Positions 1-64,000 of a DNA stretch of 64,000 nucleotides are shown here, piece after piece. The translations under genes were made by a program, and so were the position numbers. The stretch's first letter is position 1; each line of letters starts with the position of its first letter. Below the pieces are notes generated by a model that worked only from the letters and a program-made list of their open reading frames with translations, did not search any database and was not told the origin of the DNA. Source of the DNA: Nitrosotalea devaniterrae (lineage in GTDB: Archaea; Thermoproteota; Nitrososphaeria; Nitrososphaerales; Nitrosopumilaceae); NCBI GenBank assembly GCA_900065925.1, contig LN890280.1, positions 550,451-614,450 on the forward strand, written 5' to 3'.

Positions 1-70
1 AAAAGATGCAATAAATAAAGCAAATATGATCCAGAGAACCAAGTGCATTATTTGGATTCTGAGTATTGAG

Positions 71-100
71 TATATATAATGTCCAGTACTAGTACCGTAC
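71..100 (+). promoter_or_regulatory. Promoter with tandem GTCCAGTAC / GTACCGTAC elements
   Basis: A TATATATAA box (71-79) is followed by two copies of the 9-bp element found in the promoters of the downstream array: GTCCAGTAC at 81-89 and GTACCGTAC at 92-100. The second copy abuts an ATG at 101. This is the only tandem arrangement of the element in the window. Promoter role is inferred from composition and position. Confidence 0.5.
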
Positions 101-202
101 ATGCTGAGACAAACGATTGTCAGCATAGAATATTGTTCTATATATTTTGTTTTTAAGAGACTTGAAAATATACTATTTTTGTACACTGGTGATAAGTTAT
201 GA
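101..202 (+). CDS. Possible 33-residue leader peptide
   Basis: The ATG directly follows the GTACCGTAC element, and the TGA stop overlaps the ATG of the next small gene as ATGA, the coupling used throughout the array. The translation has no recognisable domain, membrane segment or signal peptide, so this may be chance. It is listed because of the promoter spacing and the overlap only. Confidence 0.2.
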   Translation: MLRQTIVSIEYCSIYFVFKRLENILFLYTGDKL

Positions 203-360
203 ACATTAGACTAGAACCAAAAGATGTTGCCAGGATGAATACTTTTGATAACAATAGATGTAGAAAATGTCTTCAGCTGTTCAAAGAAGGTGATATCGTT
301 GAGAAAATAGGTGCACGTCCATCAAAATATTACCATAGGGAATGTTTCAGACCTTATTGA
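199..360 (+). CDS. Small treble-clef-like zinc-binding protein (53 aa)
   Basis: The 53-residue product has a CRKC pair near residue 21 and an HREC pair near its C-terminus. Between them lies a basic stretch with a GDIVEKIG segment. The C-x2-C...H-x2-C layout predicts one bound zinc, as in treble-clef or half-LIM folds, and suggests a nucleic-acid or protein binder. A protein with the same layout lies at 37297-37428. No signal peptide is present, so it is probably cytoplasmic. It sits just upstream of the secreted-protein array, behind the tandem GTACCGTAC promoter. Zinc binding is inferred; the partner is unknown. Confidence 0.6.
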   Translation: MNIRLEPKDVARMNTFDNNRCRKCLQLFKEGDIVEKIGARPSKYYHRECFRPY

Positions 361-392
361 TTGTGTTGAAAACTAGAAGAATCCTGCATCAG

Positions 393-418
393 TTTTTTAA
401 ACTGTATATGTACAGTAC
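393..418 (+). promoter_or_regulatory. Array promoter, TTTTTTAAA-N8-GTACAGTAC
   Basis: TATA box TTTTTTAAA at 393-401 is preceded by CCTGCATCAG, a likely BRE region. After an 8-nt spacer comes the palindrome GTACAGTAC at 410-418, ten nt before the ATG at 428. The same geometry recurs at five other array promoters. In archaeal terms the palindrome lies between TATA box and transcription start, a classic repressor position. Confidence 0.7.
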
Positions 419-427
419 AAGTATAAA

Positions 428-1684
428 ATGAAAACATTACATTATTCTATAATTACAGGCTCTGGAATCTCTGTGGTATTGGCAATTGGAATATACTTGA
501 TGGTTTTTTCAAGTGTTGTTTTTTCAGCTGGTGTCAATCCCTCCTGCAGTTCTGCACCAAACATATCTAGGGATGAAATTGTACTGAAGAAAATATCGTG
601 GATATCTGTAACTGAGATAGAAAAAAACCAGACAAGCCTTGATTGTACCACCGTAACCTCTGAAACTTTTTTACACATTCCAAAACTTGAGCATGCATTA
701 TCTGGAGCAGACCAATGTATGCAGGGAGAAGATGGAGTCTGCTCATTTGCTAGCGGTTTTGGCACGGTGATGATTTCTCCATCTAGTAGAGTGATACCTG
801 TAGATGATCATACCAATTATAGACTCAGCCTAACACAAGATGAAACATACTTTCTACTGGGTAACGTAAATCTTGAACATGTGGGAAATTTGATTGCAGG
901 TGATGTAAACTATGATGGAAAATACTATCAGGTTTTGTTGTATACTGGTGATACTCCAAATCTACCTCAGGTGAATACAAATTTTGCTGTAGAGCCGGTT
1001 TCAACTGATGATCTATCTGCAGGCAAGTCGGTAAACTACACCATAACAGTGAAAACACTTGCAACCTTTGGAGTGCCCGTGTCAGTTGTACTATATCCTG
1101 TAATTAACGCACAAGATTCTGGGGTTACTGCAAAAATAATTCCTGATTTGCTCTCAATCCCTGAGAGGGACACTGTAAATGCTACTTTGGTCATAACTGC
1201 TGGACCTGAGGCACAAAACGGGACATATGAAATCGGATTTGATGGGAAATTACAAGATGGCGGATTCTCTGGTGGGATGAGACAAACAAATTGTCCATGT
1301 ATTAGAATAGGTGATTCTGATTGGACTATTAGGACAAATTATGGTGATAGTGGTTCATGGGGTGGAAAGAGTCCACCGTCATGGCTTCGCGTAGAGACTA
1401 CCACCGACAAGAATGTCTATCATACAGGAGAGTCAATTGAAGTTAAAAATTTCATAATCAATGATAGTCCAAATGTAGTTACACTGGAAAGCAATGCAAG
1501 GTTATTTGTTACAGTGTACAACCAAGTAAACGGCACTGGCGCTCATCGATATTTTTATGGCATTGATGCGCTTTATGATGGAAAACCAATTACATTGGCA
1601 CCACATTCCAAAACCATTCGTAAATTTATAAAAAAATTAATCGTTGATCAAAATGTTGCTAGATCTTTAAAATTCAAGTTTTAG
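428..1684 (+). CDS. Secreted Ig-like array protein with MKTLH leader
   Basis: The 418-residue protein opens with MKTLHYSII and a hydrophobic segment to about residue 34, read as a signal peptide or N-terminal anchor. The rest is extracellular: a Cys-containing N-terminal third, an Ig-like stretch at about 195-275, a Cys-rich NCPCI segment near 290, and a C-terminal beta-rich domain (about 320-400) like those that cap intracellular-protease-inhibitor-type proteins. No enzyme motif was seen. The ATG lies ten nt behind the array operator, consistent with leaderless transcription. The function is unknown; cell-surface location is inferred from the leader and the many N-x-S/T sites. Confidence 0.75.
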   Translation: MKTLHYSIITGSGISVVLAIGIYLMVFSSVVFSAGVNPSCSSAPNISRDEIVLKKISWISVTEIEKNQTSLDCTTVTSETFLHIPKLEHALSGADQCMQGEDGVCSFASGFGTVMISPSSRVIPVDDHTNYRLSLTQDETYFLLGNVNLEHVGNLIAGDVNYDGKYYQVLLYTGDTPNLPQVNTNFAVEPVSTDDLSAGKSVNYTITVKTLATFGVPVSVVLYPVINAQDSGVTAKIIPDLLSIPERDTVNATLVITAGPEAQNGTYEIGFDGKLQDGGFSGGMRQTNCPCIRIGDSDWTIRTNYGDSGSWGGKSPPSWLRVETTTDKNVYHTGESIEVKNFIINDSPNVVTLESNARLFVTVYNQVNGTGAHRYFYGIDALYDGKPITLAPHSKTIRKFIKKLIVDQNVARSLKFKF

Positions 1685-1690
1685 ATTATT

Positions 1691-2206
1691 TCAAACATTA
1701 TTTGAGAAATAATAGTTGGTATTTTCTATCTGAAACTTTGTCTTTGATGTTATCATGACTGATTGAGCTAATGGAGTATAGTCTTTTACAGTAAATATGA
1801 GCGAACCTGGAAAATATGGAATTGCTACCAATTGTTCCTTTACAATGGCTTGATTATATAGTACATCATTTAGATACTGTTCCATCACTGGTGGAATTTC
1901 TTGTAAAGGTGCAACTATGACTCGTTCTGCTTCAGATACATCAATCTTCTTAACGTAAACATGTTTTCCAATTTGAGAGCCTATATTTTCCATAGTTAGA
2001 TCATCCAACCTAATCACTCCTTTACCTTCATCTGAGGGAATAACTGGAAGACATCTAACCACCGTTCTTTTCCTTGATATAATTTCAACAAAGGAATCGG
2101 TTCTGGTATCTAAGGAATCTATTACATCATAATCCATTCTTGCAATGCCACAACCAATGTCTCTATGGTGTGCTGGCTGAATTATCAATGGTCCTGTGAT
2201 TTGCAC
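1691..2206 (-). CDS. Stand-alone Cdc48/VAT N-domain protein without ATPase modules
   Basis: The 171-residue protein reads as the substrate-recruiting N-domain of Cdc48/VAT. ARMDYDVIDSL and EIISRKRTVVRCLP match the double-psi barrel half, and DEGKGVIRLDDLTMENIG its second repeat. From about residue 80 comes the second subdomain, with the VIVAPLQEIPP signature and a closing PVMITSKTKF-like strand. Neither Walker A nor AAA sequence follows; full Cdc48 has about 700 residues. Such a piece could act as an adaptor or competitor for the cellular Cdc48, or be a gene remnant. Start is a GTG, with a TTAATATC box about 28 nt upstream, fitting leaderless transcription. It is convergent with 428-1684. Confidence 0.75.
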   Translation of the reverse strand: MQITGPLIIQPAHHRDIGCGIARMDYDVIDSLDTRTDSFVEIISRKRTVVRCLPVIPSDEGKGVIRLDDLTMENIGSQIGKHVYVKKIDVSEAERVIVAPLQEIPPVMEQYLNDVLYNQAIVKEQLVAIPYFPGSLIFTVKDYTPLAQSVMITSKTKFQIENTNYYFSNNV

Positions 2207-2373
2207 AAATAGAAATTCTTATTTTGATATTAAGGATCCTGCCATACAAAATATTTACTCTGAGCTAAGAGTCTTTTTGTTTACCATTATGATGGTTATT
2301 ATGAATACCACAGAGCAGTTGTTTAATTTTACATCACTATTGGATTAAATGTTCTCAGGCTCAAACCAACGTC

Positions 2374-2411
2374 TGACAATATTGTCATGGAACTTGTAAG
2401 ATTCTAATCTT
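2374..2411 (+). repeat. Intergenic repeat A, copy 1
   Basis: This copy starts with the 12-bp perfect palindrome GACAATATTGTC, followed by ATGGAACTTGTAAGATT. It lies just 3' of the minus-strand gene ending at 2414. Related copies are at 3716, 6657 and 15781. Confidence 0.7.
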
Positions 2412-2413
2412 GT

Positions 2414-3571
2414 TTAAGGCATGTGAATATTCTCAGTATAGGTAAATGGAATATTGTTTGTTATCCAGCTTATCGTAATAGGATATGTAAGCTCAGTTCT
2501 AAATCCTGCACCAATTAATATTCTAGTTTCAGATATAGAATCCCCAGATGCAAGAGGATTTGATTGTGTTACGTTTTTGAAATCAAAATTATAATCATTA
2601 TTGAGAACGAGTGTTGCCTTAAGGCTGGTTATTGGTGAGACCCCGATATTTTTTAGTGTTAATTGGATAGGCGGTCCACCCGGATTGGTCAGAGATGAGA
2701 TCGACTGAATTGATACTATCTCTACAGTTTGATTTGTAGTAACAAATACTGTTCCCTTGAGCCATGTATGAATATCGCTGTAATAGTGGTATATGCCAGA
2801 TTTATCAAAGGTGTAAGTCCATGCATAACCTGGTTCAATCAAGCCAGACCTAAAAGATACAAAACTGCTTGTTATGTCATTTGCAACACTGTCCATGTTA
2901 ATCCATCGTACAGTATTGTTTGTTCCAATGACTACCTTTACGATAGATGGAGTAAATGTAAAACCATTAGATCTGATAGAAGAGTTTACAGGAATTATTA
3001 TGGTTGTTTCGGGGCTTGTCATGGTAGAGACAGATTCCTTCGCCCAACCTCTTTCCATCAAAACATTTGCAGTGGGATATCTTACACAAACGGGCAAGCC
3101 ATCAGCTGTTTTTATCATTAATTCTAGACCCTCTTTACAAGCAACATCTTTGGGGGCAATGCCTGTTGTGAGTTGTTGCAAAGGAGGTGGGAAGTAGGGA
3201 TGTTCATCATTTAGCCCACTTACCGAACTTCTAAAGAATGGAGCTTGGTCGTTTAGATAATAATAACGCCAGGTATCATAGTTTGAATCGTTACTAGTTA
3301 CCCAATCTTCCAAGATGCCGTTTTTCATAGCTTCAATCATTTGTGTTTTCATCATTTCCATCCAGATTGCTCCTTTGTACTGGTAGTATGGATTCCATTG
3401 CTCCCGCTGTACCTCCTTTGACGGTACACATCCGGGACAACCATAACATGGAGCTGAAGGCCAGTCTGAGTTTGAGCTTATAGCACAACCTGCCTTGACA
3501 GGATTACTCATTATTGCAGGAACTAATAACAAGATCATAACTGAAACTATTGCAAAGTGAAGAGTTTTCAT
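2414..3571 (-). CDS. Secreted array protein: 48-residue Cys module plus degenerate cupredoxin
   Basis: The 385-residue protein has an MKTLHFAIV leader and signal peptide (to about 27), then a CYGCPGC cluster at 42-48. The shared 48-residue module occupies 129-176, with Cys145 and Cys162. A plastocyanin-like domain follows at about 188-278, then an Ig-like tail. The usual type 1 copper ligands are mostly missing: Asn231 in the first His place, Ser265 for Cys, His268 kept, Leu271 for Met. A normal type 1 copper site is therefore unlikely. The same module-plus-cupredoxin order appears in the frameshifted pair at 16957-19342. Surface-anchoring or binding functions are possible; none is shown. Confidence 0.75.
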   Translation of the reverse strand: MKTLHFAIVSVMILLLVPAIMSNPVKAGCAISSNSDWPSAPCYGCPGCVPSKEVQREQWNPYYQYKGAIWMEMMKTQMIEAMKNGILEDWVTSNDSNYDTWRYYYLNDQAPFFRSSVSGLNDEHPYFPPPLQQLTTGIAPKDVACKEGLELMIKTADGLPVCVRYPTANVLMERGWAKESVSTMTSPETTIIIPVNSSIRSNGFTFTPSIVKVVIGTNNTVRWINMDSVANDITSSFVSFRSGLIEPGYAWTYTFDKSGIYHYYSDIHTWLKGTVFVTTNQTVEIVSIQSISSLTNPGGPPIQLTLKNIGVSPITSLKATLVLNNDYNFDFKNVTQSNPLASGDSISETRILIGAGFRTELTYPITISWITNNIPFTYTENIHMP

Positions 3572-3580
3572 ATTTCACAT

Positions 3581-3606
3581 GTACTGGACTATTATTGTTT
3601 AAAAAA
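3581..3606 (-). promoter_or_regulatory. Array promoter, TTTTTTAAA-N8-GTCCAGTAC
   Basis: Read on the minus strand, TCTACACCAG precedes TTTTTTAAA (3606-3598), then an 8-nt spacer, then GTCCAGTAC (3589-3581), ten nt before the ATG at 3571. It shares the geometry of the plus-strand array promoters. Confidence 0.65.
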
Positions 3607-3715
3607 CTGGTGTAGAATTCTTCTAGTAATACACCTCTGATGGGTATTGCAGCATTAGTTCAATACCTAAACATCACATCTTTTGATGAATTACCCTGTT
3701 TTAGAGAATCTGACA

Positions 3716-3770
3716 TGACAATATTGTACCGGAACTTATCAGATTAGGCAAATAGTGTTAAACTAATTCC
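3716..3770 (+). repeat. Intergenic repeat A, copy 2
   Basis: This copy carries TGACAATATTGT, then GGAACTTATCAGATTAGGCA and a TGTTAAACTAATT tail. It is the longest match to copy 4 at 15781, which shares GGCAAA and TGTTAAACTA. Confidence 0.7.
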
Positions 3771-3863
3771 AGAAATCTGTGTGGTCTTGTGTGGGTCAGA
3801 CTTGTGAGAATCTGAACCATTCCAATCATTTCAAAATTACAATACCGTAGGTGTTATGTTCTT

Positions 3864-3902
3864 AATGTTTTTTAGTCAACTGCGATACGGTGGTCTAAAC
3901 AC
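3864..3902 (+). repeat. Intergenic repeat B, copy 1
   Basis: AATGTTTTTTAGTCAACTGC followed by GATACGGTGGTCTAAACAC. It lies directly 3' of the minus-strand gene ending at 3919 and is one of four copies in this sub-array. Confidence 0.75.
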
Positions 3903-3904
3903 AT

Positions 3905-3922
3905 CTAGAAGTGAGTTTTCAT
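3905..3922 (-). other. Orphan array leader (MKTHF*) overlapping a stop codon
   Basis: The stop codon of the gene at 3919-4272 is embedded in ATGAAAACTCAC, a copy of the array leader start. Read on, it gives only MKTHF and a stop. No gene follows, so this appears to be the leader of a lost or never-acquired downstream gene. Confidence 0.6.
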
Positions 3923-4272
3923 TTCTTTTTACCATAATACAAAAATGATAAAATTCCTAGACTTGCAAAAATTGGTATCAAACTTAGCAATATGGCAGTT
4001 ACTTGGATAGTCCAATACGGATAATCCCATCTAGTTATGGTGCACATTGGGTTAAATGATGGATCGGAATTTCGATATTTGTATACGCACATTGAAGCTG
4101 TATTATTAGACATGGCGGGACAAAAACAGTTTGTATCAGGTTTACAATTACATATTCCTACATTACGTGGCAACCAATAAAGATAATTGGCATACTGAAC
4201 AGCAATAGGATAGAGTGACAGACTCATAATTATTGCAGGAATTAGAATAATTAGAATAAATAAGATTTTCAC
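3919..4272 (-). CDS. Two-helix membrane protein with Cys-rich external loop
   Basis: The 117-residue protein has a transmembrane helix at about 3-30 and another at about 88-112, ending in a basic YYGKKK tail. The loop between holds several cysteines (CNCKPDTNCFC and two later ones) and glycosylation sites, so it is probably outside and disulfide-bonded or metal-binding. Start is a GTG within GTGAAAATC, aligned with the ATGAAAACT of its neighbours. The promoter is array class 2 (TTTTTTAAA at 4305-4297 without the palindrome). Its stop overlaps an orphan leader. Function unknown. Confidence 0.65.
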   Translation of the reverse strand: MKILFILIILIPAIIMSLSLYPIAVQYANYLYWLPRNVGICNCKPDTNCFCPAMSNNTASMCVYKYRNSDPSFNPMCTITRWDYPYWTIQVTAILLSLIPIFASLGILSFLYYGKKK

Positions 4273-4296
4273 AGATGATATATTCGCTCTTCAAAC

Positions 4297-4305
4297 TTTA
4301 AAAAA
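4297..4305 (-). promoter_or_regulatory. Class 2 array promoter TATA box
   Basis: TCTACACCAG-TTTTTTAAA on the minus strand, 25 nt before the GTG at 4272. It lacks the GTACCGTAC-type element found 8 nt downstream of the class 1 boxes. Confidence 0.6.
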
Positions 4306-4360
4306 CTGGTGTAGATTTTCACTGTAAGATTGTTCCAAAAACAAGCATACTCATGCCTAC

Positions 4361-4410
4361 TCGAACAAATGTTTTTTAGTCAACTGCAATCCAGTGGTCT
4401 AAACACTAAT
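4361..4410 (+). repeat. Intergenic repeat B, copy 2
   Basis: TCGAACAAATGTTTTTTAGT followed by CAACTGCAATCCAGTGGTCT and AAACACTAAT. It is near-identical to copy 3 at 5170-5233. It supplies the stop codon of the orphan leader at 4406-4450. Confidence 0.8.
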
Positions 4411-4450
4411 CATAGTCAGGCTTTACGTATAGAAACGAGTGAGTTTTCAT
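4406..4450 (-). other. Orphan array leader (14 codons) overlapping a stop codon
   Basis: The TGA of the gene at 4447-5100 lies inside ATGAAAACTCAC. The reading frame continues for 14 codons and stops in repeat B. No signal peptide or gene follows. It is the second orphan leader at a 3' end in this sub-array. Confidence 0.6.
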
Positions 4451-5100
4451 TTTCTCTTCCTCGAAAATAATAACACGCCTACTGAAATTCCAGTAGTTAT
4501 TGGTATTCCCACCTCTGCCAAAATGATGGCATCGCTTATGTCTTTAGATTGTTTTTCTTCTTCTACATGTTTTTCTTTTTGTGTAGAATATGCATCTAAT
4601 TCTTGTTGCAGTGGTGATTCGATAACTGGCGCAATAATGCCAGATGTTGCTGGTCCTCCAAGTGTAACTACTTCACATGGATGCGATTCCATTGTAGGAT
4701 AGGTTGCACTTACAACTTTCATTGTTGTCATATCTATTACTACCGTTGCCCACCAATCGTTACTACATGCAATTGGTGCGCTACTTGAAGGTGCTTTCAG
4801 AACCACACTGGCATACTGCCATTTAAAATCTGATGTACCGAGTTTGTTATTACTACCAAATCCCATTCCCACATATTTCCAATCATGTGACCAGTTCTGT
4901 AACTCTGGAATGGATAGTGCCACATTAACTACGGACTGAGTCTCAGATGGTGACAATGTTGGTACGGGGGAATGAAGTATTGAGGAAGGGATAGGCGGTA
5001 TGGAATTTGAAGAATTTGTAGTATTTTGTGCAAAAACATTGGTTGTCACCATTGTAGAAATTACTAGAACGATTATTGTTGAAAGATGTAGAGTTTTCAA
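4447..5100 (-). CDS. Secreted array protein with C-terminal membrane anchor
   Basis: The 217-residue protein starts with a TTG in TTGAAAACTCTACATC, otherwise identical to the array leader, and has a signal peptide to about residue 24. A Ser/Pro/Thr linker leads to a globular domain at about 50-160 with one conserved-looking Cys pair. After a charged helical stretch (KEKHVEEEKQ) comes a C-terminal transmembrane helix ending LLFSRKRK. It is therefore anchored with most of its mass outside. No family was recognised. The promoter is class 2 and lies inside a 140-bp spacer repeat. Confidence 0.7.
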   Translation of the reverse strand: MKTLHLSTIIVLVISTMVTTNVFAQNTTNSSNSIPPIPSSILHSPVPTLSPSETQSVVNVALSIPELQNWSHDWKYVGMGFGSNNKLGTSDFKWQYASVVLKAPSSSAPIACSNDWWATVVIDMTTMKVVSATYPTMESHPCEVVTLGGPATSGIIAPVIESPLQQELDAYSTQKEKHVEEEKQSKDISDAIILAEVGIPITTGISVGVLLFSRKRK

Positions 5101-5233
5101 AATATGCTATCAATCATACTTCAAGATTTAAAAAACTGACGTAGATTTTCATAGTAAGATTCCAAATTCCAGCCTACTCACGCATTCCCGAACAAATGTT
5201 TTTTAGTCAACTGCAATCCAGTGGTCTAAACAC
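5094..5233 (+). repeat. 140-bp promoter-spacer repeat, copy 1 (contains repeat B copy 3)
   Basis: This spacer carries the TTG start region and class 2 promoter (TATA 5127-5135) of the minus-strand gene ending at 5100, plus repeat B. It aligns without gaps to 5929-6068, offset 835, with about 14 differences by my count (about 90% identity). Genes on either side differ, so the promoter spacer itself has been duplicated or converted. Confidence 0.8.
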
Positions 5234-5281
5234 TAATCTTAGTTAGGTTATTCATATGGAAATAATCTAGTTTTTGTTTTC

Positions 5282-5935
5282 TTAACTAGTAGAATTACTA
5301 ACTACAAAATGTCGTATTACAACATGTCCCCATTCATCTCCACCTATGACCGTATATGTTCCACTCGAGAATTGTTGAAACTGGTCACCAACAAAATAAC
5401 CATAGAATGAAAGGTGACGCATCAATTCGTAGGAATGGTTTATCGATCCGTCTTCAAACATAGCCATGTCAGTCAAGGGTTGAAAAGCATAACTCTTGAT
5501 GGAGAAAATTGCTTGACAATGATAAGTTCCATTCTGATAAAGTGAAAGAGGTTTAGATGTAGTCATGTTATTTTGTAAATAATTCCCTTGTAGTATTGCA
5601 ATTCCAAAAGGCATTTCATCATCACAAGGCTTCAATCCCAATCCTTTCAAAGACCAATTATCTGAGTGGTTTGCAATCAATACTTTTGAAGAGGTATTAT
5701 TGAGTCTGACATCAATCTCTATTACCTGTCCTATCTTCAAAGACGTAGTGTTTGCAGAAAGGGAGAGATTAAGAAATGAGGTTGAATCCGTAGAATTTGT
5801 TGAATCATAATATGGAATTTTTCGAAGCGGAATTGAAGTATACACACTAGAAAGATGATGCAAAACAACAAAGTATGTAATTAAACTTCCAGCTCCTATC
5901 AAGAGCACAATTATTACAATATTTTCTATTTTCAA
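5282..5935 (-). CDS. Membrane-anchored Ig-like array protein
   Basis: The 217-residue protein has an N-terminal helix (about 5-27) and an extracellular beta-rich domain. LKIGQVIEIDVRLNNTSS and a closing GTYTVIGGDEWGHVVIRHF segment are typical of Ig-like or BsuPI-like beta sandwiches. It has many N-x-S/T sites and two Cys (about 109 and 140). Start is TTG, embedded in the same spacer as its neighbour at 4447. The 3' end shows only a weak trace of the leader. Likely a surface-exposed binding or structural protein; function unknown. Confidence 0.65.
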   Translation of the reverse strand: MKIENIVIIVLLIGAGSLITYFVVLHHLSSVYTSIPLRKIPYYDSTNSTDSTSFLNLSLSANTTSLKIGQVIEIDVRLNNTSSKVLIANHSDNWSLKGLGLKPCDDEMPFGIAILQGNYLQNNMTTSKPLSLYQNGTYHCQAIFSIKSYAFQPLTDMAMFEDGSINHSYELMRHLSFYGYFVGDQFQQFSSGTYTVIGGDEWGHVVIRHFVVSNSTS

Positions 5936-6068
5936 AATATGCTATCATTCATACTCCAAGATTTAAAAAACTGACGTAGATTCTCTCAGTAAGATTCCAA
6001 ATTCAAGCCTACTCGTGCATTCCCGAACAAATGTTTTTTAGTCAACTGCGATACGGCAGTCTAAATAC
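5929..6068 (+). repeat. 140-bp promoter-spacer repeat, copy 2 (contains repeat B copy 4)
   Basis: Gapless partner of 5094-5233. It carries the class 2 TATA box TTTAAAAAA at 5962-5970 for the minus-strand gene ending at 5935, and the repeat B core from about 6026. Confidence 0.8.
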
Positions 6069-6124
6069 AAACCTATTGGACAAGTCTACACCACATTTAT
6101 TTTCAAATCATTCAAAGGTAGGTT

Positions 6125-6652
6125 ATGAATAAAAATCAAATATTGCTTGTCATATTATTTTCTGTTGGTATTATTTTTGTTGTCTTGGGTCTAATGTTCA
6201 ATTCCATAAGGGTGCTAATGACAAGTTCAGAAATAGAACAATACCATAAAGAACTATCAGAATCAAAATTTTGTCACGGTGTAACTTGTCCTAGTCCTCC
6301 TTTCTACGCAAAATTACCATATGTAGGAATTGGCCAGGCGTTGTATTATGCAGGTACAGTAAGCCTAGTTTCGGGTGCAATAATTTCAATTAGAAATAGA
6401 ATGTCAATTTCAAGACAATTTGTACCGCAGTGGATATTTTTCATTGGTAGTATAATGACATCATCTTTACTTTTTGCAATGCCAGTACGTATACCTCAGT
6501 TACAATCAGAACCATTTTGTATTGACCCGCTATGTCCGATAGGAGGATTTTATTACACAGTAGACCCTGCAATTTTCTTTCCACTATTGTATTTAGGAAT
6601 TATAATTACAATCGCTGGCGGAATTATTTATCTAATAAAACTGAGCAGATAA
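6125..6652 (+). CDS. Four-helix membrane protein with Cys loops
   Basis: The 175-residue protein has four predicted transmembrane helices (about 5-27, 70-88, 98-118, 150-172). Two external loops each carry a Cys pair: KFCHGVTCPSPP and FCIDPLCPIGG. The same plan, four helices with C-x4-5-C loops, is seen in the array gene at 25547-26047, so the two are probably paralogues or convergent disulfide-loop proteins. The leader is MNKNQ, not MKTLH. Repeat A copy 3 lies directly after its stop. Function unknown. Confidence 0.65.
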   Translation: MNKNQILLVILFSVGIIFVVLGLMFNSIRVLMTSSEIEQYHKELSESKFCHGVTCPSPPFYAKLPYVGIGQALYYAGTVSLVSGAIISIRNRMSISRQFVPQWIFFIGSIMTSSLLFAMPVRIPQLQSEPFCIDPLCPIGGFYYTVDPAIFFPLLYLGIIITIAGGIIYLIKLSR

Positions 6653-6656
6653 AATA

Positions 6657-6688
6657 TACGATATTGTCTTGGAACTTACCAGACTCAC
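6657..6688 (+). repeat. Intergenic repeat A, copy 3
   Basis: A shorter, more diverged copy: GATATTGTCTTGGAACTTAC followed by CAGACTCAC. It starts four nt after the stop codon of 6125-6652, which suggests a 3'-end role such as transcript termination or processing. Confidence 0.5.
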
Positions 6689-6730
6689 ATTTTGAAATGC
6701 ATTGTACGCAGTTTGAAATTTAATTTTGTC

Positions 6731-7228
6731 TTATTCAAAAACAGAACTAAAGTGAAACACATCCAATTTGCCTTCATTACTCATCTCCTCTGAATCTAGA
6801 GTTCCTTTCTTTTCAAATGCGTCATAAACTATTTTGAGGTATTTTCCAAGTGGCAATCTGGGTATGTCATACTGTTTTTCTTTTCCGTACCATTCGTACA
6901 GATCTTTGTCACTTTTTGTCAGGTTACATTTGGGGCATGCCTGTACCATGTTATCTATAGTGTCATCTCCACCTTTTGATTTTGGTATGATGTGCTCCCA
7001 GTGTAGATCTCCTTCCATGCCACAATATGCACACTTGTTGGACTCTTCAACAAGTTTCTTGTTTTCCTTCAGAATTGCAGATGGATGGATCTTTTGCTCT
7101 TTCAGCCTTTCAAAAGTATGCATGATAAAGCCATAATTTTTCCTGTTTCCTACTGCGCTCCCTGCTATAAGCTTGGCATATTCCCAATAGACGAGATCAC
7201 GGGCAGTCTTGATATTTTTTGGTGGCAA
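6731..7228 (-). CDS. HNH endonuclease
   Basis: The 165-residue protein has a classic zinc-stabilised HNH core: CAYC at 66-69, WEHIIPKSKGG with Glu78-His79, Asn93, and CPKC at 98-101. The N-terminal 60 residues are helical and basic, and may position DNA. Such small HNH nucleases occur in mobile elements, in defence, and as free-standing homing-type enzymes. Nothing next to it (no methylase or integrase) tells which. Start is a TTG. It stands alone on the minus strand inside the secreted-protein array and does not share the array promoter. Confidence 0.85.
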   Translation of the reverse strand: MPPKNIKTARDLVYWEYAKLIAGSAVGNRKNYGFIMHTFERLKEQKIHPSAILKENKKLVEESNKCAYCGMEGDLHWEHIIPKSKGGDDTIDNMVQACPKCNLTKSDKDLYEWYGKEKQYDIPRLPLGKYLKIVYDAFEKKGTLDSEEMSNEGKLDVFHFSSVFE

Positions 7229-7305
7229 TCAAGTGAATAATGCATCTGAGGTATTAATTGATTTTAGAAAGGAATCAAAATTATACTGGAAGAGATCTAC
7301 GCCAC

Positions 7306-7331
7306 TTTTTTAAACCATAGTAGTACCGTAC
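7306..7331 (+). promoter_or_regulatory. Array promoter, TTTTTTAAA-N8-GTACCGTAC
   Basis: TCTACGCCAC precedes TTTTTTAAA (7306-7314); the palindrome GTACCGTAC is at 7323-7331, ten nt before the ATG at 7342. It probably drives the chain of genes to about 12467 through ATGA-coupled translation. Confidence 0.75.
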
Positions 7332-7341
7332 AAGTAAGAAA

Positions 7342-8838
7342 ATGAAAACTCTACATCTTTTAATTTTAGCTGGTTTGATTCCAATTTTTATTATTGGTAT
7401 CGATGAAGCACATGCACAATACGGCTGTCCACCGATTTCCGGAGGATGGCATCCGCAGATATCTACAGATCAAAACAATGTGTATGTGTTTTGGAATTAT
7501 TTCTTTGGATGTGGAACTAGAGTTCTTTTATTTGAGAAAAGTAATGACAATGGAGTCACGTTTGGAAATCCAGTTGCCTTGGAAGGTCCATCCAGATCTG
7601 GTAGTTATCCCGCAGTTGCGGCATCAAATGGTAATGTGTATGTGTCCTGGTTCAATTATGTTTCACCAGAGGACCGGTTATTTTTCAAGAGTAGTAATAA
7701 TGGTTCAAGTTTTTCAGATGATATTCAGATCAGGACAAACGATACTATTCAAAACGATGTATCAAGCATACTTGTGTCTGGAAATAACATTGGTATAATC
7801 TGGACAGGCATTCTAAACCATGGATTACGCTCCATCTTTCTTAGTACAAGTACAGATGAGGGGAATACATTTGGTGACCAGGTAGATCTTAGCGCAACTA
7901 CTGGTGATTCATTCTTGCCTCAAACGATTCAAGCAGGATCAAAAGTCTATGTTCTTTGGTCGTCTTTTGGAAATTGTAATAGTGCAAGACAAGCCTGTGT
8001 ATCACAAGCATATTTTACTACTATTGATATCAAAAATGGATTTACAACTGGACCAATCATCAGTCTTGGTCCACTGGTATTGCCAAGACTTGCAGTTTTC
8101 GGAAACAATGTTTCTGTTACTGGAATAACAAGTACTAACACAGATCCCAGCATTGGAAATAGTGGAGTGTCTTTTGTGAAAAGCACGGACGGAGGCACTT
8201 CATTTGAAAAACCCATACAACTAGTAACTTATGACGCTGCCTCAAACTTTCTCAATGATTTGGCATTGGATTCTTCAGGAGATTATGTCTATGTCACGTG
8301 GTATGACCACGATCCTCACAGCGGTGAAAAACTTTTGATGACAACAAGTTCTGATGATGGAGATACTTTTGGAAGAATACAGACACTTGATGGTCCAGAC
8401 CAACATTACAATGGTAACGAGGGTAACTCACTTGATCAACAAATATCTGTATCAGGCAACAAGTATTACATCATATGGCAGAGTCATACCTCACTTAATC
8501 CAAATGGAATGGGAATATTTTTTAGAAAAAGTATAGATGGTGGACAAACACTGGGTGATGCAACAGATCTGACAAACAAGATTGTCATATCAAATCCAGG
8601 ATATGCAATGGCATCAAATGGCAACCACATCTACGTTGTGGGACCAGAGTATGCCTTCAAAGACGGTAATCATATGGTGTTTTCACAAAGCTCTGATGGT
8701 GGAATTTCATTTTCCAATTCAACAGATTTTGATCAAAACAGCATGTCAACCGTACCAGAATTCCCTTTTGCGATTCCTGTTTTACTTGTCAGCGTAACAT
8801 CATTAGTTATATTTTACAGGATAAAAATTAGGAAATGA
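7342..8838 (+). CDS. BNR-repeat beta-propeller surface protein with PEFPFA membrane tail
   Basis: The 498-residue protein opens MKTLHLLIL with a signal peptide to about 25. The body has seven Asp-box (BNR) motifs of the S-x-D-x-G-x-T-F type, for example KSNDNGVTFG and KSTDGGTSFE, marking a sialidase-like propeller. The catalytic Arg triad and Tyr of true sialidases could not be assigned, so hydrolase activity is not claimed. The C-terminus is VPEFPFAIPVLL, a helix, then RIKIRK: a sorting or anchor tail shared by four array proteins. Its stop overlaps the next start as ATGA. Its neighbour at 8835 is a tandem duplicate. Confidence 0.8.
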   Translation: MKTLHLLILAGLIPIFIIGIDEAHAQYGCPPISGGWHPQISTDQNNVYVFWNYFFGCGTRVLLFEKSNDNGVTFGNPVALEGPSRSGSYPAVAASNGNVYVSWFNYVSPEDRLFFKSSNNGSSFSDDIQIRTNDTIQNDVSSILVSGNNIGIIWTGILNHGLRSIFLSTSTDEGNTFGDQVDLSATTGDSFLPQTIQAGSKVYVLWSSFGNCNSARQACVSQAYFTTIDIKNGFTTGPIISLGPLVLPRLAVFGNNVSVTGITSTNTDPSIGNSGVSFVKSTDGGTSFEKPIQLVTYDAASNFLNDLALDSSGDYVYVTWYDHDPHSGEKLLMTTSSDDGDTFGRIQTLDGPDQHYNGNEGNSLDQQISVSGNKYYIIWQSHTSLNPNGMGIFFRKSIDGGQTLGDATDLTNKIVISNPGYAMASNGNHIYVVGPEYAFKDGNHMVFSQSSDGGISFSNSTDFDQNSMSTVPEFPFAIPVLLVSVTSLVIFYRIKIRK

Positions 8839-10292
8839 AAACTCTACATCTTTCAATAATGCTGGCAGGAATTGCAATGTTCGGAATGTTCTCTTTTTTA
8901 CCGTCCTTTGCAGATAATGTTAATTCTGAGTGGCCTACTGGACCAGGCCAATTTCAACTATCGCAAATTGTAGCATCTGGAAACAACGCCTATGTCATAT
9001 ACCAAACTTATAACGGCTCTGAGGCATTCTTTAGAAAAAGCATCGATGGAGGTGCAACTTTTGATAAAATCATAAAAATAAATGATGATGACAATGGCGA
9101 AGTTATTAGTCCTCAAATCACCACTTCAGGAAATAATGTCTACATAAGCTGGGATGTAATGTATCTCAATCACACTGTGCATACAATGTTCAAAAAAAGC
9201 ACTGATAATGGTAACACATTTGGAAATGCCATTGTATTAAACCCCTATGGTGCCAAAACTGGCTATGCCGTCATCAATCAAATGACATCTTTAGGATCAA
9301 ATGTATACGCAGCCATGAGCTATGATGATTTGACTTCATCTGGAGGTAGTCAGATCCTTAAAACAAGTGCTGATAACGGAGACACGTTTGGAAAGCCTGT
9401 TTCTATTTTTAATGATGGTGATTACTTCAGTACGAAGATCGCCGTTTCTGAAAAAAACGTATACGTAGTATCAGAGAAATCTTATGCATGCCAACAGGGT
9501 GGATGTAACCAAGTTAACATTTTTTTTAGAAAGAGTACTGACAATGGAACAACTTTTGGCAAGATGATAAATCTTAGCAATGGAACGCTTGTACTTGCCG
9601 AGCAAATGATAGCATCAAAAAATAATGTTTTTGTAGTGTGGCAGGATGGTCCGTATCCAGCGATATTCTTTACAAAAAGTTCTGACGGTGGTTCCACTTT
9701 TAGTAATAAAATAAATCTTAGTAAAAACATCACCAACAACTCAGAACCACAGATTGCAGTAGAAGGAAATAATATCTATGTTGTTTTTCATGATCGTGGA
9801 TCTTCGCCAAGTCATATGGGTGTGTATTTTACAAAAAGTTCTGATGGAGGTTCAACTTTTAGTAATCCTGTAAAAATTGCTGACCGGGGGACCTCATCCC
9901 TTCATATTGCTACGTCGGAAAAAAATGTCTATATGATATGGGATGATTTCAATTCTACATCGAACCGATCGAATGTATTTTTTACTAAAAGTTCTGATAA
10001 CGGGACTAATTTTGATAATCCAGTAAATCTGTCCAGTGAGATTAAAGGGGAAACATTTGGACAATTAGCTGTGGAAGAGAAAAACGTATACGTTGGACTG
10101 GGAACAGGATTCCCAGCAGATTACGTCTATTTTAGGGCAAGTAACGATGGTGGAAGAACTTTTGGCAATGTAACTGATCTGAATCATGATTCCTCTCAAA
10201 CAAAAATTCCAGAATTTCCTTTTGCAGTTCCTATGTTGTTGGCAAGTTTTGTGCCTGTAATTGTATTTTACAGGACTAGGTTTAGAAAATGA
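8835..10292 (+). CDS. BNR-repeat beta-propeller surface protein, tandem paralogue
   Basis: The 485-residue protein has an MKTLHLSIM leader, a signal peptide ending near FADN (about 27), and eight BNR Asp-boxes such as KSIDGGATFD and KSSDGGSTFS. It ends with IPEFPFAVPMLL, a helix and RTRFRK. It resembles the preceding gene along its length, so the two arose by duplication. The start overlaps the upstream stop as ATGA, and its own stop overlaps the next start in the same way, implying translational coupling. A surface adhesin or glycan-binding role is plausible; no catalytic set was identified. Confidence 0.8.
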   Translation: MKTLHLSIMLAGIAMFGMFSFLPSFADNVNSEWPTGPGQFQLSQIVASGNNAYVIYQTYNGSEAFFRKSIDGGATFDKIIKINDDDNGEVISPQITTSGNNVYISWDVMYLNHTVHTMFKKSTDNGNTFGNAIVLNPYGAKTGYAVINQMTSLGSNVYAAMSYDDLTSSGGSQILKTSADNGDTFGKPVSIFNDGDYFSTKIAVSEKNVYVVSEKSYACQQGGCNQVNIFFRKSTDNGTTFGKMINLSNGTLVLAEQMIASKNNVFVVWQDGPYPAIFFTKSSDGGSTFSNKINLSKNITNNSEPQIAVEGNNIYVVFHDRGSSPSHMGVYFTKSSDGGSTFSNPVKIADRGTSSLHIATSEKNVYMIWDDFNSTSNRSNVFFTKSSDNGTNFDNPVNLSSEIKGETFGQLAVEEKNVYVGLGTGFPADYVYFRASNDGGRTFGNVTDLNHDSSQTKIPEFPFAVPMLLASFVPVIVFYRTRFRK

Positions 10293-11404
10293 AAACTCTA
10301 CTTATGATTTCAATATTTGCTATTATTACCACTGGCATAACCGTGCAACTTCCCCCTGCATCATCTGATTCTGGTTCTCTGACCGAACTTTATACTCCTA
10401 GTCCCGACCTTACAAAAATATCTCTTAGCCTATCTGATACATTCAAACAAACATCATCAAATTCCACAAAAGATCTTTATCTTGAATTCTTTGACGCAAA
10501 AAATAATACAATGATAAAAAATGCCAGTTTTTTTATTAACGTAATAAAAGGTGACAAGATCTTGATGCATGACCTATTTTACACCAAGACTGGATCGATG
10601 ACAATAAAGTTCCATCCAGGCAATGACATGGGAAAATGGACCGTAAATGGAAGTCTTGATCCAATATTGGGAGGATGGATGTCACAGAATGATGCCGTAT
10701 ATGTCACAGTACCTGCATTTACAGAAGGCACTTATCATGTTCATTTTTCAGTCCTAGCTCTTGTTTATGTTAACGGTATAGTTGATCAACGCAATCCTCC
10801 AACATTTGATTCTTGGTGGTCAGTTGATAAAAAAGGAAATATTTCAAAATATGATAATTCCACAACTGTATCTTTTGTACCATCATCAAACTCTGTTGGA
10901 ATTAAGGACAAGCCTCCACTACAACAACTCCAATCTGGAATCAAAAAACCAGACATAAAGTGCAATCAAAATTTTGTATTGGTGATAAAAAAGGAAGGAC
11001 ATTGGCCTGCATGTATAAACTCTGATACTCTATCAAAACTTGTACTTAGGGGATGGACAGAAAATCCATTAAATGAGTTACTTTTAAAATATGGAAATCA
11101 AACACAAGCAAATCTTGTTTTCTATGAGGTGATGAATGAACCAAAAGTGAGGGAATGGTCTATGAAAGGATGGAAATATGATTCTTATAGTTATGCATCA
11201 AATAGTGAAACCCAAAAATTTTCTGCGACAATATATCTTTCCTTACCTCATAATGTTGGAAATCATTTTGAATGTGAAAATGGCTCATATGCACTTGTAG
11301 TATTGAATCTAAAACCCGTTGAAATTGAGCATAATTATACTGAAGTAGGTTGTAATATTGCTCAACTAACTACAAATTTAGATCCTGAATTAAATAGGAA
11401 ATAG
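10289..11404 (+). CDS. Secreted array protein with 48-residue Cys module
   Basis: The 371-residue protein has an MKTLLMISI leader and signal peptide to about 26. Residues 62-165 form a beta-rich domain (LYLEFFDAKNN...FHPGNDMGKWTVN) that is repeated in the next gene at 11415. The shared module is at 209-256, with Cys225 and Cys242 (DNA 10913-11056). A C-terminal region of about 110 residues follows, with a Cys pair and no membrane tail. The start is ATGA-coupled to the gene before it. Likely extracellular; no enzyme motif seen. Confidence 0.7.
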   Translation: MKTLLMISIFAIITTGITVQLPPASSDSGSLTELYTPSPDLTKISLSLSDTFKQTSSNSTKDLYLEFFDAKNNTMIKNASFFINVIKGDKILMHDLFYTKTGSMTIKFHPGNDMGKWTVNGSLDPILGGWMSQNDAVYVTVPAFTEGTYHVHFSVLALVYVNGIVDQRNPPTFDSWWSVDKKGNISKYDNSTTVSFVPSSNSVGIKDKPPLQQLQSGIKKPDIKCNQNFVLVIKKEGHWPACINSDTLSKLVLRGWTENPLNELLLKYGNQTQANLVFYEVMNEPKVREWSMKGWKYDSYSYASNSETQKFSATIYLSLPHNVGNHFECENGSYALVVLNLKPVEIEHNYTEVGCNIAQLTTNLDPELNRK

Positions 11405-11414
11405 GATTTAGAAA

Positions 11415-12467
11415 ATGAACACTCTATCCTATTCCATAGCGATTCTTTCAATCATATTTGTCTTGGTTGCAATAGATATGCCGTTAGCAAATGCCGATTG
11501 TAATTACTGTTGGATTCCAACAGAAAATAATAATACCGCAATGAGGATTTTAATCCAATCTGAACCTGATTCCTTGAATCTAATTCCTCCACAAGATCGG
11601 CAGATACATTTGAAATTTTTCGATGTAAACACAAACCATTTGATAGAAAATGTGACATTTGCCATGTATGTAACAAAAGGAAACCAGACATTTTTACAAA
11701 ATACTTTTTGGACTAAATCTGGTAGTTTTACGCTAAATCTACAGCCTGGGAACAGATATCTGTGGACAGCAAATCCTGATCATGATCCCATTAATGGTTT
11801 GTATTACTCAAAGGGTGACCAGATAGATATCTGGACATCATATCTTACAAAAGATGTATATCATTTTTCAACCCAGCCTGTAGTTATTGATTTCAATGAT
11901 CTACGACAACAAAATGTTGGAGGAAAATTTGAAACTGATCTAAATCTTTTGGACACATACAATAAAACACTCACCTCTAATACAATAACTGGTTCTTCTA
12001 TGGACCCTGCTCAACCCGCACATAACTTCAATGTTCAGTATAGGATCTTTAATGGGACTGGAACATTCCAAATACATGACTATTCGTTTACAGCAAACAC
12101 CTATTCTAAAACTAATGGTACATTTGAGATAAAAATTCCAAGAAACTTTCCATATTATAATGGAAGAGATGGTCCAAGCAATGCAGAAACATATGTTGTT
12201 ATAGAAAATGGCGGGCAACTTACACCAAGAGAATACAACAAAACTACTTCTGATTGTTTTTTTACTTATTCTGTTCCATTTCGCATGAATTCTACGATTA
12301 TAGTATTGTCTACGGACGCATTATCTCTTATGACTCCAATTTATGGTGATAAAGTTCCAGATTATTGTATGTCTGAAACAATGATTCCAGAATTTCCTTT
12401 TGCAGTTCCGATGTTGTTTGCAGGTTTTACATCTTTGATTGCATTTTACAGACTCAAGATCGTGTAA
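11415..12467 (+). CDS. Surface array protein with PEFPFA membrane tail
   Basis: The 350-residue protein has an MNTLSYSIA leader and signal peptide to about 27. IHLKFFDVNTN...LQPGNRYLWTAN (about 64-125) parallels the domain of the preceding gene, showing that the N-terminal halves are paralogous while the C-terminal halves differ: here an Ig-like region and the IPEFPFAVPMLF tail with a helix and RLKIV. Ten nt separate it from the upstream stop. This is good evidence of domain swapping between neighbours. Function unknown, probably cell-surface. Confidence 0.7.
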   Translation: MNTLSYSIAILSIIFVLVAIDMPLANADCNYCWIPTENNNTAMRILIQSEPDSLNLIPPQDRQIHLKFFDVNTNHLIENVTFAMYVTKGNQTFLQNTFWTKSGSFTLNLQPGNRYLWTANPDHDPINGLYYSKGDQIDIWTSYLTKDVYHFSTQPVVIDFNDLRQQNVGGKFETDLNLLDTYNKTLTSNTITGSSMDPAQPAHNFNVQYRIFNGTGTFQIHDYSFTANTYSKTNGTFEIKIPRNFPYYNGRDGPSNAETYVVIENGGQLTPREYNKTTSDCFFTYSVPFRMNSTIIVLSTDALSLMTPIYGDKVPDYCMSETMIPEFPFAVPMLFAGFTSLIAFYRLKIV

Positions 12468-12501
12468 GCTTGAGGAATATTGCAGAGGAAATCTACACCA
12501 C

Positions 12502-12527
12502 TTTTTTAAATCATATGTGTCCAATAC
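12502..12527 (+). promoter_or_regulatory. Array promoter, TTTTTTAAA-N8-GTCCAATAC
   Basis: TCTACACCAC-TTTTTTAAA (12502-12510), 8-nt spacer, then the variant element GTCCAATAC (12519-12527), nine nt before the ATG at 12537. Confidence 0.65.
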
Positions 12528-12536
12528 GGGTAACAA

Positions 12537-13799
12537 ATGAAACTTTTACATCTTACAATAATTGTAGTTTTATCAGTTATAATCATCACAGACGCAAGTA
12601 TTGCTTATGCACAACAAGAACAGGCAACAGGTCTAGAATCGATGGGTCCACCTCCTGTACAAAACTCTAGCAAGCGGTTTGACATCGAAGTAGAGTTTGC
12701 TCCAATCAGTATTGCAGTCAATCCTGTTACCAACATGATATACACATCCCACACTTCTCTTGCTGATTCTATATCCGTAATTTCTGGAAAAACAAACAAG
12801 ACGGTTTCTGTCATCAAAGTAGGAAAAGATCCTATCCATGTTGCAGTCAATTCTGTTACAAATATGGTATACGTAACCAACTCAAACTCACACTCGTTAT
12901 CAATAATATCTGGTTTAACAAACCTGGTTGTAGATACGGTGCAAGTAGGAGAGATTCCGCGTGACGTACTGATCAATACAAAAACTAACACAATTTACAT
13001 TGCAAACGAACTTTCAAGTACAATCTCTGTAATAGATGGAAAAACAAATAATGTTGTATCTACAATATCCGTTTGTAATATTTCTGGAGCAGAGTCTACT
13101 TTTGCTATAGACCAGGCTGAAAACACAATTTATGTGACCTGTACTGGACCTGATGGTGCTATAGATGTGATATCTGGTACAACAAACAAGGTAATTGATA
13201 CCATACCTGTGGGACTTGATCCTACCAATGTAGTATTCAATCCTACGACGCACATGCTATATACTGCAAATAATGGCGACTATACGGTTTCTGTCGTATC
13301 TGCCAAGACAGACAAGGTAGTGGATACCATTCCAGTAGAACTTTTTCCAACAGTTGTAGCAGTAAATCCTGATACAAACATGATCTATGTTGCAAATGAT
13401 TTCAACAGTTCTTCCAACAAATTATCAGTCATAGATGGTCAGACAAACAAGGTAGTAGCAAAAATCGGTATTGGTTCTGGTGCTCAAAACATTGCGGTTG
13501 ATTCATCAAATGACATAATCTACGTAGTAAACTATGCTTCAAATTCAATATCTGTAATCTCAGGTAAAACAAACACATTGATTGATACAATACCCGTAGG
13601 CGCACTGCCAACCTCCATTGCAATCAACAATATTACAAAGACAGTGTACGTCGCAAATTGGAGGTCGGATTTTGTATCCGTGATACCTATGACATATTTG
13701 GATTTGCAAACAGTTCCTGAATTTACATTTGCAGTTCCTATATTATTGGCAAGTTTTGTGTCTGTAATTGCATTCTATAGGATTCAATTTAAAAAATGA
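12537..13799 (+). CDS. YVTN-repeat beta-propeller surface protein with PEF-type tail
   Basis: The 420-residue protein (MKLLHLTII leader, signal peptide to about 25) is built of about eight 42-residue YVTN repeats, for example VNSVTNMVYVTNSNSHSLSI followed by ISGLTN. These make the 7- or 8-blade propeller seen in archaeal surface-layer proteins and YncE. It ends with VPEFTFAVPILL, a helix and RIQFKK, a variant of the tail on the BNR proteins. A binding or structural surface role is likely; propellers of this type do not by themselves show catalysis. Its TGA overlaps the ATG of the next gene. Confidence 0.85.
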   Translation: MKLLHLTIIVVLSVIIITDASIAYAQQEQATGLESMGPPPVQNSSKRFDIEVEFAPISIAVNPVTNMIYTSHTSLADSISVISGKTNKTVSVIKVGKDPIHVAVNSVTNMVYVTNSNSHSLSIISGLTNLVVDTVQVGEIPRDVLINTKTNTIYIANELSSTISVIDGKTNNVVSTISVCNISGAESTFAIDQAENTIYVTCTGPDGAIDVISGTTNKVIDTIPVGLDPTNVVFNPTTHMLYTANNGDYTVSVVSAKTDKVVDTIPVELFPTVVAVNPDTNMIYVANDFNSSSNKLSVIDGQTNKVVAKIGIGSGAQNIAVDSSNDIIYVVNYASNSISVISGKTNTLIDTIPVGALPTSIAINNITKTVYVANWRSDFVSVIPMTYLDLQTVPEFTFAVPILLASFVSVIAFYRIQFKK

Positions 13800-14905
13800 A
13801 AACTCTACACTATTCCATAATTGCAATTCTGTTTGTTTTTGTACTTGCTAACGTTGAACATGTATTTGCTGATAATGATTCAACTTCACATCTTAATGTT
13901 ACAACCGATTATGGGGGTCGTGGCATTATGGTAAACTCCAATCAAACCATGTCACCATTTTTACCTTCACCGCCCTTGGGAATGTATCCTTATACCTCAA
14001 AAATTTTCTCTGTATTTCAAATAGATCCAGAAATTGTCCATCCTAATGATACATCCGCTATACACATCTTGGTTACAAACAATGCAAATTTTACACTGTA
14101 CGCTGTAAACTTGGGTGAGTCAGTTAATGATTCCAAGTCCATGATGTTTTCTAATATCCATAAAATCGACATTTTGAATCCAAACCAAACAAAGACAATT
14201 TTTGGAACACTTCATGTTTCTTCAGATGTTCGACCAACAGATTATTATGACGTTTGGTGGAATGTTGTTGCAAAAAACCAAACAGGAAATATGATGCAAT
14301 CCATGCAATTTCATAGGAATCTTCCAATAGCACAAAATTTGCTACAGTATTGTTGCGATAAACCTGTAACTATTGCATTGAAATCGCCACTAAAACAATT
14401 CCATTCTGGAGTTGCAGCTAAAGATGTAAAATGCAATAATGGATTACAATTAATATTCAAAATAGTTGATAATTCTCCTGCATGTGTAAAACAACAAACT
14501 GCACAAATACTTGTAAAATATGGTTGGGGAACATCTCTTCCCGCAGCCATAGAACAAAATATTCTTGCTCTCTCAAATTCGATAACTATTCCAAATACAA
14601 ATTTTTCAATTAATTATGACATTACAGGAAATGGGAAAATACTCGATGCAAAAATGGACGCTCAGTCAAAATCTCTTATTTTATCATTAGAAACAACAAG
14701 TAATGGAACATTAACTGTATCACTGCCTAGAGCATTGCTTGACATAAAGAAAAATGATAGAGGCATGGGTCAATTCTATATGTTGGCTGATGGTAGAGAA
14801 ACTAGTTTCAAAGAGATTCATACAACACCAACTGACAGGATATTTTCAATTCCATTTCAGAATGGAACTAAAAATATAGAGATTATTGCCACTGAATTGA
14901 TTTAA
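13796..14905 (+). CDS. Secreted array protein with 48-residue Cys module
   Basis: The 369-residue protein has an MKTLHYSII leader (almost the same DNA as genes 428 and 23641) and signal peptide to about 25. A beta-sandwich region (about 68-165) holds NDTSAIHILVTNNANFTLY, followed by the shared module at 197-244 with Cys213 and Cys230. The C-terminal 110 residues form another beta-rich domain. There is no membrane tail. It starts inside the stop of the YVTN gene (ATGA). Four nt after its stop stands the orphan leader at 14910. Extracellular location is inferred. Confidence 0.7.
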   Translation: MKTLHYSIIAILFVFVLANVEHVFADNDSTSHLNVTTDYGGRGIMVNSNQTMSPFLPSPPLGMYPYTSKIFSVFQIDPEIVHPNDTSAIHILVTNNANFTLYAVNLGESVNDSKSMMFSNIHKIDILNPNQTKTIFGTLHVSSDVRPTDYYDVWWNVVAKNQTGNMMQSMQFHRNLPIAQNLLQYCCDKPVTIALKSPLKQFHSGVAAKDVKCNNGLQLIFKIVDNSPACVKQQTAQILVKYGWGTSLPAAIEQNILALSNSITIPNTNFSINYDITGNGKILDAKMDAQSKSLILSLETTSNGTLTVSLPRALLDIKKNDRGMGQFYMLADGRETSFKEIHTTPTDRIFSIPFQNGTKNIEIIATELI

Positions 14906-14909
14906 GAAA

Positions 14910-14957
14910 ATGAAAACTCTACACCTTGGAATAAAACGATTCATAGGATCTAAAATT
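14910..14957 (+). pseudogene. Severed array leader (MKTLHLGIKRF...) next to HicBA
   Basis: AAAATGAAAACTCTACACC is a perfect array leader four nt behind the stop of 13796-14905, in the usual chain position. After MKTLHLGIK the hydrophobic signal sequence is missing, and the frame runs antisense through hicA to 15110. The simplest reading is that the body of an array gene was lost or displaced when the HicBA block arrived, with the junction between about 14930 and 14960. Confidence 0.6.
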
Positions 14958-14959
14958 TA

Positions 14960-15175
14960 TCAAACCTCTTTCAAAAATTCTTCCCTTGTTATATTGCAAT
15001 CTCTTAAAATGACTCCAAGCAATCCTACGCGAATCTCTTTTAGCGGAACCGTAACGTATATGGTATCATTTGTTATGGTAACATGGCTCCCTTTTTGCCT
15101 TACTGCATGAAAGCCAAACTTGTTACAAAGAATTTTGATGAGTTCTTTTCCTTGTATGGGAGAAATCTTCTTCAA
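14960..15175 (-). CDS. hicA: HicA-family mRNA interferase toxin
   Basis: The 71-residue protein matches the HicA dsRBD-like fold: GKELIKILCNKFGFHAVRQ, the catalytic-histidine segment KGSHVTITN, VTVPLKEIRVGLLGVILR, and the TREEFLKEV end. HicA cleaves mRNA and is neutralised by HicB. The start overlaps the stop of the upstream hicB by 4 nt, so the order is hicB-hicA, the less common but known arrangement. Length is normal, and the active histidine is present, so the toxin looks intact. The pair lies immediately beyond a severed array leader. Confidence 0.85.
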   Translation of the reverse strand: MKKISPIQGKELIKILCNKFGFHAVRQKGSHVTITNDTIYVTVPLKEIRVGLLGVILRDCNITREEFLKEV

Positions 15176-15366
15176 ACTGCAATAGATTCGGTGGCTTTAT
15201 CTCTTAATACTGACAAATGAATCTTGATAGCTTTAAGATAGTTCTTTTTGGCATCTTGTAGATTCTTGCCTGTACTATACACACCTAATGCAGAGCATGC
15301 AATAGAATAAGTTCCATCATCTTCCCTTATTACTTTGGCCTTGACATCTTTTATCTTGACGGACAT
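15172..15366 (-). CDS. hicB: HicB-family antitoxin
   Basis: Starting at the ATG at 15366 gives 64 residues: MSVKIKDVKAKVIREDDG, then YSIACSALGVYSTGKNLQDA, the partial RNase H fold of HicB. It lacks the C-terminal DNA-binding domain found in longer HicB proteins. An upstream in-frame start at 15450 would add 28 residues, but a TTAAAATA box 24 nt before 15366 supports the shorter form. Without a DNA-binding domain, self-regulation would need another factor. It precedes hicA with ATGA overlap. Confidence 0.75.
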   Translation of the reverse strand: MSVKIKDVKAKVIREDDGTYSIACSALGVYSTGKNLQDAKKNYLKAIKIHLSVLRDKATESIAV

Positions 15367-15456
15367 GTGATAATCAAAATTGTTTTTAATTATTTTAAGT
15401 TTCTTTACACTAGTGCTGGGTAATTCATGAGACCAGATAATTTTTGTCATCCGTGT

Positions 15457-15714
15457 TTACTGTCGAGACCTGAGTGAAGGTTTTCTTACAGCATAAACAA
15501 ATAGACATACTCCAAAAAACGACATTGCACTACCCCCATAGATCAAAGTATTGACAAGAGGTGCCCTTTGTTTAGCACAGTCAACATATACAGAAGAAGC
15601 CTCATCAAATGCATGAGGCGGAGTAACACACATTACACGAATATAATCCCCAACTCCAGTAAGTGCCATTACTATTCCAATAATAATTAAAATTATTCCG
15701 ACATAGAACTTCAT
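15457..15714 (-). CDS. Small two-helix membrane protein
   Basis: Starting at MKFYVGIILII gives about 85 residues. There are two transmembrane helices (about 2-22 and 58-78) around an external loop with two cysteines (VMCVTPPHAF...YVDCAKQ), and a basic C-terminus. The plan matches the array membrane proteins at 3919 and 25547. An upstream ATG at 15756 would add 14 residues before the helix; the inner start fits a membrane-first protein better. It shares strand with hicBA, six nt or so behind its own 3' end being hicB's upstream region. Function unknown. Confidence 0.5.
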   Translation of the reverse strand: MKFYVGIILIIIGIVMALTGVGDYIRVMCVTPPHAFDEASSVYVDCAKQRAPLVNTLIYGGSAMSFFGVCLFVYAVRKPSLRSRQ

Positions 15715-15780
15715 ATGTTTACAGATTATGCTTACCAGTATTAATAATACTCGCATTTTGGATCTTATACTCCTTCACCA

Positions 15781-15836
15781 TGACAATGTTGTCCCAGAAC
15801 TTGTAAAATTAGGCAAACAAAGAATGTTAAACTAGT
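15781..15836 (+). repeat. Intergenic repeat A, copy 4
   Basis: TGACAATGTTGTCCCAGAAC, then TTGTAAAATTAGGCAAAC and TGTTAAACTAGTTT. It aligns over its full length to copy 2 at 3716. It lies between two minus-strand genes. Confidence 0.65.
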
Positions 15837-15855
15837 TTATGAAATCAGTTAGTGA

Positions 15856-16017
15856 TCATTCTAAACTCTTGTCCATTTTTTGTGCCAATTTGTCAAGTTT
15901 GTCTGAATCGATCTCAACATCTTGGCTAATGTTGTCTGTAGGGCATGCAGCTATTGAGAATTTGAGGACTGCGCTGATTATCTTGATTTCCTCATCAGTT
16001 AGGTCTATTGTAACCAT
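15856..16017 (-). CDS. Small acidic cytosolic protein (53 aa)
   Basis: The translation begins MVTIDLTDEEIKIISAVLKF and ends in an amphipathic, charged helix (DKLDKLAQKMDKSLE). It has one Cys, no signal peptide and a composition typical of a folded helical protein. The opposite strand is open too but reads as an unlikely Ser/Leu-rich product. LTDEEIKII...L followed by a short loop resembles small helical partner or regulator proteins, but no family was recognised. Confidence 0.55.
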   Translation of the reverse strand: MVTIDLTDEEIKIISAVLKFSIAACPTDNISQDVEIDSDKLDKLAQKMDKSLE

Positions 16018-16115
16018 GCATTGATTTACAAGTTATCCGATTTAAAATGAATGCATGATTCTCATGTCCAGACAAAAAATAGTTCAAATTGATCGATGAA
16101 GGCTATACATATCCC

Positions 16116-16137
16116 TTAAATAGAAAATGTACGGTAC
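16116..16137 (+). promoter_or_regulatory. Promoter with GTACGGTAC element
   Basis: TTAAATA box (16116-16122) followed by GTACGGTAC (16129-16137), the opposite-strand form of the array element. The spacing is close to that of the array promoters. It lies upstream of the gene at 16247, with a roughly 110-nt gap that also holds a second A/T-rich TATA-like tract at about 16171-16186. Confidence 0.45.
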
Positions 16138-16246
16138 AGTAAAAGTAAATCTATCAGCAATCAATAAATGTAATATAATAAAAATAAACTAATTGCATTT
16201 TTGGTCAGGATATTATTGTCTGATTGACAGGGATGATAACATTGCG

Positions 16247-16897
16247 ATGTCGCAGTCTGTAGCAATTTCAGATGTTATCAAAATAGTATCTGACTTGGAA
16301 AGCAAAATTCCTGACAAGTCATGGATGCTTTATCTTCTTGAACTCTTTAACAAACAGCACATTCCTGTTGAATTGAATTTAATATGCTCGTTTAATGACG
16401 ATGGGAAATTTCATGCAATATTTGATGGCGTAAACAGATATGAATTCAAAATAAAACCAATCGTAGGACATTCATATCTGAGGCAAATAACCTTAGAGTC
16501 GTCAAAACATAGGATTGGGTATAGACTAATGGATGAAATTACAGGTCAGACTGAATCTTTCTTTTTTGATGTTGATCCAAACTCGTTTGATTTTTCCATA
16601 GTAAAACATTTCACAGGTCTTGAATGGCACAACAAAATTGGAAATGTACCTTATCCAATAAGGTACAAAATTGAGATATCAAATCTTGCCTATGGAATAA
16701 ACGATGATTCGTCTGATCTACAATCTATAGCATATTTTCCATACAATCAATTACTTTCAGATGAGGGAGGTTTTGCAAGGGAATATCCTATATCATTTCA
16801 TGATTTTGAGTCAAGGAATGGATTTATCACATATAAAATTGGTTCTGGCAAGCATCATATGGGAATCATAAATAAATTCTTCAAATCGAATTTGTAA
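16247..16897 (+). CDS. Uncharacterised cytosolic protein (216 aa)
   Basis: No family was recognised. The protein starts MSQSVAISDVIKIVSDLESK, then a helical segment with WMLYLLELF, and continues as a mixed alpha/beta domain with aromatic patches (YEFKIKPIVGHSYLRQITLE, FTGLEWHNKIG). There is no signal peptide or membrane helix. A TTG at 16193 would add 18 residues rich in Trp, Tyr and Cys; the ATG at 16247 was preferred as more plausible. It sits between the HicBA block and the resumed array, and its composition differs from the secreted neighbours. Confidence 0.55.
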   Translation: MSQSVAISDVIKIVSDLESKIPDKSWMLYLLELFNKQHIPVELNLICSFNDDGKFHAIFDGVNRYEFKIKPIVGHSYLRQITLESSKHRIGYRLMDEITGQTESFFFDVDPNSFDFSIVKHFTGLEWHNKIGNVPYPIRYKIEISNLAYGINDDSSDLQSIAYFPYNQLLSDEGGFAREYPISFHDFESRNGFITYKIGSGKHHMGIINKFFKSNL

Positions 16898-16921
16898 TAT
16901 AAAAAAGAAATCCTGCACCAC

Positions 16922-16947
16922 TTTTTTAAACCATGGTAGTACCGTAC
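16922..16947 (+). promoter_or_regulatory. Array promoter, TTTTTTAAA-N8-GTACCGTAC
   Basis: CCTGCACCAC-TTTTTTAAA (16922-16930), 8-nt spacer, GTACCGTAC (16939-16947), nine nt before the ATG at 16957. This fixes the true start: the earlier in-frame ATG at 16933 lies inside the promoter. Confidence 0.75.
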
Positions 16948-16956
16948 ATATCACGC

Positions 16957-18033
16957 ATGAAAATTACATTCTTTGGCATCCCAATCCTGTTTGTATTGGC
17001 AATAATCCTATCTGCAAACCATGCATATGCACCATGCATAGAAGGACCTGGGATTGATTGTAATGGTTATCCTCCTCATGCACTGACTCAAATCAACTCT
17101 GACAAGCTAAACTATGAAATCTCCGACAAACCTGTCATAATAATAGTTGGAGTTCCCTACACAGTTGTTCATCTTGAAATTGATGACTCGTCTTCAAATA
17201 TTGTATTTACACATGAAATCAATCTGTCTTCAAATGGCACTGCCAGGTACATACTTGATATATCATCATACAAACCAGGCGTATATTCTGCAATTGCAAA
17301 CTCTCTAACATCTAAACTAACAACTGGTTTTGCAGTAGGTCTTGCATCACCTGGTGGCCAGATTATGCTAAACACCGACAAAAATTCATATCTCCCAGGA
17401 GACAATATCGCAATACTTGGAGCATGGAATCCAGACACCTTGGTCCAGTTATTACTAATTGATCCCAGTGGTATTTCTGTAAAATCAATCCAAACGTTTT
17501 CAGACAAGACAGGACATTTTTCATCATCTGATATCACTATTCCATTAAACGCAATTTCAGGAATATGGCAAATTAGTGCAACTAGTGGTGTATCTCATAC
17601 ACAAGTACAAATCACAATAAATTCCACAAATAATTTTGCACGGAATATAACCAATTCCACATCAATGCCACCAAATGCAATTCGAACCCAAAATGGGGGA
17701 TGGATTACACCACTTCAAACAACTGATCAAAATGGAAACAACTTGACAATACACTATGAGGGACAAGGAATTGATGTCACTGGAAAAGTGCTCCCTTCAC
17801 CAGCAGTACCTAATCTTATAACTCACAACATGTTTTCGCCATTACCGCAATTCAAATCAGGTGTCAATACGAATGACATTATTTGCAAAGAAGGACTATA
17901 TCTTGCAATAAAATCTCATGACAAAGAACCCACATGTCTCAAGGCTGGAACAATTTCAAAACTTGCGTCAAGGGGATTTCTCTATGGCATTAATGACAAT
18001 CACACAAACTATACTGATACCGCCAGGATCTGA
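16957..18033 (+). pseudogene. Secreted array protein, 5' part of a frameshifted gene
   Basis: Starting at MKITFFGIP (16957), this part has a signal peptide, two Ig-like domains (about 45-135 and 137-225) and the shared 48-residue module at 294-341 (DNA 17836-17979). The frame then runs only 17 codons to a stop. The following reading frame carries exactly the cupredoxin domain that follows the module in the gene at 2414-3571. A +1 shift near 17980 in TTTCTCTATGG, which contains a CT dinucleotide repeat, would join them. It may be a decayed gene, a phase-variable site, programmed slippage or a sequencing error. Confidence 0.7.
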
Positions 18034-19342
18034 AAATTCATCCTCAAACAAGACATACAGTCCAGATGTGGCAACTGTTGTACTTGGAGTAAACAATACT
18101 GTAACTTGGGTAAACCAAGCGGAGACTACAAACTCAATCGTTTCAGACATGCCGTTACAACAAGACGGGAAATCATTTGATAGTAATGGTGTGATAAAAC
18201 CTGGTGGTTCATACCAATTTACATTTACAGAACCTGGAACATTTGGATATCATGGAGAGCCACATCCATGGCAAAAAGGAACAATCATTGTCTTACCATA
18301 CGAATCCAGTAACTTTACTCCATTTGCAGCAAAAACTTACAACTTGAAACAAGTCCATTACTATGATAGTTCAAACTTTCATCCAAAAGTTTCATTGTAT
18401 GATTATTCATATGATGGTATAGACAAAGATGGTCTGGTATCAATTGATAACCAGAATTTTTATCAGACTACACTAGACAATGACATTTACAAATTAAAAG
18501 GAATATTCGCGCAATTTCATAATGTTACATTTTCTTTTCCTGAAGGGACCCTGACTACACCTGGCGGTGCTTTTGTAAATCTTGATGTAAAATTCCAAGA
18601 TGGCTCTGAAGAGATCTATGGTGGAACAACATCAAACCCTGATGGCTCAGGTATGGCGGGAGGAATTCCAACTCCTACACAATATGGTCCTCATGTATCT
18701 ACAAACTCTATTACAGTTCTTGGTAACCACACAATGCCACAGGCAGGTCTTACGATATACCACGACAAAATAAAATTACTTGTAAGTGCTGATGATAAAA
18801 TGTCAATTGAAAATAATACCTCGGTAAACAAGATACTCGGGATTATTCCATCATGTGCATCAACGATACCTCATCAATATGCAATAGCAGGACCTCCTGG
18901 AGACCCAATGTGCCCTTATGCAAATTTTGTAGCCTCTGATAAAATTCTTAATGCCACGGGGTTTTACGGAATTTACAACTATACATCTTATCCTGGAACG
19001 CTAAATTATGTGCTAGAACCAAGCCATAATGGCACCATTATGTTTCTAATCCACATGAATATGATTCATCATAACGCTTCAACCATTCCATATTTCAATC
19101 AAATCAACATCACAAACGATATTGTGTTTATGCATGATGCAGGAATGCATAATCATCCTGGCGTGGATGTTTTGGTTGAGCCCAAATCTCAGATGATTAG
19201 GGACGATGGTTCCTCCATTGTTACTATGACATTTTCTGCATCCAAGGATGCATTGCCAGGTGTTTACTGGGTGACTCTTCCTCCAGGTTTCTGTGTTGGT
19301 GGGCAAATGATAATTCTTACAGTTACTGATTGTGAAAAATAA
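17984..19342 (+). pseudogene. Degenerate cupredoxin plus large extracellular domain, 3' part of the frameshifted gene
   Basis: From the ATG at 17984 this part has 452 residues but no signal peptide, although it is clearly an extracellular protein. A cupredoxin-like domain comes first (VATVVLGVNNTVTWVNQAET ... FGYHGEPHPWQKG). Its Cys ligand is Gly, its Met is Gln and the first His is Asn, with only the second His kept. A long beta-rich region with N-glycosylation sites follows, including a YHDKIKLL segment and a C-terminal domain that ends in a single Cys. Separate translation by re-initiation would leave the product in the cytoplasm. Fusion to 16957-17979 through a +1 shift is the preferred reading. 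Confidence 0.65.
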
Positions 19343-19345
19343 AAA

Positions 19346-19759
19346 ATGAAAAATATATCACTATTAATAATTTCAGTAATAGCCATTGTTTCAGTATTCA
19401 TAATTTATACTAGTTATGATTATTATGCAAAGCCAGTTCTTATCTCAAAACAACAAGCCATTGATATAGCCATAAAAGGAATTCAATGCAAGAATGTTTA
19501 CTACCGTTTGAGTAACGGAACTGTAGTTGGACAATTATTTCACATAAAAAACAATACTGTATTTTTAATGGATGATAAAAATATGCAAGATACGAGTTTG
19601 GCTAGTGGTTATCTTTCGAGAACAGTAAAATCAACAGATTATGTTTGGGAGATTGGTTGGGATTGCTATGATGCTACTCTTGGTCAGTATGTGACTCCTG
19701 AAGATCATGAATGGGAACTCAGATTTGTAGATGCCAAGAGTGGGGTTTTGTTGAAATGA
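19346..19759 (+). CDS. PepSY-like membrane-anchored protein
   Basis: The 137-residue protein has an N-terminal helix (about 4-26) and an extracellular domain. ISKQQAIDIAIKGIQCKN looks like the first helix of a PepSY domain, and WELRFVDAKSGVLLK like its closing strand (VDAKTGEVL type). PepSY domains often inhibit proteases or bind peptides outside the cell. There are two Cys. It follows the frameshifted gene by three nt, and its TGA overlaps the next ATG. Leader is MKNIS rather than MKTLH. Family assignment is moderate. Confidence 0.6.
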   Translation: MKNISLLIISVIAIVSVFIIYTSYDYYAKPVLISKQQAIDIAIKGIQCKNVYYRLSNGTVVGQLFHIKNNTVFLMDDKNMQDTSLASGYLSRTVKSTDYVWEIGWDCYDATLGQYVTPEDHEWELRFVDAKSGVLLK

Positions 19760-20652
19760 AAACTCTGTATATTGCAATAATTTCAGGATCTGTAATCGCA
19801 TTAAGTATGCTATCATTTTTTATCATGATTTATTCTTATAATTCATCTAACCAAAATATTTCCGGACCTATTGGTGCAATGTCCCCAATGGAGCCGTTAC
19901 TTGCAAACGTTGTAACCGAACCAGAATTGGTGACTATTGATAATTCATTTCAAATCTATGCAACAGTAAATAATACTAATCCTTGGCCTATTACATTCTA
20001 TGATGGATGTACATCTCCACTAACTGTATCTTTTGACAAAAACGTTCAGATACAAAATGAGGTAGGATGTAATGCAATATCTAGTGAAGTCATCAATCCA
20101 GGACAGGTAGTTAGAGTCCACGGTCCAAGTTCTGGAGTTGTATGGAATGCAACTACTGTAGGTATTACCAATGCTACAATTACATTTTCTTACCAAAATA
20201 GAGGAAATAACATGAATATCACAACTTACAAGCAAATTGCAATTGGTCCACCTGTAGCACCTCCTTCACGTTTTGCTGAACAACTGAAACTTGCAAGAAC
20301 ATATCTTAATCCTGTAGACAGAGCAGGTGGCCTAAGGCTTGATTGCCATGATCCAATTGGGCTCCAAATGAAATCAATTGATGAATCAGTAGACGTGAAA
20401 AAAGCCATAGACTTGGCATATACTTCACAAGAATTTGTCTCAAAGGTAAACCAATACGGAACTGTATACTACAATAGTTTCTTCAATGACTGGATTACAG
20501 GTGATCCTTGTAATACAATATGGCAAGACGTCGAGGTGGTCTTTACTGGTTATGACAAAAATGGCAATTCAAGAAACATCCAAGTTACAGAAGATATTGA
20601 CTTGACCAAAGTGTTGAATGTAACTGATTATGGTAGTGGGTATTTCAAATGA
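19756..20652 (+). CDS. Secreted array protein, MKTLY leader
   Basis: Start is the ATG at 19756 inside ATGAAAACTCTGTAT, overlapping the upstream stop; an in-frame ATG 45 nt earlier lies in the previous gene and is rejected. The 298-residue product has an N-terminal helix, a beta-sandwich region (about 45-160) and a C-terminal domain of about 120 residues with three Cys and a pattern WQDVEVVFTGYDKNGNSRN. No enzyme motif was recognised. Its stop overlaps the next gene as ATGA. Probably a surface lipidless anchored protein; function unknown. Confidence 0.65.
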   Translation: MKTLYIAIISGSVIALSMLSFFIMIYSYNSSNQNISGPIGAMSPMEPLLANVVTEPELVTIDNSFQIYATVNNTNPWPITFYDGCTSPLTVSFDKNVQIQNEVGCNAISSEVINPGQVVRVHGPSSGVVWNATTVGITNATITFSYQNRGNNMNITTYKQIAIGPPVAPPSRFAEQLKLARTYLNPVDRAGGLRLDCHDPIGLQMKSIDESVDVKKAIDLAYTSQEFVSKVNQYGTVYYNSFFNDWITGDPCNTIWQDVEVVFTGYDKNGNSRNIQVTEDIDLTKVLNVTDYGSGYFK

Positions 20653-21131
20653 AATCTCTGCATGTTCTAATCATTGCTGGAATTATAACAACAGGAATAA
20701 TAATTACATTTTATGAAATTATTCCAAATCCTGTCAAAACTACCAAGGTGGGTTGCCTAGATCCGGAACTAAAAGACTTGCAATATAATCCAGATCTTAA
20801 AGTAAAACAACAAGTTGATTCAATAGTCTTTGCTGACCCAGAAATTAAAAAGATCATAGATACTAGCACCTATTGTGAAATCATGTCTATTTCAACTGCA
20901 TATACAGAGAACGGAACCTATCAAGGTCTTAATATCAATTTGAATAACACAAAAGATCTTGTAGTTGCGGTAAACTTGAAAAACAATTCGGTGGAATCAT
21001 ATGAACTTGTTAATCTTACACGTACTGGTCCAACCGGAACTTGGTATCAATCAATTCAACCTGAGATTATAATATTTGGTGTAGTGGCAATATGTGTCAT
21101 ATTGTTCATTTATCTCAGATTGAAGGAATAG
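20649..21131 (+). CDS. Membrane-anchored array protein, MKSLH leader
   Basis: The 160-residue protein has helices at both ends (about 5-23 and 136-156) and a small external domain between, with two Cys (about 36 and 78) and several N-x-T sites. The internal stretch AVNLKNNSVESYELVNLTR resembles a PepSY-type strand pair, so it may belong with the gene two places upstream. It is ATGA-coupled and is the last gene of this chain before the promoter at 21190. Confidence 0.6.
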   Translation: MKSLHVLIIAGIITTGIIITFYEIIPNPVKTTKVGCLDPELKDLQYNPDLKVKQQVDSIVFADPEIKKIIDTSTYCEIMSISTAYTENGTYQGLNINLNNTKDLVVAVNLKNNSVESYELVNLTRTGPTGTWYQSIQPEIIIFGVVAICVILFIYLRLKE

Positions 21132-21189
21132 TTATTTGGAATCTTTCTCACATGCATGCAAAACTGATGGAAATGGGAACCTACGTCAC

Positions 21190-21215
21190 TTTTTTAAACT
21201 GTGATAGTACCGTAC
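21190..21215 (+). promoter_or_regulatory. Array promoter, TTTTTTAAA-N8-GTACCGTAC
   Basis: CCTACGTCAC-TTTTTTAAA (21190-21198), 8-nt spacer, GTACCGTAC (21207-21215), nine nt before the ATG at 21225. It probably drives the chain 21225-26047. Confidence 0.75.
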
Positions 21216-21224
21216 AAGTGAAGA

Positions 21225-22295
21225 ATGAAAACACTATGTCTTTCAAAATTTTCAATTTTCATGATAGCGATTTTAGTTATTGCGTTTATCTCATTTGGTA
21301 TAGTGGTCTCTTCCTCACCATCTTCGGTATCACACCAAAATGAAAGAATCCTCTTTCATACTTCTTTTTCCGATTCAGATTCTTATGGATATGTCAAGAT
21401 AACAGACGTCAAACCAAACAGTGCGGGCATATTCATGTATCCCTCATCAGTGCCTTTTGACTACCGTACAAACGCCTATCAGACATTCATGCTTATCCGC
21501 CTACCTGAAACCATTGGCGGTGACAAAAATGACACGTCTTCTTTTCGTGCATATAGCGCACTTGATCCCACGTCTCATTGCCTTATGAAATATTGGCCAC
21601 AATCTGGAAGACAAAGAATTGAGGATCCATGCATCAGCCAACCATATAGGGCAATAGATGGGGTATCATACGATCCTGGTTTTACAATGATAAGAGCTCC
21701 TACTACGGGGGCACTTCCAAAACTAGACCTTGATGTAGACAGCCAAGGATATCTGGTTGTCAAGACTCCAACCTGGACTCGAGACAAGAACGGTGTGATT
21801 GGAATGGGGCGAGACGTATCAAAGGACGAGATTTTACAATCTTCAAAAACTCTTCTAACTTATTGCAAAGATCAAATCAAGTGGCCTGAGTTGCCATTTG
21901 AACTTCAAACAGGAGATGTGTTAATTGATGTGTCTTGTAAAAGTGATCAAATCCGTGCTGTCTATACGAGTATTGATGATCCATACAAAAGTGCACGAAT
22001 AGATATGAATTTTTGTAACTGTACAAAAACGCCACATGAACTTGGACCATGGATTAATTCTGAAAATGGACAATTTTGGAATATTAAAAATACGACAATT
22101 TACGTTTCAGGTAGTGCGCTTCAGACTGGAGAAAATAAATTTGATCCACGTTATGCTGAATATGATTTCAGGTTTACACAAAATGGATATGAAATAATAT
22201 TTACAGACAAGAGAGCCTTTGATGATTCTGCAAAAGAAGTCTTGAGGATCTTTTTTAATGACAATGATCTTTCTGATTTGAAGAGGATGCAATAA
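21225..22295 (+). CDS. Secreted array protein, MKTLC leader
   Basis: The 356-residue protein has an N-terminal signal segment (about 8-30). The middle holds a long stretch without repeats, including HCLMKYWPQSGRQRIEDPC and a Cys pair NFCNCT near 265, which may form disulfides or bind metal. YRAIDGVSYDPGF followed by a Gly/Arg segment resembles ubiquinol-cytochrome c Rieske-like surface proteins only weakly, so no family is proposed. It has no C-terminal membrane tail. First gene of the third chain, three nt before the next start. Confidence 0.6.
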   Translation: MKTLCLSKFSIFMIAILVIAFISFGIVVSSSPSSVSHQNERILFHTSFSDSDSYGYVKITDVKPNSAGIFMYPSSVPFDYRTNAYQTFMLIRLPETIGGDKNDTSSFRAYSALDPTSHCLMKYWPQSGRQRIEDPCISQPYRAIDGVSYDPGFTMIRAPTTGALPKLDLDVDSQGYLVVKTPTWTRDKNGVIGMGRDVSKDEILQSSKTLLTYCKDQIKWPELPFELQTGDVLIDVSCKSDQIRAVYTSIDDPYKSARIDMNFCNCTKTPHELGPWINSENGQFWNIKNTTIYVSGSALQTGENKFDPRYAEYDFRFTQNGYEIIFTDKRAFDDSAKEVLRIFFNDNDLSDLKRMQ

Positions 22296-22298
22296 AAA

Positions 22299-23636
22299 AT
22301 GAAAACTATACGTATCATAATCTCTTTGTCTGTAATTTCGTTTTTGATAATATTATCATCACAAACTTATGGTGTACCATACATTCCATCCCAAGTACGC
22401 TACTTTAATTCTGATATTGTTCTGATAGGAAAAGTAGTCTCGGCTACTCAATTTTCTCCAACTGCAACAAAATATGAAATTCAGGTAGAGCAGTTTCTAA
22501 AAAATCCTCAGCCTCAAGATAAAATAACAGTGATTGTAGAAGGAACAAACAAAACACTATCTGGTCTGGGCATGACAGCAGATACCGTCTTTAATGTAGG
22601 ACAGCACGCATTTTTGTATCTAAAAAAGGAACAAGAAAATTATGTTGTCTGGTGGTATTCACATCCAACTGATTCGTTATGTGATCCAGCACCAACACAA
22701 GAGGATCTGAATCTACAACCACCACAAGGCGTAAAATTCAGTGAGGTCCCAGCATATTCCCCAATACACATTGAGGCAGAAAAATCTAACTCATATCTAT
22801 ATGCAGTAAACCAACCAGTTTTCATAAGCTACGATGCATGGAATGATCATTTTACAAATAAAACATTTGATGTAAGATTCATTGTACAAAATAGTTCTGA
22901 TGCAAAGGTAGTACTCAATGATACAAAACAGATCGAGTTGAAACCATGCATAGGGCATAAAACAGTAACTACAACTTTTGTCCCTAAATTGGCAGGAAGG
23001 TACGAGGTTTCAGTAGTCTTTGATAACAGTTTGATGGGTACTATAGTAGACATACCACAAAACTCTAACAGTCTGACATCAGCAAATTCTATCATTCTTT
23101 CTCCACTAAAACAATTCAAATCAGGAATATCTGCAATGGACATAAAATGTTCTGTAGGTTATGTTCTTATAATAAAATCAGAGGATAGTACTCCTGCATG
23201 TGTGAAACCACTTACTGTAAAGATATTGGCAGAAGAAGGATGGTCAAAATTCAAATCAACTCAATCCAACCATACTCATAATGCAAAAACTAATCCTTTT
23301 GGAATTGTGGGACTGATGTATTACCACGGGGGTGGGCCTTGTGGTGTTGGTGTTTGTCCTCTTAACACGTTCAATCTCAAGATGAACTCTAATTATACTA
23401 CATATTTGCTTGGCTACGATATTTGTAATAACAATTCATGTATTACACGAAATGACCTGTCTACCTTGTTACCGCTTAATGTAATTGGAATACCAGACTA
23501 CAAGTTCATTGCCTTGCCTGAAAATCCCCAGTGGAAGAATACTGATATGTTTCATATCCAAGTTGAGGTTTCCTCTTACCCTGATAACCAAACTGCAGTA
23601 TGGACAGACCTTGGAAATTCGACAATAATTCATTAA
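22299..23636 (+). CDS. Secreted array protein: OB/NTR-like domain plus 48-residue Cys module
   Basis: The 445-residue protein has an MKTIRIII leader and signal peptide to about 25. Residues 30-130 (FNSDIVLIGKVVSATQF ... VGQHAFLYLKKE) fit the TIMP/NTR-like OB-fold seen in secreted bacterial and archaeal proteins. An Ig-like domain follows (about 155-255), then the shared module at 268-315 (Cys284, Cys301) and a C-terminal beta domain with Cys pairs. It is one of six module carriers, each with different partners. Three nt separate it from the gene before and four from the next. Function unknown. Confidence 0.7.
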   Translation: MKTIRIIISLSVISFLIILSSQTYGVPYIPSQVRYFNSDIVLIGKVVSATQFSPTATKYEIQVEQFLKNPQPQDKITVIVEGTNKTLSGLGMTADTVFNVGQHAFLYLKKEQENYVVWWYSHPTDSLCDPAPTQEDLNLQPPQGVKFSEVPAYSPIHIEAEKSNSYLYAVNQPVFISYDAWNDHFTNKTFDVRFIVQNSSDAKVVLNDTKQIELKPCIGHKTVTTTFVPKLAGRYEVSVVFDNSLMGTIVDIPQNSNSLTSANSIILSPLKQFKSGISAMDIKCSVGYVLIIKSEDSTPACVKPLTVKILAEEGWSKFKSTQSNHTHNAKTNPFGIVGLMYYHGGGPCGVGVCPLNTFNLKMNSNYTTYLLGYDICNNNSCITRNDLSTLLPLNVIGIPDYKFIALPENPQWKNTDMFHIQVEVSSYPDNQTAVWTDLGNSTIIH

Positions 23637-23640
23637 GAAA

Positions 23641-25029
23641 ATGAAAACTCTACATTATTCCATAATTGTAATCTCGTTAATAGGAATTAGTTTTTTTATC
23701 GGAGAAAATGCATATGGATGTCTTGGCAATTGTCCGCCCATAATACCGCCACCTCACTATACCTCCCCTCCAATTACAGTCAGCACAAATCTTGAAAATT
23801 ATTCTACTGGAGACAATATAGTGTTAGTAGGTCATGTTTTTAATCAAACCAAAAATACGCCTCTGATAATCAAGATCTTTGATCCCATACGCCAATTCCA
23901 ATTTGACAAGAATGTTCCTGTTTCATTAAATGGAAATTATACTTGGACACTCTCAACAGTTGACTTTTGGTCTTTTGACGCTTCAGGTAATTATACAGTG
24001 CTAGCTCAGTACGGTCAGGTCTATGCAATTACTCATTTCAATCTTAATTCTACCTTGACTCAATACCTTTACTCACAAAGCCCATTATGGCAATTCAGAA
24101 ATGGCATGGCCGCCCAAGATGTGCACTGCCATGCTGGTCTTAGCTTGATTCTCAAAAAAGAAAACTTTGCTCCAGCTTGCGTACATTCACTTACTGCAAC
24201 CCATCTTATTCTTAATGGCTGGGCTATAACACATCTTCCAGAACCTTTTATTGAAAAATTTGCAATAACTGGATTGCAACAAAACTATACAATTGGTCAG
24301 TCAATTAATGCCACAGTAACTTATGCTGGATATTATTGGTATAAAGAACCTGATGTAAAAATCTTGGATGCAAACGGCACTCAAATCTGGTACAACTGTG
24401 CATATTGTTCTGCACGTACAGAAGCTATACCGTCTCCTTCATCTGATACTTTTACCTACGTTGTGAGAGATTATGGCAGTAACAAGCTCCCGATGATCAA
24501 CAAGACAGGCACTTACACAATGGTTGCATCACTTGACAATAAAGCAGCAAGTGCAGAGTTTACTGTAGTAAAACCATTGATGCTACCTGCATCATTTGAG
24601 TCATGTGACACTCCCTATCCTCAATCAAATACAGGTGTTGCAGTGTTGTACATGCCTGCAAATTCAACAGGAAAATTATGTGTGGATTACTCTAATCCAA
24701 ACCCTCCAAGATCCACAGACGTAAGAATTTTTGAAGCGCAACATTTGTCCGAAGATACAAAAGACATCCAAGTATTTACACCTCAAGATAACATACCTCA
24801 AGGGAATAGTACTATAGTGTATACACTAAAGACAAGCAAAGTAGGATTTTATGGCTTGACACTATTTTGTTATGGAACTCCACTTGCAGTTGGATATGAC
24901 AACCAATCAAGAATAGTCACAAATGATTTTCCATGGCTTGGACAAACATTTTACTGTCCAATGCAATCATACACGTTTCACATTTCAGGTCTTAGTGGAA
25001 TAGGAGTAAAATACATTCCATATCCTTAG
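23641..25029 (+). CDS. Secreted array protein: Ig-like domains plus 48-residue Cys module
   Basis: The 462-residue protein has an MKTLHYSII leader and signal peptide to about 25. An Ig-like domain (about 43-135, NYSTGDNIVLVGHVFNQT) is followed by the module at 147-194 with Cys163 and Cys180. A second Ig-like domain (about 205-315) starts FAITGLQQNYTIGQSINATV and contains a YNCAYC pair. A C-terminal Cys-containing domain ends the protein. The domain order Ig-module-Ig suggests a spacer or scaffold role at the surface. Binding partner unknown. Confidence 0.7.
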   Translation: MKTLHYSIIVISLIGISFFIGENAYGCLGNCPPIIPPPHYTSPPITVSTNLENYSTGDNIVLVGHVFNQTKNTPLIIKIFDPIRQFQFDKNVPVSLNGNYTWTLSTVDFWSFDASGNYTVLAQYGQVYAITHFNLNSTLTQYLYSQSPLWQFRNGMAAQDVHCHAGLSLILKKENFAPACVHSLTATHLILNGWAITHLPEPFIEKFAITGLQQNYTIGQSINATVTYAGYYWYKEPDVKILDANGTQIWYNCAYCSARTEAIPSPSSDTFTYVVRDYGSNKLPMINKTGTYTMVASLDNKAASAEFTVVKPLMLPASFESCDTPYPQSNTGVAVLYMPANSTGKLCVDYSNPNPPRSTDVRIFEAQHLSEDTKDIQVFTPQDNIPQGNSTIVYTLKTSKVGFYGLTLFCYGTPLAVGYDNQSRIVTNDFPWLGQTFYCPMQSYTFHISGLSGIGVKYIPYP

Positions 25030-25036
25030 TAATAAA

Positions 25037-25543
25037 ATGAAAACTTTACACATTTCAATAATTCTTGCTGTTTTGATTTTTGGAATAGTATTAGTTGTCA
25101 TCATGACAGTCCTACAAGAGAATCCTCAAGAGGTCTTGTCTGTAAAATCACCCGTATTACCACAAAATACTACAATAGATTACTATGCCAACATGACAAG
25201 TCAAATCACGCTCAAACCCCTCCAAATTCAGACCATTCCTGTACAAATTTACGCTCCACAAGACAAGCCATTGCATGTTAAAATGGGTCTGACAGTGCCA
25301 AATAAAGAATCTAATTTTATTGCTACTGGCAATGGAAGCATTCCATTTGGAATATTTACCATGTTGAACAAAAATGAGATCAACCTTCCAGCAACCTCGG
25401 AGAAGGGTACAGCCGTTAGAGATACTATTCAATTGACTGTTTTTGCATATCCATTTACAAGTGGTACATACAAGATAGCTGTATTGTTATACCAAGATAC
25501 TGGAGAAGCAAATTCGCGATATTTTACAATAAGGGTGGATTAG
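25037..25543 (+). CDS. Small membrane-anchored Ig-like array protein
   Basis: The 168-residue protein has an MKTLHISII leader, one N-terminal helix (about 8-27) and a single extracellular beta-sandwich (about 48-168) with LKPLQIQTIPVQIYAPQDKP and a closing GTYKIAVLLYQDTGEANSRY. That pattern fits a DUF11- or CARDB-like Ig fold. It has no Cys. Eight nt separate it from the gene before and four from the next. Likely a minor surface protein. Confidence 0.6.
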   Translation: MKTLHISIILAVLIFGIVLVVIMTVLQENPQEVLSVKSPVLPQNTTIDYYANMTSQITLKPLQIQTIPVQIYAPQDKPLHVKMGLTVPNKESNFIATGNGSIPFGIFTMLNKNEINLPATSEKGTAVRDTIQLTVFAYPFTSGTYKIAVLLYQDTGEANSRYFTIRVD

Positions 25544-25546
25544 AAA

Positions 25547-26047
25547 ATGAAAACTCTACAACTCTTAGTAATTGTAATTTTAATAATATCGTGCATTATT
25601 CTGTTAAATTCTACCATAGGGTTTGGGCTTTCAGAAAAATATTTTGAGGATCAAAGAAATGGTTTGACTTGTACCAAGCCTGGTAGCAGTTGTCCGCTTC
25701 CAGATTTTGAGGATCCTATGTTTTATGGGATTGCAGGTCTTGGAATATTTGCATCAGGTGCGATTCTTTCAACATTCAAGGCAAAATATGTTTTATCTCG
25801 TTTGATTTTAGGAATTACCTTATTAATATCGGGAATTCCTGCTTTGATAATTGGGCTTTTGGCATATGCTGATGATTATGATCACTATGTCACAATGATG
25901 AAGAAATGCTCACTTACTCCATGCATGGCTCCGAATATTTTTTTCAATATACAGTTTGTCGAGTTTTATGTCATCTACGGGGCGGTGTTGTCTACATTAG
26001 GGGGAATTCTTTTTGTCATGTATCTTGGAAGAAAATTTAAGAAATGA
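25547..26047 (+). CDS. Four-helix membrane protein, MKTLQ leader, last gene of the array
   Basis: The 166-residue protein has four predicted helices (about 5-26, 60-80, 85-108, 135-157). Its loops carry Cys pairs: LTCTKPGSSCPLPD and KKCSLTPCMAP. It shares plan and loop spacing with 6125-6652. ATGAAAACTCTACAA shows it starts from the array leader even though it is a polytopic protein, so the leader is not limited to exported single-domain proteins. Its TGA lies inside another leader-like ATGAAAATC. Function unknown. Confidence 0.65.
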   Translation: MKTLQLLVIVILIISCIILLNSTIGFGLSEKYFEDQRNGLTCTKPGSSCPLPDFEDPMFYGIAGLGIFASGAILSTFKAKYVLSRLILGITLLISGIPALIIGLLAYADDYDHYVTMMKKCSLTPCMAPNIFFNIQFVEFYVIYGAVLSTLGGILFVMYLGRKFKK

Positions 26048-26064
26048 AAATCCAATATCTTTGA
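26044..26064 (+). other. Vestigial array leader at the end of the array
   Basis: ATGAAAATCCAATATCTTTG(A) overlaps the TGA of the last array gene. It encodes only MKIQYL before a stop. It is one of four orphan leaders behind array genes and marks the array's right edge. Confidence 0.5.
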
Positions 26065-26130
26065 AAAAGAAAAAGATAAATCTCTGTGTTGTGTATATGA
26101 TTTAGGAATTATAACTACGGACATTATTGT

Positions 26131-26151
26131 TTTAGATCCCCCCGGGCCCGC
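26131..26151 (+). other. GC-rich palindromic block resembling a tRNA 3' end
   Basis: In a 36%-GC setting, TTTAGATCCCCCCGGGCCCGC stands out. It reads like the 3' half of a tRNA T-arm and acceptor strand (loop-like AGAT, C-run, GGGCCCGC). No 5' tRNA half, anticodon arm or CCA was found. It could be an integration-site remnant at the array edge, or simply a palindrome-rich terminator. Confidence 0.3.
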
Positions 26152-26183
26152 TTTAACTGTTAAACCGAGCCCTGCTCGTTTTT
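26152..26183 (+). terminator. Palindrome and hairpin-plus-T-run between convergent genes
   Basis: TTTAACTGTTAAA (26152-26164) is a perfect palindrome. CGAGC-CCT-GCTCG (26166-26178) then forms a 5-bp hairpin, directly followed by TTTTT (26179-26183). It lies between the end of the array and the converging gene ending at 26268, the right place for a terminator. Confidence 0.5.
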
Positions 26184-26267
26184 GACCGATAAATTCACTA
26201 TCTCATAAAACTCAGAAATATTGGATCAAAAAATGAATTTCATGAAATGAAATTTTCGGCTAGTGAT

Positions 26268-28991
26268 CTATCTAACTGAGTATACATCTCCGCCAAACAT
26301 GTTAACCATATTTGTAGTAGATGCTATCACATTATTTCCCGAGTCATACACTTTGATGTTTGCAGCCATTGGATAGTGGTACTGTCCAATGGATATGGTC
26401 GCAACACCTGAGTTTACAGCACCTGATGCAATCACAGTTCCCGATGGACTGATTATATCTACTCGTGCAGCATTTGACGGATTATTTGTCACTTTGACAT
26501 TTTCATCAGTTGTGGAGTAATAGTCCTTGTAGGTTCCATAGAGCATCTGTCCTGGATAGGATGTCTGTGGTTCTAGAAATGCAATGAGTGGTCTTGGCAT
26601 CTGTAGATTAAGTGTACTATTTGTGTACACCATGTTTCCATCAAGGTACACTTTGAGATAGTTGTTACCGTTTGTGATTATTGTACAGTCTCGTGTTAAT
26701 GGTTGATTTGGATTAGAGTCATACCATAACAGATTGAAGTTTGTAGCACCATTGACATTACCTGTTGCAGATACTACTGCCCATACAGTTCCTGCAGTGC
26801 CAGTGTCTGCAAAACATGTAACATAGTTTACATTTTGAGATCCAGTCTGCACATATAGTCCATTTTCATAAAAGTCGTTTGCAGTAGGGATTGTCTGAAC
26901 TGGTGTAGTCACAACTGCATGGAATAATGTGGCATTAGAGCTTGGCGCTACACCATAAAATCCAGTCCAGTTTCCATCGTTATAAGATTGAACACCAATG
27001 TGGAATCCCTGCGGATCACGTGATATGTCATATGGTGTGTTGTTGACAGTTGCACTTCCACCATAGTGCCAGAATTGTTGGTTTGCCAAGAGTTGATCTT
27101 TTGTCATTGTTTTGTTTGTCAAAGAGTCTGATACCACAAGACCTGGCTGTGCAAGTGTTATGGGACGTAATTGTATTGTGGTAGTTGCAGATGCAGTGTT
27201 TGATGCATAACCTGTACCGACAACATTGATTGCTGATGCTCGATAAGTGTACGCTGTATTTGGAGTCAGTCCAATGTCAGAAAATGTTGTTGCAGTAGAA
27301 CCAGTATTGGATGATACAATATTCCATGTGGTTCCACTATCTACCGATCTCTCAATCTCATATCCTGTAATTGGAGATCCTCCATTGTCTGTAGGTGCAG
27401 ACCATGAGAGATTTACCTGAGTGGAGGAAACTGTAGTGGCATTAAACCCTGTTGGAAATTGGGGCACTGTTTTGTACACTGCAGTAATCTGGGTATTAGA
27501 TGATATTGATATCACTCTGTTTGCTGAGACCGAGCCTGTATCTAACCAGTGGTCAAACTCATACTTGCCGTAATCCACTACATCAATAGTGTATGTTTGT
27601 CCATTATTCAGGGTGAAAGTGTATGGTGTATACCCAGAATCCACCAGGTTTCCATTTTGATATAATTCTGTATAATATCCTGTGATTGTATTTCTATCCG
27701 AATCTTGTGTGTTGACTGTTAATGTTGAAGTTGTGGGAGTAATGGGGTTTGTAGTAGCAGATGAAGTATTTGATACAAGACTAGTTCCTACGGAATTAAT
27801 TGCAGATATTCTGTATGTATATGTGGTACTTGCAGCAAGACCGGTGTCAGAAAATAAAGTACCAGCACTTGCTGTATTTGAAACCAAGGCTGAAAATGTT
27901 CCTCCGTTGGTAGATCTCTCAATCTTGTATCCTGTTATTGGCGAACCACCATCGTCACTTGGTGCTGTCCATGATAGATTAATCTGAGATGATGAAACCG
28001 TAGTTGCCACAAGTCCAGTAGGAGGTTGTGAAACACTTGCTGTATTTGTTATAGAAAATATGTCTCCTCCGTATATGCTTACAGGACTTGATGCAATGTT
28101 GTTACCGTTTGAATCGTACACGTTTATTGTTCCATCCAGAGGAAATGAATATTTGCCCACGTTTAACGTGGCAGTACCTGATGTCACAGATGCACTGGAA
28201 AGAACTTGTCCTGATGAATCTGTAATCTTTACTGTTGCAGCATTTGACGGGTTGTTTGTCACTTTGATGTTTTCACTTGTTGTTGAATAGTAATTCGAAT
28301 AGGTTGCGTAATGCATTGATCTTGATGATGTATCATCCTGGACATACGTATGAAATGGTGTAGACATTCCAAGATCCATTGTGGTGCTTGAAAAGACAAC
28401 ATTGCCTCCAATGTAGACTTTGAGGTAATTGCTGCCATTTGTTATTATGGTACAGTCTTGGGTTTGAGGGGTACTGCTTGGCTGTGTTATGTACAAAATA
28501 GTATATGTCTGACCGGCATCACTTGATTGCTCTACAACCCAATAATATCCAGTGGAATCTGCATATGCTTCACATCCAACATGAGGGATAAAGTCTGACC
28601 CCTCAACATACAGGCCAATGTTAGATACACCATCCGGTACATTGGTGTCCGGAATAGTTACAACTGCATGGAAAAGTTCTGCATTGGGTTGAGAAGCAGA
28701 ATGTGATGCATAGTAATTGACCCACTGACCGCTTTGTGGTGCCTTTATGCCTATGTGGAGTCCTTGCAAGTCTTCATAATAATCATGTGAGGTTGCAGTT
28801 CCTGCAAATGTCCAGTTGCTAGTATCTCCCGTAGTAAGTGAATCTGATGTAACAAGGCCTGATTGCACCTTGATGATGGAATTTGTAGCATTGGCAGTAC
28901 CTATGGATGGTAAAGTCATTCCAGTACAAAGTATGAGTATGGCAGACCATGTCATGATAATGCTAGTTGATTTTGTAACACTTGTTTTCAT
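26268..28991 (-). CDS. Large FN3-containing surface protein with duplicated terminal modules
   Basis: The 907-residue protein has a signal peptide to about 35. A terminal module (about 45-315) is repeated at the C-terminus (about 615-907): both contain LFHAVVT, DCTIITNG-x-NYLKVY and VKVTNNPSNAA-type segments, as in extracellular lectin-like folds. Between them lie an FN3 domain (about 320-415), an InlB-like repeat (about 425-510, GQTYTIDVVDYGKYEFDHWL) and a second FN3 domain (about 515-605). The two FN3 domains are close paralogues (SPITGY-IERS). No catalytic motif seen. Likely a long adhesive or structural surface protein. It is not in the MKTLH family despite its MKTSVTKS start. Confidence 0.75.
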   Translation of the reverse strand: MKTSVTKSTSIIMTWSAILILCTGMTLPSIGTANATNSIIKVQSGLVTSDSLTTGDTSNWTFAGTATSHDYYEDLQGLHIGIKAPQSGQWVNYYASHSASQPNAELFHAVVTIPDTNVPDGVSNIGLYVEGSDFIPHVGCEAYADSTGYYWVVEQSSDAGQTYTILYITQPSSTPQTQDCTIITNGSNYLKVYIGGNVVFSSTTMDLGMSTPFHTYVQDDTSSRSMHYATYSNYYSTTSENIKVTNNPSNAATVKITDSSGQVLSSASVTSGTATLNVGKYSFPLDGTINVYDSNGNNIASSPVSIYGGDIFSITNTASVSQPPTGLVATTVSSSQINLSWTAPSDDGGSPITGYKIERSTNGGTFSALVSNTASAGTLFSDTGLAASTTYTYRISAINSVGTSLVSNTSSATTNPITPTTSTLTVNTQDSDRNTITGYYTELYQNGNLVDSGYTPYTFTLNNGQTYTIDVVDYGKYEFDHWLDTGSVSANRVISISSNTQITAVYKTVPQFPTGFNATTVSSTQVNLSWSAPTDNGGSPITGYEIERSVDSGTTWNIVSSNTGSTATTFSDIGLTPNTAYTYRASAINVVGTGYASNTASATTTIQLRPITLAQPGLVVSDSLTNKTMTKDQLLANQQFWHYGGSATVNNTPYDISRDPQGFHIGVQSYNDGNWTGFYGVAPSSNATLFHAVVTTPVQTIPTANDFYENGLYVQTGSQNVNYVTCFADTGTAGTVWAVVSATGNVNGATNFNLLWYDSNPNQPLTRDCTIITNGNNYLKVYLDGNMVYTNSTLNLQMPRPLIAFLEPQTSYPGQMLYGTYKDYYSTTDENVKVTNNPSNAARVDIISPSGTVIASGAVNSGVATISIGQYHYPMAANIKVYDSGNNVIASTTNMVNMFGGDVYSVR

Positions 28992-29167
28992 TATCCCTGC
29001 TATCTGGCATTGAGCAACATTGTATTTTCAACTATGCATATATTTTGAAGTAAAAATCATCCCAGGGAACAATATGTAAGATAGTTACAGGTTTTCATCC
29101 CGGCAGTTAATCTCTAATTTTGTATTCGTCATCTTTTAATCTTGTCCTGTACTAAATATTTTAGATC

Positions 29168-29539
29168 ATGTCATCTGATAATCTTGCTATGTTTCTAAAT
29201 GAAAAATACCTAAACCTTGAAACATACAAAAATGATGGTCACGCCATACGAACACCTGTCTGGTTTGTCATTGAGAATGGTGTCATCTATGTTATCACGC
29301 CTTCCACCACTGGCAAAGTCAAACGCTTGAATCACAACAAGAATGTACGCATTGTACCATCTAATCTAAAAGGAAAACCCAAGGGAGACTGGATTGCCAA
29401 AACTGCATATTTTGCAAACGAATCTGAATCAGAACAAGCAATCAAACTTCGCAAGAAAAAATATGGCTTGATGGCAAGATTGGTAAATATTTGTGTATAT
29501 AGAAAAGACATACCTGTTGTGATTGGCATAAACATTTGA
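29168..29539 (+). CDS. Pyridoxamine-oxidase-like split-barrel protein (F420/FMN binding)
   Basis: The 123-residue protein fits the split-barrel flavin/deazaflavin-binding family: GHAIRTPVWFVIENGVIYVI, then KVKRLNHNKNVRIVPSNLKG and a GLMARLVN segment. The short length and KR-rich phosphate-binding loop resemble the F420-dependent PPOX proteins (Rv2061c-like). The organism makes F420 (CofG and CofH at 50400-52825), so F420 is the likelier cofactor; FMN cannot be excluded. Substrate unknown. A TTTTAAT-type box lies about 30 nt upstream. Confidence 0.75.
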   Translation: MSSDNLAMFLNEKYLNLETYKNDGHAIRTPVWFVIENGVIYVITPSTTGKVKRLNHNKNVRIVPSNLKGKPKGDWIAKTAYFANESESEQAIKLRKKKYGLMARLVNICVYRKDIPVVIGINI

Positions 29540-29642
29540 GTTTTACATCATATATGTGGTATAATCCTAAATGTACACTGTTTATTTTTTCAAATTACTG
29601 TAGCTAGTTCTTTAATAATCTGATGAGAAACCAATCCTACAC

Positions 29643-30272
29643 ATGATGATGGTAGAAAAAGACAATCAATCAGAACTTGAGAGAAAAAAAAGTCTCATTG
29701 ATACACTATATCATCATTCAGACCTGTCAGTGGAATCTATCTCATATCAATCTGATATGAGCATAAAACAAGTTCAAGGTATAATAGATAAAATAAGAAA
29801 AAAAGAAGCTCTGGAAGTCTTGGTGGAACACAGCAAAACACCTGTGGAGAAAATCATGGCAAAAACAGTTGTCAGTCTAGAATCTGGCAAGACACTTTAT
29901 GATGCATCTGTATTGATGGCAAAAAAGAAGGTAGGATGCCTTGTTGTTACATCTAAAGGAAAACCTCTTGGCATTGTAACAAAAGGCGATGTTGTAAAGG
30001 CAGTCAGTATTGGAGTCTCGTTTAAGAGCACAAAGCTTGAAGAGTTTGCATCAAGACCATTGGTTTATGCATCATCAAGTCAGACAATAGAAGAAGTTGC
30101 AGACCTTATGATAAAAAACAAGATAAGAAAACTTCCTGTAATACAGCAGGGAAAAATAGTTGGAATTGTAACCGTTACAGACCTGGCATTGTTTCTCTCA
30201 CCCACTAGAAGGCCGGGACTGACTGAATCAATATTTCATGTCATTACAAGAGAGAATGCTAAAAAAAGATAG
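29643..30272 (+). CDS. CBS-domain pair with N-terminal helix-turn-helix
   Basis: The 209-residue protein has a short helix-turn-helix (about 14-55, LSVESISYQSDMSIKQVQGI) and two CBS domains (about 66-125 and 130-190), with the standard GIVTKGDVV and GIVTVTDLALF ends. CBS pairs bind adenine nucleotides such as AMP, ATP or S-adenosylmethionine and act as energy sensors. A DNA-binding head suggests an adenylate-sensing transcription regulator. TATA TTTAATAATC at 29610-29619 puts the first ATG about 27 nt downstream. Confidence 0.85.
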   Translation: MMMVEKDNQSELERKKSLIDTLYHHSDLSVESISYQSDMSIKQVQGIIDKIRKKEALEVLVEHSKTPVEKIMAKTVVSLESGKTLYDASVLMAKKKVGCLVVTSKGKPLGIVTKGDVVKAVSIGVSFKSTKLEEFASRPLVYASSSQTIEEVADLMIKNKIRKLPVIQQGKIVGIVTVTDLALFLSPTRRPGLTESIFHVITRENAKKR

Positions 30273-30314
30273 TCATTTGATTTTAACACAATTGAAATTA
30301 TTTTTGATGGGTAA

Positions 30315-31814
30315 CTAGTAAAAAAACAAATTTTGTATAATGATTATCTTGAAAAACGAAGCAAAAATGGGATATGTTAGAGGCTGGTTTGATACTACTG
30401 TCTGTTTTATTACTGGATTTACGTTAGCAAGTGTATTTTCTCCTGGTATTCCCATAGTTAATGTTGCAGTATGGAGTTTTACAACTGCGCTGTATGATAT
30501 GTCATTATATTTTGCAGTAAATGACTTGCCTCTTGGTGCATTGTCTAGCATTTTACTATCTGCAATTCCTGCAGAATCATAGCCCGCAAAGATTCCAACA
30601 TTCGGTTGAAGTTCAAGTACTGTAACTGGAATAGATAGTCCACTTATTGACTGTGTTCTGGATCTACCGTTACTATCTTTGAATAATTTTTGGATTCCAT
30701 TGCTCTGTGATGCAGCAACTGCAACACCTTGAGGGCGTGGATCTTCTGTTAGTCTTCCATTGTGATTAAACATGAGTGTTGTAAGATTTCCGACAATGTT
30801 TTGCATCCCGGCAGTTCCATCTGCATCAAGATTTCCATTTCTGTCAAATGCTTGATAAAATAATGTATTATTACTTGCAGAAGCTCCCCATGTCCACGAG
30901 TCTTCTTCAGTTGGGTCAATGTTAAGCTGTGGATCGATCAAATCAGCTTGAACCTGAGAGCCAGGCGGAAAATCCGCTCTATTGGTTACAGCTCGTATCA
31001 TTTTTCCAGGAATCTGATCAAAATTAAGATCAACTTGTTGTACACCGCCTGCTTTATAGTATTGAACTGAAACTTTGGTTGGAAATGTTGAAAAGTCAAA
31101 TAATTGTATTATTGGCCATGCTTCTGAGAATGCAATATTGTTTGCAGCGATTTGTCCTAATTTACCTTCTGGGGCTTGTCCGTTTAGAGTTTTGTTTTGC
31201 CTTACTACGTGATTTAGTAATGTACCTCCAACAAGATTTATTGTTCCGCCTAAATTAGTCGCTGTACAAGATCCTAGTGACTGAGTTCCATTTGACGCTC
31301 CACTAAAATGTCTTGCAACTGATATTCCCTTGGTATCTGAAAAATCAACACCTGTTACAGAAGATGAACTTGTTGAACAGAATTGTCCAAAATCTAGACC
31401 TTTTCCAGAATTACTCAACTGTGTAGCATCTGCATATTGTGCCTGTTTCATATCTGCAAAGTATCCATACCAGTCTCCATCAGTAGCTTGTACCACTCTG
31501 AGTCGTTTTCCATTTACTGTTACAACCGGTTCACCATATGCTTCATCCATCCTGCTTATGTCGGAATCTATTACTATAACTTCAATCACTTGAGGTCCTG
31601 CAAAATAATTTTGGAATGAAGATTTTTCTGCAGAGACAAACAAATTGGCATTTGAAGAAACATGCTGTATTGACTCAATTCTGGGAACCAATGGATCCAT
31701 TCCGTTTGCATATTGTATTGTGTTGGAAAAAACTACCATACTGATTATCAATGTGGTTATGATTGTTGACTCTGTTATTCTTCTAGATTTTTTATAGATA
31801 TTGCTAAACATCAT
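30315..31814 (-). CDS. Truncated S-layer-like protein
   Basis: The 499-residue protein has a signal peptide to about 40 and then resembles the N-terminal part of thaumarchaeal S-layer proteins. IEVIVIDSDISRMDEAYGEP and VVTVNGKRLRVVQATDGDWY are close to the conserved opening, and QLNIDPTEEDSWTWG, LMFNHNGRLTEDP and a GIFAGYDSAG segment follow in the S-layer order. Full proteins of the family are several times longer. Here the end, after VIKQTVVSN, is a hydrophobic run FFKIIIIQNLFFY that looks like readthrough. So this is either a truncated secondary paralogue or a decayed copy. Family match is from memory. Confidence 0.6.
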   Translation of the reverse strand: MMFSNIYKKSRRITESTIITTLIISMVVFSNTIQYANGMDPLVPRIESIQHVSSNANLFVSAEKSSFQNYFAGPQVIEVIVIDSDISRMDEAYGEPVVTVNGKRLRVVQATDGDWYGYFADMKQAQYADATQLSNSGKGLDFGQFCSTSSSSVTGVDFSDTKGISVARHFSGASNGTQSLGSCTATNLGGTINLVGGTLLNHVVRQNKTLNGQAPEGKLGQIAANNIAFSEAWPIIQLFDFSTFPTKVSVQYYKAGGVQQVDLNFDQIPGKMIRAVTNRADFPPGSQVQADLIDPQLNIDPTEEDSWTWGASASNNTLFYQAFDRNGNLDADGTAGMQNIVGNLTTLMFNHNGRLTEDPRPQGVAVAASQSNGIQKLFKDSNGRSRTQSISGLSIPVTVLELQPNVGIFAGYDSAGIADSKMLDNAPRGKSFTAKYNDISYSAVVKLHTATLTMGIPGENTLANVNPVIKQTVVSNQPLTYPIFASFFKIIIIQNLFFY

Positions 31815-32086
31815 TCTTGTTCTCCAACTTGATATCTCTAGGTGTTTTGTGTTTGCTTGTTGTATGGCTCTTGTGATAGATAATTCTATGAAAAATACCG
31901 TCTGATATGATGAAAACCACCTAATTTTCCTTTATATGGGAACTTATAAGCGATTATCCTTAAATGAGTAAATTTAAAAGCACATTATTCTGTACTTACA
32001 TTGATACTTAAGATGGTGCACTGGACTAACTTGGATATAGTAGATGTTAGTTCCTTGACTTTTACATCTATGATTGGAGATTATCT

Positions 32087-33043
32087 ATGAAATTAGGATC
32101 TAGTCTCTTTTCAACCGTGTTGCCTTCTGATACTACTATGACCGACTTGCAAAAGATCTCAGAGGTATTGTCAATTTTGTCTAAACCTGATGCACTCTTG
32201 CTTTTCATTATGACAAAAGATAGTCTCAAATCAGAACTTGAAACACATACCAAGATTGGTCTGACAAAAAAACAATACTATACTAGATTGAAACAATTGA
32301 CTGATGTTGGGCTTATAACTAAAAATATTGCATCATACACTCATACAGCTTTTGGCAACATGGTGTACCAAAAACATTTTCTTGAACTAGTAGGAAATAT
32401 CAAAAGCCTAAAACATTTTGAAATGATTGATGTTCTAAAACAATCTTCAAATTTTAGACAAGAAGACATATCTGAATTCCTTTCAAAAATATCTCCAAAC
32501 TCCAATCTGAATTCTGTAAATCTTAAAGACAATAATAACTCCGTTATCGCAAAGAGCTATGATGACATGGTATCTAAAGTATTGCAGGTAGTTGAATTTG
32601 CACAAAAAGAAATTATATTGATGGGCAGATTCCGTAATGATCATATCATCAACCTGTTACTAAAAAAAGCTAACATGGGAGTTTCCGTAAAGGTTTTAGC
32701 AGATACAAATACTGTTAAAACCTTTTTTGAAAATGAAACAGCAGCTTTACGGGAAGATAAAAATAAAAAAGAACGTATCGATACAGTATCAAATCCTTTC
32801 TATCCTTCAAAAGTGGATAGAAGATATGTGGAAACTCCATTTTCCTTATTGCTGGTTGATGAAAAACTTGTGGGTATGGAAATTGTGGACACTTATAATC
32901 CGAAAAATTTCCTAATGGCAGTTTTCATGGAGGATCCATCTCTGTGTAAAAGTATGCGTAGTACATTTGATGGTTTGTGGAAAAAAGCAAGTACAAATCC
33001 ACCCCAAATTGTTAGCCAGACAAAATCAATATCAAAGAAATAA
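32087..33043 (+). CDS. Winged-helix regulator with PLD-like domain
   Basis: The 318-residue protein opens with an N-terminal winged helix (about 25-95): a helical half, KIGLTKKQYYTRLKQLTDVG as recognition helix, and a wing (HTAFGNMVYQK). A linker follows, then a C-terminal phospholipase-D-like fold (about 175-310) with KEIILMGRFRNDHIINLLLK and PFSLLLVDEKLVGMEI. The HKD catalytic motifs are absent, so this half is probably a sensor, as in TrmB-type regulators. Target unknown. An in-frame ATG at 32138 is an alternative start. Confidence 0.7.
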   Translation: MKLGSSLFSTVLPSDTTMTDLQKISEVLSILSKPDALLLFIMTKDSLKSELETHTKIGLTKKQYYTRLKQLTDVGLITKNIASYTHTAFGNMVYQKHFLELVGNIKSLKHFEMIDVLKQSSNFRQEDISEFLSKISPNSNLNSVNLKDNNNSVIAKSYDDMVSKVLQVVEFAQKEIILMGRFRNDHIINLLLKKANMGVSVKVLADTNTVKTFFENETAALREDKNKKERIDTVSNPFYPSKVDRRYVETPFSLLLVDEKLVGMEIVDTYNPKNFLMAVFMEDPSLCKSMRSTFDGLWKKASTNPPQIVSQTKSISKK

Positions 33044-33092
33044 TAAATTATTTTTTATTCTGTGTTCAAAGCAAAACAAACTCTGGTTATTT

Positions 33093-33983
33093 TTAAAATA
33101 TCATGCCTACTAGAAATGCTATTTGTAAGCCATAATGGAGAAATACTAATTTCTTGTGTTTTACTCTTACATGTTTCTGATCATCTCTATTGTTGTAGAT
33201 TGACTTTAAAACCCTTAATGCAAAAAATGATAGAACCGTTATAGCAATTGGTGTTAAAATTCCAAAATTGAGTTGTGCATAGAAAAACCAAAAAAATATT
33301 GCAATTGCAAATGGTATTGTAATTGCAAAAAGAACCGTATTTTTCTTACCTATAACAATTGGTATTGTTCTTTTACCGTATTTTTTATCACCTGAATAAT
33401 CTGCCAAATCATTGATGGGTGAAGTTACAAATATCAACGTCATGAATGTAACTGCTGCAATTGTAGATCGTTCTTCGAATAACCCTGAAAAGCTTGATCC
33501 GATGAGTGATGTAATTAGGCCTCCAATTGCAATCATTATAGTTTTGGCAAACGATCTATCTTTGAGTGATATCTTTGGTATGGAATACAGTACTCCTATG
33601 AGCAAATATGTAATTGTCAAATAGATTGTCAGAGTACTTACAAGAGATGCAATTACAACTGATCCAATGCCTAGACCTATGACAAGTTTCAAAGCATCTT
33701 GTTTTTTTACGGCTCCTGATGCAAGCGGTCTATTCGGTGCATTGATTTTATCAATTTTAATGTCTACAAGATCATTCATTAGATAAATGGATAGAGTGGA
33801 AAACATGGTAATTATTGGTAATATTACTACGTGAAGTGGCGATGGATGTAAGTTACTTGACAGTAACAGGGCGATTATTGTTGTGCATGTAAAAACTAGA
33901 CCTCTCTGAGCCCTTGACTTTACTAATGCGTATATGGGCTGGATTTTGGTTCCGATATTGTTGTTCTTTCTTTGAACTAACAT
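33093..33983 (-). CDS. UbiA-family prenyltransferase
   Basis: The 296-residue protein has about eight transmembrane helices and both Asp-rich motifs that bind the prenyl diphosphate through Mg: NDLVDIKIDKINAPNRP at 70-86 and NDLADYSGDKKYGKRTIP at 191-208. In archaea such enzymes make digeranylgeranylglyceryl phosphate (membrane lipids), menaquinone or heme-side-chain precursors. The sequence alone does not separate these. The neighbours (a regulator and a response regulator) give no pathway clue. ATG start after an A/T-rich 317-nt gap. Confidence 0.8.
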   Translation of the reverse strand: MLVQRKNNNIGTKIQPIYALVKSRAQRGLVFTCTTIIALLLSSNLHPSPLHVVILPIITMFSTLSIYLMNDLVDIKIDKINAPNRPLASGAVKKQDALKLVIGLGIGSVVIASLVSTLTIYLTITYLLIGVLYSIPKISLKDRSFAKTIMIAIGGLITSLIGSSFSGLFEERSTIAAVTFMTLIFVTSPINDLADYSGDKKYGKRTIPIVIGKKNTVLFAITIPFAIAIFFWFFYAQLNFGILTPIAITVLSFFALRVLKSIYNNRDDQKHVRVKHKKLVFLHYGLQIAFLVGMIF

Positions 33984-34300
33984 TTTACTCTCCGCACTAT
34001 TCTAGTCCCATAATAACGGGAAATTATGTATATAGTCACTAATATAGGAGAATAATACTATATATTAGAACTTTTTGGTAAATTAATGACTTTTATGGTA
34101 AAATATATATCATAATACACAAAAATATAGAAAATTTGTATAAATATAAGTTTCATGATACTTGATGTGTTGTTGTAATGCATGACACTTTACTTCTTAT
34201 TTTTTATATAAAATTGTGTATGATTTTTCAAGCATGATAGAAAATGAGGTGAATTAAATGATGAATATCCCTAAATAGGGAAATTAACACATTATATAAA
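33984..34300 (+). other. 317-nt A/T-rich gap with one promoter
   Basis: No convincing ORF. The only sites seen are the promoter at 34268-34281 for the response regulator and A/T-rich promoter-like tracts for the UbiA gene. A short frame at about 34179 (19 codons) has no support. Confidence 0.5.
34268..34281 (+). promoter_or_regulatory. TATA box embedded in a 14-bp palindrome
   Basis: TCCCTAAATAGGGA at 34268-34281 has 6-bp arms around AA. Its centre is the likely TATA box, about 27 nt before the ATG at 34301. A repressor or TFB-competing factor binding this palindrome would block the gene directly. Confidence 0.5.
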
Positions 34301-34711
34301 ATGGAAAAAAACAGGCAACTGAAAACTGCTATTGTAATAGATGACAATCCCGACGTTTTGTCTCTTTTTGTAGAACTCTTGGAACTAAAGAACTTCCAGG
34401 TAGTAGGAACTGGGCGTAATGGTAAAGATGCAGTTGCACAATATGAAAAACTAAGGCCTGACATTACATTTCTTGATGTTGTCATGCCTAATACTGATGG
34501 ACTTTATGCATTGGACCTTATTCGAGAAATGAACCCTCATGCTATCGTGATAATGATTACCACAGATCTTTCCCAAGATACTGCCAAACGACTAGAGGAT
34601 CTCAAGGCTACTGCTGTAATCTACAAACCATTTGACATCAATGACTTGGTAAAAGTTGTAAATGAGATTGAATCAAACACAAGTCCTGGCAAGATTAAGT
34701 TTTTCAACTAA
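34301..34711 (+). CDS. Single-domain response regulator (CheY-like receiver)
   Basis: The 136-residue protein is one receiver domain: Asp14-Asp15 for Mg, phosphoacceptor Asp59 (ITFLDVVMPNTDG), Thr88 and Lys109 (VIYKPF). No output domain follows, and no histidine kinase lies nearby, so it probably acts through protein contacts or a distant partner. The promoter TATA box is inside a palindrome. Such orphan receivers are common in this phylum. Confidence 0.9.
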   Translation: MEKNRQLKTAIVIDDNPDVLSLFVELLELKNFQVVGTGRNGKDAVAQYEKLRPDITFLDVVMPNTDGLYALDLIREMNPHAIVIMITTDLSQDTAKRLEDLKATAVIYKPFDINDLVKVVNEIESNTSPGKIKFFN

Positions 34712-34925
34712 CAGTTTGTTTTACTTACAACATATGTTAGTCAAAATTTAAATTTTCTAATACTGTTCTGTGAAAATTTATGTTCTGTCTGATCTTTTTG
34801 TTAACAGTTCCCAATTTTTGGTGAATCATATCTGGGTATTTTGAATCTATTGAAAAGATCTGCCGATCGCTTTATTGGTAGAAAGTTTTAAAAAATATTG
34901 ATTGCTCAACTCAAAAGGGGAGTAT

Positions 34926-35126
34926 TTGAGTTCAGAATTATCACTAGATGAAATGTGGAAAAAAATAGAGGACTATGGCATTGACCGAAAATTATTAGAA
35001 GCGACACACCCTAGTAATGAATTGCTGTTCCAATTGTATACTGCAATAACCAAGGTCAATGAAGAGATACACGCCATGACCAATAATGACTCCAACATTT
35101 CCCAAGATTTTGTTCAACCTCAATAA
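34926..35126 (+). CDS. Small conserved-looking helical protein (66 aa)
   Basis: No family was recognised. The product has an amphipathic N-terminal region (LSLDEMWKKIEDYGIDRKLL) and a second helix (NELLFQLYTAITKVNEEIHA), then a disordered tail. A TTG at 34902 also opens the frame, but a TATA box (TTTTAAAAAA, about 34887-34896) would place transcription start near 34918. The TTG at 34926 with GGGGAG just upstream is therefore preferred. Cytosolic; it could be a small adaptor. Confidence 0.5.
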   Translation: MSSELSLDEMWKKIEDYGIDRKLLEATHPSNELLFQLYTAITKVNEEIHAMTNNDSNISQDFVQPQ

Positions 35127-35180
35127 TTTGGACGAGGCGTCTGAGAATTTGGCTTTTTATAATTCTGTTATGTATGTGAA

Positions 35181-35441
35181 TTAGGAATCTTCTGATTTTT
35201 CAAGTTCAGCACAAAGTTTCTTGTATTCTGTGATAGTTTCATTAAATAGCAAAAAAGCACCATTGATGGCTGCATGTGCCATCTCGAACCTCATTGTCTT
35301 TTCAACCAGGTATGAGGAGTCTTTGGGGTCAAGACCGGTGTCTTCCCAGATTCTTTTTATGTCATCTATCTGTTTTTGAAGTTTGTTTTCATTTTTGTCT
35401 ATTTTTTCCTTGATTTTCCTAACTAGAATATCATCTACCAT
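35181..35441 (-). CDS. Small helical, coiled-coil-prone protein (86 aa)
   Basis: The product is charged and helical throughout, with heptad-like KIKEKIDKNENKLQKQIDDI and a C-terminal FNETITEYKKLCAELEKSE helix around one Cys. No signal peptide or membrane segment. It may be a dimeric adaptor. No family is claimed. It is convergent with the small gene ending at 35126. Confidence 0.55.
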   Translation of the reverse strand: MVDDILVRKIKEKIDKNENKLQKQIDDIKRIWEDTGLDPKDSSYLVEKTMRFEMAHAAINGAFLLFNETITEYKKLCAELEKSEDS

Positions 35442-35595
35442 TGATTTTCCACAAGATTGATGCTGGATGCTTAGTTAAAACTCGTTATTTTTCAAAATTT
35501 GAAACTCTTGGTTTTGTTAAATTGTGAAATATTTGACCTAACCTAGTAAAATTAGTGAATCTTTTCTTTAAATAGAAATTTGGCAAATTATTGAA

Positions 35596-35688
35596 ATGCC
35601 ATACGAAGAAGTCTATTTTCAAAGACTAAAAGAAGAAAATCCTGAAGAGTACCAAAAAGTTACTATAAGCAAAATCAAATCAGTGTAA
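35596..35688 (+). CDS. Microprotein candidate (30 aa)
   Basis: ATG to TAA gives MPYEEVYFQRLKEENPEEYQ plus ten more residues: short, charged and helical. A TTTAAATAG TATA box (about 35570) lies about 26 nt upstream, matching the leaderless geometry. That spacing and the amphipathic composition are the only support. Confidence 0.35.
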   Translation: MPYEEVYFQRLKEENPEEYQKVTISKIKSV

Positions 35689-35783
35689 TTGCATATTGAA
35701 TTTTTTGGTATATTTCTAGATATTTTATAATGAAATAAGATCTGTTTTTAGATAATAAAATAAATTGATAATTTGGATTCTTA

Positions 35784-36128
35784 CTATGAATCTGTAATTG
35801 GTTTCATTACTGTGATGCCTTGGTCGTCTGTTACTGTTACCATCTTTGAACCGGCAGGTGGGGAAAATATTTGTTTTTCACCTGGGTTTAAAATTGGTAA
35901 TGCTGGTTCTGAACTAGTCCCGTAATCCACTTTGACATTTGTCAATGGGGATGAACCTGTATTCTGTACATAAACACGAACGACATTTCCTACACCCATG
36001 ACCATTTCAGTTCTCGGATCTACAGTTAATGCATATTGTTCTGAAGCAGGATGAAATGCAAAAAGAACAATAACTGCAACAACCACAGCTCCTCCACCTG
36101 TTGCACCATAAACTATTGGCTTTACCAT
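35784..36128 (-). CDS. Membrane-anchored Ig-like protein (114 aa)
   Basis: An N-terminal helix (about 5-26) is followed by one extracellular beta-sandwich (about 35-114). GNVVRVYVQNTGSSPLTNVK is a typical CARDB/DUF11 opening, and LNPGEKQIFSPPAGSKMVTV its closing half. It lies 47 nt beyond the start-side of the related gene at 36176 and is likely transcribed with it. It may be an accessory subunit of a larger envelope complex; function unknown. Confidence 0.65.
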   Translation of the reverse strand: MVKPIVYGATGGGAVVVAVIVLFAFHPASEQYALTVDPRTEMVMGVGNVVRVYVQNTGSSPLTNVKVDYGTSSEPALPILNPGEKQIFSPPAGSKMVTVTDDQGITVMKPITDS

Positions 36129-36175
36129 GTTATGATCAAAATAGACACCAATTTTGAGGTAATTTAAGGGTGATG

Positions 36176-37102
36176 CTAAGATCTTTTACTTTTTTGTTTT
36201 TTTCTATTTTTAAAATGCCACAAGAATATGAAAAAACCTATTGCACTTGAAACGATTGTACCGACTCCAACTACTGGGGCAATAAAAAATGTACCAAGCC
36301 ATACTCCGTTTGCATCTCCAATCTCAAGTATGCCTCTATGTCTTGCAAATACGTTGACCGAGTCTTGAATGAAATGTGACCTATTTTGATCATCAAGATA
36401 TGTACCGTTTACATGAATTACTATGTGTGTTGGGATATCGAGATCTTTTGGAGTATTTACTAGGAACTCAAAATCTGAACTTTTTCCAGAGTCTAGGCTT
36501 GAAAGCAAAAGTGATTTTCTGCCTTCGAGATTGGTGTCTTGGGAGGATGCAGATATTTGTACATCTTGCGCCTTAATTCCTTGGTTTTTTACTGTACCTT
36601 TTATGGAAAAGGGTTCTCCGGAAAACACATTGTTTGGGGCTTGAATGTCAAAGCTCAAAATTGGATTTGATTGTACGTTGAGATGAAAAGCTTGGACAAA
36701 TGTATTCTTGACAGGATTTGCATCAAACATACCCTTGACAAAATAAATAACTTGGATGTTTGCAACAAATTCACCGTCTGGCATGTCGCTTTTTGTCTCT
36801 AGTTCAAAATTACTGCCAAAGGTAGAGCCCTTTGCAAGTTTTATCACGCTAAAAGTATTATTTGCAGAATACAATTCTGGTGAGGATACTGAGAGTGTAA
36901 TATTTGATATCTGATCTGTAGTTGCCTTGATTATGGATGATAAGACAAACCGGTCTCCCTGTTTTATCACGTCTGGATATTCCAAAGTGATCTGCAGGTT
37001 TGGATCTAACATACTTGTCTGTAAAGCATATACTGGTACAAAGATGGATGAGATCAATACTGATACAAAAACTAGACTCAAAACATTCCTTAATGCAAAC
37101 AA
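36176..37102 (-). CDS. Envelope protein with Ig-like repeats and C-terminal anchor
   Basis: The 308-residue protein has a signal peptide to about 26, two Ig-like domains of the COG1470/NEW3 type (about 35-140 and 150-250; PNNVFSGEPFSIKGTVKNQG marks the second) and a C-terminal helix (about 272-296) with a basic KNRKKQKSKRS tail. Proteins of this kind often sit at the base of exporters or in S-layer assembly. It probably forms an operon with the smaller Ig-like gene 3' of it. Confidence 0.65.
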   Translation of the reverse strand: MFALRNVLSLVFVSVLISSIFVPVYALQTSMLDPNLQITLEYPDVIKQGDRFVLSSIIKATTDQISNITLSVSSPELYSANNTFSVIKLAKGSTFGSNFELETKSDMPDGEFVANIQVIYFVKGMFDANPVKNTFVQAFHLNVQSNPILSFDIQAPNNVFSGEPFSIKGTVKNQGIKAQDVQISASSQDTNLEGRKSLLLSSLDSGKSSDFEFLVNTPKDLDIPTHIVIHVNGTYLDDQNRSHFIQDSVNVFARHRGILEIGDANGVWLGTFFIAPVVGVGTIVSSAIGFFIFLWHFKNRKKQKSKRS

Positions 37103-37296
37103 ATTTCTTCAGAAATCATATTGATATTTGGACTTTTATTGTATGTGTTTTTGTTTTGAATGAACTTTTTTTAAATGATCTTGAAAACCTAGAAAGTAAT
37201 TCATGTGATAAAAAGACAATGTTCTAGTGAATTGACCTAGTTTATCACCTCTTTACATTTTTGATGGTTTATCTACCATGCCTGTATGGTGATATC

Positions 37297-37428
37297 ATGA
37301 AAGCAAAATTCAAGACCACATGCTCAGAGTGTAATGCTCCGATCAAGTCAGGTGAAGAGATTGCAAAAAACCCTGCAGGAAAATGGGTTCACAAATACTG
37401 TGCACCAAGCTCTGAAGAATTGCCATAG
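37297..37428 (+). CDS. Small treble-clef-like zinc-binding protein (43 aa)
   Basis: The product is MKAKFKTTCSECNAPIKSGE followed by KWVHKYCAPSSEE: CSEC, then an HKYC pair, the same C-x2-C...H-x2-C layout as the 53-residue protein at 199-360. It predicts one zinc site in a treble-clef-like fold. Cytosolic. It is convergent with the kinase ending at 37440. Too short for standard ORF cut-offs. Confidence 0.65.
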   Translation: MKAKFKTTCSECNAPIKSGEEIAKNPAGKWVHKYCAPSSEELP

Positions 37429-37439
37429 CAAAATCCTAT

Positions 37440-37934
37440 TTACATTGATCTTTTTGAGATGTAATCTACGATCTTTCTGACATTATCTTCTGGTGCAAGT
37501 GTGGTATCTACAGTAACATGGTCTACCATTACCGGCTCATGAATTTTCTTCATCTTTTGGTATACTGATATGGTTGCATCGGAATAATCGTCTTTTCTAG
37601 ATTCAAGCCTTGAAATAGCGATCTCTTCAGGGCAAGAACACTCTACTATGTGTATATGATCAAGTTCTAGTCTCTTTTTTACTTCCGTCCTGGAACCTTC
37701 TCTGTTAAAAGTGGCATCAAGTATGCAATTGATTCCTATATCATTAAGATATTTTGCAATGATTATCATTACGTCATACACCACTTTTAATTCCGATGGT
37801 AGATAAGTTGGGATGGGAAACAATTCTTTTCTAATTTTATCTGAAGATAAGATTGTGGCATTAAAAACTGGCGCAAGATATTTTGCAAGTGTACTTTTTC
37901 CAACCCCTGGTAGACCACAAATGATGATTATCAA
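37440..37934 (-). CDS. P-loop kinase, AAA_33 / polynucleotide-kinase-like
   Basis: The 164-residue protein has Walker A GLPGVGKST at 7-15, a DKIRKELF segment (about 36-43), a DATFNREGSR substrate-side motif, and an ISRLESRK lid helix. This matches the small kinases grouped with polynucleotide kinase and zeta-like proteins, which phosphorylate small molecules, RNA ends or aminoglycosides. Substrate cannot be read from sequence. The length is typical. Confidence 0.75.
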   Translation of the reverse strand: MIIIICGLPGVGKSTLAKYLAPVFNATILSSDKIRKELFPIPTYLPSELKVVYDVMIIIAKYLNDIGINCILDATFNREGSRTEVKKRLELDHIHIVECSCPEEIAISRLESRKDDYSDATISVYQKMKKIHEPVMVDHVTVDTTLAPEDNVRKIVDYISKRSM

Positions 37935-38010
37935 TTATGACATGTCTCTATTTTGTAGATATTTATCTAGTGTTTTTGTAAAAATATGGAAAACTAAAAA
38001 AGAAAAGTGG

Positions 38011-38586
38011 TTAACCCAAAGCTCTTGAATGTTTCTGGGTGTGAGGTCGCTCTCCTGGAAATTTTCTTCGCATATGACCCGATGGTCTTGAATAGAGTAA
38101 TTCCAAAAACCATGCCTCGTGTTCTATCTCCTCTCTTAGGATGTCTTTTGCAACATCATATGTTGCAGGATCTTTTCCATGTGTCATGATGCATACTTTA
38201 TTCCAGTTGACAATGGCTCCCTGCTCTGCCTTTAGACATTTTTCTAAAATTGCTTTTGTGTCTATTGGATTTGTTGGAAGTTGCAAAAATTCACAGCCTG
38301 ACATCTTGATAAAATCCTGTGCTTCAAGTGGAAGTTTTCCACCAAGCTCATAGATTCTAGACAGACAAGACTCAAAGTGGCTGAGGTCTTCTAATCTTGC
38401 ATCCTCAATTATTCCCTTCAATGCCTCACCTTCCATTCCGACGCAGTGTGCTCTTAGGTTTGTGAAGTAATAGTATGCCGTAAACTCTACTGATGCATTG
38501 TAAACTAGTGCTTTTATCAGCTCTTTCACATTTACACCATTTTGTTCTAGGACTTTTACTCCTACTACATTAGGTTCTTTACCCAT
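38011..38586 (-). CDS. Dps-like ferritin (DPSL-type)
   Basis: The start at 38586 (MGKEPNVVGV) gives 191 residues; an upstream ATG at 38619 adds an unconvincing prefix. It is a four-helix bundle with two iron half-sites: Glu34 with Glu66 and His70, and Glu121 with Glu153/Glu154 and His156. Additional Cys at 48, 74, 98, 117 and 132 fit the archaeal Dps-like class with a Cys pair near the iron site. Such proteins use peroxide to oxidise iron and protect DNA. It is the next gene to the MarR regulator, divergent from it, which suggests a shared stress response. Confidence 0.7.
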   Translation of the reverse strand: MGKEPNVVGVKVLEQNGVNVKELIKALVYNASVEFTAYYYFTNLRAHCVGMEGEALKGIIEDARLEDLSHFESCLSRIYELGGKLPLEAQDFIKMSGCEFLQLPTNPIDTKAILEKCLKAEQGAIVNWNKVCIMTHGKDPATYDVAKDILREEIEHEAWFLELLYSRPSGHMRRKFPGERPHTQKHSRALG

Positions 38587-38646
38587 GATTGCGTACAAGT
38601 TTGTTTGAAATATAAGCAAATCGATGGCTAGACAATCAAGATTTAT

Positions 38647-38666
38647 ATCATTAGTATACTAATGAT
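38647..38666 (+). promoter_or_regulatory. 20-bp perfect palindrome, likely MarR operator
   Basis: ATCATTAGTATACTAATGAT is perfectly palindromic. It lies directly after a TTTATATC TATA box (38643-38650) and before the preferred start at 38680. Bound repressor would block transcription start of the marR-MFS operon. It is also close to the divergent dps-like gene start (38586). Confidence 0.7.
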
Positions 38667-38679
38667 TAGTACTCTAAGT

Positions 38680-39168
38680 ATGATTAAATATGATTTTGAA
38701 AACAGCGTGGGGTTTGTTGTAAATACTACTGCAAAGGCATTTCAGAGATCTTTTGATGTTGAGCTTCGAAAAAACGTGGGTGTCTCACTGAGTCAGTGGC
38801 GTGTGGTTGGGACACTTGTACTACAGCCCGGCCTTACACAAAAAGAGATTGCAGACAAGGTGGGAATTGAAGGTGCTACACTAGTTCCAATAATTGACAA
38901 GATGGAAAAGGAGGGATTGTTAAAAAGAAAACCTGATTCAAGCGACCGAAGGATAAATCGAATTTATCTGACCCCCAAGGCAGATTCTTTGTGGGAGTCT
39001 ATGATTGAGTGTGCGCTTCGAATAAGAAAGCATTCTGCCAAAAATATTTCAGAAAGTGATATTCAGATAACACTTGAAACACTTCGAAAGATATCGAAAA
39101 ATCTTGTAGCGTTTTCTGATCTTGACAAGACGATAATTCCAGTAAAAAAGACACATAGGATGAATTAG
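38680..39168 (+). CDS. MarR-family transcriptional regulator
   Basis: The start at 38680 gives 162 residues, MIKYDFENSVGFVVNTTAKA; the earlier ATG at 38662 lies inside the operator and upstream of likely transcription start. The winged helix has LTQKEIADKVGIEGATLVPI as recognition region and the LLKRKPDSSDRRINRIYLT wing, both typical of MarR. The family responds to drugs, phenols or oxidants. The stop is immediately followed by the MFS start, so repression of an efflux pump is the likely role. Confidence 0.85.
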   Translation: MIKYDFENSVGFVVNTTAKAFQRSFDVELRKNVGVSLSQWRVVGTLVLQPGLTQKEIADKVGIEGATLVPIIDKMEKEGLLKRKPDSSDRRINRIYLTPKADSLWESMIECALRIRKHSAKNISESDIQITLETLRKISKNLVAFSDLDKTIIPVKKTHRMN

Positions 39169-40641
39169 ATGAAAGTCTCAGAACCAGGTGACAAAGGGTT
39201 GCAGGAAAGAATTTCTCCATCTGCATGGAAGACACTTGTAATTCTTAGCTTGATTGCTACCATGGTGATGTATGCTGAAACCATGTTGATTCCTGCAATT
39301 CCTGATCTGATCAAAGATTTTCATATATCATATGGCATGTCATCATGGATTCTTACCGCATATCTGATTGCTGGTGCAATAATGACTCCAATTAGTGGGA
39401 AACTCTCAGACATCTATGGGCGCAAAAAAATGCTTCTCATAGTTATGGGCATTTATGCAATAGGCGTATCACTTGGAGGATTTGCTACTGATATCTACCA
39501 AATGCTTGCAATTCGTATAATCCAAGGAATTGGCATGTCCATGTTTCCAATTGCTTTTGCTATAATCCGGGAATTGTTTCCTCGTAGCAAGATTGCAATT
39601 GGTCAGGGTGTGATAACCTCAATGTTTGCAGCAGGTGCTGTTATTGGTCTTGTTGCAGGGGGACACTTGATACAAAACTTTGGTTGGAACGCGACATTTT
39701 TTTCAATAATACCTGTTGCAATTGCACTGCTTGTGATAATTGCACGTTTCATACATGTTGACGAATCACACTTGTTGGCAAATACAGGACAAGGCAAAAC
39801 AAATGCAAAAAACAAGATAGATGTACAAGGCGCAATAACCTTGACAGTTTCCATTAGTGCATTTTTGATGGCACTTACAATGGTGGAAAATGGTGATGGT
39901 GCAAATGCTTTTTCTGTAATTGGTCTTGCAATAATTGGAATTGTCTATATGGTATTATTTGCAATCATAGAAAAAAGGTCAAACTCACCACTTGTTAGTA
40001 TGAAAGTACTTGCAAACAAAATAATTCTACCCTCAAATATTTTGATAATGATTGTAGGGTTGTCAATGTTTATGGTATTTCAGACAATTCCAGTGCTTGT
40101 CCGTAGTCCTTCACCATTGGGATTTGGAGAAGATCCATTGATGACAAGTAATGTCCAGTTACCATTTGCACTAGTCTTGTTGATATTTGGACCTACATCT
40201 GGTTTTATCATAGCAAAACTTGGTTCAACAAAACCAATCATCGTTGGGAGCATAATCAGTACAATTGGGTTTGCAGATCTGTATCTGAATCATTCTACGG
40301 AACTACTGGTCTCTATAAACTTGGCAATTTTATCAACTGGATTGTCGCTAACAAATGTCGGTGCAATGAATGTGATAATGCTATCTACTCCAAAACAAGA
40401 CATTGGAGTATCACTTGGAATGAGTACTCTGATAAGAATAGTTGGTGCATCAATTGGCCCTGCAATGGCTGCAATGTACATGCAGACTCACAAGACATCT
40501 CTTCCTGGAGTTGCAGGGGCATTTCCTACTGCAGACTCGTACAATCTCATATTTCTTACTGCTACTCTGATATCCTGTGTATCAATAGGCCTTGCACTTG
40601 TCTTAAGGCGGCAACTTGGAAAAGCTCCTGTTACAAACTAA
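39169..40641 (+). CDS. MFS efflux transporter, DHA2 (14-helix) type
   Basis: The 490-residue protein has about 14 helices and the MFS signature GKLSDIYGRKKMLL between helices 2 and 3. FDHA2-type motif C is present (GAVIGLVAGGHLIQ). DHA2 proteins export drugs or other small toxic compounds against protons. It starts directly after the marR stop, so regulator and pump are one operon. Substrate unknown. Confidence 0.85.
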   Translation: MKVSEPGDKGLQERISPSAWKTLVILSLIATMVMYAETMLIPAIPDLIKDFHISYGMSSWILTAYLIAGAIMTPISGKLSDIYGRKKMLLIVMGIYAIGVSLGGFATDIYQMLAIRIIQGIGMSMFPIAFAIIRELFPRSKIAIGQGVITSMFAAGAVIGLVAGGHLIQNFGWNATFFSIIPVAIALLVIIARFIHVDESHLLANTGQGKTNAKNKIDVQGAITLTVSISAFLMALTMVENGDGANAFSVIGLAIIGIVYMVLFAIIEKRSNSPLVSMKVLANKIILPSNILIMIVGLSMFMVFQTIPVLVRSPSPLGFGEDPLMTSNVQLPFALVLLIFGPTSGFIIAKLGSTKPIIVGSIISTIGFADLYLNHSTELLVSINLAILSTGLSLTNVGAMNVIMLSTPKQDIGVSLGMSTLIRIVGASIGPAMAAMYMQTHKTSLPGVAGAFPTADSYNLIFLTATLISCVSIGLALVLRRQLGKAPVTN

Positions 40642-40648
40642 GTAAATA

Positions 40649-41623
40649 CTAGTAATGAAATACTGTGTCCCCGATGGTCTTTTTCCAGTCTGCTCGTATT
40701 CCTGGCTTACCCTTGAGTTTTTCCACATAGTTAAAAGCAGATAATCCTGCAGTTGCGCCTCCGGAACAAGCTGCTACAATCTGCTTGTATGGAATACTTG
40801 ATGCATCCCCTGCTGCAAATATTGCTGGATGTGATGTCTTGCCTTCTATGGTTGTCTCAATCTCACTTTTGCTATTTATTTTTACCAAGTGTTTTATGAA
40901 TTCAAGATTTATCTTTGAGCCCATCTCTATGAAAAGCCCATCCACGTTGACAACTTTTTCTTGTCCTGAATTATCTACAATTGTAATTGATTGTAGATTG
41001 TTTGCACCGGTGAGTGCCTTGACTGAAGACTGGGGAATTAGCTCAATATTTTCTTTTTTTTCAATTGCAGAGATCATCTCCTTGTCTCCACCTAATGCAC
41101 CGCCTTTGTAAATCAAATAAATTTTTGATGCCATTCTTGAAAGCAATATGCCTGACTCTAAAAGATATGCGCCAACACCAATCACTGCAGTTACTCTGCC
41201 TTGGTAAAATGGAGCATCACATTTTGTGCAATAATGGACTCCCTTGTTTACAAAATTGGATTCGTTTTCGACTCCTAAGTTATTTGGTACTTTTCCGGGT
41301 GCAACCACCAATGCCTTTGCTTTGTATTCAGCTCGTAATGTCTTGACAGTCAATCCTGCTTCTGTTTCGTCTACTCTCTCTACTGTATCATATGACATTT
41401 CTCCTCCAAACATCAAAAACTGGTTTTCAAGTGTCTTTGCAAGCAATGGCCCACTTGACATTATTGTACCTGGATAATTCTCAAGTTTTGGAATTAGGTT
41501 TAGTTGTCCTCCAAGATCTTTTGAAATCAACAAACATGAAACCTTTTGCCTTGCTACAAATATTCCAGCAGAAAGTCCAGCAGGCCCTCCTCCGATTATA
41601 ATTACTTCATACTCTTGGACCAT
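40649..41623 (-). CDS. trxB: Thioredoxin reductase-like flavoprotein without NADPH motif
   Basis: The 324-residue protein has the FAD site GGGPAGLSAG (11-20), redox CTKC at 132-135 and the closing FAAGDASSIPYKQ segment of thioredoxin reductases. The NADPH half is unusual: GVGAYLLES (149-157) replaces the GGGNSA loop, and IYKGGALGGD (171-180) stands where HRRxxxR binds the 2'-phosphate. Family members lacking that motif use other donors, such as ferredoxin or F420H2. Given cofG/cofH in this window, F420H2 is a reasonable but untested candidate. It is followed by a RAM protein gene on the same strand. Confidence 0.85.
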   Translation of the reverse strand: MVQEYEVIIIGGGPAGLSAGIFVARQKVSCLLISKDLGGQLNLIPKLENYPGTIMSSGPLLAKTLENQFLMFGGEMSYDTVERVDETEAGLTVKTLRAEYKAKALVVAPGKVPNNLGVENESNFVNKGVHYCTKCDAPFYQGRVTAVIGVGAYLLESGILLSRMASKIYLIYKGGALGGDKEMISAIEKKENIELIPQSSVKALTGANNLQSITIVDNSGQEKVVNVDGLFIEMGSKINLEFIKHLVKINSKSEIETTIEGKTSHPAIFAAGDASSIPYKQIVAACSGGATAGLSAFNYVEKLKGKPGIRADWKKTIGDTVFHY

Positions 41624-41628
41624 CTGGA

Positions 41629-41859
41629 TTAGTTTACAGCAATAAGTGAGGTGATGTTATTTATTCCGTCAATTTTATGTAAATCTACATCAATTGCTGT
41701 TTTGATGTCTTGCATATTGTTTGACTCTAGAATTACCAAGATATCATATATTCCGTAAATTGTTTTTACTGCTTTTGCTATTGGAATTTTTTTTGCTGCT
41801 TCGATTATGTTTTGTTGCTGTTTATAATCGACATTTAATAAGACAAATGCCTCATTCAC
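41629..41859 (-). CDS. Stand-alone RAM (Lrp ligand-binding) protein
   Basis: The 76-residue protein is one RAM domain of the Lrp/AsnC family: FVLLNVDYKQQQNIIEAAKK, then TIYGIYDILVILESNNMQDI and a closing INNITSLIAV strand. It has no DNA-binding half. Such SraM-like proteins bind amino acids and may complex with partner regulators. A paralogue is at 47736-47969. It lies just upstream of the thioredoxin reductase-like gene, five nt apart. Confidence 0.85.
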   Translation of the reverse strand: MNEAFVLLNVDYKQQQNIIEAAKKIPIAKAVKTIYGIYDILVILESNNMQDIKTAIDVDLHKIDGINNITSLIAVN

Positions 41860-41917
41860 AGGCTTGTATAACTGTCATATCTTAAAAGGATTTACCAAAA
41901 TCGGTTCTGTTAAGTTG

Positions 41918-42733
41918 TCATGTATGACTTGAGATGTTTTTTGCACTGGTCTTGTCCCTTGAAGACTCGAGTTCTTTTTTTGTATTTTCATATTCCTCTT
42001 TTGTCCTTGCAAGTGCAATCTTGATTATTTCTAGTTCTTTTTTGGCAGCTTCATATTTTGCATTTATTGCTGCCGCAACTGCTCCTGCCGCCTCTACAAT
42101 TTTTTTAGCATCACTACTTCTTCCTACTGTTGCAAGCTCTGTTTCAATAAACTCTAGTTCTTTTTTAGATAATGTAATCTCTTTTTTCTTGATCTCATGT
42201 TGAGCCCTTAATGATTCAATTTCTCTTTCTTCATTTTCTCTTGAAGATGTTATTTTTTCTAGATCTTCTCTTGCTGTATTGATGCTGGATCTAACTGATT
42301 CAAGCTCTGTTATTGCAGATTCTTTTTCATAGTTTATTCTTGATAGTTCTTCTTTTACCTCATTTACCTGTCGTCTTATCTGATCTACTTCTGATTTGGA
42401 GTATTGTGACTTGATAAGTTCTAGTTCTTCTTTTGCTGATTTTATCTGACTCTGTATGGTCTCTCGTTCTAACCTTATTGATTGGATCTCACCTCTTTCA
42501 GATTCTACATCTTTGTGGATTGTACTTGCTTCCAATGTTATTGCATCAAGTTCGGTCTTTGCTTTTTCTAATTCATGAGCGTATGATTCTAGTATTATTG
42601 CAGTATCTTGAATCTCTTTTTTCAAGTCTACAATTTCTTCATTTGATGTCTTGTCTTCTTTTGAGGGTGCTGCAGATTCATCTTGTTTTACGTCTTCTGA
42701 TGATTCCCTTTTTGAACGTCCAAAGAGTCCCAT
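41918..42733 (-). CDS. Long coiled-coil protein
   Basis: The 271-residue protein is almost all predicted coiled coil (about 35-240), with repeated EIESLRAQHEIKKKEITLSK and KELEFIETEL-type heptads, broken by an alanine-rich AAGAVAAAINAKYEAAKKEL segment. The N-terminus is acidic and Ser/Lys rich and the C-terminus Ser/Lys rich; no membrane helix or motor motif. It might be a cytoskeletal, chromosome or scaffold protein. It is the last gene of the elp3-lysS operon, 48 nt from the gene before. Confidence 0.7.
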   Translation of the reverse strand: MGLFGRSKRESSEDVKQDESAAPSKEDKTSNEEIVDLKKEIQDTAIILESYAHELEKAKTELDAITLEASTIHKDVESERGEIQSIRLERETIQSQIKSAKEELELIKSQYSKSEVDQIRRQVNEVKEELSRINYEKESAITELESVRSSINTAREDLEKITSSRENEEREIESLRAQHEIKKKEITLSKKELEFIETELATVGRSSDAKKIVEAAGAVAAAINAKYEAAKKELEIIKIALARTKEEYENTKKELESSRDKTSAKNISSHT

Positions 42734-42781
42734 GAAAATAACTCTGTTGCAAGGTAAGAAAAGTATTCCTTTTGGTACTTG

Positions 42782-42970
42782 CTATGTCCGTTTTTTCAAA
42801 AATGCAAGGTAAAAGCCTATTCCACCCAAGACAAAACCCAATGTAATGAGTGCAAGACCGCCAATCAGGTCTTTTGTATAATATCGTGGGGCAAAAAAGA
42901 AGATGAGTATTCCAATTGCAATCAGTATTACTCCGCTACTTTTTGGTCTATTGTGTTCGCTATGTGCCAT
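42782..42970 (-). CDS. Small two-helix membrane protein (62 aa)
   Basis: Two helices (about 13-30 and 36-56) with short polar ends, and a basic KKRT C-terminus. It lies three nt after the lysS stop, so it is co-transcribed with elp3-lysS. No family was recognised. Size and context suggest a membrane-associated partner, or a passenger. Confidence 0.6.
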   Translation of the reverse strand: MAHSEHNRPKSSGVILIAIGILIFFFAPRYYTKDLIGGLALITLGFVLGGIGFYLAFLKKRT

Positions 42971-42973
42971 GTC

Positions 42974-44563
42974 TTATAGGTACTCTGAGATTGAAGACGC
43001 TATCTTCTTTCTACCGATGTCAATTATCAATGGTCCAATCTTTGGGCCTCTGTCTGATGCCAGTATGATTTGATATAGCAACTTGAATAGATCTTTTGGC
43101 TGCATTCCCTTGTCTTTTGCAATCTGGTAAATTGTATTCTGTAGATCTGTAGGTTCTGTATCTGATGATAAAATGTTTACAAGGTGAGCGAGAGTTTGTT
43201 TTGAAACATCATCTAGATTTACCTCAACTTTTGTTGGTGTATCATAATCGTCTGCATAGTTTCCAGCAAGTGAAATTAGTTCCTCGATTTCTGGGCTTGA
43301 TTCTTTTATTGTGCCATATTCTAATAGTTTTTTTGTAACAAGATGAATTCTATTCTCTCTGAATATTCTGCAGAGCTGAATTAGTAATCGGTAGTTGACA
43401 TATGGTGTCTGAGTCTTTGGCGGATTTAGCAAGTTGACATACTCATACAGCCCCTTTGATCTTACTACCTTGGTTTCATTGTCAAGTTTTATCTTTCCAA
43501 AATAAATATTCTCAAGTTCATTGTATTCGTCCATGAGGGCAGGTATGTCATCAATGCCAACTTCACGTGCACCTGTAATTCTCTTATACAGCAAAAGAAG
43601 AATTGTTTTTGGTGTCCCGTATCGTAGCCAAGCCTGAGATGTCAAAACATTTCCGAGTGATTTTGATATCTTTTTTCCACCCTTGTCAAGAAACATTTCG
43701 TATTTCACATGTGTTGGTGCTGGGAAATTTAGTATCTCTTCAGCAACCCAGTCGTTTACCTTGACTGAATCCATGATGTCTTTACCATAAGCTTCAAACC
43801 TGATGTCAAACGCACTCCATCTTGCTGCAAACTCCACTTTCCATGGCAGTTTGCCCAAATCTTTTGTTATGTCTGCTATTCCATCATGACCGCAACCCTT
43901 CAGTGGTTTTGAGCCAATTGTTGTATCAGCACATCTGTACTTGATCTTTTTTTCATCCGTCAGGTATTCGTATGATATTGCGGTATACAACTTTCCACAG
44001 TTTGCACATACTGGAAAATATGGTAGTGCCTCTTGATACTTTTCCTGCCCTACCATTTCTGCAATTTTTTCGCCAATTTTTTTACTGTTTGTTAAAATTG
44101 TGTGAATCTGATCCTTGAGTAATCCGTTTCGATATGTATCTACTCCACGTTGAAACTTGTACTTTATTCCAAGTTTGTCAAGACCATCTAGAAGGATACT
44201 ACTCATGTGCAAGCCATACGAATCATGGCACCCAAACGGGTCTGGGATAAATGAAACCGGTTTTCCAATGTGTTCTTTTAGTGTCTCAGGTAACCCTTCT
44301 GGAATCTTGCGAAGACCATCCAGGTCATCTGAATATGCAATCAATTCTGACTTGAATCCAAAATTTTCTAGTGCCATCTTTACTCCATATGCCCTTACTG
44401 CATCCCCCAAGCTTCCGATGTGAGGTATTCCTGATGCACCAAGACCGCTTTCAACTCTGATTAAATCTGTCTTTCTGCCAAGTATCTTTTCTCTTTGCAA
44501 TAATTCATCTGCAAGCTTGTCAATCCATGTACCCCTGCCGATTATCTGTTGCTCTTCTTCCAT
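42974..44563 (-). CDS. lysS: Class I lysyl-tRNA synthetase
   Basis: The 529-residue protein is the archaeal class I enzyme that charges tRNA(Lys), unlike the class II form of most bacteria. HIGS (48-51, in GIPHIGSLGD) and KISKS (298-302) are the Rossmann catalytic motifs. A zinc-binding set is visible in CANC (186-189), Cys211 and Cys224. The C-terminal third is helical, anticodon-binding. Length matches the family. It shares one base with the end of elp3, giving translational coupling. Confidence 0.95.
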   Translation of the reverse strand: MEEEQQIIGRGTWIDKLADELLQREKILGRKTDLIRVESGLGASGIPHIGSLGDAVRAYGVKMALENFGFKSELIAYSDDLDGLRKIPEGLPETLKEHIGKPVSFIPDPFGCHDSYGLHMSSILLDGLDKLGIKYKFQRGVDTYRNGLLKDQIHTILTNSKKIGEKIAEMVGQEKYQEALPYFPVCANCGKLYTAISYEYLTDEKKIKYRCADTTIGSKPLKGCGHDGIADITKDLGKLPWKVEFAARWSAFDIRFEAYGKDIMDSVKVNDWVAEEILNFPAPTHVKYEMFLDKGGKKISKSLGNVLTSQAWLRYGTPKTILLLLYKRITGAREVGIDDIPALMDEYNELENIYFGKIKLDNETKVVRSKGLYEYVNLLNPPKTQTPYVNYRLLIQLCRIFRENRIHLVTKKLLEYGTIKESSPEIEELISLAGNYADDYDTPTKVEVNLDDVSKQTLAHLVNILSSDTEPTDLQNTIYQIAKDKGMQPKDLFKLLYQIILASDRGPKIGPLIIDIGRKKIASSISEYL

Positions 44564-46149
44564 TATTTCAAATCCTTTGACATGTATGGTCCAAGTGGGG
44601 TATAACCAAGTTTTCTATAATATTCTCTTGTACCAACTGCGCTTATCACAAGCAACCTCTTTGAATCAAATTCTTCTACTGCAATTTTTTCTGCCTCACT
44701 CATCAAGTTCTTTCCTAGTCCAAGGTGTTGTATGCTGTCTTGTTCTCTTTCTCCTAGTTTTAATGATTTACCATAAACATGAAGCTCTCTTACTATGCAT
44801 GTGTTTGAAGTAACTTCACTTCTGTGTGCAATAGCACTTGGTTTTCTTAATCTTAAAAATCCAAATATTTTATCATGTGAGTCATCATATGACAAGAAGA
44901 CTTCGTTTCCACCCGATGAATCATAATTCTCCCTGTGCATCTTTATGTCATCAATGTTTATTGTATTATCTGACAATCCTGCCTCCCTGCACCTGATACA
45001 CTTGCATGAGATATTTTGTTTTTTCAGGTTCTGCTGTACAATCTGACGAAGGTTTCCAAGTTTTGGTCCTGCAATTATCTGATCTGATGATATCTCCCTT
45101 TGAACTCTCATTATTCTTGCCCATCTTGGAATTATTTTCTTAATTTCTGTAAGGACTCGGATCATTTCATCGTCCGAGTATGGGGTAAAGTGTCCTTCTT
45201 TGTATGTTGTATAAAGTGGAGTGTCTTCTAGCACAAGTGTTGGGTAAATCTTTAGCATATCTGGCCTTAACTGAGGATCGGAAAACAGTTTCTTAAAGTC
45301 AGAAATGTCTTCTTCTGGAGTCATTGATGGAAGTCCTGGCATCATATGTGCCACAATTTTGTATCCTGCATCCTTTGATATCTCAAATGATTCTATGACA
45401 TCTTGGTATGTATGACCCCGATTTACAATCTTGTATACTTTTTCATGAAGGCTTTGTACTCCAATCTCAACTCGTGTCACACCATATTCTAACATCCAGT
45501 CTACATGTTCTTTTTTGCAATAGTCTGGTTTTGTCTCTATTGTAAATCCCACATTTCTAAAATTTGTCTTTTCATTATTTTTCTTGGCTGATTCCAAATC
45601 CTGTGAGTCAAATCCATTTAATGCATCATAACATGATTTTATAAAATCAATCTGGTATGTACGCGGCATGAAAAGAAATGTTCCGCCTACTATGACAAGC
45701 TCTAGTTTTGTACTGTCGTGACCATATGCAATCAGATGTTCAAGTTTATCCAAGATCTGTTTTTTTGGATCATAGCTATTTGCAATTGCATTCTGTGTGG
45801 AAGGTTCTCTTCCTGTGTAACTATTTGGAGAGTTGTATTCAATTCCTCCTGGACAATAACTGCACCTTCCATGTGGACAAGCGTAAGGTTTTGGCATTAG
45901 CGCAATTACTGCAACACCTGATGCAGTCTTGACGGGTTTTCTTACAAGTGCTTTTTGTAGTCTAATGTATTCTTGGCCTGTAACTGATGCAAGTATCTCA
46001 TAATTTCTTGGAATTCTTTCTAGGGAATATTTTGTGCAAATACGCTTGACTTCTTTTTTTACATCTTTATCAGTAGGACTTGAAATTGCAAGAAGGCTAT
46101 TGCAAATCTCTTTGCATGCATCTTCAAATGTTATCTGAGCACTTTGCAC
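44563..46149 (-). CDS. elp3: Archaeal Elp3 tRNA wobble-uridine modification enzyme
   Basis: The 528-residue protein has a radical SAM domain with C91-x4-C96-x2-C99 (ACPHGRCSYCPGG) binding the [4Fe-4S] cluster, GVTRVEIGVQSL in the core, and a C-terminal GNAT acetyltransferase domain (about 380-528; HLGLGKNLMSEAEKIAVEEF). It starts acm5/cm5 modification at U34 in tRNA. Start is GTG with TTTAATAC about 21-28 nt upstream. It is first in an operon with lysS, so two tRNA functions are joined. Confidence 0.95.
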   Translation of the reverse strand: MQSAQITFEDACKEICNSLLAISSPTDKDVKKEVKRICTKYSLERIPRNYEILASVTGQEYIRLQKALVRKPVKTASGVAVIALMPKPYACPHGRCSYCPGGIEYNSPNSYTGREPSTQNAIANSYDPKKQILDKLEHLIAYGHDSTKLELVIVGGTFLFMPRTYQIDFIKSCYDALNGFDSQDLESAKKNNEKTNFRNVGFTIETKPDYCKKEHVDWMLEYGVTRVEIGVQSLHEKVYKIVNRGHTYQDVIESFEISKDAGYKIVAHMMPGLPSMTPEEDISDFKKLFSDPQLRPDMLKIYPTLVLEDTPLYTTYKEGHFTPYSDDEMIRVLTEIKKIIPRWARIMRVQREISSDQIIAGPKLGNLRQIVQQNLKKQNISCKCIRCREAGLSDNTINIDDIKMHRENYDSSGGNEVFLSYDDSHDKIFGFLRLRKPSAIAHRSEVTSNTCIVRELHVYGKSLKLGEREQDSIQHLGLGKNLMSEAEKIAVEEFDSKRLLVISAVGTREYYRKLGYTPLGPYMSKDLK

Positions 46150-46206
46150 GCCTTGTCTGGATTAATTTGGGTATTAAATCCTAATCTGACATGGTTGCAG
46201 TTTGAC

Positions 46207-47229
46207 CTATGCTATTCTTATCTTGTTGATGTAGACGCCTTTTTTTTCTACAATCTTACCAATCTGTCTGCTTGAGAATCTGTATTTTTTGAAGATTTGA
46301 CCTATTTTTTCTGCTTGGTCTTTTGGAGCAATCATGCAAAATCCTATTCCCATGTTAAACGTCTTGTACATCTCATCCTTTTCTACTCCACAGTCCTCAA
46401 TTGCCTGAAATATTGGTGGTGTATCAGGTAAATTGTCCAAAACAAATCCTGTCTTTTTCAGCCTCAAAAGTTTGGTAAATGCACCGCCTGTTATGTGCGC
46501 CAGTCCATGTATGTTGCACTCTTTGATTGCCTGTAGCACTGGTCTGACATAGATCTCAGTCGGTGCAAGAAGTGCATCTCCTAACACACCCACGCTCTTG
46601 ATTTTTTCTCGTATAGAATATTTGGAAAGAAGAGCCTTGCGAGCAAGTGAATACCCGTTAGAGTGTAATCCGCTACTATTTATTCCGATTATGACATCCC
46701 CTGTCTTTATCTTGTCTCCAAGAATCATCTCTTTTTTGTTTAGAATTCCAACAACCATTCCTGCAAGATCAAAAGAAAAGTTTTTTCCTGCTATCAGGTC
46801 TGGCAGTATTGCAGTCTCTCCTCCTACTATTGGGACCTGTGCGATTGTTGCACCTTTTACTAGTCCACGAACTATCTGGTTGAATATTTTTTGGTCATTT
46901 TTGTTTGCTGCAATATAATCTACAAAAGATATGGGAACAGCACCTGTGCATATTATGTCATTTACATTCATTGCGACGCAGTCTATTCCAACTGTATCAT
47001 ATTTTTTCATCATCTGTGCAATCATTACCTTGGTTCCAACTCCGTCTGTATGGGTTGCAAGTAGTGTACCTCCTGGTATTTCTACAATTCCTGCATAATG
47101 ACCAAACCCTGACATTGTCTTTGCTTTTTTTTGCAGTCTATGTGTTGAGGCAATAAGATTTCCAATACTCTCTTGGCTCTGCTTTATCTTTTTTATATCA
47201 ATACCTACATCCTTGTATGTGATTGCCAC
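46207..47229 (-). CDS. purM: Phosphoribosylformylglycinamidine cyclo-ligase
   Basis: PurM closes the imidazole ring (FGAM + ATP to AIR) in purine synthesis. The GTG at 47229 gives 340 residues starting MAITYKDVGIDIKKIKQ, the usual family start. A longer frame from the ATG at 47298 overlaps the gene upstream by 29 nt and adds an unrelated prefix. Seen motifs are LLATHTDGVGTKV, GIDCVAMNVNDI, and VGGETAILPD; the AIRS C-terminal half has GLAHITGGAF and FNMGIGF. Length agrees with the family. Confidence 0.9.
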   Translation of the reverse strand: MAITYKDVGIDIKKIKQSQESIGNLIASTHRLQKKAKTMSGFGHYAGIVEIPGGTLLATHTDGVGTKVMIAQMMKKYDTVGIDCVAMNVNDIICTGAVPISFVDYIAANKNDQKIFNQIVRGLVKGATIAQVPIVGGETAILPDLIAGKNFSFDLAGMVVGILNKKEMILGDKIKTGDVIIGINSSGLHSNGYSLARKALLSKYSIREKIKSVGVLGDALLAPTEIYVRPVLQAIKECNIHGLAHITGGAFTKLLRLKKTGFVLDNLPDTPPIFQAIEDCGVEKDEMYKTFNMGIGFCMIAPKDQAEKIGQIFKKYRFSSRQIGKIVEKKGVYINKIRIA

Positions 47230-47269
47230 TGGATCTGCTCTATTTGATTGGAATAAAAGAATTATGTAA

Positions 47270-47614
47270 TCAATTGCTCTTTTGCATGAACAGATCAAGC
47301 ATTGTTCTTCCCTTGTCTGTTATGGAATAGACCATGTTTGCACCTCTTGGCTCTTTTTGCACAAAGCTGTATGAGACACATAGGTGCAGGTAGTTCAGAA
47401 AAGATCTCTTCATCCGTATGTTTGATTTTACATACAGGTCTGAGAATGTCATGGAACTACCCCTTAATTGGTAGAGAAGCTTTAGAATCGATATTGTACT
47501 AAAGTCTCTTGCTCGCGTCTTGACTGCATCTAAGACCTGCTCGTCTCGCTTTATGATAAAATCTGCAAAGTGATCTGCCACTTCGACTGATATGTATGTC
47601 ATTCTTGTCTTCAT
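47270..47614 (-). CDS. Winged-helix regulator
   Basis: The 114-residue protein has a winged-helix fold (about 35-100; SILKLLYQLRGSSMTFSDLY, then MKRSFLNYLHLC and a wing with MVYSITDKGRTML). A 20-bp inverted repeat, TTACGGTA and TACCGTAA around TTGG, lies at 47616-47635, touching the start, and is the likely auto-operator. Its half-site TACCGTA also lies inside the GTACCGTAC element of the secreted-protein array, so this protein is a candidate array regulator. It is upstream of purM with a small overlap if purM starts early. Confidence 0.7.
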   Translation of the reverse strand: MKTRMTYISVEVADHFADFIIKRDEQVLDAVKTRARDFSTISILKLLYQLRGSSMTFSDLYVKSNIRMKRSFLNYLHLCVSYSFVQKEPRGANMVYSITDKGRTMLDLFMQKSN

Positions 47615-47615
47615 G

Positions 47616-47635
47616 TTACGGTATTGGTACCGTAA
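47616..47635 (+). promoter_or_regulatory. Inverted repeat TTACGGTA-N4-TACCGTAA
   Basis: Two perfect 8-bp arms around TTGG, just upstream of the winged-helix gene start (47614). A/T-rich sequence further upstream (to about 47660) could hold the TATA box. Likely operator of the winged-helix protein itself. Confidence 0.65.
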
Positions 47636-47735
47636 GATACCTTATTAATTCTAGCTGGGTGAAATTTTTGAGCTTGGCGCTAGCTTTTTTGAACAAATCC
47701 AATTTGTTTTTATTCTAGACGCGTCCAGTTTCTGC

Positions 47736-47969
47736 ATGCACAGCGCGTTTGTCTTGATGAATGCAGAACTAGGAAAAGAACTCAACATTGTAAACGAAAT
47801 AAAAAAAATCCCACATGTAAAAGAAGTGTATCCTGTGTATGGAGTATATGACGTGCTGATGGTACTGGAATCGGATTCTATGGAATCACTAAGAGAGGCA
47901 ATAACAACTCAGGTAAGAAAACTGGATGGAATAAAATCAACTCTTACCATGATTATAGTAAAAGACTAA
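47736..47969 (+). CDS. Stand-alone RAM (Lrp ligand-binding) protein, paralogue
   Basis: The 77-residue protein is one RAM domain (FVLMNAELGKELNIVNEIKK, VYGVYDVLMVLESDSMESLR, closing TLTMIIVKD), close to the one at 41629-41859. It has no helix-turn-helix. It is upstream of a cation exchanger and may bind a small amino-acid-like ligand and assemble as dimers or octamers. Confidence 0.85.
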   Translation: MHSAFVLMNAELGKELNIVNEIKKIPHVKEVYPVYGVYDVLMVLESDSMESLREAITTQVRKLDGIKSTLTMIIVKD

Positions 47970-48048
47970 TCTAATCTACAATCTGTATATCATGTGAAAA
48001 TTATATCATCGTCACAAATAATAGCACAAGATTCGGAGAAATAGTGAA

Positions 48049-49053
48049 TTGGCAGACAATATACTCTTTCTGCTTGGTTGGCTTGGTGAGCTTATCTTTG
48101 CAAGTTGGTTGTTGTCTGATGGGGCAGAGCATCTGGCAGAAAGATGGGGTGGAAGATTTGTGGGAAGGACATTACTTAGTATTGCAACAACACTGCCTGA
48201 GATAGGAATTGTTGTTGCTGCTGCAAAGGATGGTTCGTATGGTACTGCAATTGGTTCTGCACTTGGAAGTAATTTATTCATGATGACTTTTGGACTTGCA
48301 ATAATGTTGATAATTGCAACCACTAGACTCTCAAAGGCTCCGCAAAAGTTTGTTGACGTAAAAGAATTTGGACTGGATAAAATTTTTCTTGTAATAACAG
48401 CTGTTGTTGGTGCTATGCTGTTCATTGATGGTTATGATATAACTGACGGCATAATATTCACGAGTCTGTTTGCAGTGTATCTTGCATTTGCGTTCAGGGA
48501 GATGAAAAAAGAAAAGAAGATGGTGCCTCTTGAAAAAGATCTACATGCTGAGGCACACGCCAAACCAAAAAAGCACTTTGCAAGATCTATGATTCTTTTT
48601 ATCGCAGGCACTATTGGCATATTTGTAGGAGCAGAGCCATTTGTGCACGCCCTTGAGGGTGTATCAGTTGACCTTGGGGTATCTGTGGTAGTTCTTGCAG
48701 TTATAGTAAGTCCAATCGCAGGTGAGATGCCTGAAAAGATATCCATGATACTTCTTGCCCGAAAGGGTGCAAACGGGGCATCAATTGCAGTTGCAAACGT
48801 GCTTGGCTCAAAGATATTGAACAATACTTTACTTCTTTCTGTTGCAGTCTTTGCTGCTATGAGCTACCGAGGTTTTACTACAAAGATACCAAACACGCCA
48901 CTGCTAGAAAACCAGATGATACTTGTTACAGTGATCACAATTGTTGCTCTTGTTCCGATGTTCAAAAATAAACTAGGACTAAAATCTGGTGTAATGTTGC
49001 TTGTACTGTATGTTGCAGGAATTGGGATGCAGTTTGTCTTGCCTACGCTCTAG
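48049..49053 (+). CDS. Sodium/calcium exchanger family protein
   Basis: The 334-residue protein has about ten helices and both alpha-repeats of the CaCA family: LLSIATTLPEIGIVVAAA with GTAIGSALGSNLF, and IVSPIAGEMPEKISMILLAR with ASIAVANVLGSKILN. It exchanges Na+ or H+ for Ca2+ or a related ion. The repeats have the Glu that coordinates the ion. Start is a TTG with GGAG ten nt upstream. It overlaps the converging TldE gene by 4 nt. Confidence 0.85.
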   Translation: MADNILFLLGWLGELIFASWLLSDGAEHLAERWGGRFVGRTLLSIATTLPEIGIVVAAAKDGSYGTAIGSALGSNLFMMTFGLAIMLIIATTRLSKAPQKFVDVKEFGLDKIFLVITAVVGAMLFIDGYDITDGIIFTSLFAVYLAFAFREMKKEKKMVPLEKDLHAEAHAKPKKHFARSMILFIAGTIGIFVGAEPFVHALEGVSVDLGVSVVVLAVIVSPIAGEMPEKISMILLARKGANGASIAVANVLGSKILNNTLLLSVAVFAAMSYRGFTTKIPNTPLLENQMILVTVITIVALVPMFKNKLGLKSGVMLLVLYVAGIGMQFVLPTL

Positions 49054-50399
49054 AGCGGGGTTGCTCTTATGTTATTCACTCTGACAGTTGGTGTTATTGA
49101 TGGGAGTGAGCTCCACTGGAGAATGTTTTTTGAATCATTTCCTACTGCTGATATGTTTTCTAACAATGTCTTGAGGTTGTGGACTATTCTGACAGACTTT
49201 CCTGGACTTGTCTTACCATTTTCAATTATTTTTATTCCACTTCGCGCGGTGCAGGAAAAGTCTCCCCGTTCTGGATTTACTGGATAAGTGTACCACAATC
49301 TGCCGATTAACAGTCCTTTTTTTGTATCTTTTATAATGTCATTTTTTGTAAAATCTCCGTTTAAAACTTTGAGATTGTGTGGTAACGTAATGGGGATTGG
49401 ATTAGCTTGTCTTCCCATTGGAGAGCCAGGTCTTGCCGCATTTGCACTGGAGCCTGTTCCATTCTTGAATGCCTCAAAAGAGTCTGAGAACAGGCCTGAA
49501 AGAATTCCTGATTTTATTAGATCCTGTGATAATGTTGGATTTCCTTCATCGTCAAATGGTTTGCTACCAATGCCATCCGGACTATGAGGATCATCTTTTA
49601 GAGTAAAACTCTCACTTGAAATGCTGTCTCCTAGTTTATTTGTAAAACAACTTCGTTTTTCAGAATATGTCTTTAGGCTAAAGTTTGAAGAAAAGACAAA
49701 CGCCAATAATTCTCCAAATGCATATGGTTCAAAAATTATCTCATATTCATCAGGTTCTATTTTTTTTGGACCAATTGAACTTGTACACATTTCTTTAGCA
49801 TCACTACCAACTCTTTGAGAAGAAAAACCATCTAGTGTTCTTGCACAGATTGAACCAATGCCGCTGACTGGGGCATCTCCAGTTTCTGAGTCTGTATTTA
49901 TTGTTCCAGAAATAAATGTAGAATTGTCTGAACAGTCAACCCCATTGGTGTTCATTACATGAAATTTTTCTGAGACTATATTTAGTGAACCTGAGATGCG
50001 GGTGATGTCCTTATGCAGTGCAGAGTTTATCATTTCATTTGCAATATCTAAAGCAGATGTTCCTGACATGTTTTCAAGTCGTAAATCATGTGTCTTGTTT
50101 ATTGTTGCATATCTTGAGGGAAATGGAAGGGTTTTCCAAAAATTCTTTGGAACCGTATAGGGTGTAGCCTCCAAAACTTTTTCTAAAAAGTTTTTTCCAT
50201 TGCTTGATGTGCTTCCAGAAATTATCTTTTTTTTATCAATAACACGTACTGCAACAGACTCTTCTTGGTTCTGCTTTACCTCTGCAATCTCTGAATCTGT
50301 AATTCTTACTGTGATGATCTTCTTTTGTATTGATACCACTTCACATTCATCCAAGTGTAATACCTTGGATTTTCTCAGTATGTCATCACAGTATGACAA
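49050..50399 (-). CDS. TldE/PmbA-family protein
   Basis: The 449-residue protein belongs to the TldD/TldE (PmbA) metalloprotease family. LSQDLIKSGILSGLFSDSFE, GTGSSANAARPGSPMG and NGDFTKNDIIKDTKKGLLIG match its conserved C-terminal half. The zinc-binding HExxxH of TldD is not seen, so this is the TldE-like (non-catalytic) subunit. No tldD lies in the window. TTG start directly follows the cofH stop. In bacteria TldD/E cleave peptides such as microcin or CcdA. Confidence 0.8.
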   Translation of the reverse strand: MSYCDDILRKSKVLHLDECEVVSIQKKIITVRITDSEIAEVKQNQEESVAVRVIDKKKIISGSTSSNGKNFLEKVLEATPYTVPKNFWKTLPFPSRYATINKTHDLRLENMSGTSALDIANEMINSALHKDITRISGSLNIVSEKFHVMNTNGVDCSDNSTFISGTINTDSETGDAPVSGIGSICARTLDGFSSQRVGSDAKEMCTSSIGPKKIEPDEYEIIFEPYAFGELLAFVFSSNFSLKTYSEKRSCFTNKLGDSISSESFTLKDDPHSPDGIGSKPFDDEGNPTLSQDLIKSGILSGLFSDSFEAFKNGTGSSANAARPGSPMGRQANPIPITLPHNLKVLNGDFTKNDIIKDTKKGLLIGRLWYTYPVNPERGDFSCTARSGIKIIENGKTSPGKSVRIVHNLKTLLENISAVGNDSKNILQWSSLPSITPTVRVNNIRATPL

Positions 50400-51659
50400 C
50401 TAGCTTCGCCTGTTACGCTTGTACCTATAGCCGTCAAGCTTTATCAATTCATGATAAGAGCCAAACTGGGATACATTTTGAACCTCATCTAATAGGTCTG
50501 TACCATCTTCTGAGGCAAATGTCTTGATTATTTTATATGATGTTGTTCTCTGTGCTGGAATTCTTCCCGATTGTCTTATCAATTGTCTAATGTCTTTTGG
50601 CTTGAGTAATTGGCCATGCTCTGCACCGGCTGCAGTGGATATACTCTCGTTGATGAGTGTGCCACCAAAATCATTTGCTCCCCACGATAGTACCAACTGT
50701 GCCATACCTGCTCCCTCCTTTACCCACGATGTCTGGATGTTGTTGATGTGATTGTTAAACATGATTCTTGAGACTGCGTGCATAAGCAAGACATCTGGAC
50801 CATCGGCACCATTTCTAATGCCATGGTGCAAACTTTCCTTATACATTGGAGCTTCAGTGTGGATGAAATTTAGCGGGACAAACTCTGTAAAACCTCCTGT
50901 CTCTTTTTGTATGTCTCTGATCAGTGCCATGTGTTTTGCTCTGTCTTCTGGCGATTCAAGATGTCCAAACATTATGGTTGAAGTAGATGGTATGCCTATC
51001 CTATGTGCAGTCTTGATCACCTCTATCCACTTGTTTACACTTATTCTTCCTGGAGAAATTTTATCGCGCATTGACTGGTCTAGAATTTCTGCCGCAGTTC
51101 CTGGCAGGGAGTTAACACCTGCATCCTTTAATCTGAGCAAATATTCTTTTATTGATGTGTTAGACCTCGTGGCACCGTAAAGAACTTCCTCTGGTGAAAA
51201 TCCATGGATGTGAATATCTCCAACTTGTCCTTTGATTGCCCTGCAAATATTTTCATATGTATCTGCATCCATGTCTGGAGGAAGTCCAGCTTGTACACAG
51301 ACCTCTGTTGCACCTAATGTCCTTGCCTCTTTTGCACGTCTTACTATCTCATCTGTTGGCAAAAAGTATCCTTCCTCTTCACGAAAGTCTCTGCTAAATG
51401 CACAAAAACCACATTGCTTTATGCATACATTGGTAAAGTTGATGTTTCGATTCACTACATATGTTACAATGTCTCCAACTCTTCTTTTTCTGAGCTCATC
51501 TGCAACCATTCCAACAAGATGAAAGTCAAGCCCTCTTGCATAAAATAACCTAGTTGCCTCTTTTACCGAAATCTCTTTTTCATCTAGTGCACGATTGAGA
51601 ATGTCTGATACCAGAGGATCAGCATCTTTGAAAAGTGATTCTATTGGGGATGTATTCAT
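50400..51659 (-). CDS. cofH: FO synthase subunit 2 (CofH)
   Basis: The 419-residue radical SAM protein has the cluster motif C79-x3-C83-x2-C86 (NVCIKQCGFCAFSRD), TLGATEVCVQAGLPPD and GHLESPEDRAKHMALIRDIQ, which identify CofH (or the related MqnC/E). CofH joins tyrosine to the pyrimidine precursor in making the deazaflavin FO of coenzyme F420. It overlaps cofG by 4 nt (ATGA), the classic pair. F420 synthesis is thus present. Confidence 0.9.
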   Translation of the reverse strand: MNTSPIESLFKDADPLVSDILNRALDEKEISVKEATRLFYARGLDFHLVGMVADELRKRRVGDIVTYVVNRNINFTNVCIKQCGFCAFSRDFREEEGYFLPTDEIVRRAKEARTLGATEVCVQAGLPPDMDADTYENICRAIKGQVGDIHIHGFSPEEVLYGATRSNTSIKEYLLRLKDAGVNSLPGTAAEILDQSMRDKISPGRISVNKWIEVIKTAHRIGIPSTSTIMFGHLESPEDRAKHMALIRDIQKETGGFTEFVPLNFIHTEAPMYKESLHHGIRNGADGPDVLLMHAVSRIMFNNHINNIQTSWVKEGAGMAQLVLSWGANDFGGTLINESISTAAGAEHGQLLKPKDIRQLIRQSGRIPAQRTTSYKIIKTFASEDGTDLLDEVQNVSQFGSYHELIKLDGYRYKRNRRS

Positions 51660-52825
51660 TTGGCATACTCCGCACTTACTAGATTTTCTGAATCTGAAAT
51701 TTCGGACATTTTTTCTACCAGATGAGGGTTTACCATGTGAAAAAATTCTGGGTATACTGGGAATCTTGCCCTCAAGGAAAATCCTGCATTGGCACAGTTT
51801 ACATCTACCTCATTTATGCGTGGCCATGGAAATTCTGGATTTACATAATCCTGGGTTATTGGAGATATGCCACCCCAATCGTTTATCCCTGATGATAAAA
51901 ATGAAGAATATGATCCTGGGGAAAGATTTGGAGGTATCTGGATATTCATGTCAGGTAAAATTATTCTTGCTAGTGCAACAAATGTCTTGAAATATTTTTC
52001 TTGTGGGGAGGGACTTGACTTCATCGGTGTGTCAATCTTTGGTTGAAAGTTTTGTAAAATTATTTCTTGAATGTTATTGTATCTGTCATGAATTTCTTTT
52101 ATTGCATAAATTGAATCAATCAGTTCTTGTGGAGTTTCTCCAATACCAACTAGTAATCCTGTAGTCATTGGAATTTTTAATTCTCCTGCATTTTGGAGAA
52201 CCTTGATTCTTGCCTTGGGGTTCTTACTTGGAGCAAACTGGTGTGGCATGCCATCTTCTGATAGTCTCTCACTTGAATTTTCTAGCATCAGTCCAAGGCT
52301 TACATTTGTGTTTTTTAGTTGGTGCATTTCGTCTTTTGTGAGATTTCCAGCATTGGTGTGTGGGAATAACCCTCCTTTGAGTGCAATCTCTGATGCTTCA
52401 ACTAGATATTCTACAGTACTTGAAAATCCGTTTTCCTTTAGCCATGTCCTTGCTTCTTGATATTTCTGCTCTGGTCTCTCACCTGTAACAAACAATGCTT
52501 CAGTACAATTGTGTTTTTTTGCAACATCTGTGAGTGTAATAATATCTTTTTTTGATAGCATTGAAACCTTGGTCTGGCCTGGCTCTGACTTGTAAGTGCA
52601 ATAAGAGCATGTATCCCGACAAAGGTTGATCAGGTTGAAGAAGACTTTTCTTGAATACGTCACGACTGTTCCCTTGTTCTTTGTTCTCAAAAACTGGGAT
52701 ACCTTGTAAAGTTCTAATGGGTTTCTGTCCGCATCTTGGTAAATGTGATATGCCTCATCTTTTGATGGTGTCCTACCATCGACTAGTCTATTTAACAACT
52801 CAGAACTGAGGATGAGCTTGCTCAA
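51656..52825 (-). CDS. cofG: FO synthase subunit 1 (CofG)
   Basis: The 389-residue radical SAM protein has C69-x3-C73-x2-C76 (LINLCRDTCSYCTYKSEPG) and the CofG signatures ALFVTGERPEQKY and PHTNAGNLTKDEM, with GLLVGIGETPQELIDSI and an SSGINDWGGISP end. With CofH it makes FO from tyrosine and 5-amino-6-ribitylaminouracil. The TTG start lacks a strong local Shine-Dalgarno. Co-transcribed with cofH and probably tldE. Confidence 0.9.
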   Translation of the reverse strand: MSKLILSSELLNRLVDGRTPSKDEAYHIYQDADRNPLELYKVSQFLRTKNKGTVVTYSRKVFFNLINLCRDTCSYCTYKSEPGQTKVSMLSKKDIITLTDVAKKHNCTEALFVTGERPEQKYQEARTWLKENGFSSTVEYLVEASEIALKGGLFPHTNAGNLTKDEMHQLKNTNVSLGLMLENSSERLSEDGMPHQFAPSKNPKARIKVLQNAGELKIPMTTGLLVGIGETPQELIDSIYAIKEIHDRYNNIQEIILQNFQPKIDTPMKSSPSPQEKYFKTFVALARIILPDMNIQIPPNLSPGSYSSFLSSGINDWGGISPITQDYVNPEFPWPRINEVDVNCANAGFSLRARFPVYPEFFHMVNPHLVEKMSEISDSENLVSAEYAK

Positions 52826-52936
52826 CTAGTCATGATAGCTTTGACAGTTGTATTTATCCTTAGATAGTGTGACATTTAACGCATCAAAAAATGCCAGATC
52901 CGGTAAATACTGCCAAAAGTTGCCGTTTTTTATTTT

Positions 52937-53656
52937 CTATGCTGCTGGTACTGCATCTGGTTTGACCCTCTTCCACATCCATCCTAGTATGACCCCATTT
53001 GCAATCCAATATGCTGTCATAGTTGCAGCGGATATTATCCGGAATCCGTTTACAAGATCCATCGAAGTTCCTATGGGATCTGGATTTGGTGGCATTATGA
53101 CAAACATAATTCCCATAAATCCTGCATAACCTACAAAGGCAAGAAACTTTCGGTTCTTCATCTTTTTGTAAAGAAATGCAAAACCCACTGCGCCAAACCC
53201 TGACAGTGCAACAAATAATGCATATGTTGAAGCACGAAATGCTATGGTGTCAGGTTCTCCAACTGTTGGTGGGTTTGCAGGATATTTCAAAAATGGTATG
53301 AAATACAATACTGCCCACATTATGCTGGCAAGTATGAGAGCTTTTTTGATGTCATTATCACTTGGAAGTGATTTGCGTGAATATGCAAATACTAGACCAA
53401 ATAATGCACCTGTGGATGCACCAAGCATTGCACCTGCAACTATTGAACCCTGTTTTTGCCATATTCTATAATCTGTAAACTGTTGCCAAAACTGCGGTGT
53501 GTCTTTTGCTTGTCCCTCTGCAAACAAGCGTTGGTTTTCAATTCCTATTGCATTGTCAAGATATGGTTCAACTAGTATGATATTGAGCATGCCGTGAACA
53601 ATTCCTGCTAGAATGCCTGCTGATATTACAATGACTAGAAAAGAAATGGTTTTCAT
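52937..53656 (-). CDS. CbtA-like membrane protein (cobalt transport family)
   Basis: The 239-residue protein has about six helices. Early motif AGILAGIVHGMLNIILVEPY and the internal KQGSIVAGAMLGASTGALFG fit CbtA, a predicted cobalt transporter subunit linked to B12 synthesis. No CbtB partner (about 60 aa with a His-rich end) was found next to it. The start codon is ATG at 53656. Ammonia-oxidising archaea need B12, which makes cobalt uptake plausible; activity is not shown. Confidence 0.7.
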   Translation of the reverse strand: MKTISFLVIVISAGILAGIVHGMLNIILVEPYLDNAIGIENQRLFAEGQAKDTPQFWQQFTDYRIWQKQGSIVAGAMLGASTGALFGLVFAYSRKSLPSDNDIKKALILASIMWAVLYFIPFLKYPANPPTVGEPDTIAFRASTYALFVALSGFGAVGFAFLYKKMKNRKFLAFVGYAGFMGIMFVIMPPNPDPIGTSMDLVNGFRIISAATMTAYWIANGVILGWMWKRVKPDAVPAA

Positions 53657-53962
53657 GTTTTTCTCAAACCCCAGTCTGAGTGATTTGTATTTAAATCGTT
53701 GGAGGGGTTATCAAACTAAAATTATTTTATTTTTCAAAATTTATGATGTTCTTTATTGTAAACAAAATTATTTCATTAAATTATTTGTAAAACCCAAATT
53801 GTGAAATCTATAATTAAATTTGCTCAGAACTGTATTTTGAATCCTGGTAAGATCATTATGGATTTTATTTCAAATGCATTCTACATTGTTGGAATCAGAA
53901 TATGTTTTCAACAATTGTGTCAGTTGGGCAGATTAAATATATGCCCTGATTAGGCAAGCCTA
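53657..53962 (+). other. 306-nt A/T-rich gap
   Basis: No supported ORF. It holds the CbtA promoter on the left (TTTAAATCG-like box, minus strand, about 53688) and the promoter plus operator of the pentapeptide gene on the right (TTAAATATA at 53934-53942 and palindrome at 53949-53964). Confidence 0.5.
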
Positions 53963-53964
53963 AT
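53949..53964 (+). promoter_or_regulatory. DtxR/MntR-like box, ATTAGGC-AA-GCCTAAT
   Basis: Perfect 7-bp arms around AA, overlapping the ATG at 53963 and just behind the TTAAATATA box. It resembles metal-responsive DtxR-family boxes (TTAGGxxAGCCTAA). A metal-bound repressor would occlude transcription start. Confidence 0.55.
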
Positions 53965-54685
53965 GAAATCAAAAATAAAATTGCTCATGATATTTGTTGC
54001 AATTTTAATATCATTAGTTCCGACAACACAGATCTTTGCTCAAGGATCTGAAGGTATTACAACTCGCGACACATTTGTAAATTCCAAAAAGTGTTTTGCA
54101 AACCCCTCTCCAAATGTTGACTGGAGTAGTTGTAATGCATCTAGTATTGGTATATTTTTTAAGAACCTGTCTGGGGCAAATCTTTCAAAAGTGGTTGCCA
54201 AAAATAGCAAATTTTATGCTGTAAATCTCTCGGGTGCTAATCTGAAAAATGCGGTACTCATCAATGGAGATTTTGCATATGCTAATCTATCTGGTGCAGA
54301 CCTTAGAGGGGCTGATTTGAGCTATGTTGATTTCTATCACACCAATCTTGCTGGTGCGGATTTGCGTGGTGCAAATACTGTTGGCACTAGATTCCCGGGT
54401 GTAGATTTTAGTAATGCTAAACTAACCGGTTTGAATCTCTCTCATACCAACATCATAGGTGCAACCATGTCTAATGCAGATCTCCAAAATACTATACTTA
54501 CAAGTGTAGACATGAGGAATGCAAATTTTGCCGGTGCAAATCTTGGTAACGCGAATTTGTCAAATTCTGATATAACTGGAGGAAGTTTTGCAGACGCTGA
54601 TCTCACCGGTACAAACGTAGGTGGTCTTGATTATTCTGGAACTGATATGTCTTGTCATGGAAATCCAGTCTGTCGTGGAGACTGA
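53963..54685 (+). CDS. Secreted pentapeptide-repeat protein
   Basis: The 240-residue protein has a signal peptide to about 27 and then runs of A(D/N)LXX-type pentapeptides (about 70-225): ANLSGADLRGADLSYV, ANLGNANLSNSDI. This makes a right-handed quadrilateral beta-helix. A Cys pair (near residues 43 and 57) precedes it and another (CHGNPVC) ends it. Outside location distinguishes it from gyrase-protecting Qnr types. It lies behind a possible metal box and upstream of the multicopper oxidase, 95 nt away. It might bind a surface metal or protein; function unknown. Confidence 0.75.
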   Translation: MKSKIKLLMIFVAILISLVPTTQIFAQGSEGITTRDTFVNSKKCFANPSPNVDWSSCNASSIGIFFKNLSGANLSKVVAKNSKFYAVNLSGANLKNAVLINGDFAYANLSGADLRGADLSYVDFYHTNLAGADLRGANTVGTRFPGVDFSNAKLTGLNLSHTNIIGATMSNADLQNTILTSVDMRNANFAGANLGNANLSNSDITGGSFADADLTGTNVGGLDYSGTDMSCHGNPVCRGD

Positions 54686-54779
54686 TATTCCACGATTGAC
54701 TATTTCCAACTTTTATTGCTTGACGCGATATCTGGATTTGTTACAGATCTTATTGTAACACTTGGAGGCGCGTAAAATC

Positions 54780-55970
54780 ATGAATCTTGTTAAAATTGCT
54801 CTAGTTGTACTTGCAATATCCTTTGCAACATTTGTTTCTCTGGTGGGGTATCAATCAATATCTGGTAGTAATCACAATCATGGTGACTTTTATTCAAGTG
54901 ATAATGTTGCACCTGCTAGCTTTGCTGATGCAAACTATCAAGGGCAAACACGTACCTATTACATTGCAGCAGATGAGGTAAAATGGGATTTTGCCCCGAC
55001 TGGAATAAATCAAATAACTGGCAAACCATTTGATGACACTGCCAATGTTTACATGGAAAATGGCAAAGACAGAATTGGCAAGGTGTCGCTAAAAGCCGTA
55101 TATCGAGAATATACTGATAATACATTTGCTAAACTAACACCAATTTCTGATAAATGGCAACACCTGGGAATTCTAGGACCTGTTATACATGCTGAGGTTG
55201 GCGATACAATAAAAGTTGTCTTCAAAAATAACGCACGTTTTCCATTTAGCATACACCCACATGGTGTTTTCTATCAAAAAGATTCAGAAGGTGCACCATA
55301 TAACGATGGCATACCAGATTCTGAAAAAAAAGGTGATGCAGTACAACCTGGTGAAAACTATACTTATGTTTGGCAGGTTCCGGAACGTGCAGGACCTGGA
55401 CCTCATGATCCTAGCTCTATAGTTTGGATGTATCATTCACATGTTGATGAAGTAAGTGATACATACGCAGGATTGGCAGGACCAATTATTGTAACAAGAC
55501 ACGGGGAGGCAAATCCTGATGGTACACCAAAAGGTGTAGACCAAGAATTTGTAACACTGTTTGCAATATTTAATGAAAACAATAGTCCATATCTTGATTA
55601 CAACATCAAGACATTTGCACAAGATCCGTCCAGTGTAAATGTTGACGATGCTGATTTTCAGGAAAGCAACATGAGACATGCCATAAACGGATACATGTAT
55701 GGAAACCTTCCAGGGCTTGTAATGAAGGCAAATACGCATGTTCGTTGGTATGTTATGGGGATGGGGACAGAGACTGATTTACACACGCCACACTGGCATG
55801 GGGAAACACTTGTCATGGATGGAATGCGTACTGATATGGTGGAATTATTGCCAATGAGCATGAAAGTACTTGACATGTATCCTGATAATGTGGGTACATG
55901 GTTATACCATTGCCATGTTAATGATCATATTTCAGCTGGCATGTTGTCTCTATTCACTGTGCAACCCTGA
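54780..55970 (+). CDS. Ceruloplasmin-like two-domain multicopper oxidase
   Basis: The start at 54780 (ATG) has GGAGG 11 nt upstream and gives 396 residues; a TTG at 54762 is rejected. After an N-terminal anchor (about 5-25) all four copper-binding segments are complete: HPH (159-161), HSH (219-221), HTPHWH (335-340), and HCH-x3-H-x4-M (377-388). This is a full type 1/2/3 set. SIHPHGVFYQKDSEGAPYND and WMYHSHVDE resemble ceruloplasmin/hephaestin ferroxidases more than laccases. Likely oxidises Fe(II), Cu(I) or another donor outside the cell. Nitrite-reductase-like use is possible but not supported by the sequence alone. Confidence 0.85.
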   Translation: MNLVKIALVVLAISFATFVSLVGYQSISGSNHNHGDFYSSDNVAPASFADANYQGQTRTYYIAADEVKWDFAPTGINQITGKPFDDTANVYMENGKDRIGKVSLKAVYREYTDNTFAKLTPISDKWQHLGILGPVIHAEVGDTIKVVFKNNARFPFSIHPHGVFYQKDSEGAPYNDGIPDSEKKGDAVQPGENYTYVWQVPERAGPGPHDPSSIVWMYHSHVDEVSDTYAGLAGPIIVTRHGEANPDGTPKGVDQEFVTLFAIFNENNSPYLDYNIKTFAQDPSSVNVDDADFQESNMRHAINGYMYGNLPGLVMKANTHVRWYVMGMGTETDLHTPHWHGETLVMDGMRTDMVELLPMSMKVLDMYPDNVGTWLYHCHVNDHISAGMLSLFTVQP

Positions 55971-55983
55971 CAAAATATGATTT

Positions 55984-56271
55984 TTAATATCGTATCCTTA
56001 TTGCCTGCACTGTCTCTGTAAATCGTTGTAATTCTCCATAAAACTGCATTCCCTTTTCAGTGGTGATAAAAAAATTGCTTTTCTTGTCAGCTCTTAACTC
56101 CATCAGTCCAAAATCTATTAATTTTTGGCACTTGTCTGTTGCAGTATAGTGTGATAGGTTTGCTCTTCTTGCAATAGTTGTAATTATTGTTCCTTGTCTA
56201 CCATAATCCATCGCAACTTGCAATATGTCAGAAATCATTCCAAGTTCTGACCTGTATGGCTGCTTTGACAT
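55984..56271 (-). CDS. Small winged-helix regulator (HTH_45 type)
   Basis: The 95-residue protein has a winged helix: LGMISDILQVAMDYGRQGTI, ITTIARRANLSHYTATDKCQ as recognition helix, and FFITTEKGMQFYGEL in the wing. It fits the archaeal one-domain regulators common in this phylum. Its position, converging on the multicopper oxidase 13 nt away, suggests but does not prove a link. It has one Cys in the recognition region, which could sense redox or metal. Confidence 0.75.
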   Translation of the reverse strand: MSKQPYRSELGMISDILQVAMDYGRQGTIITTIARRANLSHYTATDKCQKLIDFGLMELRADKKSNFFITTEKGMQFYGELQRFTETVQAIRIRY

Positions 56272-56392
56272 ACTCTCAAATGCATATATGCTTAATAAAA
56301 AATTGCGACACTTTGTTCCTTAACAATGTTAACTGAGATTTGCGCGCAAGAAATGTGAATCACACTAAATTTAAAATACTTGAATGTGTTCA

Positions 56393-56402
56393 TCACATGT
56401 GA
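56393..56402 (+). promoter_or_regulatory. Palindrome TCACATGTGA in a 250-nt intergenic gap
   Basis: A perfect 10-bp palindrome between a TTTAAAATA box (about 56370-56378) and an ATG at 56405 opening a 21-codon frame. It could be an operator or a start-region site. No real gene is claimed from it. Confidence 0.3.
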
Positions 56403-56522
56403 ATATGGTAGACATCATATCAATACTAGGTAATGTCATAGCTCTGTGTACCGGAACTATACACCCATAAATTTTTGGTTACCTGTAATATTTTGATAGA
56501 AATTGAATTTTTGACTATGTTT

Positions 56523-57245
56523 CTATGGGGCAGTATAATTGGCAAACGTGTTTGCCACAAATGTATTTAATGTTTCATTTTCCATGTTGGCAGCACTCAT
56601 GTAGATATTTTCTGGATATAGTCTGTATGTGTCATTGCTCTGTATTACTGAGACCATTGGTATGACTGTCTGGTCATCTTTGAAATCTTCTGGTGCCATG
56701 TTATACAAGTCACATGTCTTCAAAAATCTCATGTACTTGTCAGAAAAATCAACAAAACAAGTTGTCTCCAAATTCCACTGGACAACTTTTCCAAGAAACA
56801 CTGTGTAATTTCCAGCCTGTATTGGCAGACCTGTTATTGTTTTTGTCACTACGGATGCAGTTTGCCTTGGACTAACTGTAAATGTGGAACTTCCAAGACT
56901 CTTTGCATAACCGTCTTTTGTTGCAGTTACATCCACTTCGTATATTCCATGAGTTGAGGGCATGGCAGATTCATATCTGAAATTGCCCCTGTCATCACTA
57001 GTTGTAGTAACTATGACAGTTCCAAACATTATGAGCACATCTGCGTTTGCAATTGGCTTGTAGGCTTGATCTGATACAGTTCCTATTATGACTGGAAAAT
57101 CACCTTCTGTTATTGGATCTTTTTCTGCCTTGACTGATACTAACATATTGCTTACAAGTGCAGACTCTGAAACTTGGATGCTTGACATTACAACTGTAAT
57201 ACCTATCAATAAAGCACAGACTGTGAAAATGATGTGTTTGTTCAA
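56523..57245 (-). CDS. Secreted protein with carboxypeptidase-regulatory-like domain
   Basis: The 240-residue protein has a signal peptide to about 29, then an Ig/CarboxypepD_reg-like domain (about 35-125): AYKPIANADVLIMFGTVIVT and YEVDVTATKDGYAKS. A C-terminal domain (about 140-240) has Cys161 and Cys172. Its start is TTG. It lies just 3' of (that is, downstream on its strand after) the PQQ-type dehydrogenase region. Probably an extracellular binding protein. Confidence 0.65.
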   Translation of the reverse strand: MNKHIIFTVCALLIGITVVMSSIQVSESALVSNMLVSVKAEKDPITEGDFPVIIGTVSDQAYKPIANADVLIMFGTVIVTTTSDDRGNFRYESAMPSTHGIYEVDVTATKDGYAKSLGSSTFTVSPRQTASVVTKTITGLPIQAGNYTVFLGKVVQWNLETTCFVDFSDKYMRFLKTCDLYNMAPEDFKDDQTVIPMVSVIQSNDTYRLYPENIYMSAANMENETLNTFVANTFANYTAP

Positions 57246-57349
57246 CTCTTGGTGCTTTATTTTTTAATTGTTATTTGGTAAAACCTAATTTTTTTCTCCA
57301 ACAGCTCAAGTAATTGTTAACTAGATTTTTTTGAATGTTTATAAATTTT

Positions 57350-58591
57350 TCAAATATTTATTTTTTTTCTAGATTTTTTTCTATATGCTACATATATTGA
57401 TATGATAGCTATTGGAATTACTGCGGATAACATGTATAATGTATATGGACTAGTGTTTTCCACACCTACCGTCCATGATTGTGGAACTATCCGGTAAATT
57501 GTTCCATCTGATAGAGAAGTTACATACAACAACCCATCTGGTCCTGTCACCACATCACTGATGCATCCAAAATCTGTCGCAAATACTATTTCACTCATTG
57601 AATCCCCGATGTTTACTTCGTTATCTTGGAGTTGTGGACTGTTGAATACAAAACCGTCTCTGTTTTGATTTAACTGGAATCTGTACAGGTTACCATTATT
57701 ACAGTCTCCAACAAATACACTGTCCTTGTATTTTCCAAATCCTTGTGGTGGTGCAAAAGCAATGCCTGTAGGTGCAACTGTTTTGTACCATGAAAATTGT
57801 GGATCATGGTATGTATATCCTGGAAATCCTGGAAGTTGTGCAAGTTGAGTTTTATTTGCTGGTCCTGATATTACATCCCATCCACTGTTAAAGTTTGGAG
57901 GTACCATGTTGACCTCATCTCCAAAGTCTGGACCGTTCTCTGTATCCCACAGGGTTCCTGTGACTGGATCAACTGTTAATCCAAAACTATTTCGTATTCC
58001 CATGGCATAGTATGGACCTGGCGGGGCAATCCTGAAAATCACTGATGTGTTATTGAAATCTCCTGTTGGATGGTTTTGCAGTTTGCCAAATCTACCTGCA
58101 TCTCCTACGACCAAATACACTGCACCATTCTTGTCTGTGGTCATGGCACCACCATTGTGGTATGTCTGTGTTTCTGGCAAGTCTTTTACAAGTGTCTTGT
58201 TTACTAGCTGTTCTCCATTCCAATCATAACTATAAACGCGTTTTCCAAGTGGGTGACCTCCTAGTGTTGCTGACTCTGTAAAATAGAGGTAAACCTTGGT
58301 GCCAACTGTTGTAATTCCAAGCATTCCTTGCTCTCCCTCGCTTGTGACATTTTCCTGTAGCACTGATTTACTTTGTAAAACCCCATCCCTGAATAAATGG
58401 ACCTGCCCCGAAGATTTTGATAAAACAAGTATATCTTTTCCCTCAAAGGCCATAGTAGTTGGGCTACAACAAATGCCTGTAACATAATTTTGAATCACAT
58501 ATCCTGTATCATTCATTACTGGTTGCGCATATGATGGCAACACGGCAACTCCTGATAATATTAAAACAAAAACCAGCCAGTACTTCAACAT
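57350..58591 (-). CDS. PQQ-dependent sugar dehydrogenase-like surface protein
   Basis: The 413-residue protein has a signal peptide to about 23, then a six-blade propeller of the soluble aldose/glucose-sorbosone dehydrogenase family: QGMLGITTVGTKVYLYFTES, HNGGAMTTDKNGAVYLVVGD with a His near the PQQ site, and DTENGPDFGDEVN. A C-terminal helix (about 382-402) with RKKSRKK anchors it. It may oxidise sugars using PQQ; whether this cell makes PQQ cannot be told here. The tail marks it as membrane-bound, unlike most family members. Confidence 0.8.
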   Translation of the reverse strand: MLKYWLVFVLILSGVAVLPSYAQPVMNDTGYVIQNYVTGICCSPTTMAFEGKDILVLSKSSGQVHLFRDGVLQSKSVLQENVTSEGEQGMLGITTVGTKVYLYFTESATLGGHPLGKRVYSYDWNGEQLVNKTLVKDLPETQTYHNGGAMTTDKNGAVYLVVGDAGRFGKLQNHPTGDFNNTSVIFRIAPPGPYYAMGIRNSFGLTVDPVTGTLWDTENGPDFGDEVNMVPPNFNSGWDVISGPANKTQLAQLPGFPGYTYHDPQFSWYKTVAPTGIAFAPPQGFGKYKDSVFVGDCNNGNLYRFQLNQNRDGFVFNSPQLQDNEVNIGDSMSEIVFATDFGCISDVVTGPDGLLYVTSLSDGTIYRIVPQSWTVGVENTSPYTLYMLSAVIPIAIISIYVAYRKKSRKKINI

Positions 58592-58690
58592 TTTTTAGTA
58601 AAAAATACCATTTAATAAATACACATCAAAAAAATGATCACACCGTTATCAAAATTATGTATACGTGATTTGTTTCTGTAAATTGTACCT

Positions 58691-59812
58691 TTACTGACTA
58701 TATGGTCTTTCTTGTAATGTCAAGGTTACTTCCATGGTCTTATTATCCCGAACTATCTGCATGACCATTTTGTCTCCAGCTGATTTGTAATCTTGTAAGT
58801 AATTTAACAAGTCCTCTAGTTTTGTAACTGGGTTCTTGTCAACTGATGTTATAATGTCGCCACCAAATTTGTACTTGACACCGTCGATTGTCTTTGTCTT
58901 GTTTGATGCATGCAACCCTGCCTTGGAAGCTGGACTGTCTGAGACTATATTCTCAACAAGAAACCCTGAATGTACTGGGAGGCCTAGGCTGTCTGATAGG
59001 TCTGGGTCAACTGATATTCCTGATACTCCAAGCCATGGATGTTTGTAGTGTCCTGTCTGTATCAAGTCTGGAACAATTCTTTTCATGGTACTTGATGGGA
59101 TTGCAAAACCTACTCCTGAAAATTCTCCTGTCTCAGTTTGAATTGCGGTGTTGATTCCAATGACTTCACCATGTGTATCCAAAAGAGGACCCCCGGAATT
59201 TCCTGGATTTATTGCAGCATCTGTCTGGATTACATTTGGAATTGAAAACGACTCTATATTTGGAGGATTTAAAATTCTGCCTAGTTGGCTAACTATGCCA
59301 GATGTTAATGATCCAGTTAAACCAAATGGACTACCAATTGCTATTACTTCATCTCCTATGCGAAGTTTTGATGAATCTCCTAGTGGTAATGGGTGTAATG
59401 TTTGTGGGTCTGCATCTACCTTGATTACTGCCAAATCTGCAAATCTGTCAGTGCCACTAACTTTGGCTGGATATGATTCACCGTCATGAAATACAACTCT
59501 AATTTTTTGATAGTCTTCTACAACGTGATTGCTTGTGATGATGTGTCCACTAAGATCGTATACGATGCCTGAACCTATTGCCCTGTCAGATGAGTTGTCT
59601 CCTGTCTTACGGACTATTATCTGAACAACGCCGTCTTGGGATTTGGCAAAAAGATCTGCCAAACTTAATTGAGATCCTGGACTTGACTGGACAATATTTC
59701 CTAGTGTAGAAGTTTGATGATCTGTTTTCTGTTGTTCAAATACAAATGCAAATACTAGAACCAATACAATAATTCCATATGCTCCACCCAAAATTGCTGT
59801 AGTCTTGTCCAA
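58691..59812 (-). CDS. HtrA/DegP-like serine protease with PDZ domain
   Basis: The 373-residue protein has an N-terminal anchor (about 8-26) and trypsin-like protease with catalytic His96 (TSNHVVED), Asp126 (DLAVIKVD) and Ser206 (GNSGGPL). The PDZ domain covers about 270-365 (LVENIVSDSPASKAG). All three catalytic residues are present. It degrades or refolds damaged envelope proteins, which fits the number of secreted proteins in this genome. TTG start, MDKTTAILG. Confidence 0.9.
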   Translation of the reverse strand: MDKTTAILGGAYGIIVLVLVFAFVFEQQKTDHQTSTLGNIVQSSPGSQLSLADLFAKSQDGVVQIIVRKTGDNSSDRAIGSGIVYDLSGHIITSNHVVEDYQKIRVVFHDGESYPAKVSGTDRFADLAVIKVDADPQTLHPLPLGDSSKLRIGDEVIAIGSPFGLTGSLTSGIVSQLGRILNPPNIESFSIPNVIQTDAAINPGNSGGPLLDTHGEVIGINTAIQTETGEFSGVGFAIPSSTMKRIVPDLIQTGHYKHPWLGVSGISVDPDLSDSLGLPVHSGFLVENIVSDSPASKAGLHASNKTKTIDGVKYKFGGDIITSVDKNPVTKLEDLLNYLQDYKSAGDKMVMQIVRDNKTMEVTLTLQERPYSQ

Positions 59813-59849
59813 GAATCTGAACTATCATAGATTACTGTATAATCCTTGC

Positions 59850-61058
59850 TCACAAGCTAATTGCATTTTGCTTGGTATCTGATATTGAATATGTTCTTCC
59901 TCTCCAAGTCACCGCATTGCTTTTCTTTGCATGCAGGATCCCACTTGCAAATCCTGATACGATAACCGTGCTACCAAGTGGCGCAAATAATACATGTCGA
60001 AACCCAAGACTTAGTCCCTTTTTTGCATCTATTGCACTGCCAAGGTAAAACATCCCTGATGCAAATAGTGATGCTCCAAGCAGGATTACAAATGATGTGG
60101 ACATGTTTACAAAAGATATCGAGTAGATGATAATTGGAAATGGCATAAATAACAAGAACAATACTGCAAAAAATATTCCCACTGCCATCTTGCTTGACTG
60201 GATGTATAATGGAATCATTAGTCTCTTGAGAGCGTGCCATAAAGTGGTCAGGTCTCTTGCCCATACTGCCTCTACTAGATGCTCGCCGCGTACCATCTTT
60301 AGCTTGAATCCTTGCTCCTTTACTTTTTTGCCAAGCGCACCGTCTTCGACAATCTCGCTTTTTACACTTTCATGTGTTCCTACTGCCTCGTACGTTTTTC
60401 TCTTTATGATAAAAAAACTTCCAAAAAAGTAACCTGTTTTTTTAGACGGATCATTTACCCTAAGGGCTGAAAATCTTGTATGCAAAAATGTCGACAAGAC
60501 AGGTAATGTTATTTTTGTCCACCAATCAAGGCAGAGCATCTTTGGAATGACTGTGAGGGAGTCAAGTTCTTCGCTTAAGAGGTGGTCTACTGACAGAGAG
60601 ATTGTTTTTCTTGTGTGAGTTGTATCTGCATCAGTGAAAAGCAGCAATTCACCAGATGATCTCTTGAAACCCTCTATGCATGCCCAGTTTTTTCCAATCC
60701 ATTTTTCTGGCTTGGGTCCTGCCGTAACATGAATTACCTTGGAGTTTTTTTTAGCAATTTTTTTTATTATTTCGCCGGTGTTGTCATCTGACATGTCATC
60801 AATTGCTATTATCTCATAATTTTTGTAATCCTGTTCTAAAAGAGAGTTGATGCATTTTTCAATAAACATCTCTTCATTTCTTGCAGGCAAGATGATTGAT
60901 ACTTTTGGTGTATGGTGAGGTCTTGAGTTGTATTTGTCAAGAAACGGCGAGTCTCGAAATGTGATCCACATTGATTTTACCAAAAACATCCATGCTACAG
61001 AAACACTCAGCATAATAGCTGCAAGAAAATAATTTATGGCATCTAATATAATGTACAT
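59850..61058 (-). CDS. Membrane glycosyltransferase, family 2
   Basis: The 402-residue protein has an N-terminal helix, a GT2 domain (VSIILPARNEEMFIEKCINS, IAIDDMSDDNTGEII, LLFTDADTT with the DxD metal site, KEQGFKLKMVRGE) and three or four C-terminal helices. It resembles CruC/HopI-like enzymes that add sugar to lipid or carotenoid carriers. It starts 1 nt after the SRPBCC gene, so the two are co-transcribed. Acceptor unknown. Confidence 0.85.
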   Translation of the reverse strand: MYIILDAINYFLAAIMLSVSVAWMFLVKSMWITFRDSPFLDKYNSRPHHTPKVSIILPARNEEMFIEKCINSLLEQDYKNYEIIAIDDMSDDNTGEIIKKIAKKNSKVIHVTAGPKPEKWIGKNWACIEGFKRSSGELLLFTDADTTHTRKTISLSVDHLLSEELDSLTVIPKMLCLDWWTKITLPVLSTFLHTRFSALRVNDPSKKTGYFFGSFFIIKRKTYEAVGTHESVKSEIVEDGALGKKVKEQGFKLKMVRGEHLVEAVWARDLTTLWHALKRLMIPLYIQSSKMAVGIFFAVLFLLFMPFPIIIYSISFVNMSTSFVILLGASLFASGMFYLGSAIDAKKGLSLGFRHVLFAPLGSTVIVSGFASGILHAKKSNAVTWRGRTYSISDTKQNAISL

Positions 61059-61059
61059 C

Positions 61060-61476
61060 TTAACTCTGGGCTTCTTGTTTTATGCTTTCAAGGGCTTGCT
61101 CTGTGCCACTCTGGATGTGTTTTTTTATCATGCCTGTAAACATTCCCATCATGCCTGTTAGTTTCATGTCCCAGAGTACATCTAGTCTTGTCTTGTTATC
61201 TTGCTCTGAAAGTGAGAGTGTCTTTGTTCCCTCAATTACTCCCTTTGTGAATTGGATCTGAATCTTTTCTTTTGGATACATGGTTACTGTTTGCATACAT
61301 TTTGAATCTTTGAAAGCTATTGTGACTTCACGTGTTATGGTGTTTCCATCCTTTGAGATATTTTTAACCTCTTTTGTTCCCCTCCAGAACTTTGGTTCTG
61401 AATCAAGATCAGATATTATGTTCCAAACTTTATCGATAGGCGCATTAATTTGCACAGAAGCTTGGATCTGGACCAT
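61060..61476 (-). CDS. SRPBCC / START-like lipid-binding protein
   Basis: The 138-residue protein has an SRPBCC fold: QIQASVQINAPIDKVWNIIS, central strands with WRGTKEVKNISKDGNTITRE, and a C-terminal MIKKHIQSGTEQALESIK helix over a hydrophobic cavity. Such proteins bind or process hydrophobic ligands. It directly precedes the GT2 gene (1 nt gap), so it may carry the hydrophobic substrate of that enzyme. Confidence 0.8.
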   Translation of the reverse strand: MVQIQASVQINAPIDKVWNIISDLDSEPKFWRGTKEVKNISKDGNTITREVTIAFKDSKCMQTVTMYPKEKIQIQFTKGVIEGTKTLSLSEQDNKTRLDVLWDMKLTGMMGMFTGMIKKHIQSGTEQALESIKQEAQS

Positions 61477-61578
61477 GTAAAAGATCTTTACCTGTTCATA
61501 TTTATGTTGTAACGCATGTTTGCAAAATGATTATATCATTTCGAAATCAATTTTAATCCTCATGATTCCACACTTGTC

Positions 61579-61905
61579 ATGGACCTGATAACATATGATG
61601 ATTTTGCCAAACTGGATATGCGTGTGGCAAAAATAATATCAGTCGAGGAAATTCCTGGAAAATCAAAAATCATAAAGGGAACGATTGATCTTGGAGATGA
61701 AAAGCGCGATGTCATAATTGGTGGTGCACAATATTACAAACCTGAAGAACTGGTAGGGCGAACAGTAATTGCTCTTGTAAATCTAGAGCCAAGAAAAATT
61801 GCCGGAATAGAATCTGGTGCTATGCTTTTGGCAGCTGACTCTGATGACAAACCGTTTTGGTTGACTGTAACTGAAGATGTCCCACTTGGTACTGGGATAA
61901 AATAA
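61579..61905 (+). CDS. OB-fold tRNA-binding protein (MetRS beta / CsaA-like)
   Basis: The 108-residue protein matches the C-terminal tRNA-binding domain of methionyl-tRNA synthetase and Arc1p/CsaA: FAKLDMRVAKIISVEEIPGK, then GRTVIALVNLEPRKIAGIES and GAMLLAADSDD. Stand-alone copies act as MetRS beta subunit or as chaperone-like proteins in archaea. ATG start at 61579. Confidence 0.85.
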   Translation: MDLITYDDFAKLDMRVAKIISVEEIPGKSKIIKGTIDLGDEKRDVIIGGAQYYKPEELVGRTVIALVNLEPRKIAGIESGAMLLAADSDDKPFWLTVTEDVPLGTGIK

Positions 61906-61916
61906 TTATTCTATAA

Positions 61917-63371
61917 TCAAACCTTCAAGTTTCTTGTCACTGCACTATGGTCAGATATTATTTTTCCCGGATTTAGAATATTTTTTGGGTCAAACTGTTT
62001 TTTTACTTGCTTGAATAGATCGTATGTTTTTTTATTATACTGCATTTTTACAAACTCTGATCTGGCAAAACCATCTCCATGCTCTCCTGATATACTACCT
62101 CCTATTGATATTACACCAGAGAAAAACTCTGATGCAATATTTTTGATGCGGTGGATGTCTCTTTGTCTGAGAATTGACATGACATGCAGGTTGCCATTTC
62201 CTGCATGGCCATATATTATGACCTTAAAGCCATACTTTTTTGAAATCATCTCAAGTATCTTTAACAGAAGCGGGAGTCTTTTTACTGGGACCACTGCATC
62301 CTCGATGAGGTGGGGCATTATCTCATTTTTTGTTATACTCTGTAGACTGTATGCAAGCGCAGAGTTTCTAAAGTTCCACAATTTCTTGATTTTGTCCCTG
62401 TTTGTTTCAGTCTTGATTATTTGACCTGATGTGATTTTGTAAATCTTTTTTTTACTTGATTGTATCATGTTGTCAAACTCGACAAAAATGAGACAGCCTG
62501 TCTTTGATGACATCTTGATCTTGATCTTGATGTGTTTTGTTATATTGCTGTCAAAAATCTCTACTGCTGATGGTTGTAATTTGATTATATTTGGAACATC
62601 TCTTACTGCTTCTGTCAGTGTACCATAATGTATGATGCACAGACAGATATTTTTTGGTAATGGATAAGTCCTTAGTTTTGCAGAAACTATTATGCCAAGT
62701 GTTCCCTCAGAGCCTGCAATTAATTTGTGTAAATCTTTTTCTAAAGAAACCTTGTCAATTCTATACCCACACGAGTTCTTGGATACCTTGGGAAATGACA
62801 CATCTTCACTGGAACGTATCTTGTTTATGATTTTCTTAAAGTCGCGATTACCTGGAAAATTTATAACTGTTCCAGAACCGTCTACCATTCTGACTTGAAT
62901 CAGGTTGTCTATTGTACTGCCATACTTTAGCGAGTGGATACCGCTTGCATTGGTTCCAATCATTCCACCTATTGTACAGTGTGGACCTATTGATGGGTCA
63001 GGACCTATGAATCTGTTCCGAGTCTGAAGTATTTTATCAAGACGACCCTTGAAGACTCCGCTTCCAACTTTGACATGGTCGTCTCCAAGTCTTATCTCAT
63101 CAAGATGTCTCATATCCAAAATGATTCCTCTACCAAGTGCACTACCAACAAGTCCTACACCTGCTCCACGTGGTGTTACTGGAATACCATATTTTCTTGC
63201 AAATTTTATTATCTTTACAATATCTGATTCATTGCGGGGAAATGCAACAACTTGCGGCTTTACAACATAAGAACTGGCATCAACTGAATAGAGATTGCGT
63301 ATCTGGGCATCCCATGAAACTGTGCATTTTACAATTCTTGATAAACTAGGCCCGACCTGACTTGGTTTCAT
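61917..63371 (-). CDS. GlcD-like FAD-linked oxidase
   Basis: The 484-residue protein belongs to the GlcD/D-lactate dehydrogenase family: PHCTIGGMIGTNASGIHSLK and PRGAGVGLVGSALGRGIILD for FAD, and a C-terminal half with YGHAGNGNLH and SGEHGDGFARSEF, the usual substrate-side motifs. No iron-sulfur subunit is fused. It oxidises a D-2-hydroxy acid such as lactate or glycolate; the substrate is not decided by sequence. Confidence 0.9.
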   Translation of the reverse strand: MKPSQVGPSLSRIVKCTVSWDAQIRNLYSVDASSYVVKPQVVAFPRNESDIVKIIKFARKYGIPVTPRGAGVGLVGSALGRGIILDMRHLDEIRLGDDHVKVGSGVFKGRLDKILQTRNRFIGPDPSIGPHCTIGGMIGTNASGIHSLKYGSTIDNLIQVRMVDGSGTVINFPGNRDFKKIINKIRSSEDVSFPKVSKNSCGYRIDKVSLEKDLHKLIAGSEGTLGIIVSAKLRTYPLPKNICLCIIHYGTLTEAVRDVPNIIKLQPSAVEIFDSNITKHIKIKIKMSSKTGCLIFVEFDNMIQSSKKKIYKITSGQIIKTETNRDKIKKLWNFRNSALAYSLQSITKNEIMPHLIEDAVVPVKRLPLLLKILEMISKKYGFKVIIYGHAGNGNLHVMSILRQRDIHRIKNIASEFFSGVISIGGSISGEHGDGFARSEFVKMQYNKKTYDLFKQVKKQFDPKNILNPGKIISDHSAVTRNLKV

Positions 63372-63521
63372 TGATGGTCTATATCATAAATGCTTAAAAA
63401 ATGATTTAATTTTTCTGGAAATTGTCTATTCTTTGTATAATTCTTGGTTCCTGTTTTTCGCTTGGATATACCGGATCTATATTGGTAGGTTTTTTATTCC
63501 ACGGTGCCGTATTAATGGACA

Positions 63522-63741
63522 GTCATCCGACTGACAAAAGTGAAGACACGCTTGAATCAGGTCATCAGGTAAGGACTTGGTTTTCTGACTCGGCGGTGTT
63601 TTGCATTTCTGTGCGGAAACTATGTGACAACACGTGGAAATCTCCAGGAATGGGAAAACAATGGCAAAGAGGGAAAGTAATAGATGCGTTGGCATGTTAT
63701 TGCTTGGGAAAAAATGCCATGTCCACCCAAGGCCGGATGAC
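63522..63741 (+). ncRNA. Candidate structured RNA closed by an 8-bp helix
   Basis: In a 465-nt gene-free gap, this 220-nt stretch has higher GC than its surroundings. Its ends pair perfectly: GTCATCCG (63522-63529) with CGGATGAC (63734-63741). Inside, CAGGTC...GACTTG and TGGCAT...ATGCCA can pair. A T-run (CTTTTTT, 63745-63751) follows the 3' stem, as in an archaeal terminator. An open frame across it reads as an unlikely Cys/Trp/Ser-rich protein. It does not show the SRP RNA loop or the RNase P GAGGAAAGTCC block, so its class is unknown. Confidence 0.45.
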
Positions 63742-63836
63742 ATTCTTTTTTGGTTTAATCTGGAAATTATATCCTGTCAAATCTTCATGCATAATCTCTG
63801 AAAGATTTAATTTAGTAAAACCGAGTCTTTTTACTA

Positions 63837-64000
63837 TTGGATTTTTTGGGTACAAACCTTGACAAGCTTTTCAGTTCCACTGACAATTCCAATCCTCTGA
63901 TGTGGTTGGTCTGGATTCTTCCAATCTTTGTCTTTATGCTATATGGACAACGAATCCAGCTCCAAGTTACGTCCTCTGAAATCAACAAGGGGCTTGAGAA
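63837..64000 (+). CDS. Start of a DUF1512-like membrane protein (runs off the window)
   Basis: A frame from a TTG at 63837 reads MDFLGTNLDKLFSSTDNSNP, then LMWLVWILPIFVFMLYGQRI as a transmembrane segment, and stays open to the window end. It resembles the N-terminus of the archaeal DUF1512 proteins, by memory. A TTTAATTTA box (about 63806-63814) lies about 27 nt upstream, supporting the start. The gene is partial. Confidence 0.6.
   Translation, partial: MDFLGTNLDKLFSSTDNSNPLMWLVWILPIFVFMLYGQRIQLQVTSSEINKGLE

Follow-up and report, generated by a model that had tools for sequence, protein, structure and literature searches.

Near-identical spacers as the joined ends of small gene cassettes in Nitrosotalea devaniterrae, with probable integron-like insertion

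Results

The near-identical spacers that separate unrelated genes in Nitrosotalea devaniterrae consist of the ends of small gene cassettes, joined to one another. The stretch that we analysed (the window) has 64,000 nucleotides, bases 550,451–614,450 of the source contig, and we consider it probable, at roughly two chances in three, that its segment 3864–6652 is a row of cassettes placed by precise, integron-like insertion through a recombinase acting in trans, with homologous exchange acting in addition. Movement of the cassettes is what we infer from comparison of genomes, in which one chromosomal site occurs both empty and filled, the far-side junctions of the inserts can be read, the same cassettes lie at unrelated loci, and arrays keep one orientation.

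The spacers and the cassette array

The two main spacers of the window, 5094–5233 and 5929–6068, align without gaps at an offset of 835 and are identical at 126 of 140 nucleotides. A preliminary description of this DNA had counted about 14 differences, and there are exactly 14; it had also called the adjoining coding regions different, and at this offset they are unrelated (identity about 0.27–0.33), with values of 0.30 in 4455–5093, 0.30 in 5234–5300 and 0.27 in 5300–5900, and of 0.44 in the 34 nt directly left of the spacer. A start region, a promoter and a repeat, B, occur in both spacers, as had been described. Related spacers had further been placed at 4361 and 3864; the first is real, and at the second B alone is common. 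Segment 4289–4411 matches spacer query positions 26–145 at 86% with gaps, from the promoter through B with the start not included, and around its B (4368–4407) 40 of 40 nt are identical; at 3864–3903, B is shared at 0.90 identity and the neighbouring DNA has 0.36–0.38.

The promoters are TATA-type. Their motif has eight matches with at most three mismatches, against 0.05 expected, and in three cassettes of the window the match ends 24–26 nt upstream of the start codon. An 11-bp core, AATGTTTTTTA, occurs four times in the window against 0.30 expected, every time at the left edge of a B. Each spacer is composite. One cassette supplies its start, its promoter and its terminus (CGAACAAATGTTTTTT), after which comes the B of the next gene, located at that gene's 3' end.

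All cores and all four copies of B in the array lie on the plus strand, and the genes of the first three cassettes and their promoters on the minus strand. The left boundary of the array is a core (3864–3874) preceded by a chromosomal-type TTCTT; its flank matches locus L079 of genome G047, where a different cassette comes next. Cassette 1 (3874–4377), bounded by the cores at 3864 and 4368, has B at its left end (core 3871–3899), a gene of 117 aa (3919–4272), a promoter at 4297–4315 and a terminus ending in AACAAATGTTTTTT. The core at 4368–4378 joins it to cassette 2 (4378–5204), which consists of B (core 4375–4403), a 217-aa gene with a TTG start (4447–5100), a promoter at 5127–5145 and the terminus CCCGAACAAATGTTTTTT. 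A further core, at 5195–5205 inside the spacer 5094–5233, leads to cassette 3 (5205–6039; 835 bp), with B (core 5202–5230), another 217-aa gene (5282–5935), a promoter at 5962–5980 and again the terminus CCCGAACAAATGTTTTTT. Left of the B at 5202, 389 nt match a locus of G003 (L093) with 90.7% identity, and the DNA right of that B is unrelated.

The core at the right end of cassette 3 (6030–6040) lies inside the spacer 5929–6068 and is followed by the fourth B (6037–6065), which has two mismatches to the core pattern. This B begins a probable fourth cassette (6040–6652, plus strand), whose right end was not recognised within the window and whose gene, of 175 aa (6125–6652), is on the strand of B. 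Five of 37 genomes have this gene, in seven copies that mostly adjoin B and share its strand. Behind the gene in G005, a second, decayed B suggests a cassette whose gene is reversed. The 175-aa protein is of membrane type.

A second repeat, approximately GACAATATTGTNCYGGAACTTRTMAGATT, was seen at 2375, 3717, 6657 and 15782 of the window (four copies, with 0.00 expected) and at loci L074, L075, L076, L079, L082 and L007. Its copies are found close to the boundaries of arrays and also behind the 175-aa gene.

Repeat B in the genus

The core of B, TTTAGTCAACT-N8-GTGGTCTAAA, has 70 matches with at most three mismatches in 22 of 37 genomes of the genus, most of the relatives' assemblies being draft or metagenome; the same pattern read backwards has six matches in these 37 genomes. 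The counts below are of 68 copies, two three-mismatch matches (G006:1319943 and G023:C4) having been left out, and they include near-identical contigs of G007 and G047 (L075/L082). B is an imperfect 29-bp palindrome with two near-constant mismatches, T/T in 66 of 68 and A/G in 60 of 68 copies, and these two nearly always mismatched positions give it a direction. Neighbouring copies, mostly 0.5–1.7 kb apart, have the same direction in all 24 pairs that lie within 3 kb. In 57 of 68 copies an antisense ORF of at least 60 aa has its stop codon between −12 and +120 nt of the right edge of B, compared with 17% of 3,400 random positions; in nine copies the ORF ends inside B. Left of B, a cassette terminus was found in 35 of 68 copies (consensus TTCcCGAACAAATGTTTTTT, from 26 rows in register) and other DNA in 33 (consensus tccTAATGTTTTTT, from 29 rows in register), a few of which look like older termini.

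Matches to the spacer were obtained in 19 of 41 genomes, all 19 belonging to this genus, as do 25 of the 41. A scan of 84,980 species genomes for the exact B core returned 18 stretches, and their records bear the names Nitrosotalea, Thaumarchaeota archaeon or Nitrosopumilaceae archaeon. No B outside this genus was found in the collections scanned; the exact core was absent from viral_contigs, and 5190–6075 of the window had no match among phages and plasmids.

The empty and filled thiL-rpS11 site

Matches were obtained in 34 genomes, and the DNA between thiL and rpS11 (these genes, and rpS8e, were named by NCBIfam) was read at 31 loci, those of G010, G043 and G049 being left out. The site is empty in 17 of the 31 genomes and filled in 14. 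When empty it reads CCTAATGTTTTTTAAACCC and passes directly into the S11 gene, and its T6A3 is probably the TATA box, judging from its position. Among the 14 filled sites, B is clear in nine, has one inserted base in one, and is decayed or a trace in four. On the far side, new upstream DNA runs into AATGTTTTTTAAACCC in 12 of 12 filled genomes with a far end (all but G007 and G022; that of G003 is on another contig), with the endings ACAAATG in eight, CACAATG in three and CATAATG in one. As the far-side junctions keep AATGTTTTTTAAACCC, the inserts sit in AATGTTTTTTA and the box is rebuilt. The left core is intact in eight of the 14 filled sites and shortened or altered in six, which, like the decay of B in four, counts against our explanation.

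Filled and empty sites are scattered over a ThiL tree of 30 genomes (G047, with a partial gene, was left out), with nine changes of state, at least eight of them forced by well-supported branches; they cluster no more than shuffled labels do (mean 10.0). The DNA right of B is shared, within about 870 nt, in two of the 36 pairs that nine B copies at this site form, one pair sharing a whole cassette (G004 and G014) and the other a 36-nt piece. An inositol-phosphate synthase locus was considered as a second empty site and set aside, as rearrangements affect it in G003, G006 and G007; that no clean empty site was seen there is another point against our explanation.

Phage_integrase genes lie about 3.2–3.3 kb upstream of thiL on G042:C6 and G023:C38, in two genomes whose site is empty. 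They possibly belong to an unrelated integrated element.

Candidate enzymes and target duplication

Phage_integrase genes are present in 27 of the 37 genomes, in 19 of 22 with B and eight of 15 lacking it (p 0.056). Among genomes at least 90% complete, the numbers are 12 of 14 and four of five (p 1.0), and since the association vanishes there, this family does not separate B-bearing from B-lacking genomes. N. devaniterrae has four such genes, none of them within 300 kb of the array, and no integrase linked to the array was found with the Phage_integrase profile. Serine resolvase and Y1 transposase (PF01797) each occur in three of 37 genomes and are absent from this one. The search, which covered Phage_integrase, Y1 and serine resolvase, returned no enzyme that follows B, a point against our explanation. 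As a first guess, the candidate enzyme is a tyrosine recombinase. The arrays may outlive their enzyme, as CALINs do, or may rely on an enzyme from another family.

The units could instead be non-autonomous transposons with a strict target preference, mobilised by a transposase in trans, so that AATGTTTTTT, which stands at both ends of the inserts, would be a target-site duplication; an asymmetric target would also yield arrays of one orientation. We think this unlikely. The ends of cassette 3, the one unit compared in this way, share no exact word of at least 8 nt as inverted repeats within 60 nt, which argues against DDE transposons and casposons, and the scarcity of Y1 transposases among the 37 genomes, with none in this one, speaks against elements of the IS200/IS605 (HUH Y1) kind. 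A common core together with ends that lack terminal inverted repeats in the unit tested fits an att-type crossover.

Cassettes common to different loci

The 217-aa gene at 5282–5935 occurs in four places, two in this genome and one each in G004 and G050, with 95–96% protein identity. Cassette 3 is 95% identical over the whole unit to the thiL-rpS11 cassette of G004, the DNA match running from B to AATGTTTTTTA; beyond it, G004 continues with AACCCG (S11) and the window with GTCAACTG (the next B). To the second copy in this genome (L005), cassette 3 is 97% identical over 788 nt. That copy is flanked by a 104-bp duplication (95%) of the rpS8e upstream region, at 8067–8170 and 8994–9097 of L005; such duplicated flanks are not given by simple insertion and count against our explanation.

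Shared cassettes gave 28 pairs, and we counted 25, since three others pair one and the same locus of G007 and G047. All 25 have homology that begins at B (the filter admitted starts within 60 nt of B), and left-flank identity is below 0.5 in 21. In the converse arrangement, left flanks that are 89.7–95.4% identical over 242–399 nt lead, right of B, into unrelated DNA; this was seen in five comparisons, namely G007/G003 (two sites), G007/G047, G015/G022 and G003/window. On the promoter side, homology runs to the next core or B in five of 25 pairs. These include cassette 3 and its G004 counterpart, L086/L088 with 94% over 1,015 columns, and L074/L081 with 98% over 621; the left flanks of this last pair are similar (0.72) because both are cassette termini. 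That homology reaches so far in only five pairs counts against our explanation. In ten pairs the homology breaks off within the promoter or start region, in four within the gene, and six pairs concern the 175-aa gene. The frequency of promoter- and start-side breakpoints indicates that ordinary recombination between conserved starts acts too.

In the centre of B, positions 17 and 19 have two common linked states, A..G in 29 and C..A in 24 of 68 copies, and these do not travel with the cassette, as they differ in 17 of 25 homologous-cassette pairs. B is therefore reshuffled internally, a further point against the explanation that we prefer.

These observations bear on the proposal, made in the preliminary description, that spacers are recombination sites at which gene bodies are swapped. 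The condition set for refuting it, breakpoints located elsewhere in relatives, did not hold, as many fall in these spacers, and bodies are commonly exchanged at breakpoints in promoters or start regions (ten of 25 pairs, compared with the five that reach the core); the sharpest breakpoint, on the other hand, is AATGTTTTTTA, at the outer edge of B. Taken further, homologous recombination or gene conversion between spacers could be the only process, with B merely part of a similar stretch, and the breakpoints in promoters, starts and genes and the reshuffled B centres would agree with it. We regard exchange by homology alone as improbable, because the left breakpoints lie at B between otherwise unrelated flanks, and because whole units (B, gene, promoter and terminus) sit in a chromosomal site that, when empty at thiL-rpS11, has no more than about 11 bp in common with the ends of cassettes, so that general homologous recombination does not explain their insertion. 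Body swapping is thus partly supported and stands beside site-specific insertion.

Folding of B and the cargo proteins

B is able to fold as a short hairpin. Under RNA parameters the plus strand is the more stable in 43 of the 68 copies; with DNA parameters the strands are about equal (36 and 31 of 68). In this count few pairs are changed on both sides, so the conservation of B looks like that of a sequence and not of pairing. From 3500 to 6700, no Rfam family reached its gathering score and two matches were at chance level.

The 57 ORFs beside B form 22 clusters by single linkage. A strongly hydrophobic stretch lies in the first 40 residues of 48 of them, and 33 start with TTG under a first-start rule. 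None of the four cassette ORFs of the window has a Pfam match at E 0.01, and three of them compared with NCBIfam had no match; among four cassette proteins of relatives, two have weak sub-threshold hits (MG2 and the A2M bait region) and two have none. By prediction, the cargo proteins mostly look secreted or membrane-anchored. Elsewhere in the window, 7342–10292 encodes two adjacent secreted-type proteins with repeats, both with a PEFPFA-like C-terminus; the first has a BNR_2 match below the cut-off.

That B is only an RNA or regulatory element (a 3' end signal or an operator), the spacers being alike through tandem duplication and later divergence, accords with the position of B at gene 3' ends and its possible hairpin, and is nevertheless very improbable, as the conservation is sequence-like, DNA-parameter folding is about equal on both strands, no Rfam family was matched, the bodies are unrelated (22 clusters among 57 proteins; identity 0.27–0.30), and duplication does not make empty and filled sites.

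Discussion

We propose that a unit has a fixed order: first B, which marks the 3' end of the gene, then a single gene running antisense to it, the archaeal promoter of that gene, and a terminus ending in CGAACAAATGTTTTTT. A recombinase supplied in trans would join the 11-bp core AATGTTTTTTA, formed where both ends of a cassette meet, to the same core in another B or in the chromosome, for instance at the TATA-like box of the gene for ribosomal protein S11; this box would be rebuilt intact after insertion. Insertion at a chromosomal core would found an array and insertion at the core of another B would lengthen it, so that re-use of the core would produce head-to-tail arrays of single orientation; gene bodies could afterwards also be swapped by homologous exchange where starts and promoters are conserved. 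A circular intermediate, recognition of B by the enzyme and activity at the present day are all presumed in this scheme. The putative cassette circle would carry CGAACAAATGTTTTTTAGTCAACTG, and CGAACAAATGTTTTTTAGTCAACTG is the sequence found between cassettes.

The layout is close to that of integrons, whose arrays (attC, attI, IntI), as characterised in the portions of the archaeal report drawn on here (PMC9668308), also have units of a single gene, whose 3' end carries a palindromic site that is joined at its outer edge. These arrays too run head to tail in one orientation from a chromosomal founding site and, in CALINs, lack IntI, comparable to our arrays without a linked integrase. One gene with a 3' site in same-orientation tandem arrays (57 of 68; 24 of 24) and insertion at a defined place in the chromosome that also occurs empty (17 empty, 14 filled; 12 of 12 far junctions) were both found. 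The differences are that B has no R-box at the junction, that the site is shorter, that the cassettes have their own promoters, and that no linked integrase was found.

The R-box of attC has the consensus GTTRRRY. In B plus 12/8 nt, this motif is present in none of 68 copies on the plus strand and two of 68 on the minus strand, and so absent in 66 of 68. Given the missing R-box and the failure to find a linked integrase, we did not assign the array to the integrons despite its integron-like layout.

Xer/dif, as far as the relevant part of PMC2958812 describes it, resembles B in its inverted arms of about 11 bp, short asymmetric centre and TTTAG at both arm ends. B can be read as about 11-7-11, and dif is two inverted 11-bp arms around a 6-bp centre. 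Unlike dif, B has many copies per genome. We rejected this assignment since the junction at the empty chromosomal site is AATGTTTTTTA, left of the palindrome and not in its centre. Thaumarchaea are named as lacking xerA in the same part of that paper (PMC2958812).

Precise insertion with short direct repeats is also reported for thaumarchaeal integrated elements, casposons and IS-like transposons in the sections used of a 2019 survey (PMC6563490), which describe tandem insertion at one site as well. Elements of those kinds bring an integrase, Cas1 or transposase of their own, whereas the units studied here usually have one gene. In the same sections, mobile integrons had not been detected in archaea until then (PMC6563490). 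Archaeal integrons were reported in 2022, from metagenome-assembled genomes only according to the portions drawn on; that report covers Thermoproteota, and its main text, to the extent covered, has no Thaumarchae- or Nitroso- (PMC9668308). In the open-access literature sampled, including parts of PMC5767755 and PMC8371274, we found no description of such a cassette system.

It is conceivable, and we put it forward tentatively as somewhat less than an even bet, that Nitrosotalea has its own cassette-capture system independent of integrons, with a new oriented palindromic site, a AATGTTTTTTA crossover core that spares the TATA-like box, self-promoted and mostly surface or secreted cargo, and a so far undescribed recombinase in trans. 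Integrons are the known case of modular, site-specific capture of single genes; here, the closed genome of a cultured ammonia oxidiser has cassette arrays with a different site, and relatives have the empty counterparts. If our reading is true, B would be a marker for finding more such arrays, which enzyme joins AATGTTTTTTA would be a tractable question, and the capture of cassettes would explain the turnover of surface-protein genes in acid-soil nitrifiers.
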